Source: Candidatus Sulfopaludibacter sp. SbA3
Lineage (GTDB): Bacteria; Pseudomonadota; Alphaproteobacteria; Caulobacterales; Hyphomonadaceae
Assembly (NCBI GenBank): GCA_945913285.1
Contig: CAMEDD010000005.1
Span: forward strand, 1 to 64,000
Direction: 5' to 3'
DNA: 64,000 nt
This document shows, piece after piece, positions 1-64,000 of this stretch. The notes beneath the pieces were generated by a model that worked only from the letters and a program-made list of their open reading frames with translations, made no database searches and was not told the origin of the DNA. Numbering within the stretch: the first letter of the stretch is position 1; the number at the start of each line of letters is the position of its first letter. The position numbers and the translations under genes are program-made.

Positions 1-1940
1 CCGCCATCGATCACGCCCTGCCGGAAGGCCGCATCGTCGCGCTTCCAGACGCGCACCTGCTCGATCGGCCGTGTCGAGAGGCGCAGGTAAACCGAGCCGC
101 CAGTTTCGTCGCGCAGCCAGGTGCGCTCGTCGGGGTCACTTTCGCCGCCCCGCTGCAGGTAATCGAGGCTCCAGTCCATGATGATCGAGAGTTCGTCGAG
201 GAAAGCGGGCTCGAACGAGACGAGCCCGTCCTGGCTCATGCCGATCAGCTGCGCACCGATCGATTGGTGCGCGCCGCCTTCCGGCGCCAGCGTCACGCCG
301 CTCGGCGTGCCGGCGATGATGAAGCGCGCATCCTGATAGCAGGCATAGTTCAGCGCATCGAGGCCGCGCGCAATGAACGGGTCATACACCGTGCCGATGG
401 GAATCAGCCGCTCGCCGAACAGCGAGTGTGACAGCCCGGCCGCGCCGAGTAACAGGAAGAGGTTCATCTCGGCGATGCCGAGTTCGATATGCTGGCCTTC
501 CGGCGAGAAATTCCATTTCTGCGCCGACGGGATCTTCTCGTCCCGGAACGTATCCGCCAAAGCCTCGCGCGCGAAGAGCCCGCGCCGGTTCACCCAGGGC
601 CCGAGATTGGTCGAGACCGTCACATCCGGGGAGGTCGTCAATATGCGGCGGGAGAGGTCCGTATCGGCCTTGGCATGCGCATCCAGGATCTTACCGAAGC
701 CGGCCTGCGTGGACAGCATCTCATCATTGAGGAAAACCGGGCCGGGGGAGGGAACAGCCGGCGAATGGTAGCGCCGCGGCCCCGCCGCAAAGAACGGTAC
801 ATCCGCCAGGAACGCTTGGATCGCATGCGGATTTTCAAGGCCCGCGTGCGGTTCCCACTCTTCGCCGGAGGCAATCCCCATCAGCGTCTGGAACTCGGCC
901 ATCTGCGCCTTGGTCATCAGGCCGGAATGGTTGTCCTTATGGCCCGCCAGCGGCGTGCCCCAGCCCTTGATCGTATAGGCGAGGAATACGGTTGGTGTCT
1001 CGTCGCGGGCCCGGTCGAAGGCTCCGCAGAGCGTCTGAAGACACTGGCCGCCCAGGTTGTTCATCAGTGCGCTGAGCTCAGCGTCGGAGCGCTTCTCGAT
1101 CAACGCCGTCACATCGCCCTGATCGCCAATGTCATCCAGCAGCCGTTTGCGCCAGGCCGAGCCGCCGAGATAAGTCAGCGCCGAATAGAGCGAGTTGGGG
1201 CAGGCTTCGATCCAGTCCTTCAGGCGCGACCCGCCCCGCTCCTCGAAAGCGGTCCGTTGCAACGCCCCGAAGCGCAAAACTTCCACGCGCCATCCGAACG
1301 CCTTGAAGATTGCCTCCACCCGCGCCCAAAGGCCTTCATGCACGACGCCGTCAAGGCTCTGGCGGTTATAGTCGATGATCCACCAGGTATTGCGCAGGCC
1401 GTGCTTCCAGCCTTCCTGCAGGCATTCGTACACGTTGCCTTCATCCAGCTCGGCGTCGCCGACCAGCGCCACCATCCGCCCGGTTTTGCGCGCGCCCGAC
1501 CCAAGCTGCGTCCACGGACGGGCAATGAGATAGTCCTGGATGATCGAGGCAAACGCCGTCTCTGCCACGCCGAGGCCGACCGAGCCCGTGGAGAAGTCCA
1601 CGTCGTCGATGTCCTTCGTCCGCGAGGGATAGGATTGCGCGCCGCCATAGCCGCGGAAGTTCTCGAGCTTTTCGCGCGTCTGGTTGCCCATCAGGTAGTG
1701 CATCGCGTGGAACAAGGGCGCCGCGTGCGGCTTCACGGCCACCCGGTCTTCCGGCCGCAACACATGAAAATAGAGCGCCGTGAGGATCGACACCATCGAG
1801 GCGCAGGAGGCCTGGTGCCCGCCGACCTTGACGTCGTCGTCTTCCTTTTCCCGAAGGTGGTTGGCGTTATGAACGGTCCAGGCCGCCAGCCAGAGCAGGC
1901 GCTGCTCGAGGGCTTTGAGATGATCGAGTTCGGTTGTCAT
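1..1940 (-). CDS. Transketolase / homodimeric pyruvate dehydrogenase E1-like protein (partial)
   Basis: Thiamine-diphosphate enzyme of the transketolase/AceE-like superfamily, which acts on 2-oxo acids or ketoses in central carbon metabolism. The first 646 codons are visible and the gene runs off the left edge, so it lacks its C-terminus (family members are roughly 780-800 residues). GGHQASCAS near residues 40-48 and the diphosphate/Mg-binding run GDAELDEGN (161-169), followed by IIDYN about 20 residues later, match the TPP fold. The pyrimidine-domain stretch with ELGIAEMN is also present. The start is the ATG at 1940. The exact substrate cannot be told from the sequence. The resemblance is to the long single-chain E1 group rather than to the Calvin/pentose-phosphate transketolase. 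Confidence 0.85.
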   Translation of the reverse strand, partial: MTTELDHLKALEQRLLWLAAWTVHNANHLREKEDDDVKVGGHQASCASMVSILTALYFHVLRPEDRVAVKPHAAPLFHAMHYLMGNQTREKLENFRGYGGAQSYPSRTKDIDDVDFSTGSVGLGVAETAFASIIQDYLIARPWTQLGSGARKTGRMVALVGDAELDEGNVYECLQEGWKHGLRNTWWIIDYNRQSLDGVVHEGLWARVEAIFKAFGWRVEVLRFGALQRTAFEERGGSRLKDWIEACPNSLYSALTYLGGSAWRKRLLDDIGDQGDVTALIEKRSDAELSALMNNLGGQCLQTLCGAFDRARDETPTVFLAYTIKGWGTPLAGHKDNHSGLMTKAQMAEFQTLMGIASGEEWEPHAGLENPHAIQAFLADVPFFAAGPRRYHSPAVPSPGPVFLNDEMLSTQAGFGKILDAHAKADTDLSRRILTTSPDVTVSTNLGPWVNRRGLFAREALADTFRDEKIPSAQKWNFSPEGQHIELGIAEMNLFLLLGAAGLSHSLFGERLIPIGTVYDPFIARGLDALNYACYQDARFIIAGTPSGVTLAPEGGAHQSIGAQLIGMSQDGLVSFEPAFLDELSIIMDWSLDYLQRGGESDPDERTWLRDETGGSVYLRLSTRPIEQVRVWKRDDAAFRQGVIDG

Positions 1941-1997
1941 GCCCCAAGGTAAAGCAGGGCCGGCGGCAAGTCTATGGCGCGCGCCTCTACGGCGTGT

Positions 1998-2324
1998 TCA
2001 GTCCCGGCCGCGCTTTGCCTTGTCGAACATGTCGGTCAGCGTCGTGCCTGGCATCCGGTTCATTGTCTGCATCCAGCCCGGCATACCCTTCAGCATGTCG
2101 GCGGTGTCTGACCAGCGGCGCACGTTCGCGTCCGCAGCGCGCTGAAACGCCTCGCGCATGTAGTTCTCGTCCTTGGCGTCAAAGCCGTCCGAAAGGGTAA
2201 TCGAAGACAGGCTCATCATGCTCTTCTGCATGGTCAGAAGCGTGTCGAGCGACGCGGCGGTCACCGCCGTGTACGTCCGCCAGGAATTCAGCCACAGGTC
2301 CATCATTTCCCGGTCCCCAATCAT
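1998..2324 (-). CDS. Small phasin-like helical protein
   Basis: A 108-residue protein without signal peptide or membrane helix. It is rich in Met, Ala and amphipathic helix-forming stretches (DLWLNSWRTYTAV near the N-terminus; two MQK/MMS segments). Size and composition resemble small phasins that coat polyhydroxyalkanoate granules, but no diagnostic motif is visible. The ATG at 2324 is preferred over the longer in-frame start at 2366, because a G-rich stretch (TTGGGGGTCAA) sits just upstream and the extra residues look non-coding. It is divergent from murI. A TGCA-C-TGCA palindrome lies in the shared upstream region and would suit a PhaR-type regulator. The function is a guess. Confidence 0.6.
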   Translation of the reverse strand: MIGDREMMDLWLNSWRTYTAVTAASLDTLLTMQKSMMSLSSITLSDGFDAKDENYMREAFQRAADANVRRWSDTADMLKGMPGWMQTMNRMPGTTLTDMFDKAKRGRD

Positions 2325-2456
2325 TTGACCCCCAACGTTAGTCTGCGATAGTGCAGTGCACAACAAGTTTCGTGCCGCGGCTTGTGCTGAAATCTCCGCC
2401 CGGCCCCGCCATGGCCCCGATTGCGCCGCGTCCGAATGTGCTTAGTTTCCTCCGAG

Positions 2457-3326
2457 ATGCCCCAGGCCGTGCCCTACACCTTCGAACCCTCACCCGCGCG
2501 GGGCCGGGTGCTCGTCTTCGATTCCGGCATCGGCGGTCTCACGGTTGCTGCTGAAATCCGCGCCCTCGGGCCACGTCTTTCGGTCCACTATGCGGCTGAT
2601 ACCGCCTTTTTCCCATATGGGGACAAGTCGGACGAAGCGCTGCGCGATCGCCTGCCGCGCGTCGCGAAAGCGCTCGTCGATACCGTCCAGCCGGATGTGT
2701 TCGTCATCGCCTGTAACACGGCCAGCACGCTCGCCCTCGCCGAAGTGCGCGCCGCGCTCGCAATCCCTGTGGTTGGCACCGTGCCCGCCATCAAGCCGGC
2801 CGCGAAGCTCACCGAGACCGGCACAATTGGCCTGCTCGCCACGCCCGGCACGATCCGGCGCGCTTATACGGCCAGGCTCATCGAGGAGTTCGCCGCGGGC
2901 AAGCGCGTCATCCTGCATGGTAGTCTCGAACTGGTGAAACTCGCCGAAGCCCATGCGCGCGGCGAAGACGTGCCAACCGAGGCCTATGCCGCCGCGCAGG
3001 CCCCGCTCTTTGACGCCGAAGGCGGCGGCGAGATCGACACCATCGTGCTTGCCTGCACGCATTTCCCTCTTGTGCGCGGCCAGCTCATCGCCACCGCGCC
3101 GCGCCCGGTTTCCTACATCGATTCAGGCGCCGCAATTGCTCGTCAGACCATCCGTGTGCTGCCGGAAAATACTCATTCCGGCGGTCAGGGAGGAACAGCC
3201 TGCCTCACCCGCCCGCCGGACGAGACGGACGGCATTTCGCGCGTCCTCAGACGTTACGGATTTCCGGAACTTCAGTTCGTGGCTTTCGACCCGAACGCAA
3301 CGACTTCGGCCGATGCCGCGCCGTAG
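2457..3326 (+). CDS. murI: Glutamate racemase
   Basis: Interconverts L- and D-glutamate for peptidoglycan synthesis in the cytosol. The 289-residue length is normal. The Asp/Glu racemase signatures are present: FDSGIGG (residues 21-27) with the catalytic Asp, the first catalytic Cys in ACNTAST (Cys85) and the second in ACTHFPLV (Cys199). The ATG at 2457 places the first conserved strand at residue 18. An upstream in-frame start at 2421 would add 12 atypical residues. The 3' end overlaps the convergent ornithine decarboxylase gene by 55 bp. Confidence 0.95.
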   Translation: MPQAVPYTFEPSPARGRVLVFDSGIGGLTVAAEIRALGPRLSVHYAADTAFFPYGDKSDEALRDRLPRVAKALVDTVQPDVFVIACNTASTLALAEVRAALAIPVVGTVPAIKPAAKLTETGTIGLLATPGTIRRAYTARLIEEFAAGKRVILHGSLELVKLAEAHARGEDVPTEAYAAAQAPLFDAEGGGEIDTIVLACTHFPLVRGQLIATAPRPVSYIDSGAAIARQTIRVLPENTHSGGQGGTACLTRPPDETDGISRVLRRYGFPELQFVAFDPNATTSADAAP

Positions 3327-4465
3327 AGGCTCGGCCAAGGCGCATCCTGCACGGCGATCGTGTCTGCTTCACCGAAGCCGTTGAACTTCGTCGCCATCGC
3401 GCGGCCATAGGCGCCGATATTGCCGAACTCGATATAGTCGCCTTCCGTCAGGCCGGCCGGCAGCCAGACGGTTTCCGCCAGCTTGTCGGTCGAGTCGCAG
3501 GTCGGACCGTACACGGTGTATTCCACCATGCGGCCAAGCTTGCGGCCATCGCCCGAGACGGCGCGGATCGGGAAGTTCCAGCGCTCGTGCACTGCGTCGT
3601 AGAGCGAGCCGTACGAGCCGTCGTTGATGTAGAGCGTCTTGCCTTTGGCAAGATCGACCCGCACCAGCAGGCTCTCGGCTTCGGCAACCAGCGCACGGCC
3701 GGGCTCGCACCACAGTTCGGCGTTCTCGAGAACGAACATGTTCTCGAACGAGCGCATCACCATCGTGACATAGTCGTCCATGTCCGGCGGGGTCTTGTCG
3801 CCATAGATCGCCGGGAAGCCGCCGCCGACATCCACGATGTCCACGGTGACACCGGCATCAATGATGACGCGGCTTGCGTCCGCCATGGCCAGAGCCCAGG
3901 CCGACGGCTTCATCGCCTGGCTTCCGACGTGGAATGACACGCCGACTTCGTCCGCATGACGGCGGGCGAGACGCAGGATTTCTGCGGCTTCGTCGGCCTG
4001 CGCGCCAAACTTGTTAGACAGCGGCAGGGCCGAACCTTCGCAAGACACGGCAATACGAACGAGGATCGTCAGATCCTTCGCATAGCCGGTGGCTTCGAGG
4101 ATCTTGTTCAGCTCGGCTACGGTGTCGGTCACGAAGATGCGCACGCCAAAGCTCTCGTAGGCGCGTTTGATCGCGTGACGCGGTTTCACCGGGTGCAGGA
4201 ACGCGATTCGCGCGCCGGGGAAACGGCCGTGAATGAGTTCGATCTCTTTCTCGGAAGCCGCATCAAAGCTGCGGATACCGGCGTCCCAGAGGGCGTCGAG
4301 CACGTGCGGGGCAGGGTTTGCCTTTACGGCATAAAATGCCTGGGCCGGGAATTTCTCCACGAACCAGCGGGCAGCGGCCGCGACGCGTTGCGGGCGGAAA
4401 CAATAGACCGGGAGTTCCGGTTGAACTGAACGCACAATATTATACGGGGTAGCGTAAGTGTGCAT
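3272..4465 (-). CDS. Ornithine/lysine decarboxylase, fold III (alanine-racemase type)
   Basis: PLP-dependent decarboxylase making putrescine (or cadaverine), the first step of polyamine synthesis, in the cytosol. The 397 residues carry the PLP lysine in FYAVKANP (Lys48), VDVGGGFP (212-219), the phosphate-binding WCEPGR (252-257) and the active-site PTCDSTD (Cys323, Asp324), all typical of bacterial/eukaryotic fold-III ornithine decarboxylases. The start at 4465 is fixed by GGAGG nine bases upstream. The last 18 codons overlap murI on the other strand, so the C-terminal tail after SLYG is an unusual extension. A consensus-like promoter lies 107-135 bp upstream, leaving a leader of about 100 nt that may be regulatory. 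Confidence 0.92.
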   Translation of the reverse strand: MHTYATPYNIVRSVQPELPVYCFRPQRVAAAARWFVEKFPAQAFYAVKANPAPHVLDALWDAGIRSFDAASEKEIELIHGRFPGARIAFLHPVKPRHAIKRAYESFGVRIFVTDTVAELNKILEATGYAKDLTILVRIAVSCEGSALPLSNKFGAQADEAAEILRLARRHADEVGVSFHVGSQAMKPSAWALAMADASRVIIDAGVTVDIVDVGGGFPAIYGDKTPPDMDDYVTMVMRSFENMFVLENAELWCEPGRALVAEAESLLVRVDLAKGKTLYINDGSYGSLYDAVHERWNFPIRAVSGDGRKLGRMVEYTVYGPTCDSTDKLAETVWLPAGLTEGDYIEFGNIGAYGRAMATKFNGFGEADTIAVQDAPWPSLYGAASAEVVAFGSKATN

Positions 4466-4565
4466 GACACCTAACCTCCAAAGGGCTTCAAACCAGCTTT
4501 GGGCGTTAGTACAGGGGGCCCCCCTTTTTGTCGGGTTAGCCCAGATGTCCGCCACATCAATTTCG
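4466..4565 (-). promoter_or_regulatory. Long G/C-structured leader of the ornithine decarboxylase gene (speF-type leader candidate)
   Basis: From the predicted transcription start (about 4565) to the ATG lie about 100 nt. They include a self-complementary GGGGGGCCCCC block and a repeated GGGCTAAC / AACGCCC / AAGCCC pattern before the GGAGG. Alphaproteobacterial ornithine decarboxylase genes are known to carry a conserved structured 5' leader (the speF motif). Position and gene fit that class, but I could not align it to the published consensus, so the identity is inference. Confidence 0.4.
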
Positions 4566-4571
4566 AAATTG

Positions 4572-4600
4572 CATTTAGAGCGTAAAGCCCGGGCGTGCAA
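4572..4600 (-). promoter_or_regulatory. Housekeeping-type promoter for ornithine decarboxylase
   Basis: On the minus strand TTGCAC (4600-4595) and TAAATG (4577-4572) are separated by 17 bp, close to the -35/-10 consensus. It points into the ornithine decarboxylase leader. Confidence 0.55.
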
Positions 4601-4624
4601 GAAGTTTTTTCGAGTTACATGTCT

Positions 4625-4643
4625 GTGTCACAAATCTGTCGCC
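4625..4643 (+). promoter_or_regulatory. PHO box (PhoB operator) upstream of pstS-like gene
   Basis: GTGTCACAAATCTGTCGCC matches the PhoB direct-repeat consensus (CTGTCATAAATCTGTCACA type) at about 15 of 19 positions, with the two TGTC half sites 11 bp apart. It lies 89 bp before the start of a phosphate-binding lipoprotein, where a PhoB-activated -35 region would be. Confidence 0.7.
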
Positions 4644-4731
4644 TGATTTGGCAGTCAGTGTCACGCGCGGCACGTATGGCGAAAGGGTAAATCCTGCGAT
4701 ATCCCCGGCCAAACTGAGTGGAGACGATAGA

Positions 4732-5838
4732 ATGATGATGGGCTTCCTGAAAACTGTGATCCCGGCCGCCATGATCCTGGCTGCCGCCGCCTGCGGTCAA
4801 AGCGACCTGTCGAAACTTGAAGACGTTTCGGCCGAAGCGCCAGTTGCGGCTGCAGCCCCGTCTGACCAGAAAATCAAGATTGTCGGCTCCTCGACCGTGG
4901 CGCCGTTCTCCCGCACGATCGCAGAACGCTTCGGCGCCACGACCAGCTTTGACACGCCGATCGTCGAATCGACCGGCACAGGCGGCGGCTTCAAAGCCTT
5001 TTGCGCCGGTGTCGGCCCGGCCCAGCCGTCCATCGCCAACGCCTCTCGCCCGATCAAGGATTCCGAACGCAATCTCTGTATCGCTGCCGGCGTCAACAAC
5101 ATCACCGAAATCCCGCTCGGCTATGACGGCATCGTTATCGCGAATGCCAAGGAAGGCCCGCTGTTCGACCTGACCAAACGCGAGCTCTTCCTCGCCCTCG
5201 CCAAGGACATCCCGGACGGACAGGGCGGCTTCAAGCCCAATCCCTACAAGATGTGGAACGAAGTGAACCCGGCTTTGCCCGCCAAGCCCATCCTTGTGCT
5301 CGGCCCACCGCCCACATCCGGCACGCGCGACGCCTTCGTAGAACTCGGCATGGAACTCGGCGCGCTGCAAATCCCGGAATTCGCCGCTCTGAAGGAATCC
5401 GACGAAGCAGCCTTCAAGGAACGCGCCCATACGGTGCGCACGGACGATTCGTGGGTTGATTTCGGCGAAAACGACTCCGCGATCGTGCAGTCGCTCGTCA
5501 AATCGCCCGACGCCATCGGCATCCTTGGCTTCTCCTTCCTTGAACAGAACGGTGACCGCGTGAAAGGCGGCCTCCTCGGCGGCGTCGAGCCGACCTTCGA
5601 GAACATCACCAACGGCCAATACGGCCTCGCCCGCGTCATGTATTTCTACGTCAAGGACCAGAACATTCCGCTCGTCCCGGGTCTCGCCGATTTCGTGGTG
5701 GAATCGGTCAGTGACGGCGCCGCCGGCATCGATGGCTATATGATCGAAAAGGGCCTCATCCCGCTCCACGAGGTCGAGCTTGGCAAGGCCCAGGAAGTGG
5801 CGGCGACGCTGAAAGCCGGCACGGCCGTCTCGCCCTGA
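4732..5838 (+). CDS. Phosphate ABC transporter substrate-binding lipoprotein (PstS-like)
   Basis: Periplasmic phosphate-binding component of a high-affinity uptake system. The 368 residues begin with a lipoprotein signal peptide (lipobox ILAAAAC, Cys21), then a short linker and the PstS-type opening IVGSSTVAPFSRTIAERF. STGTGGGFKAFCAG and later PTSGTRDAF match the phosphate-coordinating loops of the PBP-like fold. The ATG at 4732 is chosen because it places the signal peptide at the N-terminus; an upstream in-frame start adds 28 unlikely residues. The PHO box upstream supports phosphate-starvation control. No pstCAB genes follow: the next gene is convergent. The other transporter parts must therefore be elsewhere, or this is an accessory PstS/SphX-type binding protein. 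Confidence 0.85.
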   Translation: MMMGFLKTVIPAAMILAAAACGQSDLSKLEDVSAEAPVAAAAPSDQKIKIVGSSTVAPFSRTIAERFGATTSFDTPIVESTGTGGGFKAFCAGVGPAQPSIANASRPIKDSERNLCIAAGVNNITEIPLGYDGIVIANAKEGPLFDLTKRELFLALAKDIPDGQGGFKPNPYKMWNEVNPALPAKPILVLGPPPTSGTRDAFVELGMELGALQIPEFAALKESDEAAFKERAHTVRTDDSWVDFGENDSAIVQSLVKSPDAIGILGFSFLEQNGDRVKGGLLGGVEPTFENITNGQYGLARVMYFYVKDQNIPLVPGLADFVVESVSDGAAGIDGYMIEKGLIPLHEVELGKAQEVAATLKAGTAVSP

Positions 5839-5854
5839 ACTCAACTCGCGCATG

Positions 5855-5878
5855 CCTTCTCTCGCAAGCGGGAGAAGG
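5855..5878. repeat. Palindromic hairpin between convergent genes
   Basis: CCTTCTC (5855-5861) pairs with GAGAAGG (5872-5878), and the stem continues as CGC/GCG around an AA loop. Such CCTTCTCCCGC...GCGGGAGAAGG palindromes are common between genes in alphaproteobacteria. It could act as a bidirectional terminator, but there is no U tract. Confidence 0.5.
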
Positions 5879-5892
5879 GGCGAGGCCAGCGC

Positions 5893-7002
5893 CTACTGCC
5901 CCGTCGCCTCAACAACGGGCTTGCGTCTCCGGATTCGGATCTTGTGCCAGAAGCGCCGGCGCAGGGGCGGCGGTAAGGGCTGCAGGTTTTCGAGGAAAAC
6001 TTCCGCGCACGCCCGCCAGCTATAGGTCTCCGCGTGCGCGCGCGCCGTCGCGCGGTTCAGCGTCAGGCAATCCATCGCGCCCTTGGCAAGATCACCGTCC
6101 AGCGGCGTGATCGTGCCGGCGCCGGAGCCCGGGATCACATCGCGCGGGCCGGTGGCATCGAACGCCGCAACCGGGGTGCCCGCCGCCATCGCTTCCAGTA
6201 CGACCAGTCCAAACGTGTCCGTCAGGCTCGGGAACACGAACACATCCGCGCTCGCATAGATCGCCGCAAGTTCCTCGCCGAACCGGGCGCCCGGGAACAC
6301 CGCGTCCTTGTACTTGCGCTTCAGCTCTTCCAGTTGCGGCCCGTCGCCCACAATCACCTTCGTGCCGGGTAGGTTCAGCTCGGCGAACGCCTCGATATTC
6401 TTTTCGACCGCGACACGCCCGACATTCAGGAAGATCGGCCGCGCGAGCCCGGCAAACGGATCATTCGGCGCCCCTTCCGCGATACGCTTGGCCGGATGAA
6501 ATGCTTCCGTATCGACGCCCCGGCTCCACGCCACGAGGTTCGTGAACCGTTCGGCTTCAAGTTCCCGCATCAGGGACGGCGTCGCCACCATCACCTTGCC
6601 GGAATACTTGTGGAACCAGCGCACGAAGGAATAGCCCCAGCTGACCGGCACGGGGAACCGCGCGGACACGTATTCCGGAAAACGCGTGTGATAGGCGGTC
6701 GAAAAAGGGTGCTTCTCGGTCAGGCACACGGCCCGCGCTGCCATGCCGAGCGTGCCTTCGGTGGCGATATGTACGGCGTCCGGCTCGAACTCGTGGAAGA
6801 TATCGCTGATCCGCGGCCGGCCGAACAGGCCCATCTTGATCTCGGGATAGGTCGGCAGCGGCGCGGTCATGAAGCCGGCGCCCGGATGCACGATTTCCCA
6901 GACATGCCCCATCGCCTCGGTCTCGGCGATGATACGCTTCATCGTGCGCACGACGCCATTGACCTGGGGGTCCCAGGCGTCGGTGACGAGCATGATGCGC
7001 AT
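5893..7002 (-). CDS. GT4-family glycosyltransferase
   Basis: GT-B fold retaining glycosyltransferase of 369 residues. The N-terminal Rossmann half starts MRIMLVTDAWDPQVNGVVRT, with the typical GVVRT acceptor loop. The C-terminal half has FLNVGRVAVEKNIE, VIVGDGPQLEELKRKY, and the nucleotide-sugar binding ADVFVFPSLTDTFGLVVLEAMA with the E-x7-E motif. Related enzymes add mannose, glucose or sulfoquinovose to membrane lipids. The basic C-terminal tail (RRFWHKIRIRRRK) suggests contact with the inner membrane. AGGAG lies eight bases before the ATG at 7002. The acceptor cannot be named. The gene stands alone, divergent from putA across 200 bp. Confidence 0.85.
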   Translation of the reverse strand: MRIMLVTDAWDPQVNGVVRTMKRIIAETEAMGHVWEIVHPGAGFMTAPLPTYPEIKMGLFGRPRISDIFHEFEPDAVHIATEGTLGMAARAVCLTEKHPFSTAYHTRFPEYVSARFPVPVSWGYSFVRWFHKYSGKVMVATPSLMRELEAERFTNLVAWSRGVDTEAFHPAKRIAEGAPNDPFAGLARPIFLNVGRVAVEKNIEAFAELNLPGTKVIVGDGPQLEELKRKYKDAVFPGARFGEELAAIYASADVFVFPSLTDTFGLVVLEAMAAGTPVAAFDATGPRDVIPGSGAGTITPLDGDLAKGAMDCLTLNRATARAHAETYSWRACAEVFLENLQPLPPPLRRRFWHKIRIRRRKPVVEATGQ

Positions 7003-7202
7003 TGCAGCTCCTGGTGAGCGTTGCTGTCGGGGGCCCCTTTGGGCCGTTCGCGGCGCAATGTGGCGGCGTTGCGCCCGGGCGTAAAGGGGCCGACTGCCGT
7101 CAAATTCCGCTCGCAGAGGGCGCCGTCCACAGGTATCTTCATGCTTCACCTGCTTTGGCAGGCGCAAATCCTTGCCTCTTTTCCAGTGAGCCGCCGATTC
7201 TC

Positions 7203-10200
7203 ATGCCCGATACCCTCGCCTCGCTCCCGGTCGACTGGGACGCGCTCGACGCCTTGAAATTTGCCGATGAGGAAGCCCTGCTCGAGGGCCTGATCAAGCA
7301 GGGCGTGCTGCCGGCGCCCGTGCGCGAGGCTGCCGTGCGCCGGGGCCGCGAGCTTGTCACCATCGCCCGCGCCAAGGGTCGCCGCAAAGGCATGATGGAA
7401 AGCTTCCTCGAGGAGTTCGGCCTGACCAATTCAGAAGGCCTCGCGCTGATGTGCCTCGCCGAGGCCCTGCTGCGCGTGCCGGACGCCGCCACGAAGGACG
7501 ACCTGATCGCCGAGAAGATCCGCTCCGGAAACTGGGGCGCCCATCAGGGCCAATCTGACAGCTGGCTCGTCAACGCGTCCACCTGGGGCCTCATGCTCAC
7601 GGGGCGCGTCATCGGCGCGCCGGAAACCGCCCGGAAAGGCCCGGCCGCTTTCGTTGGCGGCCTGATCCGACAGAGCGGGGAGCCGGTCATCCGCGCCGCG
7701 ATGATGCAGGCGATGCGTATCATGGGCGAACAGTTCGTTCTTGGGCGGACGGTCGAGGACGCCCTTAAGCGCGGCCGCCGGATGGTGAAGTCGGGCGAGG
7801 CCGCCCACTTCTCGTTTGACATGCTGGGGGAGGGCGCCCGCACCAGCGCCGACGCCGCCCGCTACTTCAAGGCCTATCAAGATGCGATCACCGCCGTCGC
7901 CGCGGAAAAGGATCTGAAACTTCCCCCGGAAGCCGCCAATGGCGTCTCCGTGAAACTTTCCGCGCTCCATCCCCGCTACCTCGCCATCAAGGAAGCGCGC
8001 GTGATGGCCGAGATGTATCCGAAGGTGCTCACGCTTTGCGAGCAGGCGGCGAAAACGAATATCGGTCTCTGCCTCGATGCCGAAGAAGCCCACCGCCTCG
8101 TCATCAGTCTGAAGATCTTCGAACGTCTTGCCCGTGAGCCCTCCCTCGAAGGCTGGACCGGCCTCGGCCTCGCCGTCCAGGCCTACCAGAAGCGCGCGCT
8201 CGCCGTCATCGAACGCCTCGGCACGCTCGCCAGCGTCACCGGCCGCCGCTTCATGGTCCGCCTCGTCAAGGGCGCCTATTGGGACAGTGAGATCAAGAAC
8301 GCGCAGGTCGAAGGCTATCCGAACTTCCCTGTCTTCACCACCAAGCAGGGTACGGACGTTCATTATCTCGCCTGCGCGAAAGCCATGCTCGCCGCTTCTC
8401 CGGCGATCTATCCCTGCTTTGCGACTCACAATGCCCACACGCTCGCCGCGGTGGACCTGCTCGCGGGCAATGCGGGTGTCTCGGGCTACGAGTTCCAGCG
8501 CCTGCACGGCATGGGTGAGCCGCTGTATGAAGCCGCCGAGGCCGGTGCACGCGTGCGCGTCTATGCCCCGGTTGGCGCCCATGAAGACCTTTTGCCCTAT
8601 CTCGTCCGCCGCCTGCTCGAGAACGGCGCGAACACCAGCTTCGTCCACTCTTTTCTCGACGAAAACGTCCCGCCCGAGCACGTGGTCACCGATCCCATCG
8701 CCAAGGTTGAGGCCGGGCCGCGGCGCCATCCTCGCATCCCGACACCGCCGCGCCTCTATGGCAGTGCACGGAGGAATTCCCTCGGCCACGATCTCAGCCA
8801 GCTCGGCGTGCGCGGCGGCTTTGCCGCAGCTTTGAAGCGTCTGGATGACGGTCCTGCCATCGCTGCCGGTCCCATCGTCTCGGGCGCTGCGATCACCGGC
8901 GGCGGCGATCTCGTCCGCGCTCCGGCAGATCACTCCCGCGCCCTCGGCGCCGTGCTCGAAGCCGATACCGCCGCCATCAGCCGTGCGCTCGACGCCGCAA
9001 AAGCGTTCCAGCCGGGCTGGGACCGTCTCGGCGGCGCCAAACGCGCCGAATTCCTCCACGCCATGGCCGATGCGATGGAGGTCGAAGCGCCCCGCCTCAT
9101 CGCCCTGATGGCCCGAGAGGTCGGCAAGACGTTGCCCGACGGCATCGCCGAAGTGCGCGAAGCGGTCGATTTCTGCCGCTACTATGCCCACCAGGCCGCC
9201 GAAGACTTCGCCGCGCCCCTCCGCCTTCCGGGCCCGACGGGCGAGACCAACCATCTGTCCTTGCACGGAAGAGGCGTCTTCTGCTGCATCTCGCCCTGGA
9301 ACTTCCCCCTCGCCATCTTCACCGGCCAACTCGCCGCTGCGCTGGCAGCCGGCAACTCAGTCGTCGCCAAGGCCGCCGAACAGACGCCGCTCATCGCCTT
9401 CGAAGCGGTCCGCCTCTTCCACCGGGCAGGCCTTCCGGCGGACGCGCTGCATCTGCTGCCCGGCCGCGGCGAGACCGTCGGCGCCGCGCTCACCGCAGAC
9501 CTGCGCGTCGCGGGCGTCTGCTTCACCGGAGGCACGTCCACCGCCCGCCTGATCAACCGCACGCTCGCGGGCCGCGACGGCCCGATCATCCCGTTGATCG
9601 CAGAGACGGGCGGCCTCAACGGTCTCTTCGTCGATACCACGGCGCTCCGCGAACAGGTGATCGACGACATGATCACCTCGGCGTTTGGCTCGGCGGGCCA
9701 GCGCTGCTCCGCGCTCCGTCTCGCCTTCCTCCCGAACGCCACTGCCGACAGCCTGATCGAAGGCCTCATCGGCGCGATGAACGAACTTGAGATAGGCGAT
9801 CCCGCACTGCCGGCAACCGACACCGGCCCTGTCATCGATGCAGACGCGCGCGGCCTCCTCGAAAAGCACCTGGCCCGGATGAAAGGGGAGGCGAAGCTCC
9901 TCCACCAGATCGACCCTGGCGCACTGGCCGAGAAGGGCACTGGCTTTGGACCCGCCCTCGTCGAGCTTTCCTCCCTCGATCAGATCACGGAGGAAACCTT
10001 CGGCCCCGTGCTCCATATCCTGCGCTACGACCCGGATAACATTGCCGCCACCGGCGCGGCCCTTCACGCAAAGGGCTACGGCCTCACGCTCGGCATCCAT
10101 TCCCGCCTCGAAAGCTTTCATGCCGCCGTGAAGGCTGCCATGCCCGCCGGCAATACCTACGTGAACCGGTCTATGATCGGTGCCGTCGTCGGCGTGCAAC

Positions 10201-10337
10201 CCTTTGGGGGCGAAGGCCTCTCCGGCACCGGCCCGAAAGCCGGCGGCCCGCATTACCTGCACCGCTTCGCCACCGAGCGGGTGGTCAGCGTCAACATCAC
10301 GGCTCAGGGCGGCGACGCCGAGCTTCTCAGCCTCTAG
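7203..10337 (+). CDS. putA: Bifunctional proline dehydrogenase / L-glutamate-5-semialdehyde dehydrogenase
   Basis: Oxidises proline to glutamate in two steps, with FAD- and NAD-dependent halves in one 1044-residue chain. The proline dehydrogenase barrel covers roughly residues 150-480 (VKLSALHPRY, FMVRLVKGAYWDSEI, YEFQRLHGMGEPLY). The aldehyde dehydrogenase half covers about 560-1040 (CCISPWNFPLAIFTGQ, ETGG, and catalytic Cys835 in SAGQRCSALR). The chain is shorter than enteric PutA and lacks an N-terminal ribbon-helix-helix DNA-binding domain, so it should be purely enzymatic. The ATG at 7203 fits the family N-terminus; earlier in-frame codons look non-coding. A small DUF3298 lipoprotein gene follows 14 bp downstream. 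Confidence 0.95.
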   Translation: MPDTLASLPVDWDALDALKFADEEALLEGLIKQGVLPAPVREAAVRRGRELVTIARAKGRRKGMMESFLEEFGLTNSEGLALMCLAEALLRVPDAATKDDLIAEKIRSGNWGAHQGQSDSWLVNASTWGLMLTGRVIGAPETARKGPAAFVGGLIRQSGEPVIRAAMMQAMRIMGEQFVLGRTVEDALKRGRRMVKSGEAAHFSFDMLGEGARTSADAARYFKAYQDAITAVAAEKDLKLPPEAANGVSVKLSALHPRYLAIKEARVMAEMYPKVLTLCEQAAKTNIGLCLDAEEAHRLVISLKIFERLAREPSLEGWTGLGLAVQAYQKRALAVIERLGTLASVTGRRFMVRLVKGAYWDSEIKNAQVEGYPNFPVFTTKQGTDVHYLACAKAMLAASPAIYPCFATHNAHTLAAVDLLAGNAGVSGYEFQRLHGMGEPLYEAAEAGARVRVYAPVGAHEDLLPYLVRRLLENGANTSFVHSFLDENVPPEHVVTDPIAKVEAGPRRHPRIPTPPRLYGSARRNSLGHDLSQLGVRGGFAAALKRLDDGPAIAAGPIVSGAAITGGGDLVRAPADHSRALGAVLEADTAAISRALDAAKAFQPGWDRLGGAKRAEFLHAMADAMEVEAPRLIALMAREVGKTLPDGIAEVREAVDFCRYYAHQAAEDFAAPLRLPGPTGETNHLSLHGRGVFCCISPWNFPLAIFTGQLAAALAAGNSVVAKAAEQTPLIAFEAVRLFHRAGLPADALHLLPGRGETVGAALTADLRVAGVCFTGGTSTARLINRTLAGRDGPIIPLIAETGGLNGLFVDTTALREQVIDDMITSAFGSAGQRCSALRLAFLPNATADSLIEGLIGAMNELEIGDPALPATDTGPVIDADARGLLEKHLARMKGEAKLLHQIDPGALAEKGTGFGPALVELSSLDQITEETFGPVLHILRYDPDNIAATGAALHAKGYGLTLGIHSRLESFHAAVKAAMPAGNTYVNRSMIGAVVGVQPFGGEGLSGTGPKAGGPHYLHRFATERVVSVNITAQGGDAELLSL

Positions 10338-10351
10338 ACAGAAAGCCTGAC

Positions 10352-11221
10352 ATGATCCGCCTCCTGACGACCATTGCTGCCGCAGCCTTGACCCTCACGG
10401 CCTGCACGCCGACCGCCGCAGCGCCCGCAGCCGAAGACGTCGTCGCCGAAACGCCAGCAGCCGTCCCGCCCAGCGCGCCAGACGGCTTTCAGCTGTCCTA
10501 CAAGCTCGAAAGCGAGAATTACGCGGTCGAATCCGAGATCGATCCGGCGATCCTCGCCTTCGATCCGGCGCTCGCCTGGCGGCTCTGGGAGACGTCCAAG
10601 GAACAACTGGACGATCTTGGCGCCTCGGCCGATGAAGGCCGCGCGATGGCCGATGAGGATGCCGCTGCCGCTGGCGAGACGTCCTGGTTCATGAACTACT
10701 CGCTCGAAATCCGGCATGATGTCACCGGTACATTCGATGACATCATCTCGGTCCGTGACACTGTCAGCACCTTCACCGGCGGCGCTCACCCCAACTATTT
10801 CCTCGCCGGCGGCATCTACCGCAAGAATGAGGCGACGCCGCTGCCACTGACCACGTTCGTCACGGATCAGGCCGCCTTCAGCGATCTCGTGATCAAGGGC
10901 CTCGCGGCAGAAAAGATCGCGCGCGGCCTCGCCGAAGCGGGCAGCGCCGCCATCGAAGCGGAACTGCGCGAATTGCTCGTTCCGTCCCCGGAGGACCCGG
11001 AGATCTATCGCAGCAATTTTGTCTTTGAAGCTTCAACCGTACCCGGCAAGATCGGCGGAATCACGGTGATGTTCTCGCCCTATGACGTCGGCTCCTATGC
11101 CGAGGGTGCTTACACTGTCACGCTTCCGGCGGCGAGCCTGACGCCCATCCTGACGGAAACCTGGAAAAGCCGCTTTGGCGGCGAACCGCTGGTCGAAGAT
11201 GATGAGGCGCCGGTGGAGTAA
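10352..11221 (+). CDS. Lipoprotein with DUF3298/RsiV-like domain
   Basis: Exported lipoprotein of 289 residues. The signal peptide ends at TLTAC (Cys18), followed by an Ala/Pro-rich linker. The region around residues 95-275 contains RDTVSTFTGGAHPNY, a hallmark of DUF3298 (PdaC/RsiV-type) domains, and ends with a helix of the form ASLTPIL-ETWK. Family members include anti-sigma-factor sensors and deacetylase accessory domains, but there is no catalytic domain here and no sigma factor nearby. It probably lies in the periplasm facing the wall. It starts 14 bp after putA and may be co-transcribed with it. The function is unknown. Confidence 0.75.
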   Translation: MIRLLTTIAAAALTLTACTPTAAAPAAEDVVAETPAAVPPSAPDGFQLSYKLESENYAVESEIDPAILAFDPALAWRLWETSKEQLDDLGASADEGRAMADEDAAAAGETSWFMNYSLEIRHDVTGTFDDIISVRDTVSTFTGGAHPNYFLAGGIYRKNEATPLPLTTFVTDQAAFSDLVIKGLAAEKIARGLAEAGSAAIEAELRELLVPSPEDPEIYRSNFVFEASTVPGKIGGITVMFSPYDVGSYAEGAYTVTLPAASLTPILTETWKSRFGGEPLVEDDEAPVE

Positions 11222-11238
11222 TCAGGGCCGAAAGCCTA

Positions 11239-11679
11239 TCAGCACTTCTTGAATTCCCATTTTTGCTCGCGCGCGCCGTTGATCAGCGAGATCGTCGCGG
11301 TCATTCGGCCTCCTTTGCGCATGTAGACGATCCGCTGAGGATAATCGAGCGCGGGGTTCGCAAACGTCACCGTGTTCTTGCCCCGGCTTTCCTCGGTAAA
11401 CTCCGACGGACCGAAACCGTCTGGATAGGCGTTGAACACAGCCGGTGTGCCGGCATCAATGCGCGACTGCTCAAAGAAACTCACCGCGCCGGTCTCGTCA
11501 TAGTTGAGGGCGTAGCCGAACAGGTAGCCCGAGTCCGGCTTGGTCCAGACTTCCTTGTAGGACTTGTCCGCCGTGCGCCAGCAGCCGGTCATCCATTTCA
11601 GGTCTTCATCCGCATTCGCCGCCGGGGCCAGCATTGCAGCCGCGGCGAGCAGCGACAGGGCAACAAGAGAGCGTTTCAT
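11239..11679 (-). CDS. Exported DUF6265-like small protein
   Basis: A 146-residue periplasmic protein with a clear signal peptide (cleavage after APAANA). The mature part begins DLKWMTGCWR and continues with YKEVWTKPDSGYLFGYALNY, ending in a short WEFKKC. The opening W-M-x-G-C-W followed by a predicted beta-rich lipocalin-like pattern is characteristic of DUF6265-type proteins. Its ATG overlaps the TAA of the upstream gene by one base (TAATG), so the two are translationally coupled. No enzymatic role is known. Confidence 0.7.
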   Translation of the reverse strand: MKRSLVALSLLAAAAMLAPAANADEDLKWMTGCWRTADKSYKEVWTKPDSGYLFGYALNYDETGAVSFFEQSRIDAGTPAVFNAYPDGFGPSEFTEESRGKNTVTFANPALDYPQRIVYMRKGGRMTATISLINGAREQKWEFKKC

Positions 11680-11993
11680 TATTCCACCAATGTACAGCCG
11701 GTTTCAGGACCGGTTTTCCGGGCTTCAGAGGAGACAACGCCGCCGAGCACGCTGGCGCGAACGGAATCTGCGGTTTCATCAAAGGTAATCTGGCTGATGT
11801 CCACCGTGAAGTCGGTCAGGCAGCTTTCCATTGGTCGCTCCGCCACAAAACGGCAGGAGCAGACCATCTTGGCGCCATACGCCGTCGCGATTCGCGCATA
11901 GGCAACCTGGTCCTTCAGGAAGAATTGCCAGGCGAACCCTCCGGCGACGCCGAGAACCATGAGCACGACGGCGAAGGCTTTGACGCGTTTCAT
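11679..11993 (-). CDS. Small membrane-anchored cysteine domain protein (companion of serine hydrolases)
   Basis: 104 residues: a signal-anchor helix (residues 6-22), then a periplasmic domain with MVCSCRFVAERPME (Cys45, Cys47), Cys59 and GC at 99-100. No named family comes to mind. The same pattern, VCS-x-x-FVAE followed some 55 residues later by a C-terminal GCT, is fused to the front of the serine hydrolase at 27174-28679. Here it is a separate gene immediately divergent from the serine hydrolase at 12050. The ATG at 11993 is chosen over an upstream start that precedes the helix. It is coupled (TAATG) to the downstream exported protein. Confidence 0.6.
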   Translation of the reverse strand: MKRVKAFAVVLMVLGVAGGFAWQFFLKDQVAYARIATAYGAKMVCSCRFVAERPMESCLTDFTVDISQITFDETADSVRASVLGGVVSSEARKTGPETGCTLVE

Positions 11994-12049
11994 TTCCCGG
12001 TCCACAACAGCTTTGACCAAGCATAACCATAACCGGGGAGGGCGCCAGC

Positions 12050-13204
12050 ATGAAGGCAAAGATTCTTGGAGGGCTCGTCGCCGCAGCCCTTCTGGCGTTC
12101 GGCGCAGGCGCGCAATCGCTTACCCCGCTTCCAGTGCAACCCGAAGGCCTCGCGTACCCAACCGGCGGCTGGCAGACCGGCGAGTTGCCGCCGGAATCGA
12201 AGGCGCTTGTTGACGCCCTGGTCGCCGAAGCCATGGGCAAGTCAGTCAAAGACGTGATGGGCGAAACGCGCGGGCTCGTGATCATCTGGCGCGGCAAGCT
12301 CGTGGCCGAAGCCTACGGCAAGCACTTCACGCCGCAGACCAAGCAGATTTCCTGGAGCATGGCCAAATCCGTCACACAGGCTCTCGTGGGCGCGGCCAAG
12401 CAAGCCGGCGCCGACATGGAGCTCGACTCCCCCATGCCCACGCTCTATCCCGCCGAAAGCAAGGCGGCCGTGATCACCTGGCGCCAGTGGCTCAACGCAG
12501 TCGACGGCATGGATTACCACGAGCTCGACGGCGATCCTAACCCGGTCAAAAGCGATGTGGTCCAACTGATGTACGGCGGCGGGCGGTTCGATGCGCTCGG
12601 CTACGCGATGCGCGCCTTCCCCCTCGTGCATGCTCCGGGGACGTTCTGGACCTATTCCACACCTACCTTTCACATGATCGGACATGCCTTGCAGGTCTCG
12701 CTCGGCACCGAGGGGATCGAGGAAGAATCCAAGGCCGCCTTCGACCGGATCCTGTTCGACCGGATCGGCATGGACACGGTGGCCGAGTTCGACCCCAAAG
12801 GCACCTATCTTGGCGGCTCGCTCATATGGGCCAGCGCGCGTGATTTTGCGAAGTTCGGCTACCTCTATCTTCGCGGTGGTGTGTGGGACGGCCAGCGGAT
12901 CCTTTCAGAAGGCTGGGTTGATTTCGCCCGCTCTCCGGGTCCCGCAACCAATACCAACGTATATGGCGCCGGCTGGTGGATCATCCCGGCCAAAGGACCG
13001 CTCACGCATCGGCAGAACGCCGATTCAGAACCGCGCGACGCGTTCCACGCGGGTGGCCACGAGGGCCAGACGATCTGGGTCGTGCCCAGCCGCGACCTCG
13101 TGATCGTCCGTCTTGGCCTGATGCCCAACGAGGGCGAGAACTGGCCCGCCCTTTATGAATGGAACCAGCGCATCGCGCGGGCCTTTCCTGAGCTGCCAGC
13201 CTAG
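12050..13204 (+). CDS. Exported serine hydrolase, beta-lactamase (class C / PBP4*-like) family
   Basis: 384 residues with a Sec signal peptide (MKAKILGGLVAAALLAFGAG). The nucleophile motif S-x-x-K is SMAK (Ser103, Lys106), followed by YST (202-204) in the YxN position and a C-terminal HAGGHEGQ loop replacing KTG. These enzymes are usually carboxyl esterases, D-aminopeptidases or peptidoglycan-related hydrolases rather than true beta-lactamases. The start has GGAGGG a few bases upstream. The stop codon lies in the palindrome CTAG, which is also the stop codon of the convergent thioesterase gene. A domain fused to the related hydrolase at 27.2-28.7 kb is encoded by the divergent neighbour. Confidence 0.85.
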   Translation: MKAKILGGLVAAALLAFGAGAQSLTPLPVQPEGLAYPTGGWQTGELPPESKALVDALVAEAMGKSVKDVMGETRGLVIIWRGKLVAEAYGKHFTPQTKQISWSMAKSVTQALVGAAKQAGADMELDSPMPTLYPAESKAAVITWRQWLNAVDGMDYHELDGDPNPVKSDVVQLMYGGGRFDALGYAMRAFPLVHAPGTFWTYSTPTFHMIGHALQVSLGTEGIEEESKAAFDRILFDRIGMDTVAEFDPKGTYLGGSLIWASARDFAKFGYLYLRGGVWDGQRILSEGWVDFARSPGPATNTNVYGAGWWIIPAKGPLTHRQNADSEPRDAFHAGGHEGQTIWVVPSRDLVIVRLGLMPNEGENWPALYEWNQRIARAFPELPA

Positions 13205-13629
13205 TCCGTTGCAACGAGGAAATGCGCCATCAGGGCCGTGACCGGCTCGGCCCGGTTCTCCTGCCAGGCTTCGGCGCGAACGGATGCCATCCGTCGTCCC
13301 ATCTTCAGCACATAGGCGCGCGCGTAGAGGTCCTTGGCATGCCCCTGTCGCAGGTAATCGATGGTGAGGTTGATCGGCTTCGGCGGGCGCGGCATGTCGG
13401 AGACAAGGAACACCTGCAGCATCGCGGTCAGCTCAAGGAAGGACGCAATCGCACCGCCATGCAGCGCCCGGATGGCGACATTCCCGATCAGCTTTTCCTG
13501 GAAGGGCAGGATGGCTGTCATCTCGTCGCCGAGCACTTCGCAGCGCATGCCGAGCGTCTGCGCAAAGGGCAGGCGTTTCAGGATTGCGTCGATTTCATCT
13601 GCTCTCGGATTGGTCAGTTGTGGGTTCAT
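13201..13629 (-). CDS. PaaI-type hotdog thioesterase
   Basis: 142-residue acyl-CoA thioesterase of the hotdog fold. The helix motif LHGGAIASFLELTA, with a GG pair before the long central helix, and the strand INLTIDYLRQG are typical of PaaI/YdiI-like enzymes, which hydrolyse CoA esters in the cytosol. The ATG at 13629 overlaps the stop of the upstream thioesterase gene (ATGA), so the two paralogous hotdog proteins are made together and may form a heteromeric enzyme. The stop codon shares CTAG with the opposite serine hydrolase. Confidence 0.8.
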   Translation of the reverse strand: MNPQLTNPRADEIDAILKRLPFAQTLGMRCEVLGDEMTAILPFQEKLIGNVAIRALHGGAIASFLELTAMLQVFLVSDMPRPPKPINLTIDYLRQGHAKDLYARAYVLKMGRRMASVRAEAWQENRAEPVTALMAHFLVATD

Positions 13630-14120
13630 GTCTGCGGTACCTCCGGCTTCGGCCGGGTGCCACCGAAGCGTGCCTTGTTGATGGCAAACGTGCCCGCCGC
13701 TGTTGCGATCAGCTTGTCGCGCGTCTCGTGATAGGCCCAGGCCCGCGTGAAGCAGACCGTGCGTGTCAGGTGATAGCACTCGGCCTCGCCGATGATGTCG
13801 CGGCCTTTCTCGGCCGGGCGCATGTAATCGATGCGCAGGTCGATGGTTGCCACGAATCGCATCTCGGTCATCGCTGCGCTGCAGGCCATGCCGCACAGGT
13901 TGTCGAGGAAGGTCGTGATCACACCGCCATGGATCACTCCGGTTTCAGGATCTCCGACAAGGTGATCTTCCCAGGGCTGGACGCCGAAGACATGACCTTT
14001 CTCCACCTTCGTGACCCGGAACCGGGTCTCGTTCGCCCAGGGCACGACATCCCGCATCACGTTGATGTTCTCGTTCATGATGGCCGCGATGTCATACTGC
14101 TTCTTTGGCTTGTCGTTCAT
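13626..14120 (-). CDS. PaaI-type hotdog thioesterase
   Basis: 164-residue hotdog-fold protein. VIHGGVITTFLDNLCGMA is the active-site helix and DLRIDYMRPAEKGRDI the central strand, the usual PaaI signatures. It is the first gene of a two-gene unit with the smaller thioesterase (ATGA overlap at 13626-13629). The ATG at 14120 is chosen because it precedes the first predicted helix; longer in-frame starts run into the promoter region shared with the divergent flavin monooxygenase. The two paralogues differ strongly, so they are not a recent duplication. Confidence 0.8.
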   Translation of the reverse strand: MNDKPKKQYDIAAIMNENINVMRDVVPWANETRFRVTKVEKGHVFGVQPWEDHLVGDPETGVIHGGVITTFLDNLCGMACSAAMTEMRFVATIDLRIDYMRPAEKGRDIIGEAECYHLTRTVCFTRAWAYHETRDKLIATAAGTFAINKARFGGTRPKPEVPQT

Positions 14121-14218
14121 GCCGCCGGCTCTCTTTCGGATTTGACGCCCAAGACAAGCCGGATAACATCGCGTACGCCGCATGGAAACGGTTGAGCACA
14201 ACGCGAGGAATGACGAAC

Positions 14219-15550
14219 ATGGCCTATGACGCTGCGTCAAAGCCGAAGACCTGCATCATCGGAGCTGGATGCTCCGGCTTCACGATGGCGAAACGCCTGA
14301 AGGATCTCGGTCTGCCTTATGACTGTTTCGAAAAGTCCGACAACGTCGGTGGCAACTGGTATTACAATAACCCTAACGGGGTCTCGTCCTGCTATCAGTC
14401 GCTGCACATCGACACCTCGAAATGGCGCCTCGCCTTCGAGGATTTTCCTGTGCCGGCGGACTGGCCGGACTTCCCTCACCATGCCCAGCTCCTGCAATAC
14501 TTCCAAGACTACGTGGACCATTTCGGCCTGCGCGGGACGATCACCTTCAACACATCCGTCGAGGACGTGGCTGACCTTCCGGGCGGGCGTTACCGCGTCA
14601 CTCTGTCGACCGGCGAAGTGCGCGAGTATGACGCCGTCTGCGTCGCCAACGGTCACCACTGGGACGCGCGGATGCCTGCCTACCCGGGCACGTTTAATGG
14701 CTATCAGGTCCACTCGCACCATTACCGCGATCCTTTCACGCCCTATGACTTCCGCGGCAAGCGCGTGATGGTGGTCGGCGCTGGAAACTCGGCGATGGAC
14801 ATCTCGTCCGAAATCTCCCAGCGCCCGCTTGCCGAGAAGCTGTTCATCTCGATGCGCCGCGGTGTCTGGGTGCTGCCGAAATACATGGACGGAAAGCCGG
14901 CCGACAAGGCCGTGCTGCCGGCCTGGATGCCGCCGAAGCTCGGCCGCTCCCTTGCGAAATCTAAGATCAAGAAAACCATCGGTAACATGGAAGATTACGG
15001 TCTGCCGAAGCCGGACCATGAACCCCTCGACGGGCACCCGTCCGTGTCCGGAGAATTCCTGACACGCGTTGGCTGCGGCGACATCATGCCCAAGCCCGGC
15101 ATCAAGAGCCTTGATGGAGACTATGTGATCTTCACCGATGGCAGCCGCGAGAGGGTAGATGCGATCATCTGGGCAACCGGCTACAATACCAGCTTCCCCT
15201 TCTTCAAGCAGGACGAACTGACGCCAAAGGACAACGTCTTCCCGCTATTCAAGCGGATGGTGCAGCCTGGCCGCGAAATGCTGTTCTTCCTCGGCCTCGC
15301 CCAGCCGCTTCCGACGCTCGTGAATTTTGCTGAGCAGCAGTCGAAGCTCGTCGCGGCCGTACTCACCGGTGCCTATGCCTTTCCGCCTGCGGACGAAATG
15401 CGCCGGATCACCAAGGCGGATGAGGAGGCCCATCTCGGCCACTTCTATGACAGTCCGCGCCACCGGATGCAGGTCGATTTTTTTGGCTATTGCAAGGACC
15501 TCATGAAGGAGATCGAGCGCGGCGCCAAAAGGATAAAGGTCTCAGCGTGA
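14219..15550 (+). CDS. Flavin-containing monooxygenase (FMO/BVMO group)
   Basis: 443-residue class B flavin monooxygenase that uses NADPH and O2. The FAD-binding IIGAGCSG (about residues 11-18), the NADPH-binding VVGAGNSAMD near residue 183 and, between them, the FMO fingerprint F-x-G-x3-H-x3-Y (FNGYQVHSHHY) are all present, as is the late ATGYNTSFPFF motif. Substrates are typically ketones, sulfides or amines and cannot be inferred here. Two ATGs are possible (14210, 14219); GAGGA at 14205-14209 has proper spacing only to 14219. Its TGA overlaps the GTG of the M23 peptidase gene, so expression is linked. Confidence 0.9.
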   Translation: MAYDAASKPKTCIIGAGCSGFTMAKRLKDLGLPYDCFEKSDNVGGNWYYNNPNGVSSCYQSLHIDTSKWRLAFEDFPVPADWPDFPHHAQLLQYFQDYVDHFGLRGTITFNTSVEDVADLPGGRYRVTLSTGEVREYDAVCVANGHHWDARMPAYPGTFNGYQVHSHHYRDPFTPYDFRGKRVMVVGAGNSAMDISSEISQRPLAEKLFISMRRGVWVLPKYMDGKPADKAVLPAWMPPKLGRSLAKSKIKKTIGNMEDYGLPKPDHEPLDGHPSVSGEFLTRVGCGDIMPKPGIKSLDGDYVIFTDGSRERVDAIIWATGYNTSFPFFKQDELTPKDNVFPLFKRMVQPGREMLFFLGLAQPLPTLVNFAEQQSKLVAAVLTGAYAFPPADEMRRITKADEEAHLGHFYDSPRHRMQVDFFGYCKDLMKEIERGAKRIKVSA

Positions 15551-16227
15551 GCCTGCGCGTCTGGGCGTGCCTCGCCATGACGGCGATGCTCGGGGCGTGC
15601 GCCACGCAGCGCGCGCCGATTGTCTTTCGGCAGCCGCCGGTGGACTATGGCCCGCCGGGCGACGCGCGCAATCCTGCGTCCGGTCCGTTCCAGCCGAATG
15701 CCTTCCTGCGGCTCTGTCCAGGCATGGGCGTATCGAATGCGCCGTCGCACGATACCGACCGTTGGATCATCGACTACAAGCCGGTCATCATGGTCGGGCA
15801 AGTCGTGGTGGTAACAGCGCCGGCAGACAATGTGTGCCTTACGTCCGGGTTCGGCCTTCGTAACGGGCGCCCGCACGAGGGGATTGATCTCGTCAACCAG
15901 CCGCCAGGGCCCATCTATTCGGCGGCCCCCGGCCGGGTCATCGAAGCGCGCTGGTCGTCGGGCTATGGCAACCAGGTCCTGATCGACCACGGCAACGGCG
16001 TCTACACCCGCTATGCGCATCTCGACGCCATCCTGCCGGACGTACAGCCCGGTAGCGAAATCGGCTTCGGCAACCCGCTGGGCCAGATGGGAGCGACCGG
16101 AAACACCCAGGGTCCGCACTTGCATTACGAGATCCTCACGGGCGACTACAATAATCCGCAGGCGTCGAAGGGCCTGACGCCGCAAGATCCTTTCACCTTC
16201 CCAGCCTATGATTTTGTGGGCTATTGA
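15547..16227 (+). CDS. M23-family peptidoglycan endopeptidase lipoprotein (LytM domain)
   Basis: 226 residues starting at a GTG that overlaps the previous TGA (GTGA). The lipobox is MLGAC (Cys18). The C-terminal LytM domain has the zinc ligands in HEGIDL (H-x3-D) and HLHYE (H-x-H), with GYGNQVLIDHGNGVYTRYAHL between. LytM lipoproteins either cleave peptide cross-links or activate amidases during cell division. With all zinc ligands present, this one is likely catalytic. The coupling to a monooxygenase gene is odd and probably has no functional meaning. Three small genes follow closely. Confidence 0.88.
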   Translation: MSLRVWACLAMTAMLGACATQRAPIVFRQPPVDYGPPGDARNPASGPFQPNAFLRLCPGMGVSNAPSHDTDRWIIDYKPVIMVGQVVVVTAPADNVCLTSGFGLRNGRPHEGIDLVNQPPGPIYSAAPGRVIEARWSSGYGNQVLIDHGNGVYTRYAHLDAILPDVQPGSEIGFGNPLGQMGATGNTQGPHLHYEILTGDYNNPQASKGLTPQDPFTFPAYDFVGY

Positions 16228-16255
16228 GGGCGTTGAAAAAAGGGGGAGACCAGGA

Positions 16256-16852
16256 ATGGGTCGCCGCATACTGAACGCGCCGCGCCGCGCCGGATTGGGT
16301 CTGATGGCTGCTGTCCTGTTGTCCGGCTGCGCCTGTTTCCCGGGCTTGCGGGGGCCTGCAACGCCGCCGCCGACCGCGCAGCAAGTCGATGCCTTTGGTC
16401 CGATGGCAGGCCTCGTCGGCAAGACCTGGCGCAGCGAACCGGTTGGCGGCGGCGAGACGGGCCCGGCCGACATTTCCAAATGGAGCTGGGATCTCGGCGG
16501 CCGCGTTATTGTCTCCCGCCACGCCCTCGAAGACGGCTCCTATGGCGGTGTCACCTATATCTACGAGAACAGCCAGACGGGCAGCTTGGACTATGTCTAT
16601 GTGACCAGCGCCGGTTTCCACACAACCGGAACCTATCAGCTTGCCGGCGATGACAGCTGGACCGCCGAGGAAGCTGTCATCGGCCATGAAACGATCACCC
16701 GCGTGCGTTCGACCGGCCGGATCACGCCCGACGGGCGGATGGCGGTGACGTCAGAATACTTCGCCGAGGACGCATGGTCGCCGGGCCGCAATGTAATCTA
16801 CGTCCCGGTGAAGGCAAAGATTCCGGAGATCACGGGCCAGCTGGCGCAATGA
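16256..16852 (+). CDS. Lipoprotein of unknown function (lipocalin-like beta pattern)
   Basis: 198 residues. The signal peptide has lipobox LLSGC (Cys25), followed by a Pro/Thr linker and then alternating strands: LVGKTWRSEPVGGG, WSWDLGGRVIVSRHALEDG, GGVTYIYENSQTGSLDYVYVTSAG. This looks like a small beta-barrel of the kind often annotated as DUF1579-like or lipocalin-like, but no residue pattern settles it. AGACCAGGA precedes the ATG at 16256. Its stop overlaps the next ATG (ATGA). Confidence 0.6.
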   Translation: MGRRILNAPRRAGLGLMAAVLLSGCACFPGLRGPATPPPTAQQVDAFGPMAGLVGKTWRSEPVGGGETGPADISKWSWDLGGRVIVSRHALEDGSYGGVTYIYENSQTGSLDYVYVTSAGFHTTGTYQLAGDDSWTAEEAVIGHETITRVRSTGRITPDGRMAVTSEYFAEDAWSPGRNVIYVPVKAKIPEITGQLAQ

Positions 16853-17538
16853 CGTCGCGGTTCTTTGACCCGTCGGAACTTGTTCGGGCCTACCGGGATC
16901 CGCTGAGCTGGGTCAGCCTTGCGGTGGACCTCGCGCCGGTCTGGGCCGTTTTCGTGTTTGGCTGGACAGCCACCCCGCTCGTCGCGCTCTACTGGCTCGA
17001 AAACATCGTCATCGGCGTCTTCACGATCCTGCGCATGATCGGCACGGCGCTCTCCTCGGTCGTGAGCTTGGCAATGGCGCTGTTCATGGTGCCGTTCTTC
17101 TTCTTTCATTATGGCATTTTCTGCTTCGTGCACGGAATATTCGTGCGCGTATTCGCCGGCGGCGGAGATGGCGGCGAGTTCGAGCCCGTCTCGCTCATCA
17201 ACTGGGCGATCGGTACGGCGCCGGAAATGGTTGGCTTCGTGGCGGCCATCGCCGGGGTCAGCCTGCTCTATTACGTGTTTGATTTTCTTGGCCGCGGTGA
17301 GTACAAGACCAGCAATCCGCAGGTCGAGATGTTCTCCCCGTACGGGCGGATTGTTACGCTGCATGTGGCCATCATCCTGGGCGCGGGCGTTGCCTTCTCG
17401 CTCGATGAGCCGCTCGCGGGCGTCCTGCTGCTGATCTTCATCCGCGTTGTATTCGGCATCGTGATGACCGTATTGCGGCAAAGGAAACGCGATGCACGAG
17501 TTGGCGCCGCCGAAAGCGTTGCCGATGACGCTGCGTGA
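16849..17538 (+). CDS. DUF6498-like multi-pass membrane protein
   Basis: 229 residues with five or six predicted transmembrane helices. The first has ATPLVALYWLENIVIG, a W-x-E-N element characteristic of DUF6498 proteins. FFFFHYGIFCFVHGIF forms the third or fourth helix. The start is the ATG in the ATGA overlap with the upstream lipoprotein. The role is unknown. The C-terminus is cytosolic and basic (RQRKRDAR). Confidence 0.65.
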   Translation: MTSRFFDPSELVRAYRDPLSWVSLAVDLAPVWAVFVFGWTATPLVALYWLENIVIGVFTILRMIGTALSSVVSLAMALFMVPFFFFHYGIFCFVHGIFVRVFAGGGDGGEFEPVSLINWAIGTAPEMVGFVAAIAGVSLLYYVFDFLGRGEYKTSNPQVEMFSPYGRIVTLHVAIILGAGVAFSLDEPLAGVLLLIFIRVVFGIVMTVLRQRKRDARVGAAESVADDAA

Positions 17539-17550
17539 CCGGATGATGTC

Positions 17551-18183
17551 TTGAGCCCCATCCTCTATCTCGACTATGCGGGCGTCGCGGTGTTCGCGGC
17601 GACCGGCGCGCTGGCGGCCTCGCGCAAGCAACTCGACATCATCGGATTCCTGTTCTTCGCGGGGATGACCGCGGTGGGCGGCGGCACGGTGCGCGACCTG
17701 ATCCTGGGCGTGCCAGTGTTCTGGGTGGCGGACCCGGCCTACCTTGTGGTGTGCGGGTTGACGGCGGCGCTGGTGTACCTGACCGCGCACCTGTTCGAGT
17801 CCCGCTACAAACTGCTGCTCTGGCTCGATGCGATCGGGCTCGCGGCGTACTGCGTGTTCGGCGCGTGGAAGGGGCTCGACGTGACCGGCTCGCCCGTGGT
17901 GGCGGTCGTTATGGGGGTCCTGACGGCGACGTTCGGAGGCATTCTGCGCGACCAGCTGGCGGGTGAGCCGTCGGTTCTGCTGCGGCCCGAGATCTACATC
18001 ACGGCGGCCATGGTGGGGGCAGGGGTCTATACGGGGCTCGACCTTGCGGGCCTGCCGCTCATGCTGGCGGCGCTGCCGGCGGCGGTGGCGGCGTTTGCGA
18101 TCCGGGGCGGGGCGATGAAGTTCGGCTGGTCGTTTCCGCCCTACAAGGGAAGGCCAGGCCGCAAGCCTGAGGATATTCTGTGA
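17551..18183 (+). CDS. TRIC-like cation channel protein (UPF0126/YicG family)
   Basis: 210-residue inner-membrane protein with seven helices arranged as two homologous halves. The glycine hinges are visible in each half: GMTAVGGGTVRDLILG (residues 31-46) and MGVLTATFGGILRDQLAG. This duplicated GG-x-x-RD signature defines prokaryotic TRIC homologues, which form trimeric potassium/cation pores. The start is TTG at 17551; no in-frame ATG gives a better N-terminus, and the first helix begins at once (YLDYAGVAVFAATGALAA). It lies 12 bp after the DUF6498-like gene. Confidence 0.85.
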   Translation: MSPILYLDYAGVAVFAATGALAASRKQLDIIGFLFFAGMTAVGGGTVRDLILGVPVFWVADPAYLVVCGLTAALVYLTAHLFESRYKLLLWLDAIGLAAYCVFGAWKGLDVTGSPVVAVVMGVLTATFGGILRDQLAGEPSVLLRPEIYITAAMVGAGVYTGLDLAGLPLMLAALPAAVAAFAIRGGAMKFGWSFPPYKGRPGRKPEDIL

Positions 18184-18252
18184 CGGAACAAAGTTGACGC
18201 CTCGTGACGCCTCGTGCAGGGTGAGCTGCGGACAGATTTCAGGGCATTTTTC

Positions 18253-18876
18253 ATGGCGGATTTCGAGGGCGAAGCGCGCGCGAGCGGCAAGCGGGCGAAT
18301 ACCAAGGTGGCGAACCGGCGGGCGATCCTGGCAGCGGCGCGCCGGGTGTTCGCCATGATCGGCTATGAAGCCACGACCGTGCGGGACATCATCCGGGCAA
18401 CGGAACTCGCCTCCGGCACCTTCTACAATTATTTCAAATCGAAAGAGGAAGTGTTTCAGGCGATTGCCGAGGATTCGACCTACCGGTTCCGCGCGCACCT
18501 GTCGGATGTACGGGCCAGGACGAATTCGCTGGAAGACTATATCGAGCACGCCTTCCGCGCCTATTTCAGCTTCATCGCCGAGGAGAATGAGGAAGCGATC
18601 AAGGCCGGGGCGCCGCACATCGCGCTGATGGGCGTTCGGGTGGATACGCCCGAGATGCTCGCGGTGGCGGAGGAAATCCGCGCTGATCTCGAACGATCCC
18701 TGTCGGGCGATGCGGCCGTGGGGCTCGACCTTGAATACCTCACCGCAGCCGCAATTGGCATTGCCCGCGAGATGGGCGATTGCATGCTGCAGCGCCGGCC
18801 CGTGGACGTGGAAGGCGCGGCGCGCTTTGCCTCCGGCCTCGTGCTCGCCGGCGGACGGGCGATGATGAGCCGCTGA
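18253..18876 (+). CDS. TetR-family transcriptional regulator
   Basis: 207-residue repressor. The N-terminal helix-turn-helix comprises AILAAARRVFAMIGYEATTVRDIIRATELASGT... up to FYNYFKSKEEVFQA, the classic TetR DNA-binding domain (about residues 20-65). The C-terminal ligand domain is helical and of unknown specificity. The ATG at 18253 is chosen; a GTG at 18214 would add 13 residues. It lies 95 bp upstream of an HSL-type hydrolase on the same strand and may regulate it or the downstream oxidoreductase. Confidence 0.85.
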   Translation: MADFEGEARASGKRANTKVANRRAILAAARRVFAMIGYEATTVRDIIRATELASGTFYNYFKSKEEVFQAIAEDSTYRFRAHLSDVRARTNSLEDYIEHAFRAYFSFIAEENEEAIKAGAPHIALMGVRVDTPEMLAVAEEIRADLERSLSGDAAVGLDLEYLTAAAIGIAREMGDCMLQRRPVDVEGAARFASGLVLAGGRAMMSR

Positions 18877-18971
18877 CATTTCCCGCGGGTTACGCCATAG
18901 CTTCGCCTATTGGCGAGACCCGCGAACCGTCGCATCACCAAACGCTGAACATCCTGAAGGAGATCGCCGTC

Positions 18972-20021
18972 ATGAGCCTGCAGCGCTTCATTGCGAAAGC
19001 CGTTTCCAGCCTGCCCGGCAATCTGATTGTCAAGCTGTCGGGCGGAGAGCCGATGACCGTGGGCGGGCGCACGCTGGAGCCGCAGCTCCAGATGATCGCC
19101 TGGAACGGTAGGGCTGCGCCGCCGATGTCGTCCCTGCCGGCAGAAACCGTGCAAGCGGCCGTCAAGACGCAGCTCGCCTTGCTCGAAGACGTGGCGAGCT
19201 ATGGGGCGGGGGCGGAAGACCTGACGATCCCGGGGCCGGATGGCAATACGATCCCGGCGCGCCTCTACCGGCCCTCGGCGCAGGACCCGCGCCATCCGCT
19301 GATCGTCTATTTCCACATGGGCGGCGGCGTGATCGGCGATCTTGAAACCTGCAATGCCTGGTGCGCGGCGCTCGCGCTCGGGACGCAGGCGCTAGTGTTG
19401 TCGGTCGATTACCGGCTGGCGCCGCAGCACAAGTTTCCGGCGGGGCTGAATGACTGTATCGCGGCCTATAAATGGGCCCTGGCGAATGCCGAGACGTTCC
19501 GCGCGCCTGCCGGCAAGGCGGCTGTGGGCGGCGACAGCATGGGTGGGAATTTCTCGGCGATCATCAGCCAGCAGATGAAACGAGAGGGCGGGCCGGTGCC
19601 TGTGCTGCAGCTGCTGATCTATCCGGCGATCGACATTTCGAAGGACTATCCCTCCAAGAAGACCTTCGCGAAGACCTTTTCGCTGAGCCAGGACACGATG
19701 GACTGGTTCATGAAACAGTACCTGCCGGAAGGCACAAATCTGGCCGATCTTCGTATCTCGCCGGGACATTCGGCTGACCTGTCCGGATTGCCGCCCGCAG
19801 TCGTGATAACGGCCGGGCACGATCCGTTATCGGATGAAGGCGATGAATATGCGCAGCGCCTGAAGGCGGCGGGTGTACCGGTGGTGCACAAGCGGTACGA
19901 CCAGCTGGCGCATGCCTTCACGGCGTTCACCTTCATCTCGCCAGGCTCCAAAGCCGCCTGCCAGGAGATCGCGGGGATGGTGCACGATATCTACGCCAAG
20001 GCGGCGAGACAGCTCGCGTGA
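18972..20021 (+). CDS. Alpha/beta hydrolase, hormone-sensitive-lipase (HSL) group
   Basis: 349-residue esterase/lipase. The oxyanion-hole motif of the HSL group is HMGGG (usually HGGG) in IVYFHMGGGVIGD, and the nucleophile elbow is GDSMGG. GHDPLSDEG carries the Asp and LAHAFTAF the His. SVDYRLAPQHKFPAGLNDC is the standard HSL segment. AAGGAG lies eight bases before the ATG at 18972. The substrate is probably a short-chain ester. Its TGA overlaps the GTG of the following quinone-oxidoreductase-like gene, making a coupled pair. Confidence 0.85.
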   Translation: MSLQRFIAKAVSSLPGNLIVKLSGGEPMTVGGRTLEPQLQMIAWNGRAAPPMSSLPAETVQAAVKTQLALLEDVASYGAGAEDLTIPGPDGNTIPARLYRPSAQDPRHPLIVYFHMGGGVIGDLETCNAWCAALALGTQALVLSVDYRLAPQHKFPAGLNDCIAAYKWALANAETFRAPAGKAAVGGDSMGGNFSAIISQQMKREGGPVPVLQLLIYPAIDISKDYPSKKTFAKTFSLSQDTMDWFMKQYLPEGTNLADLRISPGHSADLSGLPPAVVITAGHDPLSDEGDEYAQRLKAAGVPVVHKRYDQLAHAFTAFTFISPGSKAACQEIAGMVHDIYAKAARQLA

Positions 20022-21001
20022 CGGCGTCGATGCGCGCGCTGGTCTGCCGGGAGCTGTTGCCGGATTATGCCGGCGTCGTGCTGGAAGACCGGCCCCTGCC
20101 TGAGCCGGGCGCCGGGCAGGTGCGTGTACGGATCAAGGCATCGAGTCTGAACTTCCCCGACCTCCTGATGACCGAGGGCAAGTACCAGCTGAAGCCGGAC
20201 CTGCCCTTCGTGCTGGGCATGGAGTTTGCGGGTGAGGTGGACGCCTTGGGTGAGGGCGCCAACGGGTTTGCCCCCGGTGATGCGGTGGTGGGCGGCAACC
20301 GTATTGGCGCGTTCGCTGAGTATGCAACGGTGCCAGCTGCGGCACTGCGCCGTAAGCCGGAGGCGATCAGCTTTGCGGCAGCGGCGTCGTATGGTGCGGC
20401 CTACCTCACAGCCTATGTCGCGCTGGTGCGACGTGGCAACCTGCAACCGGGCGAGACGCTGCTGGTGCATGGTGCGAGCGGCGGGGTGGGCCTCGCGGCA
20501 GTGGATGTGGGGCGGTTGCTCGGCGCTACGGTGATCGCGACGTCGGCGTCCGAGGCGAAGCGGCGTGTGCTGACGGAGTATGGCGCCGATCATGTGCTGC
20601 CAGATACTGGCTTTCGCGAGCGCGTGAAGGAGTTGACCAGCGGGCGCGGCGCGGATGTGATCTACGATCCGGTCGGCGGCGATGTGTTTGATGAAAGCGT
20701 GCGCTGCATCGCGTTTGACGGCCGGCTTCTGGTGATCGGTTTCACGTCGGGGCGTATTCCCTCCGTGAACGTCAACATGCCGCTGATCAAGGGTTTCTCG
20801 GTTATCGGTGTGCGGGCTGGTGAGTATGGCCGGCAGTTTCCGGAACGCGGGCGCGAGAATGTCGCTGCGATCTGGGAATGGGCCGAATGGGGCAAGGTGC
20901 ACCCGCGCGTCCATGCCGAAGTGCCGCTGGCGGACTGGCGCCGGGCATTCGAGATGATGCGCAGCCGCGAAGTTGTGGGAAAAGTCGCGATCGTGATGTA
21001 A
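20018..21001 (+). CDS. NADPH:quinone oxidoreductase-like MDR protein
   Basis: 327-residue zinc-free medium-chain reductase. The GroES-like N-terminal half has VRIKASSLNFPDLLMTEGKY and LPFVLGMEFAGEV. The NADPH-binding Rossmann half opens with LVHGASGGVGLAAVDVGRLLG and continues with GRGADVIYDPVGGDVFDES, all quinone-reductase traits. It starts at GTG 20018 inside GTGA, coupled to the esterase; an ATG four codons later is possible. It likely reduces quinones or enones, perhaps products of the neighbouring esterase. A hairpin follows the stop. Confidence 0.85.
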   Translation: MTASMRALVCRELLPDYAGVVLEDRPLPEPGAGQVRVRIKASSLNFPDLLMTEGKYQLKPDLPFVLGMEFAGEVDALGEGANGFAPGDAVVGGNRIGAFAEYATVPAAALRRKPEAISFAAAASYGAAYLTAYVALVRRGNLQPGETLLVHGASGGVGLAAVDVGRLLGATVIATSASEAKRRVLTEYGADHVLPDTGFRERVKELTSGRGADVIYDPVGGDVFDESVRCIAFDGRLLVIGFTSGRIPSVNVNMPLIKGFSVIGVRAGEYGRQFPERGRENVAAIWEWAEWGKVHPRVHAEVPLADWRRAFEMMRSREVVGKVAIVM

Positions 21002-21005
21002 AGGG

Positions 21006-21030
21006 CCCTCTCCCGCCTCGCGGGACAGGG
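21006..21030. terminator. Hairpin between convergent genes
   Basis: CCCTCTCCCGC pairs with GCGGGACAGGG around a CTC loop (one two-base internal mismatch). It lies directly after the + strand stop at 21001 and ahead of the - strand stop at 21040. There is no long U tract, so termination is inferred from position and stem strength. Confidence 0.4.
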
Positions 21031-21039
21031 GTTTGGAAA

Positions 21040-21942
21040 TCAGACGGTCCGCTTGGCCTTGTCGGCGGCGTTGGTGGCTTCGATGGCGGAGCGGGCAGCG
21101 GCCCATTGTTCATCGCCCCAGCCCGTCAGCATGCTGAAGTTTCCGCCCGACGCGTTGTACATTGCGCCGTCGATGGCGATGGTCTGGCCGTTGATGTATT
21201 CCGCGCCGGGGCCCATGAGCAGGACGGCGAGGTTGACAAGTTCATGCATCTCGCCGACGCGGCCCATGGGGTTGGCGACGCCTCGCTCCATGCGCTCGGC
21301 CCCGTCAGCGTCCGGCGAGAGTCGTTTCGACATGCCTTCGGTCGGGAAGGGGCCGGGCGCGATGGCATTGAAGCGCAGGCCGTAGCGGCCCCATTCGACG
21401 GCGAGCGACTGGGTCATCGTGTTGACGGCGGCTTTGGACATCGCCGAGGGCACGACGAATGGCCCGCCATTCCAGACCCAGGTCGTGAGGATCGAGCAGA
21501 CGCTGCCGCGTGTCTTGCCTTCGATCCAGCGCTTGCCGATGTCCTGCGTCATGTAGAACGTGCCGCGGAAGACGATGTTGGAGATGGCATCGAAGCCGCG
21601 GATCGAGAGGTCTTCTGTGCGTGAGATGAAGTTGCCGGCGGCATTGTTGATGAGGCCGGTGAGGGGGCCATGCTTCGCCCAGATCGTGTCGTTCATGTCA
21701 TGAATGGCTTCGGCGACGCGGATGTCGCAGGCGTGCGGGACGACCTTGCCGCCATGCTTGCCCATAAGCTCTTTTGCAGTCTCTTCGCAGACGCCGCCAC
21801 GCCGGCCGCAGATGTGGACTTCGGCGCCGAGTTTCAGGAATCCTTCGGCCATTTCCTTGCCAAGTCCGGTGCCGCCGCCCGTGACCAGGATACGCTCGCC
21901 CTTCATCAGGCCGTCTTTGAACATGAGTTTCGAGGTATCCAT
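21040..21942 (-). CDS. SDR-family oxidoreductase (2,4-dienoyl-CoA reductase-like)
   Basis: 300-residue short-chain dehydrogenase. The cofactor motif TGGGTGLG is near residue 21, NNAAG near 103, a catalytic Ser in SILTTW, and the final SAMSKAAV segment has S-x3-K where a Y-x3-K is usual. That change is typical of the peroxisomal/bacterial 2,4-dienoyl-CoA reductase subgroup (no catalytic Tyr). FNAIAPGPFPTEG and the C-terminal YINGQTIAIDG also match. The likely role is oxidation of unsaturated fatty acids. A GGGAGAG ribosome site supports the ATG at 21942. Confidence 0.85.
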   Translation of the reverse strand: MDTSKLMFKDGLMKGERILVTGGGTGLGKEMAEGFLKLGAEVHICGRRGGVCEETAKELMGKHGGKVVPHACDIRVAEAIHDMNDTIWAKHGPLTGLINNAAGNFISRTEDLSIRGFDAISNIVFRGTFYMTQDIGKRWIEGKTRGSVCSILTTWVWNGGPFVVPSAMSKAAVNTMTQSLAVEWGRYGLRFNAIAPGPFPTEGMSKRLSPDADGAERMERGVANPMGRVGEMHELVNLAVLLMGPGAEYINGQTIAIDGAMYNASGGNFSMLTGWGDEQWAAARSAIEATNAADKAKRTV

Positions 21943-22006
21943 TTGTCTCTCCCAGCGGGTCGGTCTATTTTGAATGGTTATACTACCACTTTCAGCGGAG
22001 ACACCC

Positions 22007-22423
22007 ATGAAACGAATGCTTGTTGCGGCTGCCCTTGCGTCACTGTTTGCCGGCTCGGCGGCGGCTGATCCGTTTGATGTGTTCGGCACGTTCAAGCTGC
22101 CGGACGGGGGATCGCATGTGCAGATCGCCGACTGCGGAGACGGCTCGCCTTGCGGCAAGATCGTGTGGATCGACGCGAAGGATTTGCCTTCGGGCATGAA
22201 GCCAGCGGAGGTAAAGAATCCGAAGGGCGAAAAGATCCTCGGTTACAAGCTGCTGCAGGGCTTTGCCAAGAAGGCGAAGGACTGGCGCGGCGGCAAGATC
22301 CACGATCCGATGGAACTGAAAACCTACGACTCGCGGCTGAAGCGGCTGACGGATGGCAACCTCGAAGTCAAAGGCTGCGTCGGTCCGGTCTGCCAGACGC
22401 AGATCTGGAAACCGGTGTCCTAG
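22007..22423 (+). CDS. Exported DUF2147-family protein
   Basis: 138 residues with a Sec signal peptide (AALASLFAGSAAA). The mature protein has the DUF2147 pattern: an early strand G-TFKLPDGGSHVQIADC, CGKIVWID, GEKILGYKLLQGF, then WRGGKIHDP followed by the C-terminal L-VKGCVGPVCQTQIWKPV. These periplasmic proteins fold as a small beta-barrel and have no established activity. The start at 22007 places the signal peptide first. It is divergent from the SDR gene across 64 bp. Confidence 0.85.
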   Translation: MKRMLVAAALASLFAGSAAADPFDVFGTFKLPDGGSHVQIADCGDGSPCGKIVWIDAKDLPSGMKPAEVKNPKGEKILGYKLLQGFAKKAKDWRGGKIHDPMELKTYDSRLKRLTDGNLEVKGCVGPVCQTQIWKPVS

Positions 22424-22486
22424 GGACCGGCTTGCCATGCGCCGGGATTGGCGCAAGCTGGAACGATAGAAGGCTGGGAGGAAAAC

Positions 22487-23524
22487 ATGCCGGATACCAA
22501 TCGCCGCTGGCTGCTGGCGTCGCGCCCGCAGGGGATGATCAAGGACAGCGATTTCCGCCTCGATGAAGGCCCCGTGCCGGAGCCGGGCGAGGGCGAGTTC
22601 CTCGTCCGGGTGACGTACCTTTCCTTTGACCCGACGCAGCGCGGCTGGCTGGCGGCCGATACCTACCTGCCGGCCGTCAAGATCGGCGCGCCGGTGCGGG
22701 CCGGAGCGATCGGGCAGGTCATCCAGTCAAACCATCCGGGCTTCAAGCCGGGGCAGATGGTGCAGGGTACCTTCGGCTGGCAGGAATATGTGGTCTCGAA
22801 GGGCATGACCGAAACCGGGCCGGTGGCGCCGGTACGCGCCGGCGTCTCGCCGGAACAGGCGCTGGGTGTGTTCGGCGTGACGGGGCTGACGGCCTGGTTC
22901 GGGCTGACGGATGTTGGCCAGCCGAAGGCGGGCGACACGGTGCTCGTTTCCGGCGCGGCGGGCGCGACAGGATCGGTGGTCGTGCAGGTGGCGAAGGCGC
23001 TCGGCTGCAAGGTTATCGGCATTGCCGGCGGCAAGGACAAGTGCGCCTGGGTGGTGCAGGTGGCGGGCGCGGATGCGTGCATCGATTACAAGTCGGAGAA
23101 CGTCGCGGCCGAGATCAAGGCCCATGCGCCGAAGGGCGTGAACGTTGTGTTCGAGAATGTCGGCGGGGAAATCCTCGAGGCGGCGCTGATGAACCTGGCC
23201 CTCCGGGCACGGATTGTTCTGTGCGGCGGGATCTCATCTTACAATGCCGAGGATATCTCCAAGATGCATGGCCTGCGCAACTACATGCAGCTGACTGTGA
23301 TGCGGGCGAGGATGGAGGGCTTCATCATCCTCGACTATGCGCCGCGCTGGGGCGAGGGCGTCGCCGGGCTCGGCAAGCTGATCGCGGAGGGCAAGCTGAA
23401 GACGGTCGAGGACGTCCAGCACGGGTTCGAGAATTGCCCGGCAACGCTTCGGCGGCTGTTCGAAGGCAAGAATGTCGGAAAGCAGCTGCTCAAGCTGACC
23501 GCCCCGCCGCTACCCGTCGTCTAG
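22487..23524 (+). CDS. NADP-dependent MDR oxidoreductase (CurA/leukotriene B4 dehydrogenase-like)
   Basis: 345-residue zinc-free alkenal/one oxidoreductase. The N-terminal YLSFDPTQRGWLA is the hallmark of the LTB4DH/CurA group (double-bond reductases for enones). The NADP site follows as VLVSGAAGATGSVVVQVAKALG, then CKVIGIAGGKDKC and ENVGGEILEAAL. The start at 22487 has GGGAGGA seven bases upstream. It is monocistronic on the + strand. It and the gene at 20018 form two related reductases in one neighbourhood, alongside an SDR. Confidence 0.88.
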   Translation: MPDTNRRWLLASRPQGMIKDSDFRLDEGPVPEPGEGEFLVRVTYLSFDPTQRGWLAADTYLPAVKIGAPVRAGAIGQVIQSNHPGFKPGQMVQGTFGWQEYVVSKGMTETGPVAPVRAGVSPEQALGVFGVTGLTAWFGLTDVGQPKAGDTVLVSGAAGATGSVVVQVAKALGCKVIGIAGGKDKCAWVVQVAGADACIDYKSENVAAEIKAHAPKGVNVVFENVGGEILEAALMNLALRARIVLCGGISSYNAEDISKMHGLRNYMQLTVMRARMEGFIILDYAPRWGEGVAGLGKLIAEGKLKTVEDVQHGFENCPATLRRLFEGKNVGKQLLKLTAPPLPVV

Positions 23525-23577
23525 AGCGATGCCCGCTCAAGTGGGTACCGGTTGAGCCGAAAACACCGCACCAGGCG

Positions 23578-23955
23578 CTAAGGCTCTTTCCGGAACGGCA
23601 TCTGGACCAGTCGCCAGAGCGACCAGAGGGGCAGGACGACCACTGCGCCAGCGAGGGCCGGTTTCCAGAAGCTGTCGAAGGCCCAGCCGATGGCCGTGAA
23701 GGCGCGGTTGAAGATGGCCGTCACCGCGCCGCCAAGATCGAACGTGGCGCCGGTTGGCGCAAAGTCGAGGGCGAGAACGAAGAAACCCGTCAGCGTGCTG
23801 AGACCGAGCAGGCTGAAGGCTTGCCCGATCGTCAGGCTGAATGTGCGTGCAAGGAAGGATTTCCGCGGTGGCAGCGCCGTTCCGGCGGGCGGCGGGGGAG
23901 ATGCCGCTTCGGCGGGCGCAGCTGTCTCTGCGGGCGGGCTTGGCGGCGTCGTCAT
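23578..23955 (-). CDS. Small membrane protein downstream of mscS
   Basis: 125 residues: a Pro/Ala/Glu-rich cytosolic N-terminus (about 30 residues), then two predicted transmembrane helices (FSLLGLSTLTGFFVLALDF and ALAGAVVVLPLWSLWRLV). There is no recognisable family. Its ATG overlaps the TGA of the MscS gene (ATGA), so it is third in a coupled unit with the TspO-like and MscS genes. Confidence 0.65.
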   Translation of the reverse strand: MTTPPSPPAETAAPAEAASPPPPAGTALPPRKSFLARTFSLTIGQAFSLLGLSTLTGFFVLALDFAPTGATFDLGGAVTAIFNRAFTAIGWAFDSFWKPALAGAVVVLPLWSLWRLVQMPFRKEP

Positions 23956-25091
23956 TTGGGGCTGGGGTCTTTCGTCGGCGCGGCGTCCCGGCCGGTCGCA
24001 TAGTCCACCTGAACCTGGTGCGGATAGGGGATCGAAATGCCTTCACGGTCGAAAGCTAGCTTGACGACACGCAGCAGGTCCGCGCGGATGTCCACGACAT
24101 CCGATGTGGCGACCCAGGCGCGCAGACGCAGCTTCACGCTCCAGTCCGCCAGTTCGTGCACGCCCGTCCAGGTCGTGTCTTTCTGCAGAACCTGTTCATG
24201 CGCGTTGACGGTGTCGCGCAGCACTTTGAGCGCATGGTCGAGGTCATCTTCGTAGGAGACGTCGAAGAACAGGTCGAGGCGGCGCTGTTCCTCGGCCGTG
24301 AAGTTGATCAGCGGGTCGCCCCAGACCTTGTCATTGGTGATCGAGACGATCTTGTTGTCGATCTGGCGCAGCGATGTGGTGAAGGGCGTGATGTTGGTGA
24401 TGGTGCCGTCGAGGCCCGCAACGCTGACATAATCGCCGATGCGGAATGGGCGGAAGACCGCGAGCATCACGCCGGCGGCAACGGACTTCAGCGTGTCCTG
24501 CAGCGCGAGGCCGATGGCGAGACCGGCGGCGCCGAGAACCGCGGCGAGCGAGGCGGCGGGGAAGCCGAGCTGCGACAGCGCGAAGACAATCGCGACAGCG
24601 AAGATGATGTATTTGATCAACGAGGCCGAGAAGGCGATCAGCGTATCGTCGGCGCCGGAATGGGCGGAAGCCTTGGCGCCGAACCGGCGGAGCGAGCGGG
24701 ACAAGGTATTGGCGACGACGAAGGCGGCGACAAGGATGACGCTCGCGGCGAACGCGCCCGGGCCGTGCTTCTCTACGAGGATGTGCCAGTCATAGCCCGC
24801 AAGGCCGAGCGGCAGCGGCATCATCAGGATGAAGGCGAAGAAGCGCCCGGTTGAGGCGGCAAGATCCCAGGATGTGCCCTCGAAGGGCTGGTCCTTGGGC
24901 GTGAGGCGGCGGCCTGCGAACAGGATCAGGAACTTGATCAGCGAGGCGACGAGCCAGATCAGGCCGACGGAGGCGATCACGAGGCCCCATTTCGCCGCGT
25001 CCGGCCAGATTGCGGCGGCCCATACGGGCCAGCCGGATGTGTCTAGGCCAAGCAGGAAATCGGACGGGGTGAGGAGTGTGAGTCGGGTCAT
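23952..25091 (-). CDS. Mechanosensitive ion channel, MscS family
   Basis: 379-residue inner-membrane channel. Four or more helices are followed by the pore helix with its Gly/Ala packing, AAVLGAAGLAIGLALQDTLKSVAAGVMLA, the beta domain entry FRPFRIGDYVSVAGLDGTITNI, and a soluble vestibule ending near QVQVDYATG. It relieves osmotic downshock. The start is the ATG at 25091, which overlaps the TGA of the upstream TspO-like gene (ATGA). There is an extended N-terminal membrane section compared with E. coli MscS (286 residues). Confidence 0.9.
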   Translation of the reverse strand: MTRLTLLTPSDFLLGLDTSGWPVWAAAIWPDAAKWGLVIASVGLIWLVASLIKFLILFAGRRLTPKDQPFEGTSWDLAASTGRFFAFILMMPLPLGLAGYDWHILVEKHGPGAFAASVILVAAFVVANTLSRSLRRFGAKASAHSGADDTLIAFSASLIKYIIFAVAIVFALSQLGFPAASLAAVLGAAGLAIGLALQDTLKSVAAGVMLAVFRPFRIGDYVSVAGLDGTITNITPFTTSLRQIDNKIVSITNDKVWGDPLINFTAEEQRRLDLFFDVSYEDDLDHALKVLRDTVNAHEQVLQKDTTWTGVHELADWSVKLRLRAWVATSDVVDIRADLLRVVKLAFDREGISIPYPHQVQVDYATGRDAAPTKDPSPK

Positions 25092-25855
25092 GGCGCCGAT
25101 GTAAAACGTTTCGCGGGCCGCGTCACCCGCAACAGGACGATCGTTGCAGTGCCGATGGCGGCCATGATTGCGATGAGGTGCATTTCCGTACGTAGCCAGT
25201 TGTTGAGCACCACGCCGAAGAAGCCCCAGCCGAGCGCGGCGAAGAACCAGAGGCTGCGGCTGATGCGCGTTGAGAAGACGTAAGCGGCAAGGCCTGCCGT
25301 CGCGAACGTGGTCCAGAACATCGGCCAGGGAAAATCGGTGGGGGCAAGGCCGGTGAAGGTGCGGATCGTCAGCGGCACCGAGATGGCGGTGGCGACGGAA
25401 ATCCAACCGGACAGAAGGCCAGAGGCGGCGCCACCCAGCCAGAAGGTGGCGCCGCGTTCTTGGCCGCGCAGGGTTTGCAGCCGCGCCGCCGCCAACCAGG
25501 CTGCGATCAGAATGGGGGCGAGCAGTACGAAGTTCAGCTGCTGGGAGACGATCAGCTGGGCGCTGAGCATCCAGACAATATTGGCGGTTCCGGCGGCGAG
25601 CATAGGCCAGCCGATCCTCGGATACCAAGCCGTGGGACGCAGGATACCCGCGAGGCCAAAGCCGGCATAGGCGAGGAAAATGAGGCCCCAGATCGAAAAG
25701 AAGGCGGGCAGGGGTTGTTCGGGAGCATCCAAGCTGGCGGTCGCATCGCCAATCGGCGTGCCAATCCCGAAAACGGGTGACAGCGGGCCGGACAGCGGCT
25801 GCAATATGCCAAGGCACAGGATCAACCAGGGGAGCGCGCGCTTCATGGCGTTCAT
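25088..25855 (-). CDS. TspO/MBR-related membrane protein
   Basis: 255 residues with about eight hydrophobic segments. FSIWGLIFLAYAGFG near residue 54 and WPMFWTTFATAGLAAY later resemble the W-rich TspO/tryptophan-rich sensory protein family and its longer bacterial relatives. No ligand residues can be assigned with confidence. Two start codons are close together (25855, 25846). It is the first gene of a unit with mscS and a small membrane protein through successive ATGA overlaps. Confidence 0.6.
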   Translation of the reverse strand: MNAMKRALPWLILCLGILQPLSGPLSPVFGIGTPIGDATASLDAPEQPLPAFFSIWGLIFLAYAGFGLAGILRPTAWYPRIGWPMLAAGTANIVWMLSAQLIVSQQLNFVLLAPILIAAWLAAARLQTLRGQERGATFWLGGAASGLLSGWISVATAISVPLTIRTFTGLAPTDFPWPMFWTTFATAGLAAYVFSTRISRSLWFFAALGWGFFGVVLNNWLRTEMHLIAIMAAIGTATIVLLRVTRPAKRFTSAP

Positions 25856-25878
25856 TTACAGCGCGCGTGGTGGCTTGC

Positions 25879-27033
25879 CTATGTGCAGGCGTCTGGCTGC
25901 GCTTCACAAAGTGCGATTACGGAGTCCATCCAGCCGGTATAGCCCTGAAGGTTGGTATAGCGGCCGTTATAGTCTCCGGCGCAGAACTGGCCGGTGGCCC
26001 GGTTCTGTTCGACGACCGACAGGATGCCGACCACGGACTTGCTGCCGTCGGCTTCGGAGACGTAGAGCGGGCCGCCGGAATCGCCGATGCAGGGACCCGC
26101 GCCGCTCTGGCTGGCGACGGTGATGGCGGCCGGTCCAACGGCCGCGATCTTCAGCGAGGTCGTGAGCAGTTCGTTCGACAGCTGGCCGCCGAAATGCGTG
26201 AGACCCCAGCCCGCCATTTCGCCGGTCGGGTAGTTGGCTGGAGCGAGCGGCTGGCGGGTCGTTGCGACACGCGCGATGGGGACATTGGTCAGGGACGCGG
26301 CCTGCGCGTCGTTGAGGTGGAGGAGGGCGATGTCGTTGGAATAGCCGTTGTCCGTGCCGAGATAACCGCCATGGCAGATGGCAACCTCGGCGGCGGTGAT
26401 GCGGGCGGCGGGGCTACGCAGGTTGGCGGCGTCGCCGATGAGGCGGATCTCGTCATAGGGCTGGTCCACGCAGTGGGCGGCCGTGACGAACCAGTTGGTA
26501 CGGATGCGCACGGCGCTGCAATGGCCGCTGGCTATGGCGCCGCTCACTTCGGCGCGGCGCGGCTCGAGTTTCACGATGCCCGGGAAAGAGGACAGCGCCG
26601 CGGCAAAGGCGTTGACCGCCTCGGTGCCGATCACGGGTTCTTCCAGCTGCGTCGCCCCGGCGACCGAAGCGACGGTTGGTGTGGCGGCAGCGCCTTCTGG
26701 CAGCGCGCAGCGGGACGCGTTGTAGAGCGCGAGCATGGGGCGCGAGGCGGCGGCCAGGGTAGCGGCGCTGGCGGGTGCGGCGGCCAGGGTTTCGGCGCCG
26801 GGCGGGGGCGCATCGCGGTCAACCGTTGGGGTTTCGCCCTCGACCGCGGGGACATCCGAAACCAGAAGCTCGTCATCGGCGGCGTCCGTTGCCACCTGCG
26901 AAATGGCGGGGTCTTCGTCGCTGCTTTGGGCCTCTCCGGCCGCGGGTTCACCGGCGCCAGGAAGGCGGACCTGGTCGCAGGCGGACAGGGACGCGGCGAG
27001 CACAGCCAGCGCCAGCAGTTGAGCGGTTCTCAT
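25879..27033 (-). CDS. Trypsin-like serine protease lipoprotein (S1 family)
   Basis: 384 residues. Lipobox SLSAC (Cys19) is followed by an acidic, low-complexity linker of about 100 residues and then a chymotrypsin-fold domain. The catalytic triad is visible as FVTAAHCVD (His), NDIALL (Asp) and GPCIGDSGGPL (Ser). Paired Cys residues flank the His and Ser loops. It is anchored at the periplasmic face of a membrane. The start at 27033 has AAGGGAAG upstream; an ATG at 27066 is possible. The first residues of the protease domain (VIGTEAVN) suggest no zymogen cleavage site of the RIVGG type. Confidence 0.85.
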   Translation of the reverse strand: MRTAQLLALAVLAASLSACDQVRLPGAGEPAAGEAQSSDEDPAISQVATDAADDELLVSDVPAVEGETPTVDRDAPPPGAETLAAAPASAATLAAASRPMLALYNASRCALPEGAAATPTVASVAGATQLEEPVIGTEAVNAFAAALSSFPGIVKLEPRRAEVSGAIASGHCSAVRIRTNWFVTAAHCVDQPYDEIRLIGDAANLRSPAARITAAEVAICHGGYLGTDNGYSNDIALLHLNDAQAASLTNVPIARVATTRQPLAPANYPTGEMAGWGLTHFGGQLSNELLTTSLKIAAVGPAAITVASQSGAGPCIGDSGGPLYVSEADGSKSVVGILSVVEQNRATGQFCAGDYNGRYTNLQGYTGWMDSVIALCEAQPDACT

Positions 27034-27173
27034 GGCCGAAGCTTCCCTTCTGAAAGTCAGCGACATTAAGGCGGTCGCAGGCCGCGCGGTCAAGCGCGGG
27101 GCGAACTGCCGCGGCAGGGTTGCTCCTTCGGGGCCCGTGTCTATTCTCGGCCAAACTCCGGAGACCTGACACG

Positions 27174-28679
27174 ATGCGCCCAATTCGCGCGGCTGCGGCT
27201 GCCCTTCTGTTCGCCATGCCCTGCCTCATCTCCAGCGCCCAGGAAGGCGGGACGAGCGAGGCGATGGAGACGGCGTTCGCAGCAGGCTGGAAGGCGACCT
27301 TTGTCTGCTCGGGCGTGTTCGTTGCTGAACAAAGCCTGCCTGAAATCGAGCGCAATGAACTCTCCGGCATCTACCCGGATTATCAGCTCGCCTATGATGC
27401 CCTGCCGGCCGCGCAGGTGGACGAGACGCGCAAGCTGGTATCGGTGACCTATTCGCCCTCCATGCCGCCGCGCATGGCCGCTTACCGACCGGGGTATGGC
27501 TGCACCCAGCTGCCCGCAGGCGCAGGGGAAGAGGCCATCGGATTTCTGCCGAAGTTTACCTCCTGGCCGGCGCCGTCCGCGCAGGACCGGGGCAGCGCCA
27601 TTGGCTCCAACGTGAAGATCGAGCTGCGGATCGAGGATGCCGAACGGCTCGACCCGCCGGTGTCGGCAGCGTTTGACGAGATCACATATGGCAGTGGCAC
27701 GCGGACCGCCTCCGTGGTCGTTGTGCGAGACGGGCAGATCGTTGCCGAGCGCTATGACCGTGGCATCGATAACGAGACGCCGGTGCGGACCTGGTCTGTG
27801 GCGAAATCCCTGACGGCGACGCTGATGGGCGCCGCGCGCCAGAAGGGCCTGATAGACATCGACTATCCGGCGGTCCTCGCGAGCTGGAACAACGGCGCCG
27901 ATCCGAGGCGGGCGATCACGATCCGAAACCTGCTCCATATGGCGAGCGGCCTCGATAGCGGCGATAATGGCTCGCGTACGGATCAACTCTATTTTGCCGG
28001 CGCACGGGTCGTGGATGCGGCTACGACCCGTACGCTCGAAGCCAAGCCCGGCACACGGTTCAAGTATGCCAACAATGATACGCTGATCGCGATGCGGGCG
28101 CTGCGCGAGGCGATGAAGGATGACAACAAGTTTCACCGGTTTCCCTATGAGCGCCTGCTGCACAAGATCGGCGCGTTGCACACGACGCTCGAGATCGACT
28201 GGAACGGCGATTTCATTTCCTCCAGCCAGGTCTGGGCGACGGGTCGCGATCTGGCGCGGCTTGGCCAGCTTTACCTTCAGGACGGCACTTGGGCGGGCGA
28301 GCGTCTGTTGCCGGAAGGATGGGTGGCCTTTGTCCGCACACCGGCACCAGCCCAACCGGCGACCGGCAAGGGATATGGCGCGCAGTTCTGGCTGATGGAT
28401 GGTGTGGTCGGCGTGCCTGCGGGCACGTTCTATGCCGCGGGAAACCGGGGACAGTACATCGTGATCATCCCGGCACTGAACGCCGTGATCGTCCGCCAGG
28501 CCTTTGACGTGATCGGCGGCGCCCAGTTCGAAATCGAACGGTTTACCGCCGACGTTGTGGCGGCCCTCAACGCGGCCGATGCTGGCCGTGCCGTGGCCCG
28601 TGCGAAAGCCGATGCAGGCGCAGACGGCGAGGTTTCACTTCGCGAAGCGCGCGGGCCTGCCGTCGGCAAACCCAACTAA
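27174..28679 (+). CDS. Exported serine hydrolase with N-terminal cysteine domain
   Basis: 501 residues. A Sec signal peptide (1-22) is followed by a domain at about 40-115 (FVCSGVFVAE at 43-52 and a closing YGCTQLP at 108-114) and then a class C beta-lactamase-type hydrolase. The active site has SVAK (Ser208, Lys211) and YAN (298-300), with a C-terminal AGNRGQY replacing KTG. The front domain matches the separate small protein encoded at 11679-11993. The hydrolase is likely an esterase or peptidoglycan/D-peptide hydrolase in the periplasm. GGAG precedes the ATG at 27174. Confidence 0.85.
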   Translation: MRPIRAAAAALLFAMPCLISSAQEGGTSEAMETAFAAGWKATFVCSGVFVAEQSLPEIERNELSGIYPDYQLAYDALPAAQVDETRKLVSVTYSPSMPPRMAAYRPGYGCTQLPAGAGEEAIGFLPKFTSWPAPSAQDRGSAIGSNVKIELRIEDAERLDPPVSAAFDEITYGSGTRTASVVVVRDGQIVAERYDRGIDNETPVRTWSVAKSLTATLMGAARQKGLIDIDYPAVLASWNNGADPRRAITIRNLLHMASGLDSGDNGSRTDQLYFAGARVVDAATTRTLEAKPGTRFKYANNDTLIAMRALREAMKDDNKFHRFPYERLLHKIGALHTTLEIDWNGDFISSSQVWATGRDLARLGQLYLQDGTWAGERLLPEGWVAFVRTPAPAQPATGKGYGAQFWLMDGVVGVPAGTFYAAGNRGQYIVIIPALNAVIVRQAFDVIGGAQFEIERFTADVVAALNAADAGRAVARAKADAGADGEVSLREARGPAVGKPN

Positions 28680-28686
28680 GCCCGCG

Positions 28687-30567
28687 TCAGGGTGAGCCGT
28701 AGCCCGCAGGCGGGGTGTGGGTCATCGATAGGCCGAAGCGCGACACGAGTTCAGCCGGGGCGGGCGCTTGCGCCATGCCCGCAGACGCATCCGCGCCGGT
28801 CAGGTCCGCGAGCGTCACAGGGCGCTCGGGCGCAATCTTGATCGAGAAGGTGCCACCCGCAGTGATGAACTGCGACAGGCCGGTCAGCCAGGGCAGGGCG
28901 TCGGGTACTTCCTGAGTGACGGCGCCGCTGGCAAACATCAGCATGCCAGACGCAAACATGCGCACCGTGTCGGGCGTGCCCTGCGCGAAGTTTGCGAGCA
29001 TGGCGTCGTCTTCGCCGCTCATCTTGGCGATCTCTATGGTGAGGGCGGCTACCGCGTTGAGCACGCCCGTGTCCGTGAAACTGTACTCCCCGCCGACGAT
29101 GGAGAACGTGTCTTGAAACAGCTTTTGCAGCACGGCGTCGTTAGGCGTCTTGCCATCTTTTCCGAAAGCGGGGACCAGATCAGCGTAGCTCGGCAGGGTC
29201 ATCTCGAAACGCGTGTTATCCGTATAGAGATTGTCCGAGACGCTCTGGTTGGAGAGGCGCGTCGCTCCGGTTTTGCTGTTCCAGGTGAGCGAGAGCTCTC
29301 CATCCCCCGACAGCCGTCCGAGACCTGTGCGATCAAGAATGCCGGCAATCTCCTGGATCGACGGCGCGCCCGCTTCTGAGGCACCTTCAGGTTCCAGTTC
29401 CGCGGCCCAGGCCATGAGGCTATCGATATCGAACGCGACATCCTGGTGGCGGATACTGATGCGCTCCGGGAGAAACCAGGCGAACTGGTCCGCCGAGATG
29501 TTCAGGGCGCCGATCTCGAAGTAGGGGTTTCCATCCAAATCCAATTTCAAGCCTTCAAGCGCGTAGGTGCCAAGGCTGAAGAGGTTGCGCTCTGTGATCG
29601 GGGGCATCTCGCCGCGCTCGCCATAGGCGAGCAGCTTGCTCAATCGAATGCCGCTGATGGCCGAATAGGCGCTCGCGCCGCTTATTTCGACTGGTTCGCT
29701 GCGCACAGTTGGCGCGGAATCTCCTCGCGCGGGTAAGAGGGGAACGGGCAAAGCGCCTGAGAATGTCGCGCCGGTTTGGATCATCGACGCTACATCGCCC
29801 CGGTCATAGCCCTCGATAAGCTGGCGCGCAGAGCCGGATGACAGGCTGCCACTTGCGCTGCCTTCGACAAGGGATTGGTCGAGCCGCACATCGAACGCGG
29901 CGCTCTTATCGAGGGAGAAGCTTCGGGCGAGTGCAGATAGCAGCCGGATCGCGGCGAGGCCTTCGTCCTGGCCTTCGGTTTCCTCCAAGGTCCAGGGGTG
30001 AAGGGTGAAACCGCTGAAAATCACCCGGCCCACGGTCATCTTGGAGGACGCATAGGTGATGTTGGCGGCGGCGCTGGCTTCCGGCAGCGCTTCGCTCATC
30101 GCGTCATTCACGGCATTGGTGTAGCGGGTGAGATCGATGTTCACACCCGAGAGCTCGATCCGGTCGAACAGGCGGAGCGTGTCGCCGAGGCGTTGGCCGT
30201 TCATCCGGCTCTTGAGGGCAGCTACGTCGGCATTCCAGACCAGCATTTCCTTTGCGGTGAACAATGTGGACGGTTGTTCGCCGAGGGAGTCGACGCGCAG
30301 GTTTGAGAGCTTCGTCGCGCCGGTTTCGGCGTCGCGGCTGGAACTGTCGAAGGAGATGCGGGCGATGCCGGTGAGAGCGGCATTCAGCCCCTCCACATCA
30401 AACGCGGCTCCGGTTGCGGCGGGGCGCTTTTCGATCGCGGCAAACTGTGCGTCCACCGACACATTCGCCGGCGCCGGCGCCGGCGCAGAGGGCAAGACGG
30501 GGGCGACGGCAAGGAGGGAGGCGAGGGCAAAGGCCCTGACATTGGCAACCCAAGACATGAAACGCAT
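28687..30567 (-). CDS. Large exported protein with internal repeats, unknown function
   Basis: 626 residues with a Sec signal peptide and a Pro-Ala linker (residues 28-34, encoded by a GCCGGC microrepeat). No catalytic motif is visible. A repeat is present: ETGATKLSNLRVDS (about 81-94) and SKTGATRLSNQSVSDN (about 431-446), each following an R/E-x-x-S/LSF/TW strand. This suggests tandem beta-rich domains of roughly 350 residues, in the style of YdgA/DUF945 proteins. It is probably periplasmic or outer-membrane associated. A hairpin and a TCTAGAGC element lie just upstream. I cannot assign a role. Confidence 0.65.
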   Translation of the reverse strand: MRFMSWVANVRAFALASLLAVAPVLPSAPAPAPANVSVDAQFAAIEKRPAATGAAFDVEGLNAALTGIARISFDSSSRDAETGATKLSNLRVDSLGEQPSTLFTAKEMLVWNADVAALKSRMNGQRLGDTLRLFDRIELSGVNIDLTRYTNAVNDAMSEALPEASAAANITYASSKMTVGRVIFSGFTLHPWTLEETEGQDEGLAAIRLLSALARSFSLDKSAAFDVRLDQSLVEGSASGSLSSGSARQLIEGYDRGDVASMIQTGATFSGALPVPLLPARGDSAPTVRSEPVEISGASAYSAISGIRLSKLLAYGERGEMPPITERNLFSLGTYALEGLKLDLDGNPYFEIGALNISADQFAWFLPERISIRHQDVAFDIDSLMAWAAELEPEGASEAGAPSIQEIAGILDRTGLGRLSGDGELSLTWNSKTGATRLSNQSVSDNLYTDNTRFEMTLPSYADLVPAFGKDGKTPNDAVLQKLFQDTFSIVGGEYSFTDTGVLNAVAALTIEIAKMSGEDDAMLANFAQGTPDTVRMFASGMLMFASGAVTQEVPDALPWLTGLSQFITAGGTFSIKIAPERPVTLADLTGADASAGMAQAPAPAELVSRFGLSMTHTPPAGYGSP

Positions 30568-30674
30568 CCTCCTTCTGGCTCGTGCCCGGTCTAGAGCCCC
30601 TGCGCCTCAAGGCGCAAGATGTGAATTGAGTTACATGAACCGGGCCTGAGCGGACTGGCTGCCTGGGGCACCGA

Positions 30675-31359
30675 TCACGGCGCACCGGGGCCGCCCGAGG
30701 GGAGCGGCTTGAGATCGGTAATCCGGCGGGTTTCCCTCTGCTTGAGGGGCTGCATCATGGCCGACCCGTTGAGGTCAAGTTTCAACGAGGCGATATGCGT
30801 GCGCCCGTCGGGGGCGGCGGCGCAGGCGACCTTCATGCTGAAGGCCTCGATCTTCGCCGCGGCCATGGGCTTGAAAGCTTTTTCCGAGATCATTTCGAAC
30901 GCGAGGATCGCGCCGGTCGCCTTGTCGATCAGGGCATTGGCGATGAGGTATTTTTAGGCGCTGGCCATCTGGCCTTCTTCCTTGCCCGGCAAAGACGTGA
31001 AACGATAGGTTGCGCTGGCCGGTGTTTCTGAGACGCGCTTGGCGCTGGCCGGAATGGTCTCGGCGAAATCGCTGCACCAGATGTCGCCCTGCGTCCGCTC
31101 GGCCAGCCTGCCCGGCCTTCTTGCGCGCGTCACCTTTCAGGCCAGTCGCAGCCGGGTTCAGTTTGACGACGCGTTTGCCCCCGGGCTTGCTCTGGTCCAC
31201 CCAGAGCTGGAAGCGGTTTTCGCCGTCATAGTCGTCCATGTTGAAGGTGTAGCGCGGCCCGTCCTTCGAAATCGACTTGGCCTTTTGCAGCAGCGAATCG
31301 GCCGTGGCCGGAAAGGCCAAGGCGAGCAGTATTGGGCTTGCGAGGACGGCGCGGTGCAG
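30675..31359 (-). pseudogene. Degenerate exported-protein gene (frameshift plus in-frame stop)
   Basis: Reading leftward from about 31359, a signal-peptide-like LASPILLALAFPATADS leads into KDGPRYTFNMDDYDG, WVDQSKPGGKRVVKLNPAA and KGDARKKAGQ. Sense then continues only in the next frame from about 31110 (ERTQGDIWCSDFAETIPA ... YRFTSLPGKEEGQMASA), meets TAA at 30956-30954, and continues past it as YLIANALIDKATGAILAFEM to a normal stop at 30675. No ATG, GTG or TTG precedes the signal peptide. At least a +1 shift, a nonsense codon and a lost start are therefore needed. The combined protein would be about 225 residues with several Cys. The family is not recognised. Sequencing error could explain one lesion, but hardly all three. 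Confidence 0.7.
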
Positions 31360-31433
31360 GGGAGGCTGCGGGAGTTTGGACGGGCAGGCTTTTAGGGCAG
31401 GCGCGCGGCGGCGGGATCGCTTAGACTGGGAAC

Positions 31434-33938
31434 ATGGCTGATACGCTTGCGCCGACTTTCGTTTTGCCCCCCGCCTTTGACGCGTGGTTTGCAGAGCGTG
31501 GCTGGGCGCCGCGCCCGCACCAGCTGGCGCTGGCCGAGGCATCGCTGCGCGGCGAAAGCGCCCTGTTGATCGCGCCGACAGGCGGGGGAAAGACGCTCGC
31601 CGGATTTCTGGGGAGTTTAATTGAACTGTCTGAACGGGGCGCGACCAATTCTGGCATCCCGGCTTTGCATACGCTCTATGTCTCTCCGCTCAAAGCGCTG
31701 GCGGCAGACGTACAGCGCAACGTACTCACGCCGGTAACGGACATGGGCCTGCCGATCCGCATCGAGACGCGGACCGGAGATACTGCCACCCATGTGCGCC
31801 AGCGACAGCGCAAGACACCTCCGGACATTTTACTGACGACGCCGGAACAGCTGGCCCTGCTGATTGCGTCTGACCATGCGGGGGCGTTCTTTGCGGATCT
31901 GCGCTGCGTAATCATCGACGAGATTCACGCGCTCGCGCCGTCGAAGCGGGGTGACCTGCTCTCGCTTGGCCTGGCCGCGCTCGCCGAGTGGGCGCCGGCC
32001 TGCCGGTTTCTGGGGCTGTCGGCGACCGTGCGTGAGCCGGAGGAACTGGCGCGCTGGCTGGACGTGCGGGGGCCGGAGCGCCGCGCTCGGATCATTACGG
32101 CTGCAGGCGGTATGAAGGCCGATGTCGACATTCTCATTTCGCGGGAGCGCATTCCCTGGTCCGGTCATTCCGGACGGTTTGCGGTCGGCGAGGTCTATGA
32201 GGCGATCAAGGCGGCAAAGATGACGCTGGTCTTCGTCAATACGCGCAGTCAGGCGGAGCTGATGTTCCAGGAGCTGTGGAGCGCGAATGAGGACGGCCTG
32301 CCGATTGCGCTGCATCACGGCTCGCTGGCGCGCGAGCAGCGCCAGAAGGTCGAGGCGGCGATGGCGGCCGGCCAGCTGAAAGCCGTCGTCTGCACTTCCA
32401 CGCTCGATCTGGGAATCGATTGGGGCGAGGTGGATCTCGTGATCCAGATGGGCGCGCCGAAAGGTGCGGCCCGCCTGATCCAGCGCATCGGCCGCGCCAA
32501 TCACCGGATGGACGAAGCCAGCAAAGCCCTCCTTGTGCCGACAAACCGGTTCGAGGTGCTGGAATGCCGGGCGGCCGAAGCGGCGGTGGAGGCAGGCGAG
32601 ATCGACGGGGAAGGCGTACGCACGGGCGCGCTCGATATCCTCGCGCAACACATCATGGGCCGCGCCTGCGGCGAAGGCTTCCGGCTGGACGCGCTGTTCG
32701 AGGAAGTGCGCCGGGCCGCACCCTATGAATGGCTCGATTGGGAGACGTATGAGCGGATCGTCGATTTCGTCGCGACCGGTGGCTACGCTCTGAAGACGTA
32801 TGACCGGTTTCACCGCATCGTGCGGCAACCGGATGGCCTGTGGGTGGCGCGCACCGCGCGGGACAAGCAGGCGCACCGGATGAATGTGGGCGCGATTGTC
32901 GAGGCGCCGATGCTGTCGGTACGGCTGGCTGGATTTGCTGGCCAGGACGCCGCGCCGGGCAGTTCTGAAAAACGCGCGATCCGGCCGGGGCGCAGGCTCG
33001 GCGAGATGGAGGAGTATTTCCTCAGCCTGCTGGCGCCGGGCGACACGTTCCTGTTCGGCGGGGAAATCCTGCGCCTGATCGGAATTGACGGGATGGACGC
33101 TCTGGTGATGCGCGCGCAGTCAGACTCGCCGGCGATACCGACCTATAATGGCGGCAAGTTCCCTCTGACGACTTTCCTGGCCGACCGTGTACGCAAGATG
33201 ATCCATGACCCGGCACAATGGACCGGCTTGCCAGATCCGGTGCGGGAGTGGTTTGAGATTCAGGCGCTGCGATCCGCGATCCCGCCCGCAGACCATCTGC
33301 TCGTCGAAACCTTTCCTCGGGCGGGCCGGCACTATCTCGTCTCCTATCCCTTCGAGGGACGCCTTGCCCACCAGACACTGGGCATGCTGGTCACGCGTCG
33401 GCTCGAGCGGATGGGGGCAAAACCCAGCGGATTCGTCGCGAGTGAGTATGCAATGGCGGTCTGGGGGCTTGAGGATATGCGCGGCCTCGACATGGACGCC
33501 GTGTTCCATCCGGACATGCTGGGCGACGACCTTGAGGAATGGCTGGCTGAGAGCGCGCTGATGAAGCGGACCTTTGCACATTGCGCGATCATTTCAGGTC
33601 TCATTCACAGAAACCTTCCGGGGTCGGAGAAAAACGCACGGCAGGTGACCTTCTCGACGGATCTGATTTATGACGTACTGCGCGGCCATGAGCCGGACCA
33701 TATCCTGCTTCAGGCGGCGCGGGCGGATGCGGCGACGGGATTGCTCGACGTGCGGCGCCTGTCTGACATGCTGGCCCGGATTGAAGGCCGGATCGTGCAC
33801 AAGCGGCTCGAGAAGATCAGCCCGTTTGCCGTGCCGGTCATGCTGGAGGTTGGCCGTGAGCCCGTATTTGGGGCCTCGGCGATGGAAGCGGTTCTGCGCG
33901 AAGCGGAAGAAGACCTCGTTCGCGACGCGATGGCCTGA
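31434..33938 (+). CDS. Ligase-associated DEXH-box DNA helicase (Lhr core type)
   Basis: 834-residue superfamily 2 helicase. Walker A is APTGGGKT (48-55), the DEIH box IIDEIHAL starts near residue 160, motif III is GLSATV, and the C-terminal RecA domain has FVNTRSQAE, HHGSLAREQR and QRIGRANHR. A winged-helix and Lhr-type C-terminal region follows. Size and domain order match the helicase of the ligase-associated DNA damage response set (with an MBL-fold exonuclease, an ATP-dependent DNA ligase and PdeM). PdeM lies 840 bp downstream, but the ligase and exonuclease are not in this window. The ATG at 31434 is the first possible start. Confidence 0.9.
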   Translation: MADTLAPTFVLPPAFDAWFAERGWAPRPHQLALAEASLRGESALLIAPTGGGKTLAGFLGSLIELSERGATNSGIPALHTLYVSPLKALAADVQRNVLTPVTDMGLPIRIETRTGDTATHVRQRQRKTPPDILLTTPEQLALLIASDHAGAFFADLRCVIIDEIHALAPSKRGDLLSLGLAALAEWAPACRFLGLSATVREPEELARWLDVRGPERRARIITAAGGMKADVDILISRERIPWSGHSGRFAVGEVYEAIKAAKMTLVFVNTRSQAELMFQELWSANEDGLPIALHHGSLAREQRQKVEAAMAAGQLKAVVCTSTLDLGIDWGEVDLVIQMGAPKGAARLIQRIGRANHRMDEASKALLVPTNRFEVLECRAAEAAVEAGEIDGEGVRTGALDILAQHIMGRACGEGFRLDALFEEVRRAAPYEWLDWETYERIVDFVATGGYALKTYDRFHRIVRQPDGLWVARTARDKQAHRMNVGAIVEAPMLSVRLAGFAGQDAAPGSSEKRAIRPGRRLGEMEEYFLSLLAPGDTFLFGGEILRLIGIDGMDALVMRAQSDSPAIPTYNGGKFPLTTFLADRVRKMIHDPAQWTGLPDPVREWFEIQALRSAIPPADHLLVETFPRAGRHYLVSYPFEGRLAHQTLGMLVTRRLERMGAKPSGFVASEYAMAVWGLEDMRGLDMDAVFHPDMLGDDLEEWLAESALMKRTFAHCAIISGLIHRNLPGSEKNARQVTFSTDLIYDVLRGHEPDHILLQAARADAATGLLDVRRLSDMLARIEGRIVHKRLEKISPFAVPVMLEVGREPVFGASAMEAVLREAEEDLVRDAMA

Positions 33939-33946
33939 AGCTCAAG

Positions 33947-34660
33947 CTATCGCGCCTGGTCGAAGAATTGCACCGCCAGTACGTCCGCGGATGGATTAGC
34001 AGCGCGGATTTCCGGGCTGTCAGAGCGATAAGTCTTGCCAGGATCGCCGGAGACCGGCGCAATTACTTCCGATGCTGCGTCCGCAGACAGACCGAGCGCC
34101 ATCGCGAACTCGCACATGTCGCCGGGCTTTGCCGCAAAGGCGCCGCCCAGCCAATCCACCACCTCGCCTGAATTGTGATTTTCAAAACCCATCATTTCGA
34201 AGGGGCCGCCATTGGCGGCTTCAATGTCGGCGAGGCTTGCGCCGACGAACAGGCCGCCCGCGCCGATCCATTGGCTGTTTTCGCCGCTGACGCGCACATA
34301 GACCGGGCCGCCGCTGGTCTTGTCGAGCCAGAACAGTTCGGCGCGGGTGGCCGGTTCGTCCGGATAGAGCACGAGGGCCGTCTCAGTGCTGTCGACCCAG
34401 CGTAAGTCCTCTTCGGCGAGATTTTCGGCGCCGAACCGCGCGGCAAGCGATTCCCGCGTATCCTCCGGCTGGACGAAGCCGTTCGGGCCACAGACCATTT
34501 GCGGCAGCTTGACGTCGATTTCGCCCGCCGGTTCCTCGACCGCTGCTTGGGTGGTTGCGGTCTCAGGCGCAGCAGGCGGCGCGGCGGCCTCCTGGCAGGA
34601 GGTCAGCGCGAGCGCGCCAATTGAGGCCAGCAGGGCAGGCGGAAATGCAAGCTTGATCAT
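33947..34660 (-). CDS. Lipoprotein of unknown function
   Basis: 237 residues. Lipobox LALTSC (Cys22), an Ala/Pro/Glu linker, then a mixed domain with MVCGPNGFVQPEDTRESLAARFG, which resembles the small helical sensor-like motif (E-S-x-x-x-x-x-F/G) seen in periplasmic proteins with repeated calcyclin-like turns. VYVRVSGENSQWIGAGGLFVG forms a hairpin. A Cys pair (56 and in GDMCEF) could be disulfide bonded. It is inserted on the opposite strand between the helicase and pdeM, breaking that functional set. I do not recognise the family. Confidence 0.65.
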   Translation of the reverse strand: MIKLAFPPALLASIGALALTSCQEAAAPPAAPETATTQAAVEEPAGEIDVKLPQMVCGPNGFVQPEDTRESLAARFGAENLAEEDLRWVDSTETALVLYPDEPATRAELFWLDKTSGGPVYVRVSGENSQWIGAGGLFVGASLADIEAANGGPFEMMGFENHNSGEVVDWLGGAFAAKPGDMCEFAMALGLSADAASEVIAPVSGDPGKTYRSDSPEIRAANPSADVLAVQFFDQAR

Positions 34661-34776
34661 GGCGTGGTTCCTGAGCGTCTGTCTAAAAGAAGTTAGAGCC
34701 GAGCGCCGACGCTCTGTCCACCGCTTGCATATTGGCGCGTTGACCCGGCGCGCGCATCGGGCCAGTCCTGTGCGTG

Positions 34777-35517
34777 ATGACGACCGCCGCCGCCCAACCC
34801 TCGCAGACCCTGCTCCATCTTGCCGGGGAATTGCTGACGCCCTTGCCTGAGGGCGGGCTCTTGTGGGCGGCTCGGCGTCTGCTGGTTGTGTCGGACCTGC
34901 ACCTCGAGAAGGGCTCCAACTTCGCTAGCGCCGGGCAGATGCTGCCGCCGTATGATACCGGCGCGACGCTCGCCCGGGTGGAAGCGCTGTGCACGGGGCT
35001 TCGTCCCGAAACGGTGATTTCGCTCGGCGACAGTTTCCACGACCGGCATTCGGAGACCCGGCTGCCAGCGCCATATGCCGAGCGCATCCGGGCGTTGACT
35101 GCGGTGCACGATTGGGTCTGGGTCGAGGGCAACCATGATCCCGATCCACCGGCCCATCTGGGCGGACGCGCAGCAAGGGTTCTCCAGCTCGGTCCACTCG
35201 TGTTCCGGCATGAGCCGACCGGCGAAGTAGGCGAAGTCGCAGGCCACCTTCATCCGGTCGCGAAGGTTGCCGGACGTGGGCGCACGGTGCGCCGGCGCTG
35301 TTTCGCGTCAGACGGCGCGCGGCTGGTGATGCCGGCGATGGGGGCCTATGCGGGCGGGCTGAACGTGCTGGACGCGGCCTTTGGCACGGTGTTTCCGGAA
35401 GGCTGTATGGCCTTCGCCATCGGTGAGGCGCGGGTCTATGGTATCGGCGCCGGCAATCTGGTCCCGGATAGCAAGATCGGCGGCATACCCGTCCGGCTGC
35501 GGCGCGGGTTGCGATAG
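34777..35517 (+). CDS. pdeM: Ligase-associated DNA damage response endonuclease PdeM
   Basis: 246-residue calcineurin-like metallophosphoesterase. The five metal-binding motifs are visible in order: SDLHLEKG, SLGDSFHD, VEGNHDPDP, the GEVAGHLHP histidines and a final C-terminal strand. In this family the enzyme works with the Lhr-type helicase, a DNA ligase and an exonuclease in DNA repair. The helicase is at 31434-33938 on the same strand. The start is either the GTG at 34774 or the adjacent ATG at 34777. Confidence 0.88.
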   Translation: MTTAAAQPSQTLLHLAGELLTPLPEGGLLWAARRLLVVSDLHLEKGSNFASAGQMLPPYDTGATLARVEALCTGLRPETVISLGDSFHDRHSETRLPAPYAERIRALTAVHDWVWVEGNHDPDPPAHLGGRAARVLQLGPLVFRHEPTGEVGEVAGHLHPVAKVAGRGRTVRRRCFASDGARLVMPAMGAYAGGLNVLDAAFGTVFPEGCMAFAIGEARVYGIGAGNLVPDSKIGGIPVRLRRGLR

Positions 35518-35525
35518 GCTTTTTA

Positions 35526-35538
35526 TCCTATTATAGGA
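35526..35538. promoter_or_regulatory. Palindromic operator candidate of the S24 repressor
   Basis: TCCTATTATAGGA is a perfect 6+1+6 palindrome 30 bp before the GTG of a LexA-like HTH/S24 repressor, in an AT-rich stretch that also offers a TATTAT -10 element. The layout suggests autoregulation. Confidence 0.5.
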
Positions 35539-35567
35539 ATTTTTCCACAACAGGTCGGGGCCGCGCC

Positions 35568-36185
35568 GTGCAGCACAAGGATATCTGGCGCGGGCTGGAC
35601 CAGCTGGCGGCGCGTCACGGATTGTCGGCGTCTGGCCTCGCCAAGCGGGCGGGTCTTGATCCGACCAGTTTCAATCCGTCTAAGCGGGAAGGGCCGGATG
35701 GGCGCCCGCGCTGGCCGACGACCGAGAGCCTTGCGCGCGTGCTGGAAGCCGTCGGCGCGGGCTTTGATGATTTTGCGGCTCTGGTGGAAGGCCGCCGGGG
35801 CGGTTGTGCGCCGCTGATCGGGTTTGCGCAGGCCGGGCAGGACGGCTTTTTTGACAATGCCGGCTTTCCGGTCGGTGCGGGCTGGGCAGATGTGCGCTTT
35901 CCGGGGCTCGGTACCGAGACTGTTTACGCGCTCCAGATCAGCGGGGACTCGATGGAGCCCGCCTACCGCTCCGGAGACCGGATCATCGCGGCGCCCGGCG
36001 CGCCGGTTAAAGCCGGCGACCGTGTTGTGGCGAAGACCGCTCAGGGCGAAGTGATGGCCAAGGTGCTGGCCCGCAAGACCGCGCGTCTGATTGAGCTCGC
36101 CTCGCTCAATCCGGATTATCCGTCCCGCGAGTTCAAGCCGTCAGAGATTGCCTGGCTTGCCCGCATACTTTGGGCAAGCCAGTAA
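35568..36185 (+). CDS. HTH-type repressor with S24 (LexA/CI-like) peptidase domain
   Basis: 205 residues. The N-terminal helix-turn-helix spans about residues 5-70 (LAARHGLSASGLAKRAGLD then ARVLEAVG). The C-terminal S24 domain has the Ser of ISGDSMEPAYRSGD (Ser128) and Lys165 in EVMAKVL, 37 residues apart as in LexA (119/156). No clear Ala-Gly or Cys-Gly cleavage bond is seen between the domains, so autocleavage is uncertain. The start is GTG 35568, the only start that keeps the DNA-binding helix. It lies immediately ahead of a decarboxylase gene (20 bp). Chromosomal, non-phage members of this family are common in alphaproteobacteria. Confidence 0.82.
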   Translation: MQHKDIWRGLDQLAARHGLSASGLAKRAGLDPTSFNPSKREGPDGRPRWPTTESLARVLEAVGAGFDDFAALVEGRRGGCAPLIGFAQAGQDGFFDNAGFPVGAGWADVRFPGLGTETVYALQISGDSMEPAYRSGDRIIAAPGAPVKAGDRVVAKTAQGEVMAKVLARKTARLIELASLNPDYPSREFKPSEIAWLARILWASQ

Positions 36186-36205
36186 GCCCGCCTGAGGATA
36201 CGCCG

Positions 36206-37660
36206 ATGACAGATGATCCCCGCAACGGGCTGGACCCGGAAGACTGGAGCGCGTTTCGCGAAACGGCGCATGCGCTGCTCGATGCCGCGTTGGACAAGAT
36301 GCAGCGCGCGCGAGAGGGGCGGGTCTGGACACCTTTTCCGGCCGAGATGAAGGCGGCGTTTGACCAGCCCCTACCCGAGGCCGGGCTGTCCGGCGCGGAC
36401 CTCTCGGCGCAGCTGGAGGCGCTCTTGCCGTATGGCGCGGGCAACACGCATCCGCGGTTTTTCGGATGGGTGCATGGTTCGGGCACGCCGCAGAACCTGC
36501 TGGCCGAGATCATCGCTTCGGCCATGAACGCCAATGCCGGCGGGCGCGATCATGGCGCCATCTATGTTGAGCGGCAGGTGATCCGTTGGTGCCGTGAACT
36601 GTTCGGTTTTCCGGAAGGGGCCAGCGGGCTGATCGTCTCGGGCACGTCGCTGGCGACGGTCGTGGCGCTGAAAGTGGCGCGGGATGCGCGGCTTGGATTT
36701 TCCATACGGACGGCCGGCCTCAGCGCAGCGCGGCTGGTGGGGTATGCGTCGGCGGAGGCGCATGCGTGCAACGCCAGGGCCTTTGATATTCTGGGCATCG
36801 GGGCAGGCGCGCTGCGGCGAATTCCCGTCAATGCCCGGTTCGAGATGGACACGGACGCCCTGCGCGGTGCAATCCGCGCAGATCTCGCCGAAGGGCTGCA
36901 GCCGTTCGTGATCATCGGCACGGCCGGCACCGTCAATACAGGCGCAACGGATCCGCTCACGGAGCTTGCTGACATCGCTGCGCAGTCCGGTCTCTGGTTC
37001 CACGTTGATGGGGCCTTTGGTGCACTGGCGCGCCTGGTGCCCGGCCTCGAGGCGCGCTTTGAGGCTGTCTCGCGCGCCGATTCACTCGCCTTCGATTTTC
37101 ACAAATGGCTGCACGTCAACTACGATGCTGGCTGCGTCCTGCTGCGCGACGAAGCCCTGCACCGGCGTGCCTTTTCGGACCGGCCGGATTACCTGAAGGC
37201 CGCCGAGCGTGGGCTCGCTGCCGGTAATCCCTGGCCAGTGGAGTATGGTCCGGAATTGTCTCGCGGGTTCCGGGCGCTGAAGGTCTGGTCCCAGATTGCC
37301 GGTTTCGGAACGAAGCGTCTGGGTGAAGAGATCGAGAAAAATTGCGTTCAGGCGGCATTTCTCGGCGCGAAAGTGAGCGCCGACGCGCGGTTCGAACTCT
37401 CGGCGCCGGTCGCGCTGAACATCTGCTGCTTCCGGTATGTCGGCGCAGGTCTCGAAGGCGCAGCGCTCGATGCGCTCAACGAGGAAATCGTGGTGCGCCT
37501 GCAGGAGCTTGGCATCGCGGCGCCGTCGACAACCCGCATCGGGGGACGAGCCGTCATCCGGGTCAATCTGACCAATCACCGGACGCAGTTGCCAGACCTC
37601 GAACTGCTGCTGGCAGAGATCGCGTCGCTTGGGGATGCGGCAGCGGGTGAAACGGCCTGA
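36206..37660 (+). CDS. PLP-dependent group II decarboxylase (aromatic-L-amino-acid/glutamate type)
   Basis: 484-residue fold-I decarboxylase. The substrate-entry GNTHPRFFGWVHGSGTP, the ring-stacking/Asp segment VDGAFGALARLVPG and the PLP lysine in AFDFHKWLHVNYDAG match the group II amino acid decarboxylases (Pfam Pyridoxal_deC). TGTAGTVNTGATDPL is the loop that closes over the substrate. Candidate products are aromatic amines or beta-alanine-type products; the sequence does not decide. TGAGGA lies eight bases before the ATG. It sits between an S24 repressor and a LysR regulator. Confidence 0.87.
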   Translation: MTDDPRNGLDPEDWSAFRETAHALLDAALDKMQRAREGRVWTPFPAEMKAAFDQPLPEAGLSGADLSAQLEALLPYGAGNTHPRFFGWVHGSGTPQNLLAEIIASAMNANAGGRDHGAIYVERQVIRWCRELFGFPEGASGLIVSGTSLATVVALKVARDARLGFSIRTAGLSAARLVGYASAEAHACNARAFDILGIGAGALRRIPVNARFEMDTDALRGAIRADLAEGLQPFVIIGTAGTVNTGATDPLTELADIAAQSGLWFHVDGAFGALARLVPGLEARFEAVSRADSLAFDFHKWLHVNYDAGCVLLRDEALHRRAFSDRPDYLKAAERGLAAGNPWPVEYGPELSRGFRALKVWSQIAGFGTKRLGEEIEKNCVQAAFLGAKVSADARFELSAPVALNICCFRYVGAGLEGAALDALNEEIVVRLQELGIAAPSTTRIGGRAVIRVNLTNHRTQLPDLELLLAEIASLGDAAAGETA

Positions 37661-37721
37661 AGACAGTGCAGGCTTCATTGCGACGCTTGCCGCCCGAGGC
37701 TGCGCTGTGCCAAGAGCAATC

Positions 37722-38624
37722 ATGGATTGGGGAAAGCTCAGATCATTTCATGCCGCCGCTGAAGCGGGCAGCCTGACCCTCGCCGGAGAGCGGCTGGGCA
37801 TTTCGCAATCGGCGGTGTCGCGTCAGATCGCGGCGCTTGAGGAGCAGCTCGGCGTCTCCCTGTTCCAGCGCCATGCGCGCGGGCTGGTGCTGACCGATAG
37901 CGGCCACACGCTTTACCGCTCCACCTCGGACATGGCGACGGCTGCCCTGTCGGCCAACACAGCCTTGAAAGACCAGCAGGAAACGCCGCAAGGCGAACTG
38001 ATCGTCTCGGCACCTGTCGCGTTTGGCTCGATCTGGCTGGTGCCCCGCCTCGGCGGCTTCGTCCGGCGCCACCCGGATCTCTACCTCGACCTGCGGCTCG
38101 ACGATCAGCGGGAGTATGACTTGCTGAAGCTGGAGGCCGAGTGCGCCATCCGCCTCTGGGCGGCCGACAAGGCCGACCTGATCCAGCGCAAGCTGGGAAC
38201 GGTGGCGACCAACCTTTATGCCGCGCCGGAATACCTGAAGCTTTATGGTGTACCGCGTACCCCCCGGGACCTCGATAATCACCGGATCATTGCTTATGGC
38301 GACGAGAACTCGCCGCTGCAGGAGATGAGCTTTGCGCGCCGGGTCGGCCGGGATGACGCGCCGCCGCGTACGGCCATGCTGACGGTGAACAACGTGTTTG
38401 CCATGATGCGGGCGGTGGATGCCGGGCTCGGGATTGCCGATGTGCCGGACTATATGGCGAGCACCCTGCCGCGGCTCGTGCGGGTCTTGCCGGAGATCAC
38501 CGGGCCCTCGTTTGATCTCTATTTCATCTATCCGAGCGACCTGCGCCGGTCCAAGCGGGTAGCGGCGTTCCGTGACTTCCTGACCTCGGAAACGGAGCCC
38601 CTGCGCAAGCCGTCTATGCGTTAG
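37722..38624 (+). CDS. LysR-family transcriptional regulator
   Basis: 300 residues. The N-terminal winged helix-turn-helix is WGKLRSFHAAAEAGSLTLAG followed by LGISQSAVSRQIAALEEQLG and LFQRHARGLVLTDSG, a textbook LTTR domain. The co-inducer domain continues with LIVSAPVAFGSIWLVPRL. Family knowledge says it binds near its own promoter and controls a neighbouring gene. The nearest candidate is the decarboxylase upstream on the same strand, 61 bp away. An sRNA-like unit follows 93 bp downstream. Confidence 0.9.
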   Translation: MDWGKLRSFHAAAEAGSLTLAGERLGISQSAVSRQIAALEEQLGVSLFQRHARGLVLTDSGHTLYRSTSDMATAALSANTALKDQQETPQGELIVSAPVAFGSIWLVPRLGGFVRRHPDLYLDLRLDDQREYDLLKLEAECAIRLWAADKADLIQRKLGTVATNLYAAPEYLKLYGVPRTPRDLDNHRIIAYGDENSPLQEMSFARRVGRDDAPPRTAMLTVNNVFAMMRAVDAGLGIADVPDYMASTLPRLVRVLPEITGPSFDLYFIYPSDLRRSKRVAAFRDFLTSETEPLRKPSMR

Positions 38625-38683
38625 TGTCGATGAACAATTTGTAACGCGTGCAAAAATGCATGCGTGACCTGCTGACCCGCATG

Positions 38684-38711
38684 TTGCAATGCAGCGTAAC
38701 GCTCCTAAATA
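38684..38711 (+). promoter_or_regulatory. Promoter of the putative sRNA
   Basis: TTGCAA (38684-38689) and TAAATA (38706-38711) with a 16-bp spacer. This is one of the best sigma-70-like promoters in the window, and no protein start follows it. Confidence 0.6.
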
Positions 38712-38717
38712 GACCCT

Positions 38718-38832
38718 ATGCCAAAGGTCCTGGGCATAACCCGATCATTCCTCCGATTGGGCGTTTCCTCCCCCTCACAGGACCCCACTTACAGCCCGGC
38801 GCGTCGCAAGATGCAGCCGGGCTCTCTTTTTT
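38718..38832 (+). ncRNA. Putative trans-acting sRNA with anti-Shine-Dalgarno loops
   Basis: A unit of about 115 nt bounded by a good promoter and a strong intrinsic terminator, with no ORF and on neither neighbour's coding strand path. CCCGATC (38740-38746) pairs with GATTGGG (38755-38761) and exposes the loop ATTCCTCC. A second C/U-rich stretch, TTCCTCCCCCT (38765-38775), is unpaired. GGTCCTG (38726-38732) pairs with CAGGACC (38778-38784) and encloses the inner hairpin. CCUCC in loops is the seed used by several alphaproteobacterial sRNAs to occlude ribosome binding sites. The identity is inference; no named family is claimed. Confidence 0.6.
38793..38832 (+). terminator. Rho-independent terminator of the putative sRNA
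   Basis: AGCCCGGC (38793-38800) pairs perfectly with GCCGGGCT (38816-38823), a 15-nt loop lies between, and CTC plus six T residues follow. It ends just before the stop of the convergent 653-residue gene. Confidence 0.85.
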
Positions 38833-38837
38833 CTGCC

Positions 38838-40799
38838 CTATTTGCGGTTTCCGAACCTGCTTCGCAAAAGCAGGTACACCACAAACGCGGCGCCCACGAC
38901 CGTGGCGGCAAGGGAGAAGTAGAGCGTGGCAGCGGAGAACGCGTCCCACGGCGTGATCCAGGCTTTCGCGGGCAGGTGAACGAAGGGCGGAACCAGCGAA
39001 AAGTGAACCCCCTCGCTACTGGGAGTGCCAGGCGGCGCCTTTAAGTTCGCGAAGTATTTCAGCTTGTCTGCCCAGTCGAAGGCAACCTGGAAGAATCCGA
39101 AGATACCGAGCGCTCCGAGGCCTGCCGTCAGCAGACTTTCATCATCCTGCTTGATCCGTTGCTCGCGGTCATGGGTCTGGTTTTCGAGGTTCGAGATCAG
39201 CTTTTCTATATAGTCGTTGCGCCTTTCGATGCCCCGCAGCTTCATCATCGAATCGAACACATCGCGCTCTGTGTCGTATCGAAAGATGTTGGTGTAGCGA
39301 TCTCGATAATAGGCGGCATAGTCGCCCGTGCGAAACGAATAGAACTTTCCGGCGGCGGACTTCAGTTTACCCCGGTTGCCGAGTGTCTCTACATCGCCGA
39401 GCAGTTTGAAGGCGGACGCCTCGTACTCGCGGGTCATGAATTCGTTGTGCATCGACACAGCGTGAATCATGAAGGCGTAGGCACAGGTGCCGATGAAATC
39501 ATTGGCCGCTTCGAGACTGCGGGCTTTCTCTACATATGTGATCAGCGCGCGCGGGTTGGCGAAACGGACAAATTTCCGCTCGGCCGCCTGGGCCTCGGTG
39601 GTTGGATAGATGGGATCGGTGGAATCGAGGATCTCCGACGGATCCTGGTTCATGAAGTCGATGATGTTCTGGTTGAACCCGGATACAAAAAGATAATGCA
39701 GGCAATCCTGCCGCCGCCGGTCTTCCATTGCGGGGAACGTCTTGCGGGCGGCTTCGATTTCGGCGTCGGTGTATGCGTCATAGTCCGGACGGTTGATCAC
39801 CCAGTCCCAGTATTCCGGACCGAGGCGCACCTCCGGCACATCGACGTTCGACTTCGGATTCAGTCCTTGGAGCTTTTCCTGGAAGGGCAGGTAACATCCC
39901 TCCTGCACCATGAGCATGCGCGCCACGGGTTTGCCGGTTTCAGGATTGGGTTCCGGCAGCAGGCGCCTGAAGAACGTCTTGTCCTCGAAGAAGAACATCA
40001 GCCGCGAGACTGGCATCACGAGGCCCGGCACCTCGATGAATGGCGCCTCGGATAGGAGCTGGTCAAAGCGAGGCGCGATCGTGCGGACAGGTGGGCCCGC
40101 CGGCAGGCTGGATTTCAGGCTGCTGAAGAGGTCGCCCGCATCCGCGTCGAAAACATCGCGGACATATTGCCAGAAGCTCTGCGCCTCGCCGGCCGCGGCT
40201 TTCACCTTGATCCCGTCGAGCGGCACGAGACCGGTAGGCGCGTCCGTGGGGCGTACGGGCTGGCTGCCGGGCGGACGAGGCGCCGCGGCAAACTCCTTGG
40301 GCGCTGCGAGTTTCTGGATCAGCGAGAGGAAATAGAAGTCGCCCGGCGTGTGGTCATAGTTGTAGCGGAACGACAGGTGATAGCCGATCGCGCCGTTGGC
40401 GTGGGTGTACCAGAAGCGGCGCACGCGGATGAGGCGGGTCTTGTCGAGACCGGGCGGGGTCGCGATGAAGCGGCGCCCTTCGGTTGTCCATTCGATTTCG
40501 GCTGGGGCGGTGAACTCGAGAAACTCACCGGCGCGGCGGCATAACGTGTCGAGGAGGAAGTCGTCTACCGCGCCGAGGCGTTCCCGGTCGGCGATGTCGT
40601 TGAACAGCGGCTCGACGGCGTCACGCAGGCGTTTGCTGGAGCGGTAGCCAGGTTGGAACGCGCGGAGCAGTTCGGGGGCAAGATGCCGGCCAAGCGCCTC
40701 TGTCACCTTCTGTTCAGTGATATAGAGCGACAGAGTGAAATAGAGTGAACGGTCTTCGCAGTCTTCGAAGTCTTCCCGCGCTTCAGGTTCAGCAGCCAT
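38838..40799 (-). CDS. Large protein with C-terminal membrane helices, unrecognised family
   Basis: 653 residues, mostly soluble, with two hydrophobic segments near the end: LLTAGLGALGIFGFFQVAFDW (about 565-585) and FSAATLYFSLAATVVGAAFVVYLLLR (about 620-645). A coiled-coil-prone run (IEKLISNLENQTHDREQRIKQDD) precedes the first. The layout (large cytosolic head, coiled stalk, two C-terminal helices) recalls CorA-type transporters, but there is no GMN motif. Two Trp/Tyr-rich segments (VRRFWYTHANGAIGYHLSFRYNYD; GPEYWDWVINRPDYDAY) may be distinctive. AAAGGAG before the ATG at 40799 fixes the start. The GNAT-like gene ends 29 bp upstream, so the two form an operon. Confidence 0.7.
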   Translation of the reverse strand: MAAEPEAREDFEDCEDRSLYFTLSLYITEQKVTEALGRHLAPELLRAFQPGYRSSKRLRDAVEPLFNDIADRERLGAVDDFLLDTLCRRAGEFLEFTAPAEIEWTTEGRRFIATPPGLDKTRLIRVRRFWYTHANGAIGYHLSFRYNYDHTPGDFYFLSLIQKLAAPKEFAAAPRPPGSQPVRPTDAPTGLVPLDGIKVKAAAGEAQSFWQYVRDVFDADAGDLFSSLKSSLPAGPPVRTIAPRFDQLLSEAPFIEVPGLVMPVSRLMFFFEDKTFFRRLLPEPNPETGKPVARMLMVQEGCYLPFQEKLQGLNPKSNVDVPEVRLGPEYWDWVINRPDYDAYTDAEIEAARKTFPAMEDRRRQDCLHYLFVSGFNQNIIDFMNQDPSEILDSTDPIYPTTEAQAAERKFVRFANPRALITYVEKARSLEAANDFIGTCAYAFMIHAVSMHNEFMTREYEASAFKLLGDVETLGNRGKLKSAAGKFYSFRTGDYAAYYRDRYTNIFRYDTERDVFDSMMKLRGIERRNDYIEKLISNLENQTHDREQRIKQDDESLLTAGLGALGIFGFFQVAFDWADKLKYFANLKAPPGTPSSEGVHFSLVPPFVHLPAKAWITPWDAFSAATLYFSLAATVVGAAFVVYLLLRSRFGNRK

Positions 40800-40828
40800 G
40801 CTCAACTCCTTTAACGTGGCCGCCGCCG

Positions 40829-41713
40829 TCAGGCCGGCGCCCTTCGGTCCTGCAGCACGCGGGCCGCCTCAACAAATACGCGGTCAAACCCCTTCAATGA
40901 GATACGTTCGCCTTGCTGACAGGCCGTGTCCAGCCGGGCCAGCTGGTCCGCGGCGATGGGCGCCTGCGCAAGGTCGGCGCCTTTGAGCACGGTAACGGCA
41001 AAGAAACGCCGCATGTGAGCGGCGAGCTGGCAGGCGCCAAGACTATCGCCTTGTGCACCGAGGACCCCCAGAAGCAGGTCCGAATCAGCCGTCTGCTGCA
41101 CCGAGAGCGGAGGCTGGCGATAAGGAAAATCGACGATCCGCGCGCCGCGGCGTTCCCAGATCTTGAGGCGGTCCACCTGGTCGAGCCCGGCATGGGCGCT
41201 GTCTATGGCATAGTCTTCCGCAGACATGTTCACGGGATCGTTCATTTCGATGAAGATCAGCGGCTCCGGCGCGGCGCCGGGCCAGGCGAAGGACGCGGAT
41301 GCCTCCGACCGGATGCAGGCCATCACGCGTGCAAAATACCCGCGCCGGCGCTCGGCGCCGTCCACGAAGATATAGCTCAGGGAGATGGTGGGGTCCGTGC
41401 CGTCTCCGGCATAGGCGATGAAACTGGCAGCTCCCAGCACACGGCCCTCGGCACCCTCGGTCAACATCAAGACGATCTCGCGATACGCACCATAGAGTTT
41501 GGAGAGACGCTCATAGGCGCCGCCTTCGTTGAGATCGAGGCAGGCCTTGAACCCGTTCAGGTCTTCCTTTTCGTCTTCGAGAATGAAGGCCGCATCATAA
41601 GCGGCAAAGAAACGGGTGAGGCGCGGATCGTCGCTGCGGGCGAAGACGTGGAGAACCACGCCGTCGCTAAGGTCTTCGGTGCGGTCGCGTCGGAGGAGAG
41701 CAGGTGCGGTCAT
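40829..41713 (-). CDS. GNAT-fold acetyltransferase-like protein
   Basis: 294 residues. The first 200 show a GNAT pattern: SLSYIFVDGAERRRGYFARVMACIR supplies strand 4 and the acetyl-CoA pyrophosphate-binding R/Q-x-x-G-x-x/A motif (RRRGYFA). IVLMLTEGAEGRVLGAASFIAY is the preceding strand pair. The C-terminal 90 residues are a separate helical segment not typical of single-domain GNATs. It is first of a two-gene unit with the 653-residue membrane protein. The target is unknown. The ATG at 41713 begins a hydrophilic N-terminus. Confidence 0.65.
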   Translation of the reverse strand: MTAPALLRRDRTEDLSDGVVLHVFARSDDPRLTRFFAAYDAAFILEDEKEDLNGFKACLDLNEGGAYERLSKLYGAYREIVLMLTEGAEGRVLGAASFIAYAGDGTDPTISLSYIFVDGAERRRGYFARVMACIRSEASASFAWPGAAPEPLIFIEMNDPVNMSAEDYAIDSAHAGLDQVDRLKIWERRGARIVDFPYRQPPLSVQQTADSDLLLGVLGAQGDSLGACQLAAHMRRFFAVTVLKGADLAQAPIAADQLARLDTACQQGERISLKGFDRVFVEAARVLQDRRAPA

Positions 41714-41831
41714 CGGCGCCGATCTCGTGCCACGGCCTGCCAAGGTGTCAACCGCGATTGTCGCCAGAGGCGGGCTCGACCCGTTGGCCGGGATCAGCCA
41801 TGTTCCTGAAAAAACAACGGAGGTTTCTGCC

Positions 41832-42791
41832 ATGTCGTCCCGCCACCTTGTCGATCCGGAACTCGCCGCTTTCCTGGAGGCTTTTCCGACAATGAACATC
41901 TCGGCGGAAAACATCGGGCTCATCCGTACCGCGCGGTCCGCGATGCTCGACCAGTTGCCTGCCTTCTCAGACGCGGTGAGCGTCGAGGAACGGCACATCC
42001 CGGGGCCGAAGGGCGCGCCGCCCGTGCGCACCAAGATCTATCGGTGCAAGAACGCAGCTGCGCGGCGTCCGGCCATCCTGCACCTGCACGGCGGCGGCTA
42101 TGTGATGGGCAATCCCGAGTTCATGGGGCCGCAATGCGCATTGTGGGCCGAGGCATTAGGCGCCGTGGTCGTGGCGCCGGCTTATCGTCTCGGGCCGGAA
42201 ACCTCCTTTCCCGGCAACATCGAGGACGCCTATGCGGCGCTCGCCTGGACGATGGCGGAGGCCGACGCCCTCGGCATCGACACAGACAGGATTGCGGTTG
42301 CCGGAGAAAGCGCGGGCGGCGGGCTCGCAGCTGCGCTGGCCCTGCTCGTGCGCGACCGGGGCGAGTACAAGTTCTGCCACCAACAGCTGATCTTTCCGAT
42401 GATCGACGACCGCACCGCCGTGCGCGCCGATCTGTCGGCGATGTATGGCGAGTTCGTCTGGACCAATGCGTCCAATCATTTCGGCTGGGCGGCGTTGCTC
42501 GGCAAGGCGCCCGGCAGTGAAGACGTGTCACCTTATGCGGCGGCGGCGCGGGCCGAAAACCTGGCAAACCTGCCACCGGTGTTCATGGCGACCGGCGCGC
42601 TCGACCTGTTTGCGGAAGAAAACCTCGATTACGCCAAACGCCTTATGGCGGCCGGTGTGCCGGTTGAACTGCACGTCTATCCAGGCGCGCCGCATGCCTT
42701 CATGCAAGCGATCGATGCCGCCGTAACGAAAACCTACAGCCGCGACGCCATGAAGGCCTTGGCGCGCGGACTGGGTGTTGCGCCGCATTGA
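41832..42791 (+). CDS. Alpha/beta hydrolase, HSL group esterase
   Basis: 319-residue esterase. The oxyanion motif is HLHGGGYVMG, the nucleophile elbow GESAGG, and the late His sits in GAPHAFMQ. APAYRLGPETSFPGNIEDAY is the conserved HSL segment. GGAGG lies ten bases before the ATG at 41832. It resembles the hydrolase at 18972 in family but the two are clearly different enzymes. Short acyl esters are the likely substrates. Confidence 0.87.
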   Translation: MSSRHLVDPELAAFLEAFPTMNISAENIGLIRTARSAMLDQLPAFSDAVSVEERHIPGPKGAPPVRTKIYRCKNAAARRPAILHLHGGGYVMGNPEFMGPQCALWAEALGAVVVAPAYRLGPETSFPGNIEDAYAALAWTMAEADALGIDTDRIAVAGESAGGGLAAALALLVRDRGEYKFCHQQLIFPMIDDRTAVRADLSAMYGEFVWTNASNHFGWAALLGKAPGSEDVSPYAAAARAENLANLPPVFMATGALDLFAEENLDYAKRLMAAGVPVELHVYPGAPHAFMQAIDAAVTKTYSRDAMKALARGLGVAPH

Positions 42792-42869
42792 GGCGGCTGG
42801 GTCGTCCGCCTTGAAATGGCCGTGTACGTGTGGTGTCACTCAACGACGTTTGGGTGTGGGGAGCCGAAC

Positions 42870-44672
42870 ATGCGCCTCTGGATTGTCGGAGTGATTCTGT
42901 TGGTGCTGGTCGGCGCAGGCGCCGGCACAGCCTTCTTTCTCCTCCAGCCCAAGCCGTCGAAATACCATCCCCAGTTCGGCACGGACTGCACGGCGCTTCT
43001 GACCCCGGCGACGGTGAACGCGGTCGACTGCGTGCGCGTCCTGTTCGGCACCAATCGCGAGCTCGCGCTTGACGGCAATGAGCCGGGGCTCAATCAGGAA
43101 GCGGACGTCGAGGACGTGGAGTCGCGCAACGCGGGCCGGTTGAACCTCGGCCGCGCGGATGTCTGGCTGCCGAAACTCATTGAGGAGGGGGGCTCGCGCG
43201 ACCGGGGCGAGACGCCGATCCTCAATGGCCCCCCGCCGGAGCAGCCGGACGAACTCGCCAAGTATGTTTTCCTGACGCGCATCACCAAAGCAGGCACCGA
43301 CGCCTTCGTGACAGAGCTGGATCAGGCCGTGTCAGGCCGGCGCAGCGCGTCGGTTCTTCTGTTCGTGCACGGATTCAATACGCCGTTCGATGATGCGCTG
43401 ATCCGGTCGGCCCAACTTTCGGTTGACCTCTCGCGCCGCGGCGCCTTTGATGCCGGAGCACCGATGCTGTTCAGCTGGCCGTCGGCGGGCAAGGTGTCAC
43501 TCGACAATTATCGCGGCGATCAGGCCCGGTCGCTCGAAGCCGCGCCCTACCTCGAAGAATTCCTCGATCTCATCACCGAAAATGGGAAGATCAACCGGAT
43601 CAACATCGTCGCCCACTCGATGGGTAACCGGATCCTGACCGAGGCGCTTCAGTCCTACGCCAAGGATTATCTTGAACGGCACGGCCGGGACGATCTTGAG
43701 TTCCGGATCATTCTCGTCGCCGCTGATGTCGACCGTGACATCTTTGAAGCCACAACGGGTGTTCTCGATAACCTGCGCGCCAACGTGACGATCTACACCT
43801 CGGATGCCGACCGGGCGCTGCACGTGTCGGAAATCGTGAACAGCAAGCTGCGGCTGGGCGACACGAACGGCGACAAGCCATTCATCCGCGCCGATCCCTA
43901 TTATGAGACGGTGGACGCCACCGGCATCGCTACGGAACTGTTCGGGCTCGGCCATAACTATTATTCGGACAACCCGTTCATTCTCGGCGACATCCACTGC
44001 GCGATGGCCGAGGCGAATCCGGAACTGCGCGCACTTGAGCGCCGCCGCTATGGCAACATTCCCGATGGGTCTGAGTACTTCCGGCTGAACGCCAAGATCG
44101 ATCTGGGCGACAAGGAATGTTCCTTGTTCCGGGATGCCTTCCCTCTGACGGACGTCAGCGAGGCCCCAGAGCCGGTCTTTGCACCTGCGGCTGCGCCCGC
44201 TCCGCCTGTCAAGCGCAGCGCGCCGCGCAGTCAGGAATTGCCGCAGGTTGGGGCTGAGCCGCCACCGCCCGTGATTGTCGGTTCCAGTCCGCCGCCTGTC
44301 GCAGAACCGCCTCCGGCCCCACCTGCCATGGAAGCCAGACCAGAAGTTCCTCAACCGGTCGAGATCGTCCTGCAGGTTCCGGATCGTGAGGCGTTTAATG
44401 CCAGCATACTGGCCGAACAGCTCCGTCCGGCGCTGACTGAGGCGAGCCCGGTTTTGATCGAGATCAGGGCGTACACCAACGGCGAGGGAGAACGAGATGA
44501 CAATCTCGCGCTCAGTCAGCGCTGGGCAAACGCGCTTCGCGACCGTCTCGTGAGTGAGGGGATCGCGGCGGGTATCGTGTCGGCGACCGGCTTTGGCGAA
44601 GACATGCCGGCCGCGGACGACCCCGGTGCGATCGAGAATCAGCGGATCGTCGTGTTCATCCGGTATGAGTGA
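42870..44672 (+). CDS. DUF900-type alpha/beta hydrolase fused to an OmpA-like C-terminal domain
   Basis: 600 residues. An N-terminal signal-anchor helix (VGVILLVLVGAGAGTAFFLL) is followed by a DUF900 hydrolase (about 45-420): VRVLFGTNRE, LLFVHGFNTPFDDAL, the nucleophile Ser250 in VAHSMGNRILTEAL, and the His in GLGHNYYSDNP. A Pro/Ala/Glu linker of about 85 residues leads to a C-terminal domain (about 515-600) with IEIRAYTNGEGERDDNLALSQR and GFGEDMPAADD. This pattern is that of OmpA-like peptidoglycan-binding domains, with A-x-T-N-G in place of the usual G-H-T-D. It could tether an esterase to the cell wall. GGGGAG precedes the ATG. Confidence 0.75.
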   Translation: MRLWIVGVILLVLVGAGAGTAFFLLQPKPSKYHPQFGTDCTALLTPATVNAVDCVRVLFGTNRELALDGNEPGLNQEADVEDVESRNAGRLNLGRADVWLPKLIEEGGSRDRGETPILNGPPPEQPDELAKYVFLTRITKAGTDAFVTELDQAVSGRRSASVLLFVHGFNTPFDDALIRSAQLSVDLSRRGAFDAGAPMLFSWPSAGKVSLDNYRGDQARSLEAAPYLEEFLDLITENGKINRINIVAHSMGNRILTEALQSYAKDYLERHGRDDLEFRIILVAADVDRDIFEATTGVLDNLRANVTIYTSDADRALHVSEIVNSKLRLGDTNGDKPFIRADPYYETVDATGIATELFGLGHNYYSDNPFILGDIHCAMAEANPELRALERRRYGNIPDGSEYFRLNAKIDLGDKECSLFRDAFPLTDVSEAPEPVFAPAAAPAPPVKRSAPRSQELPQVGAEPPPPVIVGSSPPPVAEPPPAPPAMEARPEVPQPVEIVLQVPDREAFNASILAEQLRPALTEASPVLIEIRAYTNGEGERDDNLALSQRWANALRDRLVSEGIAAGIVSATGFGEDMPAADDPGAIENQRIVVFIRYE

Positions 44673-44678
44673 GGCAGA

Positions 44679-45143
44679 CTAGGTCGCTGCGCGCAGCATC
44701 CAGGCCGTCTTCTCGGCGATCTGCGCGCGCTGTGTGAACAGGTCGACCGTCACCGGATCATTGTTCTTCTCGGCCACCTTGATGCCGGCCTTTGCGGCCT
44801 TGCTTACGGCCTCGTGTCCGGCCGCCAGGTGTTTCACCATGTCGGCAGCTTCCGGCACGCCATTGTCCGGCTTGATCGTGGCATGTTCCAGCATTTCTCC
44901 GGAGGAGCCGGGCGCAAAGTGGCCGACGGCGCGAATGCGCTCGGCGATCAGGTCGAGGGCGAGCCAGAGCTCGTTGTATTGCGCCATGAACATGGTGTGC
45001 AGTTCATTGAAGCGCGGGCCGGTCACATTCCAGTGGTAGCCGTGTGTTTTGGTGTAGAGCGCGTAGGTCTCGCTCAGAAGCACCTTCAGGGCTTGCGCGG
45101 AGGATGTACGGGCCGTGTCGGTCAGTCCGATGTCGATAGACAT
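44679..45143 (-). CDS. dps: Dps family ferritin-like DNA-protecting protein
   Basis: 154-residue four-helix protein that forms 12-mers, binds iron at subunit interfaces and protects DNA. YALYTKTHGYHWNVTGPRFNELHTMFMAQYNELWLALDLIAERIRA has the Dps His, Asp and Glu ligands in their usual spacing (H-x11-D/E-x3-E type). The ATG at 45143 has AAAGGA nine bases upstream; the alternative start three codons earlier has almost no spacing. It is monocistronic. Confidence 0.9.
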   Translation of the reverse strand: MSIDIGLTDTARTSSAQALKVLLSETYALYTKTHGYHWNVTGPRFNELHTMFMAQYNELWLALDLIAERIRAVGHFAPGSSGEMLEHATIKPDNGVPEAADMVKHLAAGHEAVSKAAKAGIKVAEKNNDPVTVDLFTQRAQIAEKTAWMLRAAT

Positions 45144-45241
45144 GTCTTGCATCCTTTCAGGGTCGGTTCGCTTTGGCCGGATGCGGGGCGTTGGCCAGCA
45201 CCGTTCAAATCCGAAACGCGGCTCTGTCCGATTGGTTCCCT

Positions 45242-46564
<1,323 letters not shown>

Positions 46565-46677
46565 TTAAAGCCAGGGCGGCAAGTTTCAAGGAAGCTTTCG
46601 CGCAAACGTAAATTCTCAGGCGCATTTCATTCATCGGGGCGGGGACTTCGGGCCGTTGGGCGGGCCGGGAGGTCAGA

Positions 46678-46965
46678 ATGATACCTGGGATGTGGAAGGT
46701 GCGCCTCGACGCTGCGTTGAGCGCCGCCGCGCGCGACGTGGGCGACATGACGCGCCAGGCGCGGGTGTTCATTGCCAGCCTCGATACGGCCGAACGCCTG
46801 GTCCTGATCGGGCTTGCGCTGATCGGTGCGCTTTACCTGTTGCTGGACCAGTTTGACGCGGACAAGGACACAAAGCTGGCGAATGGCCGGTTCGTCGGGA
46901 TCCTGTTTGCTTTGACTGCCATCGCGACCGGCCTCGGCTGGGCGATCTCGGGCCGGAGTGCCTGA
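46678..46965 (+). CDS. Small two-helix membrane protein
   Basis: 95 residues with two transmembrane helices ([20 protein letters not shown] and [21 protein letters not shown]) joined by a short polar loop. A strong ribosome site, GGGAGG, precedes the ATG. It ends 40 bp before uvrC on the same strand and is likely co-transcribed with it. No family is recognised. Confidence 0.7.
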
Positions 46966-47005
46966 CGCCCTTCCAGCACCTGCCCGGGTCGACTATCTCT
47001 GGGGC

Positions 47006-48880
47006 ATGAGCGAGAATCAGGCTGGCGCCGCGCCGCTGCGCGGGGTCGACGTCATCAAGGATAACCTGTCACGGCTGCCCTCCAGGCCGGGTGTGTACCG
47101 TATGTTCGGCGATGCCGACGAGGTCCTTTACGTGGGCAAGGCCCGCGACCTGAAGGCCCGCGTCTCTAACTATGTGCGTCTTGGTGGGCACACGCAGCGC
47201 ATTGCGCGAATGATCCTGCAGACGCGGCGGATGGAATTCGTCGTTACCGAAAGCGAGACCGAGGCGCTGCTCCTCGAGGCGAGCCTCGTCAAATCGCTGA
47301 AGCCGCGCTTCAACGTGCTGCTGCGCGACGACAAGTCGTTTCCCTATATCCTGATCCGCCGCAATCATGAGGCGCCGCAGATCAAGAAGTATCGTGGCTC
47401 CAAGCAGGACGAGGGCGATTATTTCGGCCCCTTCGCCAGCGCGGGAGCCGTGATGCGCACGCTCGACACGCTGCAGAAGGCCTTCCTGCTGCGCACATGC
47501 GAGGACAGCGTTTATTCCGCCCGCACGCGCCCCTGCATGCTGCACCAGATCAAGCGCTGCGCCGCGCCCTGCGTCGGGCTGATCTCACACGAGGACTATA
47601 CCGAACTCGCCAATGAAGCCGCCGACTTTTTGCGTGGCAAGGGCGCAGACCTTCAAAAGCGACTCGCCGCCGAAATGGAAGCCGCCGCCGAAGCGATGGA
47701 GTTTGAAAATGCGGCCCGTCTGCGCGACCGCATCCGCGCGCTGGCGCACGTGCGCGCCACGCAGGACGTGAACCCGGATGGCATCGAGGAAGCGGACGTC
47801 TTCGCGATCGCAGTGGATGGCGGCGTCTCCTGCGTGCAGGTCTTTTTCATCCGGGCAGGCCAGAACTGGGGCGCGACCGTTCACTTTCCCCGCCATGAGC
47901 GTGATCAGGGGGCGGAGGAAATCCTCGCCGCGTTCCTTGTCCAGTTCTACGACAAACGCCCACCGCCGCGCCTCATCCTCGTCAACGAGCTGCCCGAGCA
48001 GGCCGAGCTGATCGCCGAAGCGCTCAGCCTGAAAGCAGCGCGCAAGATCGAACTGCGCAGGCCCGAGCGCGGCGCCAAGCGCGACCTGCTCACGCAGGCG
48101 GAGCGGAACGCGGCCGAAGCGCTCACACGCAAGCTGTCAGAAACCGCCAGTCAGGAACGACTGCTGCTGGAAGTGCAGAAAGTCTTCGAGCTTCCGGAAG
48201 TTCCCGAACGCATTGAAGTCTACGACAACTCCCACATCCAGGGCACGAACGCGGTCGGCGGGATGGTCGTGGCGGGCCCTGAAGGTTTCCGCAAGCAGGC
48301 CTACCGGAAGTTCAATATCAAGGACATAGAGATCACGCCCGGTGATGATTTCGGCATGATGCGCGAAGTCATGCGCCGCCGTTTCGCCCGCGCGCTCAAG
48401 GAACGCGAAGCCGGCCATGACCATGACTGGCCGGACCTCGTGCTGATCGATGGCGGCCTCGGCCAGCTGAACGCCACGATCGAAACCCTCGCCGAACTTG
48501 GTCTGACCCCGGATGATGTCACTCTTGTCTCCATCGCCAAGGGCGTAGACCGGAATGCCGGCCGCGAGCAGTTCTTCCGACCCGGCCGCGCGCCCTTTAA
48601 GCTGCCGGAAAATGCGCCCGTCCTTTACTACCTCCAGCGCCTGCGCGATGAGGCCCACCGCTGGGCGATCGGCGCCCACCGCCAGAAGCGCGCCGCCGAA
48701 GCGGCCCGCTCGCCGCTCGACGAAATCGAGGGCATCGGCCCCACGCGTAAGAAAGCGCTGCTGCACCATTTCGGTTCCGCCCGCGGCGTCTCGCGCGCGA
48801 AGGTCGCTGACCTGATGCAGGTCGAAGGCGTGAACGAAGGCCTCGCCGTGCGCATCCACGGACATTTCAACGGCGGCTGA
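47006..48880 (+). CDS. uvrC: Excinuclease ABC subunit C
   Basis: 624 residues. The N-terminal GIY-YIG nuclease reads [30 protein letters not shown] domain lies near residue 215 ([29 protein letters not shown]). The RNase H-like second nuclease has [19 protein letters not shown] and [13 protein letters not shown]. Tandem helix-hairpin-helix motifs end the protein ([18 protein letters not shown]). It incises on both sides of DNA lesions with UvrAB. The ATG at 47006 is preferred over the upstream GTG. It is directly upstream of the tmRNA gene. Confidence 0.95.
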
Positions 48881-48918
48881 CCCGTTAATGCCCCTTAACG
48901 TTATTGGGGCTTACGCCG

Positions 48919-49262
48919 GGGGTCCGGATCACCTATATTCAAAAGGTCTTCGGACTATGGCGATAAATGCGCGTGTAATAAGCGGCTCGGACCCGGGGGC
49001 GGTACCCGGCAGCTCCACCAAAAGACGGCTCGTGTAGCCGTTTCCTGATGGGGCTGAAATAGTGTCGACGGACGTGTAAAGACGAGGCTTTCGCTCGCTT
49101 GAGCTGCGTTAGAAGCTCAAAAGCAAATAGTTGCAAACGACAACTTTGCTGAGGGCGAACTGCTCGCCGCGTAAGCGGTGACGGTTTTTCCGACCTAAGT
49201 CCTCCGGTTTCAGACCCGGAGGCGGGGCCCGGGGGCGCCTGGCAACAGAAGCCCCCACTTTT
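48919..49262 (+). ncRNA. ssrA: Transfer-messenger RNA, circularly permuted two-piece form
   Basis: The acceptor piece ends in CAGCTCCACCA (49010-49020), whose CAGCTCC pairs with GGGGCTG (49050-49056) at the 5' end of the coding piece. This permuted order is the alphaproteobacterial arrangement. The tag frame starts at GCA 49133: A-N-D-N-F-A-E-G-E-L-L-A-A-TAA (stop 49172-49174), close to the Caulobacter tag. The acceptor T-arm is CCGGG-GGCGGTA-CCCGG, a T loop unlike canonical TTCRA. The 29-nt interval 49021-49049 would be excised. The ends given are approximate. tmRNA rescues stalled ribosomes and directs ClpXP degradation via SspB, whose gene is 5.6 kb downstream. Confidence 0.93.
49231..49262 (+). 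terminator. Rho-independent terminator of ssrA
   Basis: GGGGGC (49231-49236) pairs with GCCCCC (49251-49256), followed by ACTTTT. A further CCTCCGG/CCGGAGG hairpin (49200-49221) precedes it. Confidence 0.7.
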
Positions 49263-49277
49263 CCTGTCATTGTCAGC

Positions 49278-49949
49278 CTAAAGAAGGATCGTGCCCTTGC
49301 CGTCCTTCTCCATTGCGCGGATGTAGGACGGATATTCCCGCATTTGTTTCAGGAACCGGTGCGCGTTTGGATACGTGGCGGCGTCCATACCCGCGCGATG
49401 CGCGGCGAGTTCCATCGAATAGCCCATTACGATATCGGCCGCTGTCAGCGTGTCGCCAGCGAACCATTTCGACTGGCCGAGCGCCTTTTCGATCTCGCCC
49501 ATGAGCGCCCTGAGACGTGGCCCGAAGAAGGCGGCATCCAGCGCGCCGACCAGACCCTTCGCCACAGAGCGCACCAGGAAAGGCGAGCGCGTCGTCAGCG
49601 CCATCATGACGAACTTGTTGGTCAGGAGCGGTTGAAGACTGCCCTGCGAGGTGTGGAACCAGAAGAGATACGCCGCGCGGTTTGCCGCTCCGGGTTTCGG
49701 GCGCAGCGGGCTGTCGGGCTGGCCGTCGAGGATATAGTCGATGATGGCATTGGTTTCGGCGAGCGTCACGGCGCCATCGGTGATCACCGGCGCCGTGCCG
49801 AGCGGCGAGACAGCCTTATACGCCGCCGGCGCGAGGCGCGTATTTGGGTCACGGTCATAGAGCTTGATCTCGTAAGGCACGCCGAGTTCTTCGAGCAGCC
49901 ACAGGACCCGAATCGACTGGGATTTTTCCAGGTGGTGCAGCGTAATCAT
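49278..49949 (-). CDS. Glutathione S-transferase family protein
   Basis: 223 residues. The N-terminal thioredoxin-like domain begins MITLHHLEKSQSIRVLWLLEELGVPYE and has the cis-Pro/GSH-binding LGTAPVITDGAVTLAETNAIIDYI. The C-terminal helical domain contains WFAGDTLTAADIVMGY with the conserved N-capping Asp. The group resembles YfcG/beta-like bacterial GSTs. It may detoxify electrophiles or act as a peroxidase. It is monocistronic and convergent with ssrA. Confidence 0.9.
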   Translation of the reverse strand: MITLHHLEKSQSIRVLWLLEELGVPYEIKLYDRDPNTRLAPAAYKAVSPLGTAPVITDGAVTLAETNAIIDYILDGQPDSPLRPKPGAANRAAYLFWFHTSQGSLQPLLTNKFVMMALTTRSPFLVRSVAKGLVGALDAAFFGPRLRALMGEIEKALGQSKWFAGDTLTAADIVMGYSMELAAHRAGMDAATYPNAHRFLKQMREYPSYIRAMEKDGKGTILL

Positions 49950-50052
49950 GGACGTCCCTTCGTGCGGAAGTTGCTGCGCCCTACCTAAGGCAGGGCGCGC
50001 AGGTCGGCCAGTGCTTTTGCCGGAGCAGCCGCAGGCTGCACCCTTTCGCCGG

Positions 50053-52020
50053 TCAATTGGGCGGTTTTGGCCCCAGGATTTCCTGCAGGAAAAGGGTTTC
50101 TGCCTCGCGCTGCGCTTCCCGGTTCGATTTCTTGCGGAAGCCGTGACCTTCGTCCAGCGCCATCAGGAAGCCGGTCTTGACCCCGTTCGCCTTGACGGCC
50201 GCCAGGATCTGCTCGGCTTCAGTGTAAGGTACGCGCGGATCATTATAGCCCTGGATGATCAGCAGCGGCTTGGTGATCTTCGACGCATTCTTCAGCGGGG
50301 AAATCTGGTCGAAGAAGGCCGCGACCACGGGATCGCGTTCATCGCCGTATTCCACACGGCGCAGGTCGACCCGGTAGCCTTCTGTATTTCCCAGGAATGT
50401 TTTGAAGTCCGAGATGCCGACGATATCGACGCCGCCGGCCAGCCGGTCGCCATAGTCGATCATCGAAGCGAGCACCATGTAGCCGCCATACGAGCCGCCA
50501 TGCACGACGACTTTAGACGCTTCGAGCTGCGGCTGGGTGGCAATCCAGTCGAGCAGCGCGCCGATATCCTCGACGGACTTCTTCCGGTTCAGGCCATTGT
50601 CGAGTGACACATAGGTTTTTCCGTACCCCGACGAGCCGCGCACATTCGGCACGATGACCGCAATGCCCAGTTCCTTCGCCCAGTATTGATAGGTGGAGGA
50701 GAAGCCCGGGCGCGACTGGCTTTCCGGTCCGCCGTGAATGGAGATGATGACGGGGTGCGGGCCGTCGCCTTCCGGCATGTAGGCGAAGGCTGGGATGTCC
50801 ATGCCCTCTGCGTTCTTGTAGGCGAACACCTCGGGCGAAATGAAGGTCCCGGTATTGAGACCTCCGGTTTCGGCCTCCGTCCAGCGCGTAAGGTTCAGGG
50901 TCGCCGCGTCAAACGACCAGGCATCCGCCGGGCTCGTTGCGCCATTGAACGTGAAGCCGATCTGCGAACCGTTCGGCGAGAAGACGAGGCCGCTCGCGAT
51001 GCCCACTGGCAGGGTCGGGCCGGGACGGACCTGCCCGCTGGCCACATCCAGCAGCCGGATCGTGCCAAGCCCGTTCTCGTTGATCGTGAACGCCACGGTT
51101 TTCTCGTCGGGCGACAGGGTCCAGTCGGACACGTCCCAGCCGATCTTGTCGGTGTAGTTCTTGAGTTTGCCATCCTTCGAGATGCGCACGAGGTTCTGGA
51201 ACTCGCTGTCCTTGTCCGTGGCCGTCAGCACCGATCCATCCGGCAGCAGCGCAGCGCCGGAATAGGCGACGTCGTCGTCGGCGTTGATTTCGGTCAGCGT
51301 ACCGGTCGCCACGTCGAGGCTGTAGATGTGGCTTTTGGCAATCGATACATAGCGCTGCAGCAGCAGGGTCTTGCCGTCCGCCGACCAGTCCACCGGGCCA
51401 ATCGCGCCCTCGCCTTCGAGCAACACGCGGGCTGACGCCGGGTTGCCAATCATGATATCATTGTTCGGATCGCCGGCATTCGTGCGCGCCCACGCGACCT
51501 GCTTGCCATCGTCAGACCAGAGCGCGCTGCCATTGCGGGTGCCAGGCCCGGAGAATTGGGTGATCTCGCCCGTTTTCGAATCGAACCGGAAGGACTGGAA
51601 ATACTCGTCCCCGCCGCTGTCCTTGCCGAAAAGGAAGGCGCCCCCCTTGGGGCTCATGTCGGCGCCGCTCACGGCGTCCGTGTAGAACGTCAGCTGCCGG
51701 CGCGCGCCGCCGGGGAAGCGCACTTCATGGATCTGGCTGACATCGGCAAACCGCGTTGAGATGAGGATGCCGCCTTCGCCGGTCCAGTCCTGAAACCCGT
51801 GGCCGCGGACGTTCTCATAGCGCGCCAGACGCTCCTTCAGTTGTGGCGATGCAGCCGCAATCCCTTCGAAAACAAGGTTGCCGCGCGCCTCGCGGCCGGC
51901 TGCGGGCGAAGCAGCCTCAGTCGCGGCGGGCTTAGGCGTTGCTCCTGTTTGCGCACAAGCGACGAATGCCAGGGCGGACAGTCCGATGAGCAGGGGGCGG
52001 ATCGGCAGCGGGCTCGTCAT
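50053..52020 (-). CDS. S9-family prolyl oligopeptidase lipoprotein
   Basis: 655 residues. The signal peptide has lipobox AFVAC (Cys19), followed by an Ala/Glu linker, a beta-propeller from about 45 to 400 and a C-terminal alpha/beta hydrolase. The nucleophile elbow is VHGGSYGGYMVL, the Asp lies in IQGYNDPRVPYTEA and the His in LDEGHGFRKKSNR. ISIHGGPESQSRPGF forms the oxyanion region. It cleaves short peptides in the cell envelope. AAGGAG is six bases before the ATG at 52020, which rules out the closer ATG at 52026. Confidence 0.9.
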   Translation of the reverse strand: MTSPLPIRPLLIGLSALAFVACAQTGATPKPAATEAASPAAGREARGNLVFEGIAAASPQLKERLARYENVRGHGFQDWTGEGGILISTRFADVSQIHEVRFPGGARRQLTFYTDAVSGADMSPKGGAFLFGKDSGGDEYFQSFRFDSKTGEITQFSGPGTRNGSALWSDDGKQVAWARTNAGDPNNDIMIGNPASARVLLEGEGAIGPVDWSADGKTLLLQRYVSIAKSHIYSLDVATGTLTEINADDDVAYSGAALLPDGSVLTATDKDSEFQNLVRISKDGKLKNYTDKIGWDVSDWTLSPDEKTVAFTINENGLGTIRLLDVASGQVRPGPTLPVGIASGLVFSPNGSQIGFTFNGATSPADAWSFDAATLNLTRWTEAETGGLNTGTFISPEVFAYKNAEGMDIPAFAYMPEGDGPHPVIISIHGGPESQSRPGFSSTYQYWAKELGIAVIVPNVRGSSGYGKTYVSLDNGLNRKKSVEDIGALLDWIATQPQLEASKVVVHGGSYGGYMVLASMIDYGDRLAGGVDIVGISDFKTFLGNTEGYRVDLRRVEYGDERDPVVAAFFDQISPLKNASKITKPLLIIQGYNDPRVPYTEAEQILAAVKANGVKTGFLMALDEGHGFRKKSNREAQREAETLFLQEILGPKPPN

Positions 52021-52169
52021 GGGCATCTCCTTGGAGTTTTTCGTGTTCTCATTTTCTAGAGCGTTTGCGGCGCGCGTCACGCAAATTCGGGTGCGCGCCG
52101 TCACAAGTATGTGGCATTCGGGAACTAAGCCCGGCAAAGCCAATACTCGGTTCGCCAGCGGAGCAGACG

Positions 52170-53468
52170 ATGACACACCTTTTCAAGGCCCTCACAGCGG
52201 CTGCGTTGCTTCTTGCGGCCGGGTGCCAGCACCGCTCCACCGTCGATCCGGCGCCCGCCAGCGTTGCCGAAGCGCCGCCGCCCCGCGTTCTGCTGATCGG
52301 GCTGGACGGCCTTCAAACCGACATGCTGCAGCGCTGGGACGCGCCCCATCTCAAGGCCCTCGCCGCGCGCGGCGTGCGGGCCGAGGCGATGATCCCGGTG
52401 ATGCCGAGCGTCACGTTCGTCAACTTCTACTCCATCGCGACCGGCCTCTATCCTGAAGGCCACGGCATGGTCGCGAACAATCCGTACGATGCGTCCCTCA
52501 AGGCCCAGTTCGAGAACGCGACCGGCTCGCAGGAAGAACGTTGGTGGCAGGGTGAACCGATCTGGGTGACCGCTGAAAAACAGGGCCTGCCGACGGCCAT
52601 CATGTTCTGGCTGGGCTCGGAAGTCCCGCATCACGGCATTCGCCCCACGCGCTGGTCGCCCTATGAGCATGAAAAGCCTTACCAGGACCGCGTGAATGAA
52701 GTGCTCGGCTGGTATGATCTTCCGCAGGCGGAGCGTCCGGGCTTCGCCGCTGTCTACTTCGACCGCGTGGACACCGCAGGCCACTATTTCGGCCCGGACG
52801 CACCGGAGACCGAAGCCGCCTTGAAAGAAGTCGATGGCTTTGTCGGTCAACTGGTCGCGGGCCTAGAAGCACGCGGTCTGGTCGCCAGCACGACGATCAT
52901 CGTTGTCTCCGATCACGGCATGGCAAAGCTTGAGCCCACACAACTCATCGAAGTCGGCGCTCATCTGGACCTCAAAAGCCTCGTCGTCCCGCAGTTCACC
53001 GGACCCTATGGCGGCTCAGCGCAGCCATTCCTACAGATCTACGGCGAAGGCCCGGCACTGGAAGCGGCCTTTGAAGGCCTCAAGGACATCGATCCGCACG
53101 TGAGCGTCTGGCGCCGGGGCGAGATGCCTGCCCACTATCACTTCGATCATCCGGCCCGCGGCCCAGATCTCTTCGTCCTCGCCGATCCGGGGTGGGCCCT
53201 GCAGGCGGCCGATGTCGGCGGCTGGCGCGCGCCGATCCCCGGCATGCACGGCTATGACAATCTGGCCCCTGCAATGCAGGCAACCTTTATCGGTGCAGGA
53301 CCGATTTTCCCGGAAGGGCAGGTGGCGGGACCGTTCGAGAACGTGAACGTGTATTCCATGATCGCCTGCGCGCTCCGGATCGAGCCGGCGAAAACGAATG
53401 GTGATCCGGCGGTCGTCGCGGCCGTCACCGGTGGGCGTTGCCCGGCCTCGGCTCCGCCTCAGGAATAA
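52170..53468 (+). CDS. Ectonucleotide pyrophosphatase/phosphodiesterase (ENPP)-type lipoprotein
   Basis: 432 residues. Lipobox LLAAGC (Cys19). The alkaline-phosphatase-superfamily core has LLIGLDGLQ (metal Asp), the Thr nucleophile in MPSVTFVNFYSIATGLYPEGHG, DRVDTAGHYFGP, VVSDHGM and the C-terminal GMHGYDN. All zinc ligands expected of ENPPs are present. Substrates may be nucleotides or lysophospholipid/sphingolipid head groups. It is tethered to the membrane. Its 3' end overlaps the convergent PLP lyase gene by 10 bp. Confidence 0.88.
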   Translation: MTHLFKALTAAALLLAAGCQHRSTVDPAPASVAEAPPPRVLLIGLDGLQTDMLQRWDAPHLKALAARGVRAEAMIPVMPSVTFVNFYSIATGLYPEGHGMVANNPYDASLKAQFENATGSQEERWWQGEPIWVTAEKQGLPTAIMFWLGSEVPHHGIRPTRWSPYEHEKPYQDRVNEVLGWYDLPQAERPGFAAVYFDRVDTAGHYFGPDAPETEAALKEVDGFVGQLVAGLEARGLVASTTIIVVSDHGMAKLEPTQLIEVGAHLDLKSLVVPQFTGPYGGSAQPFLQIYGEGPALEAAFEGLKDIDPHVSVWRRGEMPAHYHFDHPARGPDLFVLADPGWALQAADVGGWRAPIPGMHGYDNLAPAMQATFIGAGPIFPEGQVAGPFENVNVYSMIACALRIEPAKTNGDPAVVAAVTGGRCPASAPPQE

Positions 53469-54697
53469 CGTGCTTCGACTTTCGGTGCGCTCACGCCGTT
53501 ACGGACAGCATCAAGACTGGCAGCGAGGTCCGCCAGGTACGCGTCCGCCACCTCCGCATGTTTCGGTGACAGCATCAGGTGCAGGCTCGCCGGCTCCGCC
53601 GTGAACGAGGTGAACCAGCCGCGGGCCCGGATGGCGCTGTAGAGCGCCAGCGTCTCAGCCTCCGGATGACGGAACGCGACGAGGCCAAGCTGCGGTTTGC
53701 CGAGAATTTCAAACCCGAGCGCGCGCACGCCCGCTTCGATCTTCTCGCGCGTCGCGCAGACGATACCCTGTTTCTCGCGGTAGCCGGAAACGCCGAGTAC
53801 GTTCATCACCGCCCAGGCCGCCGAGATCGCGCCGCCAGGCCGCGTGCCCGCCAGCGTCGGCGTCTTCATCGGCGCGCCGCTCCAGTCGCGCATCGAAAAT
53901 GGCATGTGACGGTAGAGCTCCTCCGAACGAAACAGCACCGTCGAGGCGCCCTTCGCGCAATAGCCATACTTGTGCAGGTCCGCGCTCATCGACCGCACGC
54001 CCGGCACTTCAAAGTCGAAGGCCGGAACCGGCACGCCGTTCATGCGGGCGAAGGGCGCAAAATATCCGCCGACGCATGCATCGACATGCAACCAGACGTC
54101 CTTTGCGTTGGCGATCTCCCCGAGCGCGGCGATGGGGTCGATGATGCCGTGCGGAAAATTCGGCGCGGATCCCACAATCATGATGGTGGAGGCGTCGATC
54201 GCCTCCGCCATCGCGGCGGGGTCGGCCTCATAGCTGCCATCGCCTTTCAGCGGCACGCGCCGCACCGAAATGTCCATTAGGTGCGCGGCCTTGTCGAAGG
54301 CGAGGTGGGCCGAGCGCGGCAGGACAATGTTGTGATCCGACGGCGGGTTGCCATTGGCGCGGGCGAAGTCGCGCGCGGCCTTCATCGCCATGGTGATCGA
54401 GTCCGTGCCGCCCGACGTCATGGCGCCGGCTGCACCCGCCGGCCCGTGCAACAGGTCCAGGGCCATGGAGACCACGTCCTTCTCCATCTGGGCGAGCGAT
54501 GGGAACGCAAGCGGCCCCAGACCGTTCTCTGACATGAAGAGACCGTAGGCATCCTGCTGGACATGGTGAATGTCCTCGCCCGCGTTAAAGACGTAAACGG
54601 CCGTTCGCCCGCTTCGCCAGTCCACGTCGCCGTGTCCGCGCGCGATCATTTCCGCGCGCAGGTCGTCCCAGTTGCGTCCTTCCGGCGGCATCTGCAT
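53459..54697 (-). CDS. PLP-dependent lyase/decarboxylase, sphingosine-1-phosphate lyase-like
   Basis: 412-residue fold-I enzyme. TSGGTDSITMAMKAARDFAR, VDACVGGYFAPFAR, and the PLP lysine in SADLHKYGYCAKGASTVLFR are features of sphingosine-phosphate lyases (the group that shares DPL1/SPL-type TSGGTESI and HKYGY), more than of glutamate decarboxylases. Such enzymes split phosphorylated long-chain bases to a fatty aldehyde and phosphoethanolamine. The ATG at 54697 has GGGAG seven bases upstream. It overlaps the convergent ENPP gene at the stop codons (10 bp). There is no N-terminal membrane helix, unlike the eukaryotic enzyme. Confidence 0.82.
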   Translation of the reverse strand: MQMPPEGRNWDDLRAEMIARGHGDVDWRSGRTAVYVFNAGEDIHHVQQDAYGLFMSENGLGPLAFPSLAQMEKDVVSMALDLLHGPAGAAGAMTSGGTDSITMAMKAARDFARANGNPPSDHNIVLPRSAHLAFDKAAHLMDISVRRVPLKGDGSYEADPAAMAEAIDASTIMIVGSAPNFPHGIIDPIAALGEIANAKDVWLHVDACVGGYFAPFARMNGVPVPAFDFEVPGVRSMSADLHKYGYCAKGASTVLFRSEELYRHMPFSMRDWSGAPMKTPTLAGTRPGGAISAAWAVMNVLGVSGYREKQGIVCATREKIEAGVRALGFEILGKPQLGLVAFRHPEAETLALYSAIRARGWFTSFTAEPASLHLMLSPKHAEVADAYLADLAASLDAVRNGVSAPKVEARYS

Positions 54698-54875
54698 GCC
54701 CGGTCTCCCTTGCATCACCGGCATCAGTCTAGGCTTTGTCCGCTTCGCTGACCAGCATCTCTGCGCGAGAAGAAAATAAATGCTCGCGCGTCGCGCTAAG
54801 GGCGTTGCAGGCTCTGGACGCACCGCATAATTTACCGTTTGCTAACCTACCAGTTTCGAGAGAGAGCGCGCGCAG

Positions 54876-55334
54876 ATGACAGACTACATTGGATATGACG
54901 CGCTCACCCAGGCCGCCTCGCGCGGTGTGGTGCGCGAAGCGCTTCGCCGCGCGCGAACAAATGGCGGCATGCCGGGCGACCATCATTTCTATGTGTCCTT
55001 TCGTACGCGCGCGCCGGGCGTGAAAATCGCAGATCATCTCGTGCAGCGGTTCCCGGAAGAGGTGACTATTGTCATCCAGCACCAATATTGGGACCTTGAG
55101 GTTCAAGATGGCCACTTCGAGATTGTCCTGAAGTTCGCGGGCGTGCCGCAACAACTGTCGATCCCGTTCGCGGCTATCACGCGCTTCGTCGATCCGTCCG
55201 TCAGTTTCGGCCTTACCTTGCAAACGCACGGCAAGGACGCCAGCGTGCTCGCACCGGCCAAGGACGCGGCGGTAGAGCCGCCCGCAGCGCCGGCCGAAAC
55301 GGTCGTCAGCCTTGACGCCTACCGGCGCAAGTAA
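54876..55334 (+). CDS. sspB: ClpXP adaptor SspB (alpha type)
   Basis: 152 residues. The tag-binding domain (about 5-125) has YIGYDALTQAASRGVVREAL, HHFYVSFRTRAPGV, FPEEVTIVIQHQYWDLEV and FGLTLQ, the alphaproteobacterial SspB pattern. A Pro/Ala linker then leads to the C-terminal ClpX-binding tail VVSLDAYRRK, with the conserved V-V-x-L-D-x-F/Y-R-K. It delivers ssrA-tagged proteins to ClpXP. The tag made by the tmRNA in this window (ANDNFAEGELLAA) contains the AND/NF elements that SspB reads. GAGAGAGAG precedes the ATG. Confidence 0.93.
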   Translation: MTDYIGYDALTQAASRGVVREALRRARTNGGMPGDHHFYVSFRTRAPGVKIADHLVQRFPEEVTIVIQHQYWDLEVQDGHFEIVLKFAGVPQQLSIPFAAITRFVDPSVSFGLTLQTHGKDASVLAPAKDAAVEPPAAPAETVVSLDAYRRK

Positions 55335-55345
55335 GGCGCCGCGAC

Positions 55346-55798
55346 TTGTCCGAGATCTCGCCGCCCCGCGTCTCGGACGCCGACATGCTGGCGCGTTTCC
55401 AGAATTCGAAAAAGCGTCCGCCCTGCTCGGATACGCTCGGCATGCGTCTCGCCGCGCTGAGCCAGGATGAGAAATGGGTGCGGATGGAGTTTGACGTCTC
55501 GCCGTCCTTCGCCAATCCGACCGGCGCGGTGCAGGGCGGTTTCATTTCCGCGATGATGGACGAGGCGATGAGCACGGCCGTAATCATCGCGTCGAACGTC
55601 ACGATGACCGCGCCGACGCTCGAGATGAAGACGAGCTACCTGAAGCGCCTGATGCCCGGCAAGGCGAGCGTCGAGGCCCGCATCCTGAAGCTCGGCAAGT
55701 CTGCGGCTTTCATGGAAGCCGACTGTTTCGATGCATCGGGCGATCTGGTGGCGCGCGCGACCGCTACTGCGATCCCGATGCTTTTCAAAAAGTTGTAA
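55346..55798 (+). CDS. PaaI-type hotdog thioesterase
   Basis: 150 residues. PTGAVQGGFISAMMDEAMS is the active-site helix (GG-x4-DEA form) and LEMKTSYLKRLMPGKASVEA the central strands of a PaaI-like thioesterase. The start is probably the TTG at 55346 (AAGG ten bases before it) or the ATG at 55385. It lies 11 bp after sspB on the same strand and is probably co-transcribed with it. It is the third hotdog thioesterase in the window. Confidence 0.8.
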   Translation: MSEISPPRVSDADMLARFQNSKKRPPCSDTLGMRLAALSQDEKWVRMEFDVSPSFANPTGAVQGGFISAMMDEAMSTAVIIASNVTMTAPTLEMKTSYLKRLMPGKASVEARILKLGKSAAFMEADCFDASGDLVARATATAIPMLFKKL

Positions 55799-55862
55799 GC
55801 ACCCGTCCTCAAAATCGGCTATGCTCATGCCATAATCAAAAACTCCCCGGGAGGAGATGATC

Positions 55863-57095
55863 ATGGCGGACGATCAGCAGGCGCCACAGGGCGTTCCACA
55901 ATCCATCTTTGAACTTTCGGCCTTCAATCCGGTGGCGCGCGACAATCCGCACCCATTGCTGAAATCGCTTCGTGACGCCTGCCCGGTGATGCGCGACGAG
56001 CCGAACAAGACCTGGCTCCTGTCCCGCTACAAGGACGTGCGCGACACCGTGAATGACCGGACCTTCGTGCGGCATCCCTCGAACGCCGAACCCGGCTCGA
56101 TCACCTCGCGGCTGGTGGACGAGGCGGGTGACAACCGGCGCACGAGCATCCTGTTCCTCGACGATCCCGATCATGCTCGCATCCGCCAGCCTCTCGCCAA
56201 GGCCTTCTATGCCCGCATTAACCGAATGCGGCCCGAGATCGAAGCAATGATCGACGAGATCATCGACGCGGCGCCGATGTCCGGTGAGTTCGACCTGATG
56301 GCGGAGATCGCCGTTCCGCTGCCGGTACTGGTGATTGCCCGCATCCTCGGCGTGGACGAAGCCCGGCTCGCCGACTTCCGCGAATGGTCGGAAGACGTGA
56401 TCCTCAGCCTCAATCCTCTGCGCACGCCGGAAGAAAACGAACGCATGATGACCGGCGCGGCAGCGCTCGATGAGTATTTCTCGCAGCTGATGGCTGAGCG
56501 GCGGGCGGCGCCCCGGGACGATCTCGTCTCCGACATGGTGCAGCTGCAGGCGCGCGGGGAGGCGAATGTCGAGGATGACGAAGTGCGCCTCAACCTGCAG
56601 GCCTTGCTGGTGGGCGGCAACCTTACGACAACCGACCTGATCGGCAACGGCATTTGGCTGCTGCTGATGCATCCGCAGCAGGCCGAGGCGCTGCGCGCGC
56701 ATCCGGAACTTGCGGCGCAGGCGGTTGAGGAAGTTCTCCGCTTTGAAGCGCCGGTGTCGCTGACCTCCCGGATCCTCGCGGAAGACCGCGCGGTGGCCGG
56801 CTGCCCGATGAAGGCCAGCCAGCCGGTCTGGATGTCGCTCGCGGCCGCCAACCGCGACCCCGATGCGTTTGAAGAACCGGAAGCCTTCGACATCACGCGC
56901 AAACGCACGGGCCATGTGGCGTTCGGGGGAGGGCCGCACATCTGCATCGGCGCGCCGCTCGCGCGCATCGAGGCGCGCCATGTGTACCTGAAACTGCTGG
57001 AGCGTTACCCGAACATGCGCCTGCCGGAACAGACGCTGGAATGGCGCGCCCTGCCGTTCTTCCGGGGGCTCGAACGGCTTGTCGTCGCGGTTTAG
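55863..57095 (+). CDS. Cytochrome P450
   Basis: 410-residue soluble bacterial P450. The heme loop is FGGGPHICIGAPLAR with Cys361. The I-helix LLVGGNLTTTDLIGN has G-G-N in place of the usual A-G, plus the Thr used for O2 activation. EEVLR supplies E-x-x-R. It resembles CYP107/CYP203-like bacterial families; the exact family needs alignment. No ferredoxin or reductase gene is adjacent. The start at 55863 has GGAGG eight bases upstream. Its TAG shares bases with the TAA of the convergent rusA-like gene. Confidence 0.92.
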   Translation: MADDQQAPQGVPQSIFELSAFNPVARDNPHPLLKSLRDACPVMRDEPNKTWLLSRYKDVRDTVNDRTFVRHPSNAEPGSITSRLVDEAGDNRRTSILFLDDPDHARIRQPLAKAFYARINRMRPEIEAMIDEIIDAAPMSGEFDLMAEIAVPLPVLVIARILGVDEARLADFREWSEDVILSLNPLRTPEENERMMTGAAALDEYFSQLMAERRAAPRDDLVSDMVQLQARGEANVEDDEVRLNLQALLVGGNLTTTDLIGNGIWLLLMHPQQAEALRAHPELAAQAVEEVLRFEAPVSLTSRILAEDRAVAGCPMKASQPVWMSLAAANRDPDAFEEPEAFDITRKRTGHVAFGGGPHICIGAPLARIEARHVYLKLLERYPNMRLPEQTLEWRALPFFRGLERLVVAV

Positions 57096-57460
57096 CCCAG
57101 CGCTTCGGCCAGCAGCCAGATGCCGTCGCGCGTCCCCGCCCGCCGCTCGATCAGCAGGCGCGCGACCTGGCGGTCATCCTCGAAGACATTGCCGGTGAGC
57201 GAATCGAGGAGGGCCTTGGCGATATTGTCGAGGTCCATCCAGGGGGCCTCGCCGAGGTGTTCCATCACGATATGGACGCTGTAATCGCCGTATCCAGGGC
57301 GCAGGCGGGGGAAATCCTTGCGGAAGAACTCGCGCAGCAGGGTCTTGTAGTATTTGGTCTGGGTGGTGAGGCCGGTACAGGTGACTTCGAGCGCGCCGGT
57401 GCCGGTGATGCGCGCGCGCACTTTCCCGGCGCTGATCCATTCCGTTTCGAGCGTTTTCAT
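57092..57460 (-). CDS. RusA-family Holliday junction resolvase
   Basis: 122 residues. The RusA active-site segment WMDLDNIAKALLDSLTGNVFEDDRQVARL carries the three acidic residues and the Lys (D-x-D-N-x3-K ... DD-x-QV) typical of this family of phage- and chromosome-borne resolvases. LREFFRKDFPR precedes it, and the C-terminus WLLAEAL is short. No other phage gene is near, so it appears to be a domesticated copy. The ATG at 57460 is the first start after the in-frame shadow region. The stop overlaps the P450 stop by three bases. Confidence 0.82.
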   Translation of the reverse strand: MKTLETEWISAGKVRARITGTGALEVTCTGLTTQTKYYKTLLREFFRKDFPRLRPGYGDYSVHIVMEHLGEAPWMDLDNIAKALLDSLTGNVFEDDRQVARLLIERRAGTRDGIWLLAEALG

Positions 57461-57504
57461 CGCTGCCCAGACTAGCCGCTTTGGGCCGCAGAACCAGTCC
57501 ATAA

Positions 57505-57531
57505 ACCGTCCACAAGTTTGGTATGGACGGT
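57505..57531. promoter_or_regulatory. Inverted repeat in the rusA-fumC divergent promoter region
   Basis: ACCGTCCA (57505-57512) and TGGACGGT (57524-57531) form a perfect 8-bp inverted repeat with an 11-bp spacer. It lies 44 bp upstream of the rusA-like start and 109 bp upstream of fumC. It could be an operator for a dimeric regulator. Confidence 0.4.
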
Positions 57532-57640
57532 GAGAGCATTTTCGCGTCTGGGGCGGTAACCCTTCGGCGGGCTTGAAGGGCGGGGGCGCCCTCGCTAGAC
57601 CCCCCGGACCACACGACACAAGCCCGATCAGGAGCCCCCC

Positions 57641-59044
57641 ATGGCCGCCAAGACCCCCACCCGCACCGAAACCGACACGTTCGGCCCTATCGAGGTCGAG
57701 GCGGACAAGTACTGGGGCGCGCAGGCGCAGCGCTCGCTGGGGAATTTCAAGATCGGCTGGGAGAAGCAGCCCGCGCCGATCGTCCGCGCGCTCGGCATCG
57801 TCAAGAAGGCGGCGGCCGAGACCAACATGGCGCTCGGCAAGCTGGATCCGGGGTTGGGGAAGGTGATTATCCAGGCTTCCGATGAAGTGATCGAAGGCAA
57901 GCTGAACGCGCATTTCCCGCTGGTCGTCTGGCAGACGGGGTCCGGCACCCAGTCGAACATGAATGCCAACGAGGTGATCTCCAACCGCGCCATCGAGATC
58001 CTCGGCGGCGAGATGGGCTCGAAGAAGCCGGTCCACCCGAACGACCATGTCAACATGAGCCAGTCGTCGAACGACACGTTCCCGACCGCCATGCACATCG
58101 CCTGCGCCGAGGAAGTCGTGCACAAGCTGCTGCCGGCGCTGCAGGTGCTGCACAATGCGCTGAACGACAAGGCGCAGGCCTGGAAGGCGATCATCAAGAT
58201 CGGCCGTACCCACACGCAGGATGCGACGCCGGTCACGCTGGGTCAGGAATTTTCAGGATACGCAAAGCAGATCGAGAACGGCATTAAACGGATCGAGATG
58301 AGCCTGCCAATGCTGATGGAACTCGCGCAGGGCGGCACGGCCGTCGGCACAGGGCTCGCCTCGCCGGCGGGATTTGCAGAAGGCGTTGCCTCCAAGATCA
58401 GCCAGATCACGGGCATGAAGTTCACGTCGGCGCCTAACAAGTTCGAAGCGCTCGCTGCGCATGATGCGATGGTATTCACGCATGGCGCGATCACGACCGC
58501 GGCGATGAGCTGCTTCAAGATCGCCAACGATATCCGCTTCCTGGGCTCGGGTCCACGGTCCGGACTTGGCGAGCTGGCGCTGCCGGAAAACGAGCCCGGC
58601 TCGTCGATCATGCCGGGCAAGGTGAACCCTACTCAGTGCGAAGCGATGACCCAGGTGTGCGCGCACATCCTCGGCAACAATGCCGCCATCGCATTTGCGG
58701 GCTCGCAGGGTCATTTCGAACTGAACGTTTTCAACCCGATGATGGCCTACAACTTCCTGCAATCGGTGCAGCTGCTGGCGGACGCGTCGGTTTCTTTCAC
58801 CGAGAACTGCGTGGTCGGCATCGAGCCGCGCCTCGACAATATCAAGCGCGGCCTCGAGAATTCGCTGATGCTGGTGACGCCGCTCAAGGAAAAGTATGGC
58901 TATGACCTAGCCGCGAAGGTCGCCAAGACCGCGCACAAGAACGGCACGACGCTGAAGGTGGAAGCCCTGAAGCTCGGCATTTCCGAAGCGGACTTTGACG
59001 CCATCGTGCGGCCGGAAAACATGATCGGTCCAGATCCTGCCTGA
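57641..59044 (+). CDS. fumC: Fumarate hydratase, class II
   Basis: 467 residues. The superfamily signature [16 protein letters not shown] (with the catalytic Ser loop), [14 protein letters not shown] and [14 protein letters not shown] identify a class II fumarase, which converts fumarate and malate in the TCA cycle and needs no iron-sulfur cluster. The start is the ATG at 57641. A 10-bp tandem repeat begins in its final codons and runs past the stop. Confidence 0.95.
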
Positions 59045-59080
59045 TCCTGCCAGATCTGGCCCGATCTGGCCCGATCTGGC
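59031..59080. repeat. Five tandem copies of a 10-bp unit at the 3' end of fumC
   Basis: Consecutive 10-mers CAGATCCTGC, CTGATCCTGC, CAGATCTGGC, CCGATCTGGC and CCGATCTGGC run across the stop codon of fumC. The unit is not a multiple of three, and most of the array is non-coding. Confidence 0.8.
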
Positions 59081-59156
59081 CTGACGCCTTCCTGAACAGG
59101 CGTTCATTTCGGAAGACGGGGAGTGCGTATTGCGGATCTAACGCCTCGGCCACAAG

Positions 59157-59543
59157 TTGCCACGGGGAATTGGCGGCCGTGCAGAGGCAGAAGCCAGCGA
59201 AGGCGTGCGCAACGTGTCGACGCTGATCGCTGCGTGGCACGCCGGCGAGCAGCGCTTTGACCTCGTTGGCGCTGCATTATTTGCCGCGATGGACGGCGAT
59301 GTGCTCGCAGCTGTGGGCGGCGTGAAGCGCGAGACCGCGCTGGCAGAGTCCGCACTGCGTATGCACCGGTTCTGCGTCCACCCCATGTATCGACGGCCCG
59401 GCATGGGCCGCGATCTCGCGCAAACCGTCATGGATCACGCACTGAGCGATGCATCTGGGCTGACCTGCAACGCGCGCGCCACACCGCTCGCCGCGCCCTT
59501 CTGGGAAGCCCTGGGATTTCTGAAAGCCGAGGCGGACGGCTAA
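59157..59543 (+). CDS. GNAT-family acetyltransferase (N-terminus uncertain)
   Basis: About 128 residues starting from a TTG. The GNAT core is clear: AALFAAMDGDVLAAVGGVKRE, then MHRFCVHPMYRRPGMGRDLAQTVMDHAL with the R/Q-x-x-G-x-G acetyl-CoA loop, and APFWEALGFLKA at the end. The N-terminal helices are truncated. A good start (GTG 59123 with CGGGGA) opens VRIADLTPRPQVA in a different frame, which looks like the true N-terminus. A single-base shift near 59160-59190 may have damaged the gene, or the start is simply non-standard. Confidence 0.65.
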   Translation: MPRGIGGRAEAEASEGVRNVSTLIAAWHAGEQRFDLVGAALFAAMDGDVLAAVGGVKRETALAESALRMHRFCVHPMYRRPGMGRDLAQTVMDHALSDASGLTCNARATPLAAPFWEALGFLKAEADG

Positions 59544-59596
59544 ATACATATACTCCGTACCAGGATAAAAAACGGCGCATAGCAGCCATGCGGGAA

Positions 59597-59613
59597 TTCC
59601 GGCAAGGCCGGAA
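59597..59613. terminator. Hairpin serving either neighbour
   Basis: TTCCGGC-AAG-GCCGGAA is a perfect 7-bp stem 53 bp after the GNAT stop on the + strand and 8 bp after the small ORF stop on the - strand. There is no U tract, so it is only a weak terminator candidate. Confidence 0.35.
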
Positions 59614-59620
59614 CTCGCCT

Positions 59621-59722
59621 TTAAAGCGTGCAGAATGACGCCGTGATCGGCTTGGCGCCGCGCTGGAACAAGTCAACTGGCTCATGTTTCATGACGCCTC
59701 CCCGCTCATTAAGCCGGTCCAT
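59621..59722 (-). CDS. Possible 33-residue small protein
   Basis: An open frame too short for usual gene calling reads MDRLNERGGVMKHEPVDLF and continues QRGAKPITASFCTL before TAA. GGGGAGG lies four bases before an internal ATG (59692), so the product may be only 23 residues. The frame stays open upstream to about 59758 (TTG-initiated, 45 residues, with LRKLTQENGSNA). The composition is protein-like, with no low-complexity run. It may be a genuine small protein or the tail of a decayed gene. Confidence 0.35.
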   Translation of the reverse strand: MDRLNERGGVMKHEPVDLFQRGAKPITASFCTL

Positions 59723-59854
59723 CGCATTGCTGCCATTTTCCTGCGTCAGCTTGCGCAACGCGGTGGATAATTTCAGTCAGTGTAATGATTAAAATCCGAA
59801 AACTGCAGAAGAAATCTATTTCCCATAAGATAAGAGGTTGACTTTCATTCAACG

Positions 59855-59905
59855 ATGAAAGAAATTTTTCTCAAGGGGCGATGGTCGCCCTTCGGGAGGA
59901 AATGA
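59855..59905 (+). CDS. Possible 16-codon leader peptide of the traG-like gene
   Basis: ATG AAA GAA starts a 16-residue frame (MKEIFLKGRWSPFGRK) ending in TGA at 59903-59905, three bases before the traG-like ATG at 59908. GGGCGA (59876-59881) pairs with TCGCCC (59885-59890) within it, just before the GGGAGGA ribosome site. Translation of the leader could open this hairpin. No ribosome site of its own is obvious, so this is speculative. Confidence 0.3.
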   Translation: MKEIFLKGRWSPFGRK

Positions 59906-59907
59906 AC

Positions 59908-61365
59908 ATGTCTGGGTCATCTGGCACTCCTAGGGGCTGGGATCCCGGTGGGGCAGGGACCGGGAAGCCGAAGCGCAAAGCCAAGGCCGCTGCAACACAC
60001 AAGACGGGCGGCAAGCGCCGCAATAAGTTACCGGATACGGATCATCGTCTGCCCAAGGGCGGCGACCGGATCCTGCTCGGCTGGCAGATCGATAGCGACC
60101 GTCAACAGGTCGGCTTTCGAGACGGCCCTGTGCCGGAAACCAAAGCCGGCAAGCCGATCTGGCTTGAAGGCGAAGGCCATATGATCACCATTGCGCCAAC
60201 AGGCGCGGGCAAGGGGCGCGGCGCCCTGATCCCGAACCTGCTGGTCTATCCAGGACCGGTCATCGTGATCGATCCGAAAGGCGAAGCCTGCCACATCACG
60301 GCACAAGCCCGCCGGCAAATGGGCCATAAAGTCCACGTCATTGATCCCTTCGCGATCGTGTCGGCGCAAACGGACAGCCTGAATCCGATGGATGCGTTCG
60401 ATATCCCGGGTGTGGACGCCTCGGCGCTCGCCATGGATATCGCCAAGCAGCTGTCTGGTGGCGGCAAGATCTCCAAGGATCCCTTCTGGGATATTCGCGG
60501 GCATGACCTGTCCGCGGGTGTGATCGCCGCCATCGCGGCCACACGGCCTCCGGAAGAGCGAAACCTGATTCAGGTCCGCCGGCTGCTGAAGCGTGATGAC
60601 AGCAACTACAACCTTGCTGTGCTTCTTGATACGTGCGGCAAGAACCTGCCCTCCTTCGCGTATGACGAAATTTCAAATTATCTTCAGACGGTGGAGGTTA
60701 CACGTTCGGGCATTCATGCGACGGCCTGCAGCTACTTCTCGGTGATTGCATCGGAAGCGGCCCAGAGGACGGTAGCGAAGTCCACCATCGACCTTGCGGC
60801 GGTCCGGCGGGGGGATCCGGTCACGATCTACCTGGTCGTGCCGCCCACGAAGCTGGCCAGCCATGCGCCGCTCTTCCGTCTCTGGACGGCGGCGCTGATG
60901 TCGGCCGTGCTGTCACGGGACGGAAACCTGCCGGAACATCGCACGCTGTTTGCGATCGATGAGTGCGCTCAGCTCGGAGACTTCGGCCTGTTGCCGATGG
61001 TCTACACGCTGGCGCGGTCCTACGGGATGCGTGTCTGGGCCTTCTTCCAGGACCTCGCGCAGATCCGGCAGATGCTGCCGGATGCCTGGCAGACCGTGAT
61101 CAACAACACAGCGGCCATCCAGGCCTTCGGGACGTCAACTTTTTTGTCGGCGACGGATCTGGAGAATGTGCTGGGTGATTTCTCCGCGGACGGGCTGCGG
61201 AACATGGATGGGAACCATCTGGCACTCCAGATCGCCCGGCAGCGGGGCATCACCGCACGCCGGCTCGATTATCTCTGCGACCCGGCGTTTGAGGGGCTCT
61301 TTGCCCCTCATCCCCTGATGGGGGGCCAGCCGCTCAATCGAGGCGGGCCACCTGTGGCCCTCTGA
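59908..61365 (+). CDS. VirD4/TraG-like conjugative coupling ATPase, orphan
   Basis: 485 residues of the T4SS coupling-protein (TraG/VirD4) family. Walker A is APTGAGKG (96-103), IPNLLVYPGPVIVIDPKGEAC follows it, Walker B is LFAIDECAQLGDFGLL, and the late AFGTSTFLSATDLENVLG matches the family. Notably the N-terminus has no transmembrane helices. Instead there is a basic segment (KPKRKAKAAATHKTGGKRRNK), so it is a cytosolic version. No relaxase, VirB gene or oriT is in the window. The ATG at 59908 has GGGAGGA seven bases upstream. Chromosomal solo copies may have been repurposed. Confidence 0.87.
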   Translation: MSGSSGTPRGWDPGGAGTGKPKRKAKAAATHKTGGKRRNKLPDTDHRLPKGGDRILLGWQIDSDRQQVGFRDGPVPETKAGKPIWLEGEGHMITIAPTGAGKGRGALIPNLLVYPGPVIVIDPKGEACHITAQARRQMGHKVHVIDPFAIVSAQTDSLNPMDAFDIPGVDASALAMDIAKQLSGGGKISKDPFWDIRGHDLSAGVIAAIAATRPPEERNLIQVRRLLKRDDSNYNLAVLLDTCGKNLPSFAYDEISNYLQTVEVTRSGIHATACSYFSVIASEAAQRTVAKSTIDLAAVRRGDPVTIYLVVPPTKLASHAPLFRLWTAALMSAVLSRDGNLPEHRTLFAIDECAQLGDFGLLPMVYTLARSYGMRVWAFFQDLAQIRQMLPDAWQTVINNTAAIQAFGTSTFLSATDLENVLGDFSADGLRNMDGNHLALQIARQRGITARRLDYLCDPAFEGLFAPHPLMGGQPLNRGGPPVAL

Positions 61366-61371
61366 TCGTGT

Positions 61372-61404
61372 GGCGGCCCGCAGGATGTTGTCTTGCGGGC
61401 GGCC
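61372..61404. terminator. Hairpin after the traG-like gene
   Basis: GGCGGCCCGCA (61372-61382) can pair with TGCGGGCGGCC (61394-61404), with CCCGCA/TGCGGG as the firm core. It starts seven bases after the stop. No U tract is present. Confidence 0.4.
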
Positions 61405-61496
61405 ATGTTTGCTTGTTCAGATGGCTTGCTGACGCGGCGGGCTTGCCCGGCTAGGATGTTTCGAAAGAATCACCCGTGCCCGGAAAGGCCCTGTCC

Positions 61497-61793
61497 ATGT
61501 CACCTGCCCCTGTCGGCTCCAAATCAAACCCCTCGCAGTTCGATGTGCTGACGAAGCTGGCCGATGACGAGCCGTATTTCGTGATCCGCGCGAACGACCC
61601 CCTGTCCTCGGCGCTCGTCGAGCTGCATGCCTATATCGGGGCAGGGCAGGCCGGCGCGGCGCATAACAAGCTGGCGGAGATCATGGCGCTGACCTCGCCG
61701 CAGCCGCCGCGTCCGGCGTCCAGTCCCAAATACCGGGAAACCTTTGCCATCTCGCTGGCGATGGAGCAGTGGCGCGAAACGCACAAGAAGTAA
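61497..61793 (+). CDS. Conserved-looking hypothetical protein
   Basis: 98 residues, soluble, no signal peptide. A basic/Ser-rich N-terminus leads to FDVLTKLADDEPYFVIRANDPLSSALVELHAYIGAG and a C-terminal helix (MEQWRETHKK). AAAGG upstream favours the ATG at 61497 over the GTG at 61476. It lies 9 bp before the RimJ-like gene, so it is in the same unit. The family is not recognised. Confidence 0.6.
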   Translation: MSPAPVGSKSNPSQFDVLTKLADDEPYFVIRANDPLSSALVELHAYIGAGQAGAAHNKLAEIMALTSPQPPRPASSPKYRETFAISLAMEQWRETHKK

Positions 61794-61802
61794 GGCCCCG
61801 CG

Positions 61803-62405
61803 ATGAAGCTTGCGCCGGTCACGCTGGAGAATGAGTTCGTCAGGTTGCGGCCGCTCGATCCGGACGGCGACGCGGCGGCGATGTCCGCGCTGGAAGCCCG
61901 GGCGCCGGAGATTTTCCGACTCTGGTCGCACTGGGGGTACGGCGACTGGGTCGGCCGCTGGATCGAGAACATCCGGGAGCGGACGCATAACGGCACGATG
62001 ATTGCCTTCGCGGTGGTTGATCCTGCGAGCGGGACTTTCCTCGGCACGACCAGCTATCTCGATCCGCATGAAGTTAACCGCGGCGTGGAAGTGGGCATGA
62101 CCTCTTACGCTCCGGAAGCGCAGGGCACGATGATCAATCCGGCCGCCAAACGCCTGCTGCTGGCGCATGCGTTTGACACGCACGGCGCGTTACGCGTCCA
62201 GTTCCAGGTGGATGAGCGCAACACCCGGTCGCAGGCCGCCGTGCTCAAGCTGGGTGCGACGAAGGAAGGCGTGCTGCGCAACCACCGCATCCTGCAGACA
62301 GGGTATGTCCGCAACACGGTCTTGTTCTCGATCCTGGATACGGAATGGCCCGCGACGCGGGACCGGCTTGATGCCCGTCTTGAGGCGACGCGGGTGGGGT
62401 CATGA
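61803..62405 (+). CDS. GNAT-family N-acetyltransferase (RimJ/RimL type)
   Basis: 200 residues. The N-terminal ENEFVRLRPLDPDGD is the RimJ/RimL opening. FLGTTSYLDPHEVNRGVEVGMTSYAPEAQGTMINPAAKRLLLAHAF contains the GNAT beta-4/alpha-3 unit, and VDERNTRSQAAVLKLGATKEGVLRNH is the classic C-terminal R-N-x-x-S-x-x-x-x-x-x-LGA motif. It probably acetylates a protein N-terminus or a small molecule. Its TGA overlaps the next ATG (ATGA). Confidence 0.88.
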   Translation: MKLAPVTLENEFVRLRPLDPDGDAAAMSALEARAPEIFRLWSHWGYGDWVGRWIENIRERTHNGTMIAFAVVDPASGTFLGTTSYLDPHEVNRGVEVGMTSYAPEAQGTMINPAAKRLLLAHAFDTHGALRVQFQVDERNTRSQAAVLKLGATKEGVLRNHRILQTGYVRNTVLFSILDTEWPATRDRLDARLEATRVGS

Positions 62406-62596
62406 CCACGCCGATCAACCTCAACAAGGCGCGCAAGGCAAAGGCCAAGACGGAGGCTGAGCAGCGCGCGAAAGAGAACCGCGCGAAGTTCGGGCGGACG
62501 AAATCCGACAAAGAACTTGAGGCCGCCAAAGCCGAAAAACTGGCAAAGCTGACCGAGGCTCACAAGCGCGACCGGCCTGAATCAAAAGACGGTTAA
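62402..62596 (+). CDS. DUF4169-family small basic protein
   Basis: 64 residues. INLNKARKAKAKTEAEQRAKENRAKFGRTK is the DUF4169 hallmark (N-L-x-x-A-R-K-A-x-x-R/K, then N-R-x-x-F-G-R-T-K). It is highly charged, helical and widespread in alphaproteobacteria, with unknown function. It is coupled to the RimJ-like gene through ATGA. Confidence 0.85.
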   Translation: MTTPINLNKARKAKAKTEAEQRAKENRAKFGRTKSDKELEAAKAEKLAKLTEAHKRDRPESKDG

Positions 62597-62603
62597 AAAA
62601 GCG

Positions 62604-62609
62604 TTGACA
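62604..62609 (+). promoter_or_regulatory. Consensus -35 element before a 41-residue ORF
   Basis: A perfect TTGACA follows the DUF4169 stop. The matching -10 position (62627-62632, CACTCG) is poor, so an additional activator would be expected. Confidence 0.35.
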
Positions 62610-62665
62610 ATTTGGCCCGTGCTTTGCACTCGTGTCCACTTGTCTAAGTTCAGGAGCGTGCGGTC

Positions 62666-62791
62666 GTGGCGAAGAACATTCTCTGGAAAACAATGTTCAG
62701 CTTTGTCGCCTTCTCCGCTGGCATCATCTGGGGCATCGCGGCGGAAGCCAGCGCGGCGGGTCTTCCTCTCATCGGCGTCTTCCAGGGCTAA
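62666..62791 (+). CDS. Small single-pass membrane protein (41 residues)
   Basis: A GTG-initiated frame, AGGAG nine bases upstream, encodes 41 residues beginning AKNILWKTMFSFVAFSAGII and ending in GLPLIGVFQG. There is one transmembrane or signal-like helix (FSFVAFSAGIIWGIAAEASA). It is short enough to be missed by gene callers. It stops 9 bp before the convergent lipoprotein gene. Confidence 0.6.
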   Translation: MAKNILWKTMFSFVAFSAGIIWGIAAEASAAGLPLIGVFQG

Positions 62792-62800
62792 GCCCCCGGC

Positions 62801-63808
62801 TCAGCTGCCGCTGACGTCAATTGCTTTATCAATCAGCGTGTTCTCACGGCGTCCCCTGTTAACGCGGGCGAGCGCATCGAAGATGACTTTCGCGTCCTTG
62901 TCCTTCAGCAGCGGGATCTGCTTGGCGAGTTCTGCGGCGCGGGCGTACTGCGAATGGGCGCCGGCCATGTCGCCCCGCGCCTCGGCGCAGGCGCCCGAAT
63001 TGTGCAGGATACCGGGTGAGGCCGGGTAGGCGGCGGCGAGCTCCTCCCACTGCGCGCAGGCGCCCAGGAAGTTGCCGCCCTTCGTGGCTTTCACCGCGGC
63101 CGCAAACCGGGCATCGCCCTTTTCTTCACCAGACAGCGGGTTGGTCACAATCTCGGCGCGGAAACTCGCCATGTAAGGGGCGATATCGAACCGGAACAGG
63201 CGCACGGCTTCCGGTACAGCCTCGGCAATCATGCCATACGGCGCGTCATATGAGCTGTAGATTTCGTGCAACGTCGAGCCGACCGTACCGGTCGGTTGAC
63301 CCGTGTCCGGATATTCGGCGACATCATAGCAGTCTTCCCGCTCAGACGTGCCGCCCTTTGCGGAGGCGAAGACCAGGCGGCGATTGGCAAGGTCGGTCAG
63401 ACGGGCGCGCACGTCGACGTCCACGAGATCCTTCACGCACTCCTTTTCGACGATGGCGTGATGCTCGCAATCGAAGGGGCCGTCCCACTCGACGCACTTG
63501 CGTTCGTTTTCGCGCCGGATTTCGCCCCGGTAGCTCGTGACCACGACGTCGCCTTCATAGATGCCCTGCGGCTGGTCGGGGTCCAGGACAACGAACCAGG
63601 GCTGGCCCTCCAACTCGGCAGAGCGGATCAGCGCCCCGAATTCCTGTTCGGCGACCTCGCCCGCAGGGCCCCCGAACCGGCCGGCCACCACGTCGGTATA
63701 TTCGAGCGCCTCTGGAAAGTTCGGCGCGGCGCGGCTGACATAATCATAGCCGGGTGTCTGGCAGGCCGCGACGAGGCCAAATGCGCCAAGAGCCAGAATG
63801 CGCTTCAT
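62801..63808 (-). CDS. Lipoprotein with C-terminal tetratricopeptide-like helices
   Basis: 335 residues. Lipobox LVAAC (Cys16). The middle has four cysteines (RKCVEWDGPFDCEHHAIVEKECV) that probably form disulfides. The C-terminal 90 residues carry a TPR-like A-x-x-x-W-x-x-L...Y-P-A-S-P-G-I-L-H-N-S-G-A-C-A-E-A-x-G-D repeat. It is secreted and anchored in a membrane, perhaps as a scaffold. The start at 63808 gives the signal peptide. It is divergent from the OYE gene. Confidence 0.7.
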   Translation of the reverse strand: MKRILALGAFGLVAACQTPGYDYVSRAAPNFPEALEYTDVVAGRFGGPAGEVAEQEFGALIRSAELEGQPWFVVLDPDQPQGIYEGDVVVTSYRGEIRRENERKCVEWDGPFDCEHHAIVEKECVKDLVDVDVRARLTDLANRRLVFASAKGGTSEREDCYDVAEYPDTGQPTGTVGSTLHEIYSSYDAPYGMIAEAVPEAVRLFRFDIAPYMASFRAEIVTNPLSGEEKGDARFAAAVKATKGGNFLGACAQWEELAAAYPASPGILHNSGACAEARGDMAGAHSQYARAAELAKQIPLLKDKDAKVIFDALARVNRGRRENTLIDKAIDVSGS

Positions 63809-63924
63809 CTTGTAACCCCACTCAATCGTCTGATCAGAGGTGCCGCCTCGCCGCCGCTGCGTCAATGGTTGACGCAGGCGCGCTGTCGTCCCACCTCACG
63901 CGCAGCTGACCAAAGGATAACCCC

Positions 63925-64000
63925 ATGACGCGAACGCTTTTCACCCCCTTCAAACTCGGCAAACTCGAACTCAGGAACCGCATCGTCATGGCGCCGATGA
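63925..64000 (+). CDS. NADH:flavin oxidoreductase, Old Yellow Enzyme family (partial)
   Basis: Only the first 25 codons are in the window. They read MTRTLFTPFKLGKLELRNRI followed by VMAPM, the start of an FMN-dependent OYE/ene-reductase (L-F-x-P-x-x-x-G-x-L-x-L-x-N-R-I-V-M-A-P-M). AAAGGA precedes the ATG. Substrates are likely enones or nitro compounds. Confidence 0.85.
   Translation, partial: MTRTLFTPFKLGKLELRNRIVMAPM

Follow-up and report, generated by a model that had tools for sequence, protein, structure and literature searches.

Between a LysR-type regulator gene and a convergent reading frame in the 64,000-nt window analyzed here (the whole stretch of DNA, to which all coordinates refer) lies a short unannotated interval, and we sought to rationalize whether this interval encodes a regulatory RNA and, if so, to which kind of circuit such an RNA would belong. 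A sequence-only reading had proposed an alphaproteobacterial sRNA gene of anti-Shine-Dalgarno (aSD) type at this position, with a promoter and terminator of its own, and the comparison with relatives supports that proposal: as judged from conservation, folding and compensatory change, 38718–38832 is a conserved small-RNA gene (Table 1). We consider it probable that its product represents the Hyphomonadaceae version of a trans-acting aSD repressor that is linked to lsrB and activated by LsrB, bringing together an AbcR-like locus, an alphaR8-like core and a pseudoknot. In the titles and opening abstracts that we found in the literature, there is no description of this RNA, of its knot, or of an lsrB–sRNA module spanning the class.

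Table 1. Coordinates of the sRNA locus and of other features in the window (distances with minus signs are relative to the predicted sRNA start).
Feature	Position	Strand	Details and basis
LysR-type regulator gene, LsrB/VtlR family	37722–38624	+	9HH1 match; PF00126, PF03466
Palindrome GTGC-N6-GCAT	38648–38661		−70 to −57; one letter off family consensus ATGC-N6-GCAT
LsrB box, GCATGCGTGACCT	38658–38670	+	−60 to −48; exact match to published LsrB/VtlR box GCAT-N3-TG-N3-T
Promoter TTGCAA-N16-TAAATA	38684–38711	+	TTGCAA 38684–38689, 16-nt spacer, TAAATA 38706–38711
sRNA gene, ~115 nt	38718–38832	+	Alignment A1 (41 distinct sequences), model R1, folding z −4.76
Pseudoknot stem S1	38718–38737	+	AUGCC 38718–38722 / GGCAU 38733–38737; pair counts, RNAalifold
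Pseudoknot stem S2	38726–38784	+	GGUCCUG 38726–38732 / CAGGACC 38778–38784; pair counts, single-sequence MFE
Hairpin with aSD1 in loop	38740–38761	+	aSD1 AUUCCUCC 38747–38754; stem paired in 100% of cells
aSD2, free CGUUUCCUCCCCCU	38762–38775	+	Alignment A1; cmscan alignment to RF00519
Intrinsic terminator, 8-bp outer stem + T6	38793–38832	+	Stem strands AGCCCGGC 38793–38800 / GCCGGGCT 38816–38823, T6 38827–38832; window reading, pair counts on A1
Convergent 655-aa ORF	38838–40805	−	Ends 6 nt past the sRNA T-run
Alphaproteobacterial tmRNA gene	48907–49259	+	RF01849, 242.9 bits
VirD4/TraG coupling-protein-like ORF	about 59908 onward	+	By eye

A conserved transcription unit behind a LysR-type gene

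A BLAST search with 38680–38840 returned a single copy in the window's own genome. Of 61 genomes searched, 36 gave a match, namely 36 of 37 from the source genus Hyphomonas (the sole exception being a genome that is 74% complete) and 0 of 24 from the order's other families. Searching named genomes with a 19-letter core gave 50 stretches, of which 48 belong to the family and come from Hyphomonas, Henriciella, Ponticaulis, other Hyphomonadaceae and entries under other labels; the two others, in Dehalococcoidia (L070) and Grimontia (L086), are unrelated chance matches to the 19-mer and were dropped. Four truncated loci (L015, L085, L094, L095) were removed before counting, and the figure of 46 used below denotes distinct sequences. 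Three loci labeled Acidobacteria or Sulfopaludibacter (L089, L096, L103) have a typical Hyphomonas lsrB–sRNA arrangement, and these bins are probably mislabeled or contaminated. Model R1, built from the 41 distinct sequences of A1, was applied to 120 genomes sampled across the order. At E ≤ 4e-8 it detected the RNA in 24 of the 25 same-family genomes among them and, outside the family, in a single genome (G311); at E ≤ 0.01 the hits extended to 86 of the 120, but those between about 1e-5 and 0.01 are not counted here. The remaining same-family genome, G368, showed neither the LysR gene nor the sRNA at the cut-offs used.

The elements of a transcription unit recur throughout these relatives. 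The promoter is present as the sequence-only reading had claimed, placing the predicted start at about 38718 when the window is read directly, and a promoter of TTG-N15..18-TA type stands at a fitting distance in 46/46 distinct loci (5.3/46 expected from shuffles under the same rule). The claimed perfect terminator stem and T6 are likewise there, with the correction that 3 nt separate the T-run from the stem; 94.4% of cells are paired over 7 pairs of this stem in A1, two of which change on both sides. The output of a simple terminator scan did not include this site. The folding energy of the RNA is −46.4 kcal/mol, compared with −31.35 (sd 3.16) for shuffles.

The LysR gene lies 5′ of the sRNA at a near-constant distance in 79/84 loci, the remaining 5 having no upstream sequence (some genomes enter this count more than once, as both named and unnamed loci). 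Since the sRNA is on the LysR strand, starts 93 nt past the stop, and ends in a terminator that would also end the LysR mRNA, it could be read as an RNA derived from the 3′-UTR, or simply as the terminator region of that mRNA, with no independent regulatory role. The promoter found at every distinct locus argues against such a reading, as do the compensatory changes and a pseudoknot that starts at the predicted +1 (both described below), and we regard it as improbable.

The interval had also been described as containing no ORF. Taken literally this does not hold, given that ATG38718, at the predicted start, opens a frame of 108 codons in the window, and a leaderless small protein would be conceivable on that ground. 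The frame is unconserved among relatives: it shifts from one to the next, the ATG at the start of S1 is missing in 14/46 distinct sequences, and base changes track base pairing rather than the ATG38718 frame. We rejected the leaderless ORF because its frame is not conserved, and hold such a protein to be very improbable indeed.

The 5′ part is predicted to fold as a pseudoknot

Strong comparative evidence indicates that the 5′ part of the RNA adopts an H-type pseudoknot, in which S1 begins at the predicted +1 and the 5′ strand of S2 lies inside the S1 loop. In alignment A1, S1 is paired in 97.5% of cells with both-sided change in 4/5 pairs, and S2 in 95.1% of cells with both-sided change in 4/7 pairs; when partners are shifted by 1–3 columns as a control, just 24–50% of cells pair. 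These counts cover 41 of the 46 distinct sequences (five Ponticaulis-type sequences were aligned apart, as A2) and include four rows that look misaligned in the knot (L082, L097, L100, L111), which were counted against it. RNAalifold selects S1 and the single-sequence optimum selects S2; the two stems exclude each other in nested folding yet both covary, as a pseudoknot predicts. Compensatory changes across relatives, by which the sequence-only reading proposed that it be judged, were thus found in S1, S2 and the terminator. That reading had GGTCCTG/CAGGACC closing the structure; the pairing is borne out, but beyond closing the structure these strands would form the knot jointly with AUGCC/GGCAU.

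The letters of both stems vary while their pairing persists. S1 is AUGCC/GGCAU in the window, AUGCG/CGCAU in L005–L007, UAGCC/GGCUA in L082, GUGUU/GACAC in Henriciella-type loci and UGCAUGA/UCAUGCA in Ponticaulis-type loci, and the variants of the S2 5′ strand (GGUCCUG, GGUUCCG, GGUUCUG, GGUCUCG, GUCUC and others) each match their own strand 3′ of the free aSD run. A knot can be formed by 45/46 distinct sequences, with S1 of 4–7 bp, a first loop of 1–3 nt, S2 of 5–8 bp and 0–1 nt between; the exception, L097, has an S1 of 3 bp only. Knots of at least 12 bp occur in 42/46 distinct sequences versus 21/600 shuffles. Six distant lsrB-linked loci were searched under looser limits and with their own control: G311, L266, L272 and one of the two tandem copies in G377 show the same layout in different letters (knot score ≥ 11, versus 4/240 shuffles), and the remaining two, L268 and G377 copy 0, do no better than chance.

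To our knowledge, a pseudoknot fold is rare among base-pairing sRNAs. RydC of enterobacteria is a pseudoknotted, Hfq-dependent sRNA; it comes from other bacteria and is not known to be related in sequence to the window RNA or to have an aSD pair. The knot raises the question of whether it serves 5′-end protection, seed gating, or both.

Two aSD elements and the comparison with AbcR and alphaR8

Both aSD elements of the original description, one in the loop of the first hairpin and a second free run, are present in the window: strands CCCGATC (38740–38746) and GATTGGG (38755–38761) enclose the loop ATTCCTCC, and the free run TTTCCTCCCCC occupies 38764–38774. The hairpin yields no covariation test because 6/7 of its stem pairs never vary in A1. 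Its loop aSD does vary among relatives (ATCTTTATTCG in L013, TTCCTTCG in L005), and GGGCGTTTCCTCCCC is identical in every alignment row. The free run is therefore, as aligned, the more constant of the two putative targeting elements, its constancy being partly by construction because the same string served to pick or anchor the loci.

A pair of aSD motifs, one in a 5′ hairpin loop (here AUUCCUCC) and one free (here UUUCCUCCCCC), is characteristic of the AbcR sRNAs, and so is a position beside lsrB. In Sinorhizobium meliloti, abcR1/2 are reported in the intergenic region beside lsrB, with a looped aSD1 and a free aSD2 (PMC8844928). The window RNA thus resembles AbcR1/AbcR2 (alphar15, Rhizobiales, as described in print) in its place, its length of ~115 nt and its one loop and one free aSD. 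It differs in that the letters of AbcR aSD2, UUCCCCUC, which belong to an ultraconserved stretch, are absent from it, and in having a pseudoknot, which does not figure in the available parts of the published AbcR description. No AbcR-type family match appeared in our Rfam scans, and UUCCCCUC with a C-rich partner was found in 0/110 of the LsrB-like loci treated below, so that this sample holds no AbcR locus. Straight membership of the AbcR family is unsupported, UUCCCCUC being absent.

The free run invites a second comparison, with alphaR8 (MmgR, SisA–D; RF00519), in which a weak hairpin is followed by free UUUCCUCCC, ACUU and a terminator. When aligned to RF00519 by cmscan, aSD2 together with its preceding bases has GGGCGUUUCCUCCC in common with the alphaR8/MmgR core; the 10-mer UUUCCUCCCU, which in alphaR8 is free and follows a weak hairpin, corresponds to UUUCCUCCCC in the window (9/10 letters), where a 7-bp hairpin precedes it. 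SisA, the alphaR8 RNA of Caulobacter, is reported to repress a target through the 10-mer and to be sponged by CrfA (PMC12559287). Straight alphaR8 membership was rejected on score and genomic place: the RF00519 model gives the window RNA 16.1 bits against a threshold of 41. A looser version of the idea, that the RNA is a divergent extra alphaR8 copy which settled behind lsrB and acts via the 10-mer, draws on the shared GGGCGUUUCCUCCC with a hairpin before it and ACUU and a terminator after it, and on the multiple alphaR8 copies per genome reported for Caulobacterales (PMC12559287). Set against these likenesses, R1 gives six Hyphomonas alphaR8 loci only 12.1–16.4 bits, and the canonical copy of this genome (48.9 bits) sits elsewhere, beside an FGase gene (G000:C13) as published for the main alphaR8 copy, whereas the window RNA has as its neighbors the LysR gene and a gene that matched no family. 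Neither lsrB linkage nor a 5′ pseudoknot appears in the available parts of the published alphaR8 description. We judge an extra alphaR8 copy to be unlikely, though still a serious competitor to the lsrB-linked repressor that we favor.

An LsrB-type regulator and its candidate binding site

The best solved relative of the LysR protein is 9HH1 (E 9.5e-72; next 2e-27), the LsrB of Agrobacterium tumefaciens (PMC11975290). Cys273 is reported as the functionally needed cysteine of that protein (PMC11975290); the window protein has Ile at this position and keeps the counterpart of Cys144 alone, so that peroxide should not be taken for granted as its signal.

Upstream of the promoter, the window carries an exact match to the LsrB/VtlR box consensus given in PMC7486931 and PMC8844928, lying at −60 to −48, compared with −61 to −49 for the LsrB box reported in the S. 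meliloti abcR1 promoter (PMC8844928). The exact published box occupies the same place in 23/46 distinct loci (1.05 expected from shuffles) and is absent from the other 23/46. Overlapping it is a palindrome whose exact family form, ATGC-N6-GCAT at −74 to −69, occurs in 41/46 distinct loci, the window itself having GTGC. The rhizobial precedent for control is divided: AbcR1 is reported as LsrB-dependent in PMC8844928, in disagreement with PMC7486931, according to which deletion of lsrB in S. meliloti was without effect on the AbcRs.

Related arrangements across the class

LsrB/VtlR and its sRNAs have been studied in Rhizobiales. LsrB is described as unique to that order in PMC11975290, and as present in many Alphaproteobacteria in the abstract of PMC7486931. 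We found an LsrB-like gene in 130/240 sampled genomes of the class (LsrB-like meaning E ≤ 1e-60 alone, without a tree) and examined 110 of these loci (L117–L226). A TrxB-like motif precedes the LsrB-like gene in 84/110, and a trxB–lsrB operon has been published for Rhizobiales. Palindromes were assessed at spacings 3–10 with controls: the class counterpart, ATGC-N7-GCAT, occurs within 250 nt 3′ of the LsrB-like gene in 54/110 loci, against 2/110 in 5′ flanks and 0.6 expected, its N7 spacing differing from the N6 of Hyphomonadaceae. The published box is weak in the class flanks (20/108, versus 4/108 in 5′ flanks and 2.7 expected).

Behind the LsrB-like genes we identified 45 strict cases of an aSD sRNA comprising a TCTCCCA hairpin, a free GCCTCCC run and a terminator (alignment A3), from which model R2 was built; the lsrB linkage of these 45 loci is by construction, as they were picked behind LsrB-like genes. 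Outside its training loci, R2 recovered an RNA on the same strand within 600 nt downstream in 27/63 non-Hyphomonas loci, bringing the total (45 strict + 27 by R2) to 72/108 sampled non-Hyphomonas loci; a looser text pattern alone matched 61/110 LsrB-like loci. Counted by genome at E ≤ 1e-4, R2 was found in 87/130 LsrB-bearing genomes versus 10/110 others, or 42/85 versus 10/110 once the 45 training genomes, all among the 87, are set aside. In 70 of those 87 genomes, the R2 RNA follows the LsrB-like gene at a distance of no more than 1 kb.

The window RNA shares the class layout, lying directly 3′ of an LsrB-like gene on the same strand with a palindrome between. R2 scores the Hyphomonadaceae RNAs at 9.8–14.2 bits (E 0.07–1.4) in 10/13 loci, found no RNA at E ≤ 10 in L001 (the window's own locus), L101 or L111, and gave 0 hits at E ≤ 1e-4 in genomes G000 and G007. 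Because these scores are weak or absent, it is place and box, and not sequence, that speak for common descent with the other lsrB-linked RNAs. We claim that the Hyphomonadaceae RNA and the class RNAs occupy a shared location and are likely controlled alike, without claiming that common descent is proven.

The class RNAs have CCUCCCUGUU..GAC and a terminator in common with SorX and SorY of Rhodobacter (RF02784, RF02651); the window RNA gave no SorX/SorY match at E ≤ 10. Permissive Rfam scans covered 20, 4 and 20 sources, partly overlapping. Gathering thresholds were reached in 0/20 LsrB-like loci scanned (some of which have no R2 RNA), and SorX matches of 41.5–44.1 bits in L166, L197 and L223 all fall below the threshold of 46.6. 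Directly 3′ of the LsrB-like gene in L223 (1695–1776) lies a SorY-like RNA (62.1 bits, E 7.8e-11, threshold 111), which suggests that SorY belongs in the lsrB-linked group. The class core over the 45 sequences of A3 reads GTCTCCCAGACGTxAAGCCTCCC, and may deserve an Rfam family of its own. Tandem copies of lsrB-linked sRNAs, recalling abcR1/abcR2, occur in L180 (G232) and at G377:C1:1171242–1171615. In two further loci of the order (L275 and L276, family f4), an aSD run TCCTCCCC can be seen by eye behind lsrB twice, once in a hairpin loop and once in the terminator loop; judged by eye, these are another layout of lsrB-linked aSD sRNA.

These arrangements raise the possibility, which we put forward tentatively and at slightly less than even confidence, of an old trxB–lsrB–sRNA module across much of Alphaproteobacteria with an ATGC-N6/7-GCAT operator, of which AbcR, the SorY-like RNA and the Hyphomonadaceae RNA (rebuilt, with a knot gating its seed) would be local forms. 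If true, a regulator–sRNA circuit known from rhizobia would be class-wide, and testable in harmless aquatic bacteria.

Proposed mode of action and candidate targets

For the lsrB-linked repressor that we favor, the LsrB-type regulator encoded just upstream would bind the box near −60 and drive the sigma70-type promoter. The resulting transcript would cap its own 5′ end in the H-type pseudoknot, whose long third loop would contain both C-rich seeds, the loop AUUCCUCC and the single-stranded UUUCCUCCCCC. With Hfq (an hfq gene is present in the genome), the seeds would be expected to base-pair at ribosome sites that contain GGAGG and thereby to block translation, as the architecture and the AbcR and SisA precedents suggest. 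The 3′ strand of S2 stands just behind the second seed; target pairing and opening of the knot may therefore be coupled, and we speculate that the knot gates this seed.

In the window's own genome, the target pattern GGGAGGAAA-N2..9-ATG was found 13 times, at 12 places, versus once for the reversed pattern; the pattern is biased toward Shine–Dalgarno sites and shows no regulation. By eye, the ORFs behind it include alcohol-dehydrogenase-like, SDR, acyl-CoA-synthetase-like, CaiB-like and TonB-receptor-like products, and three are of 65 aa or fewer.

Other features of the window

The convergent 655-aa ORF on the far side of the sRNA has no Pfam or NCBIfam match and stands behind the sRNA in part of the genus only. 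Further downstream is the tmRNA gene, and the coupling-protein-like ORF hints at a conjugative element at the right end of the window.
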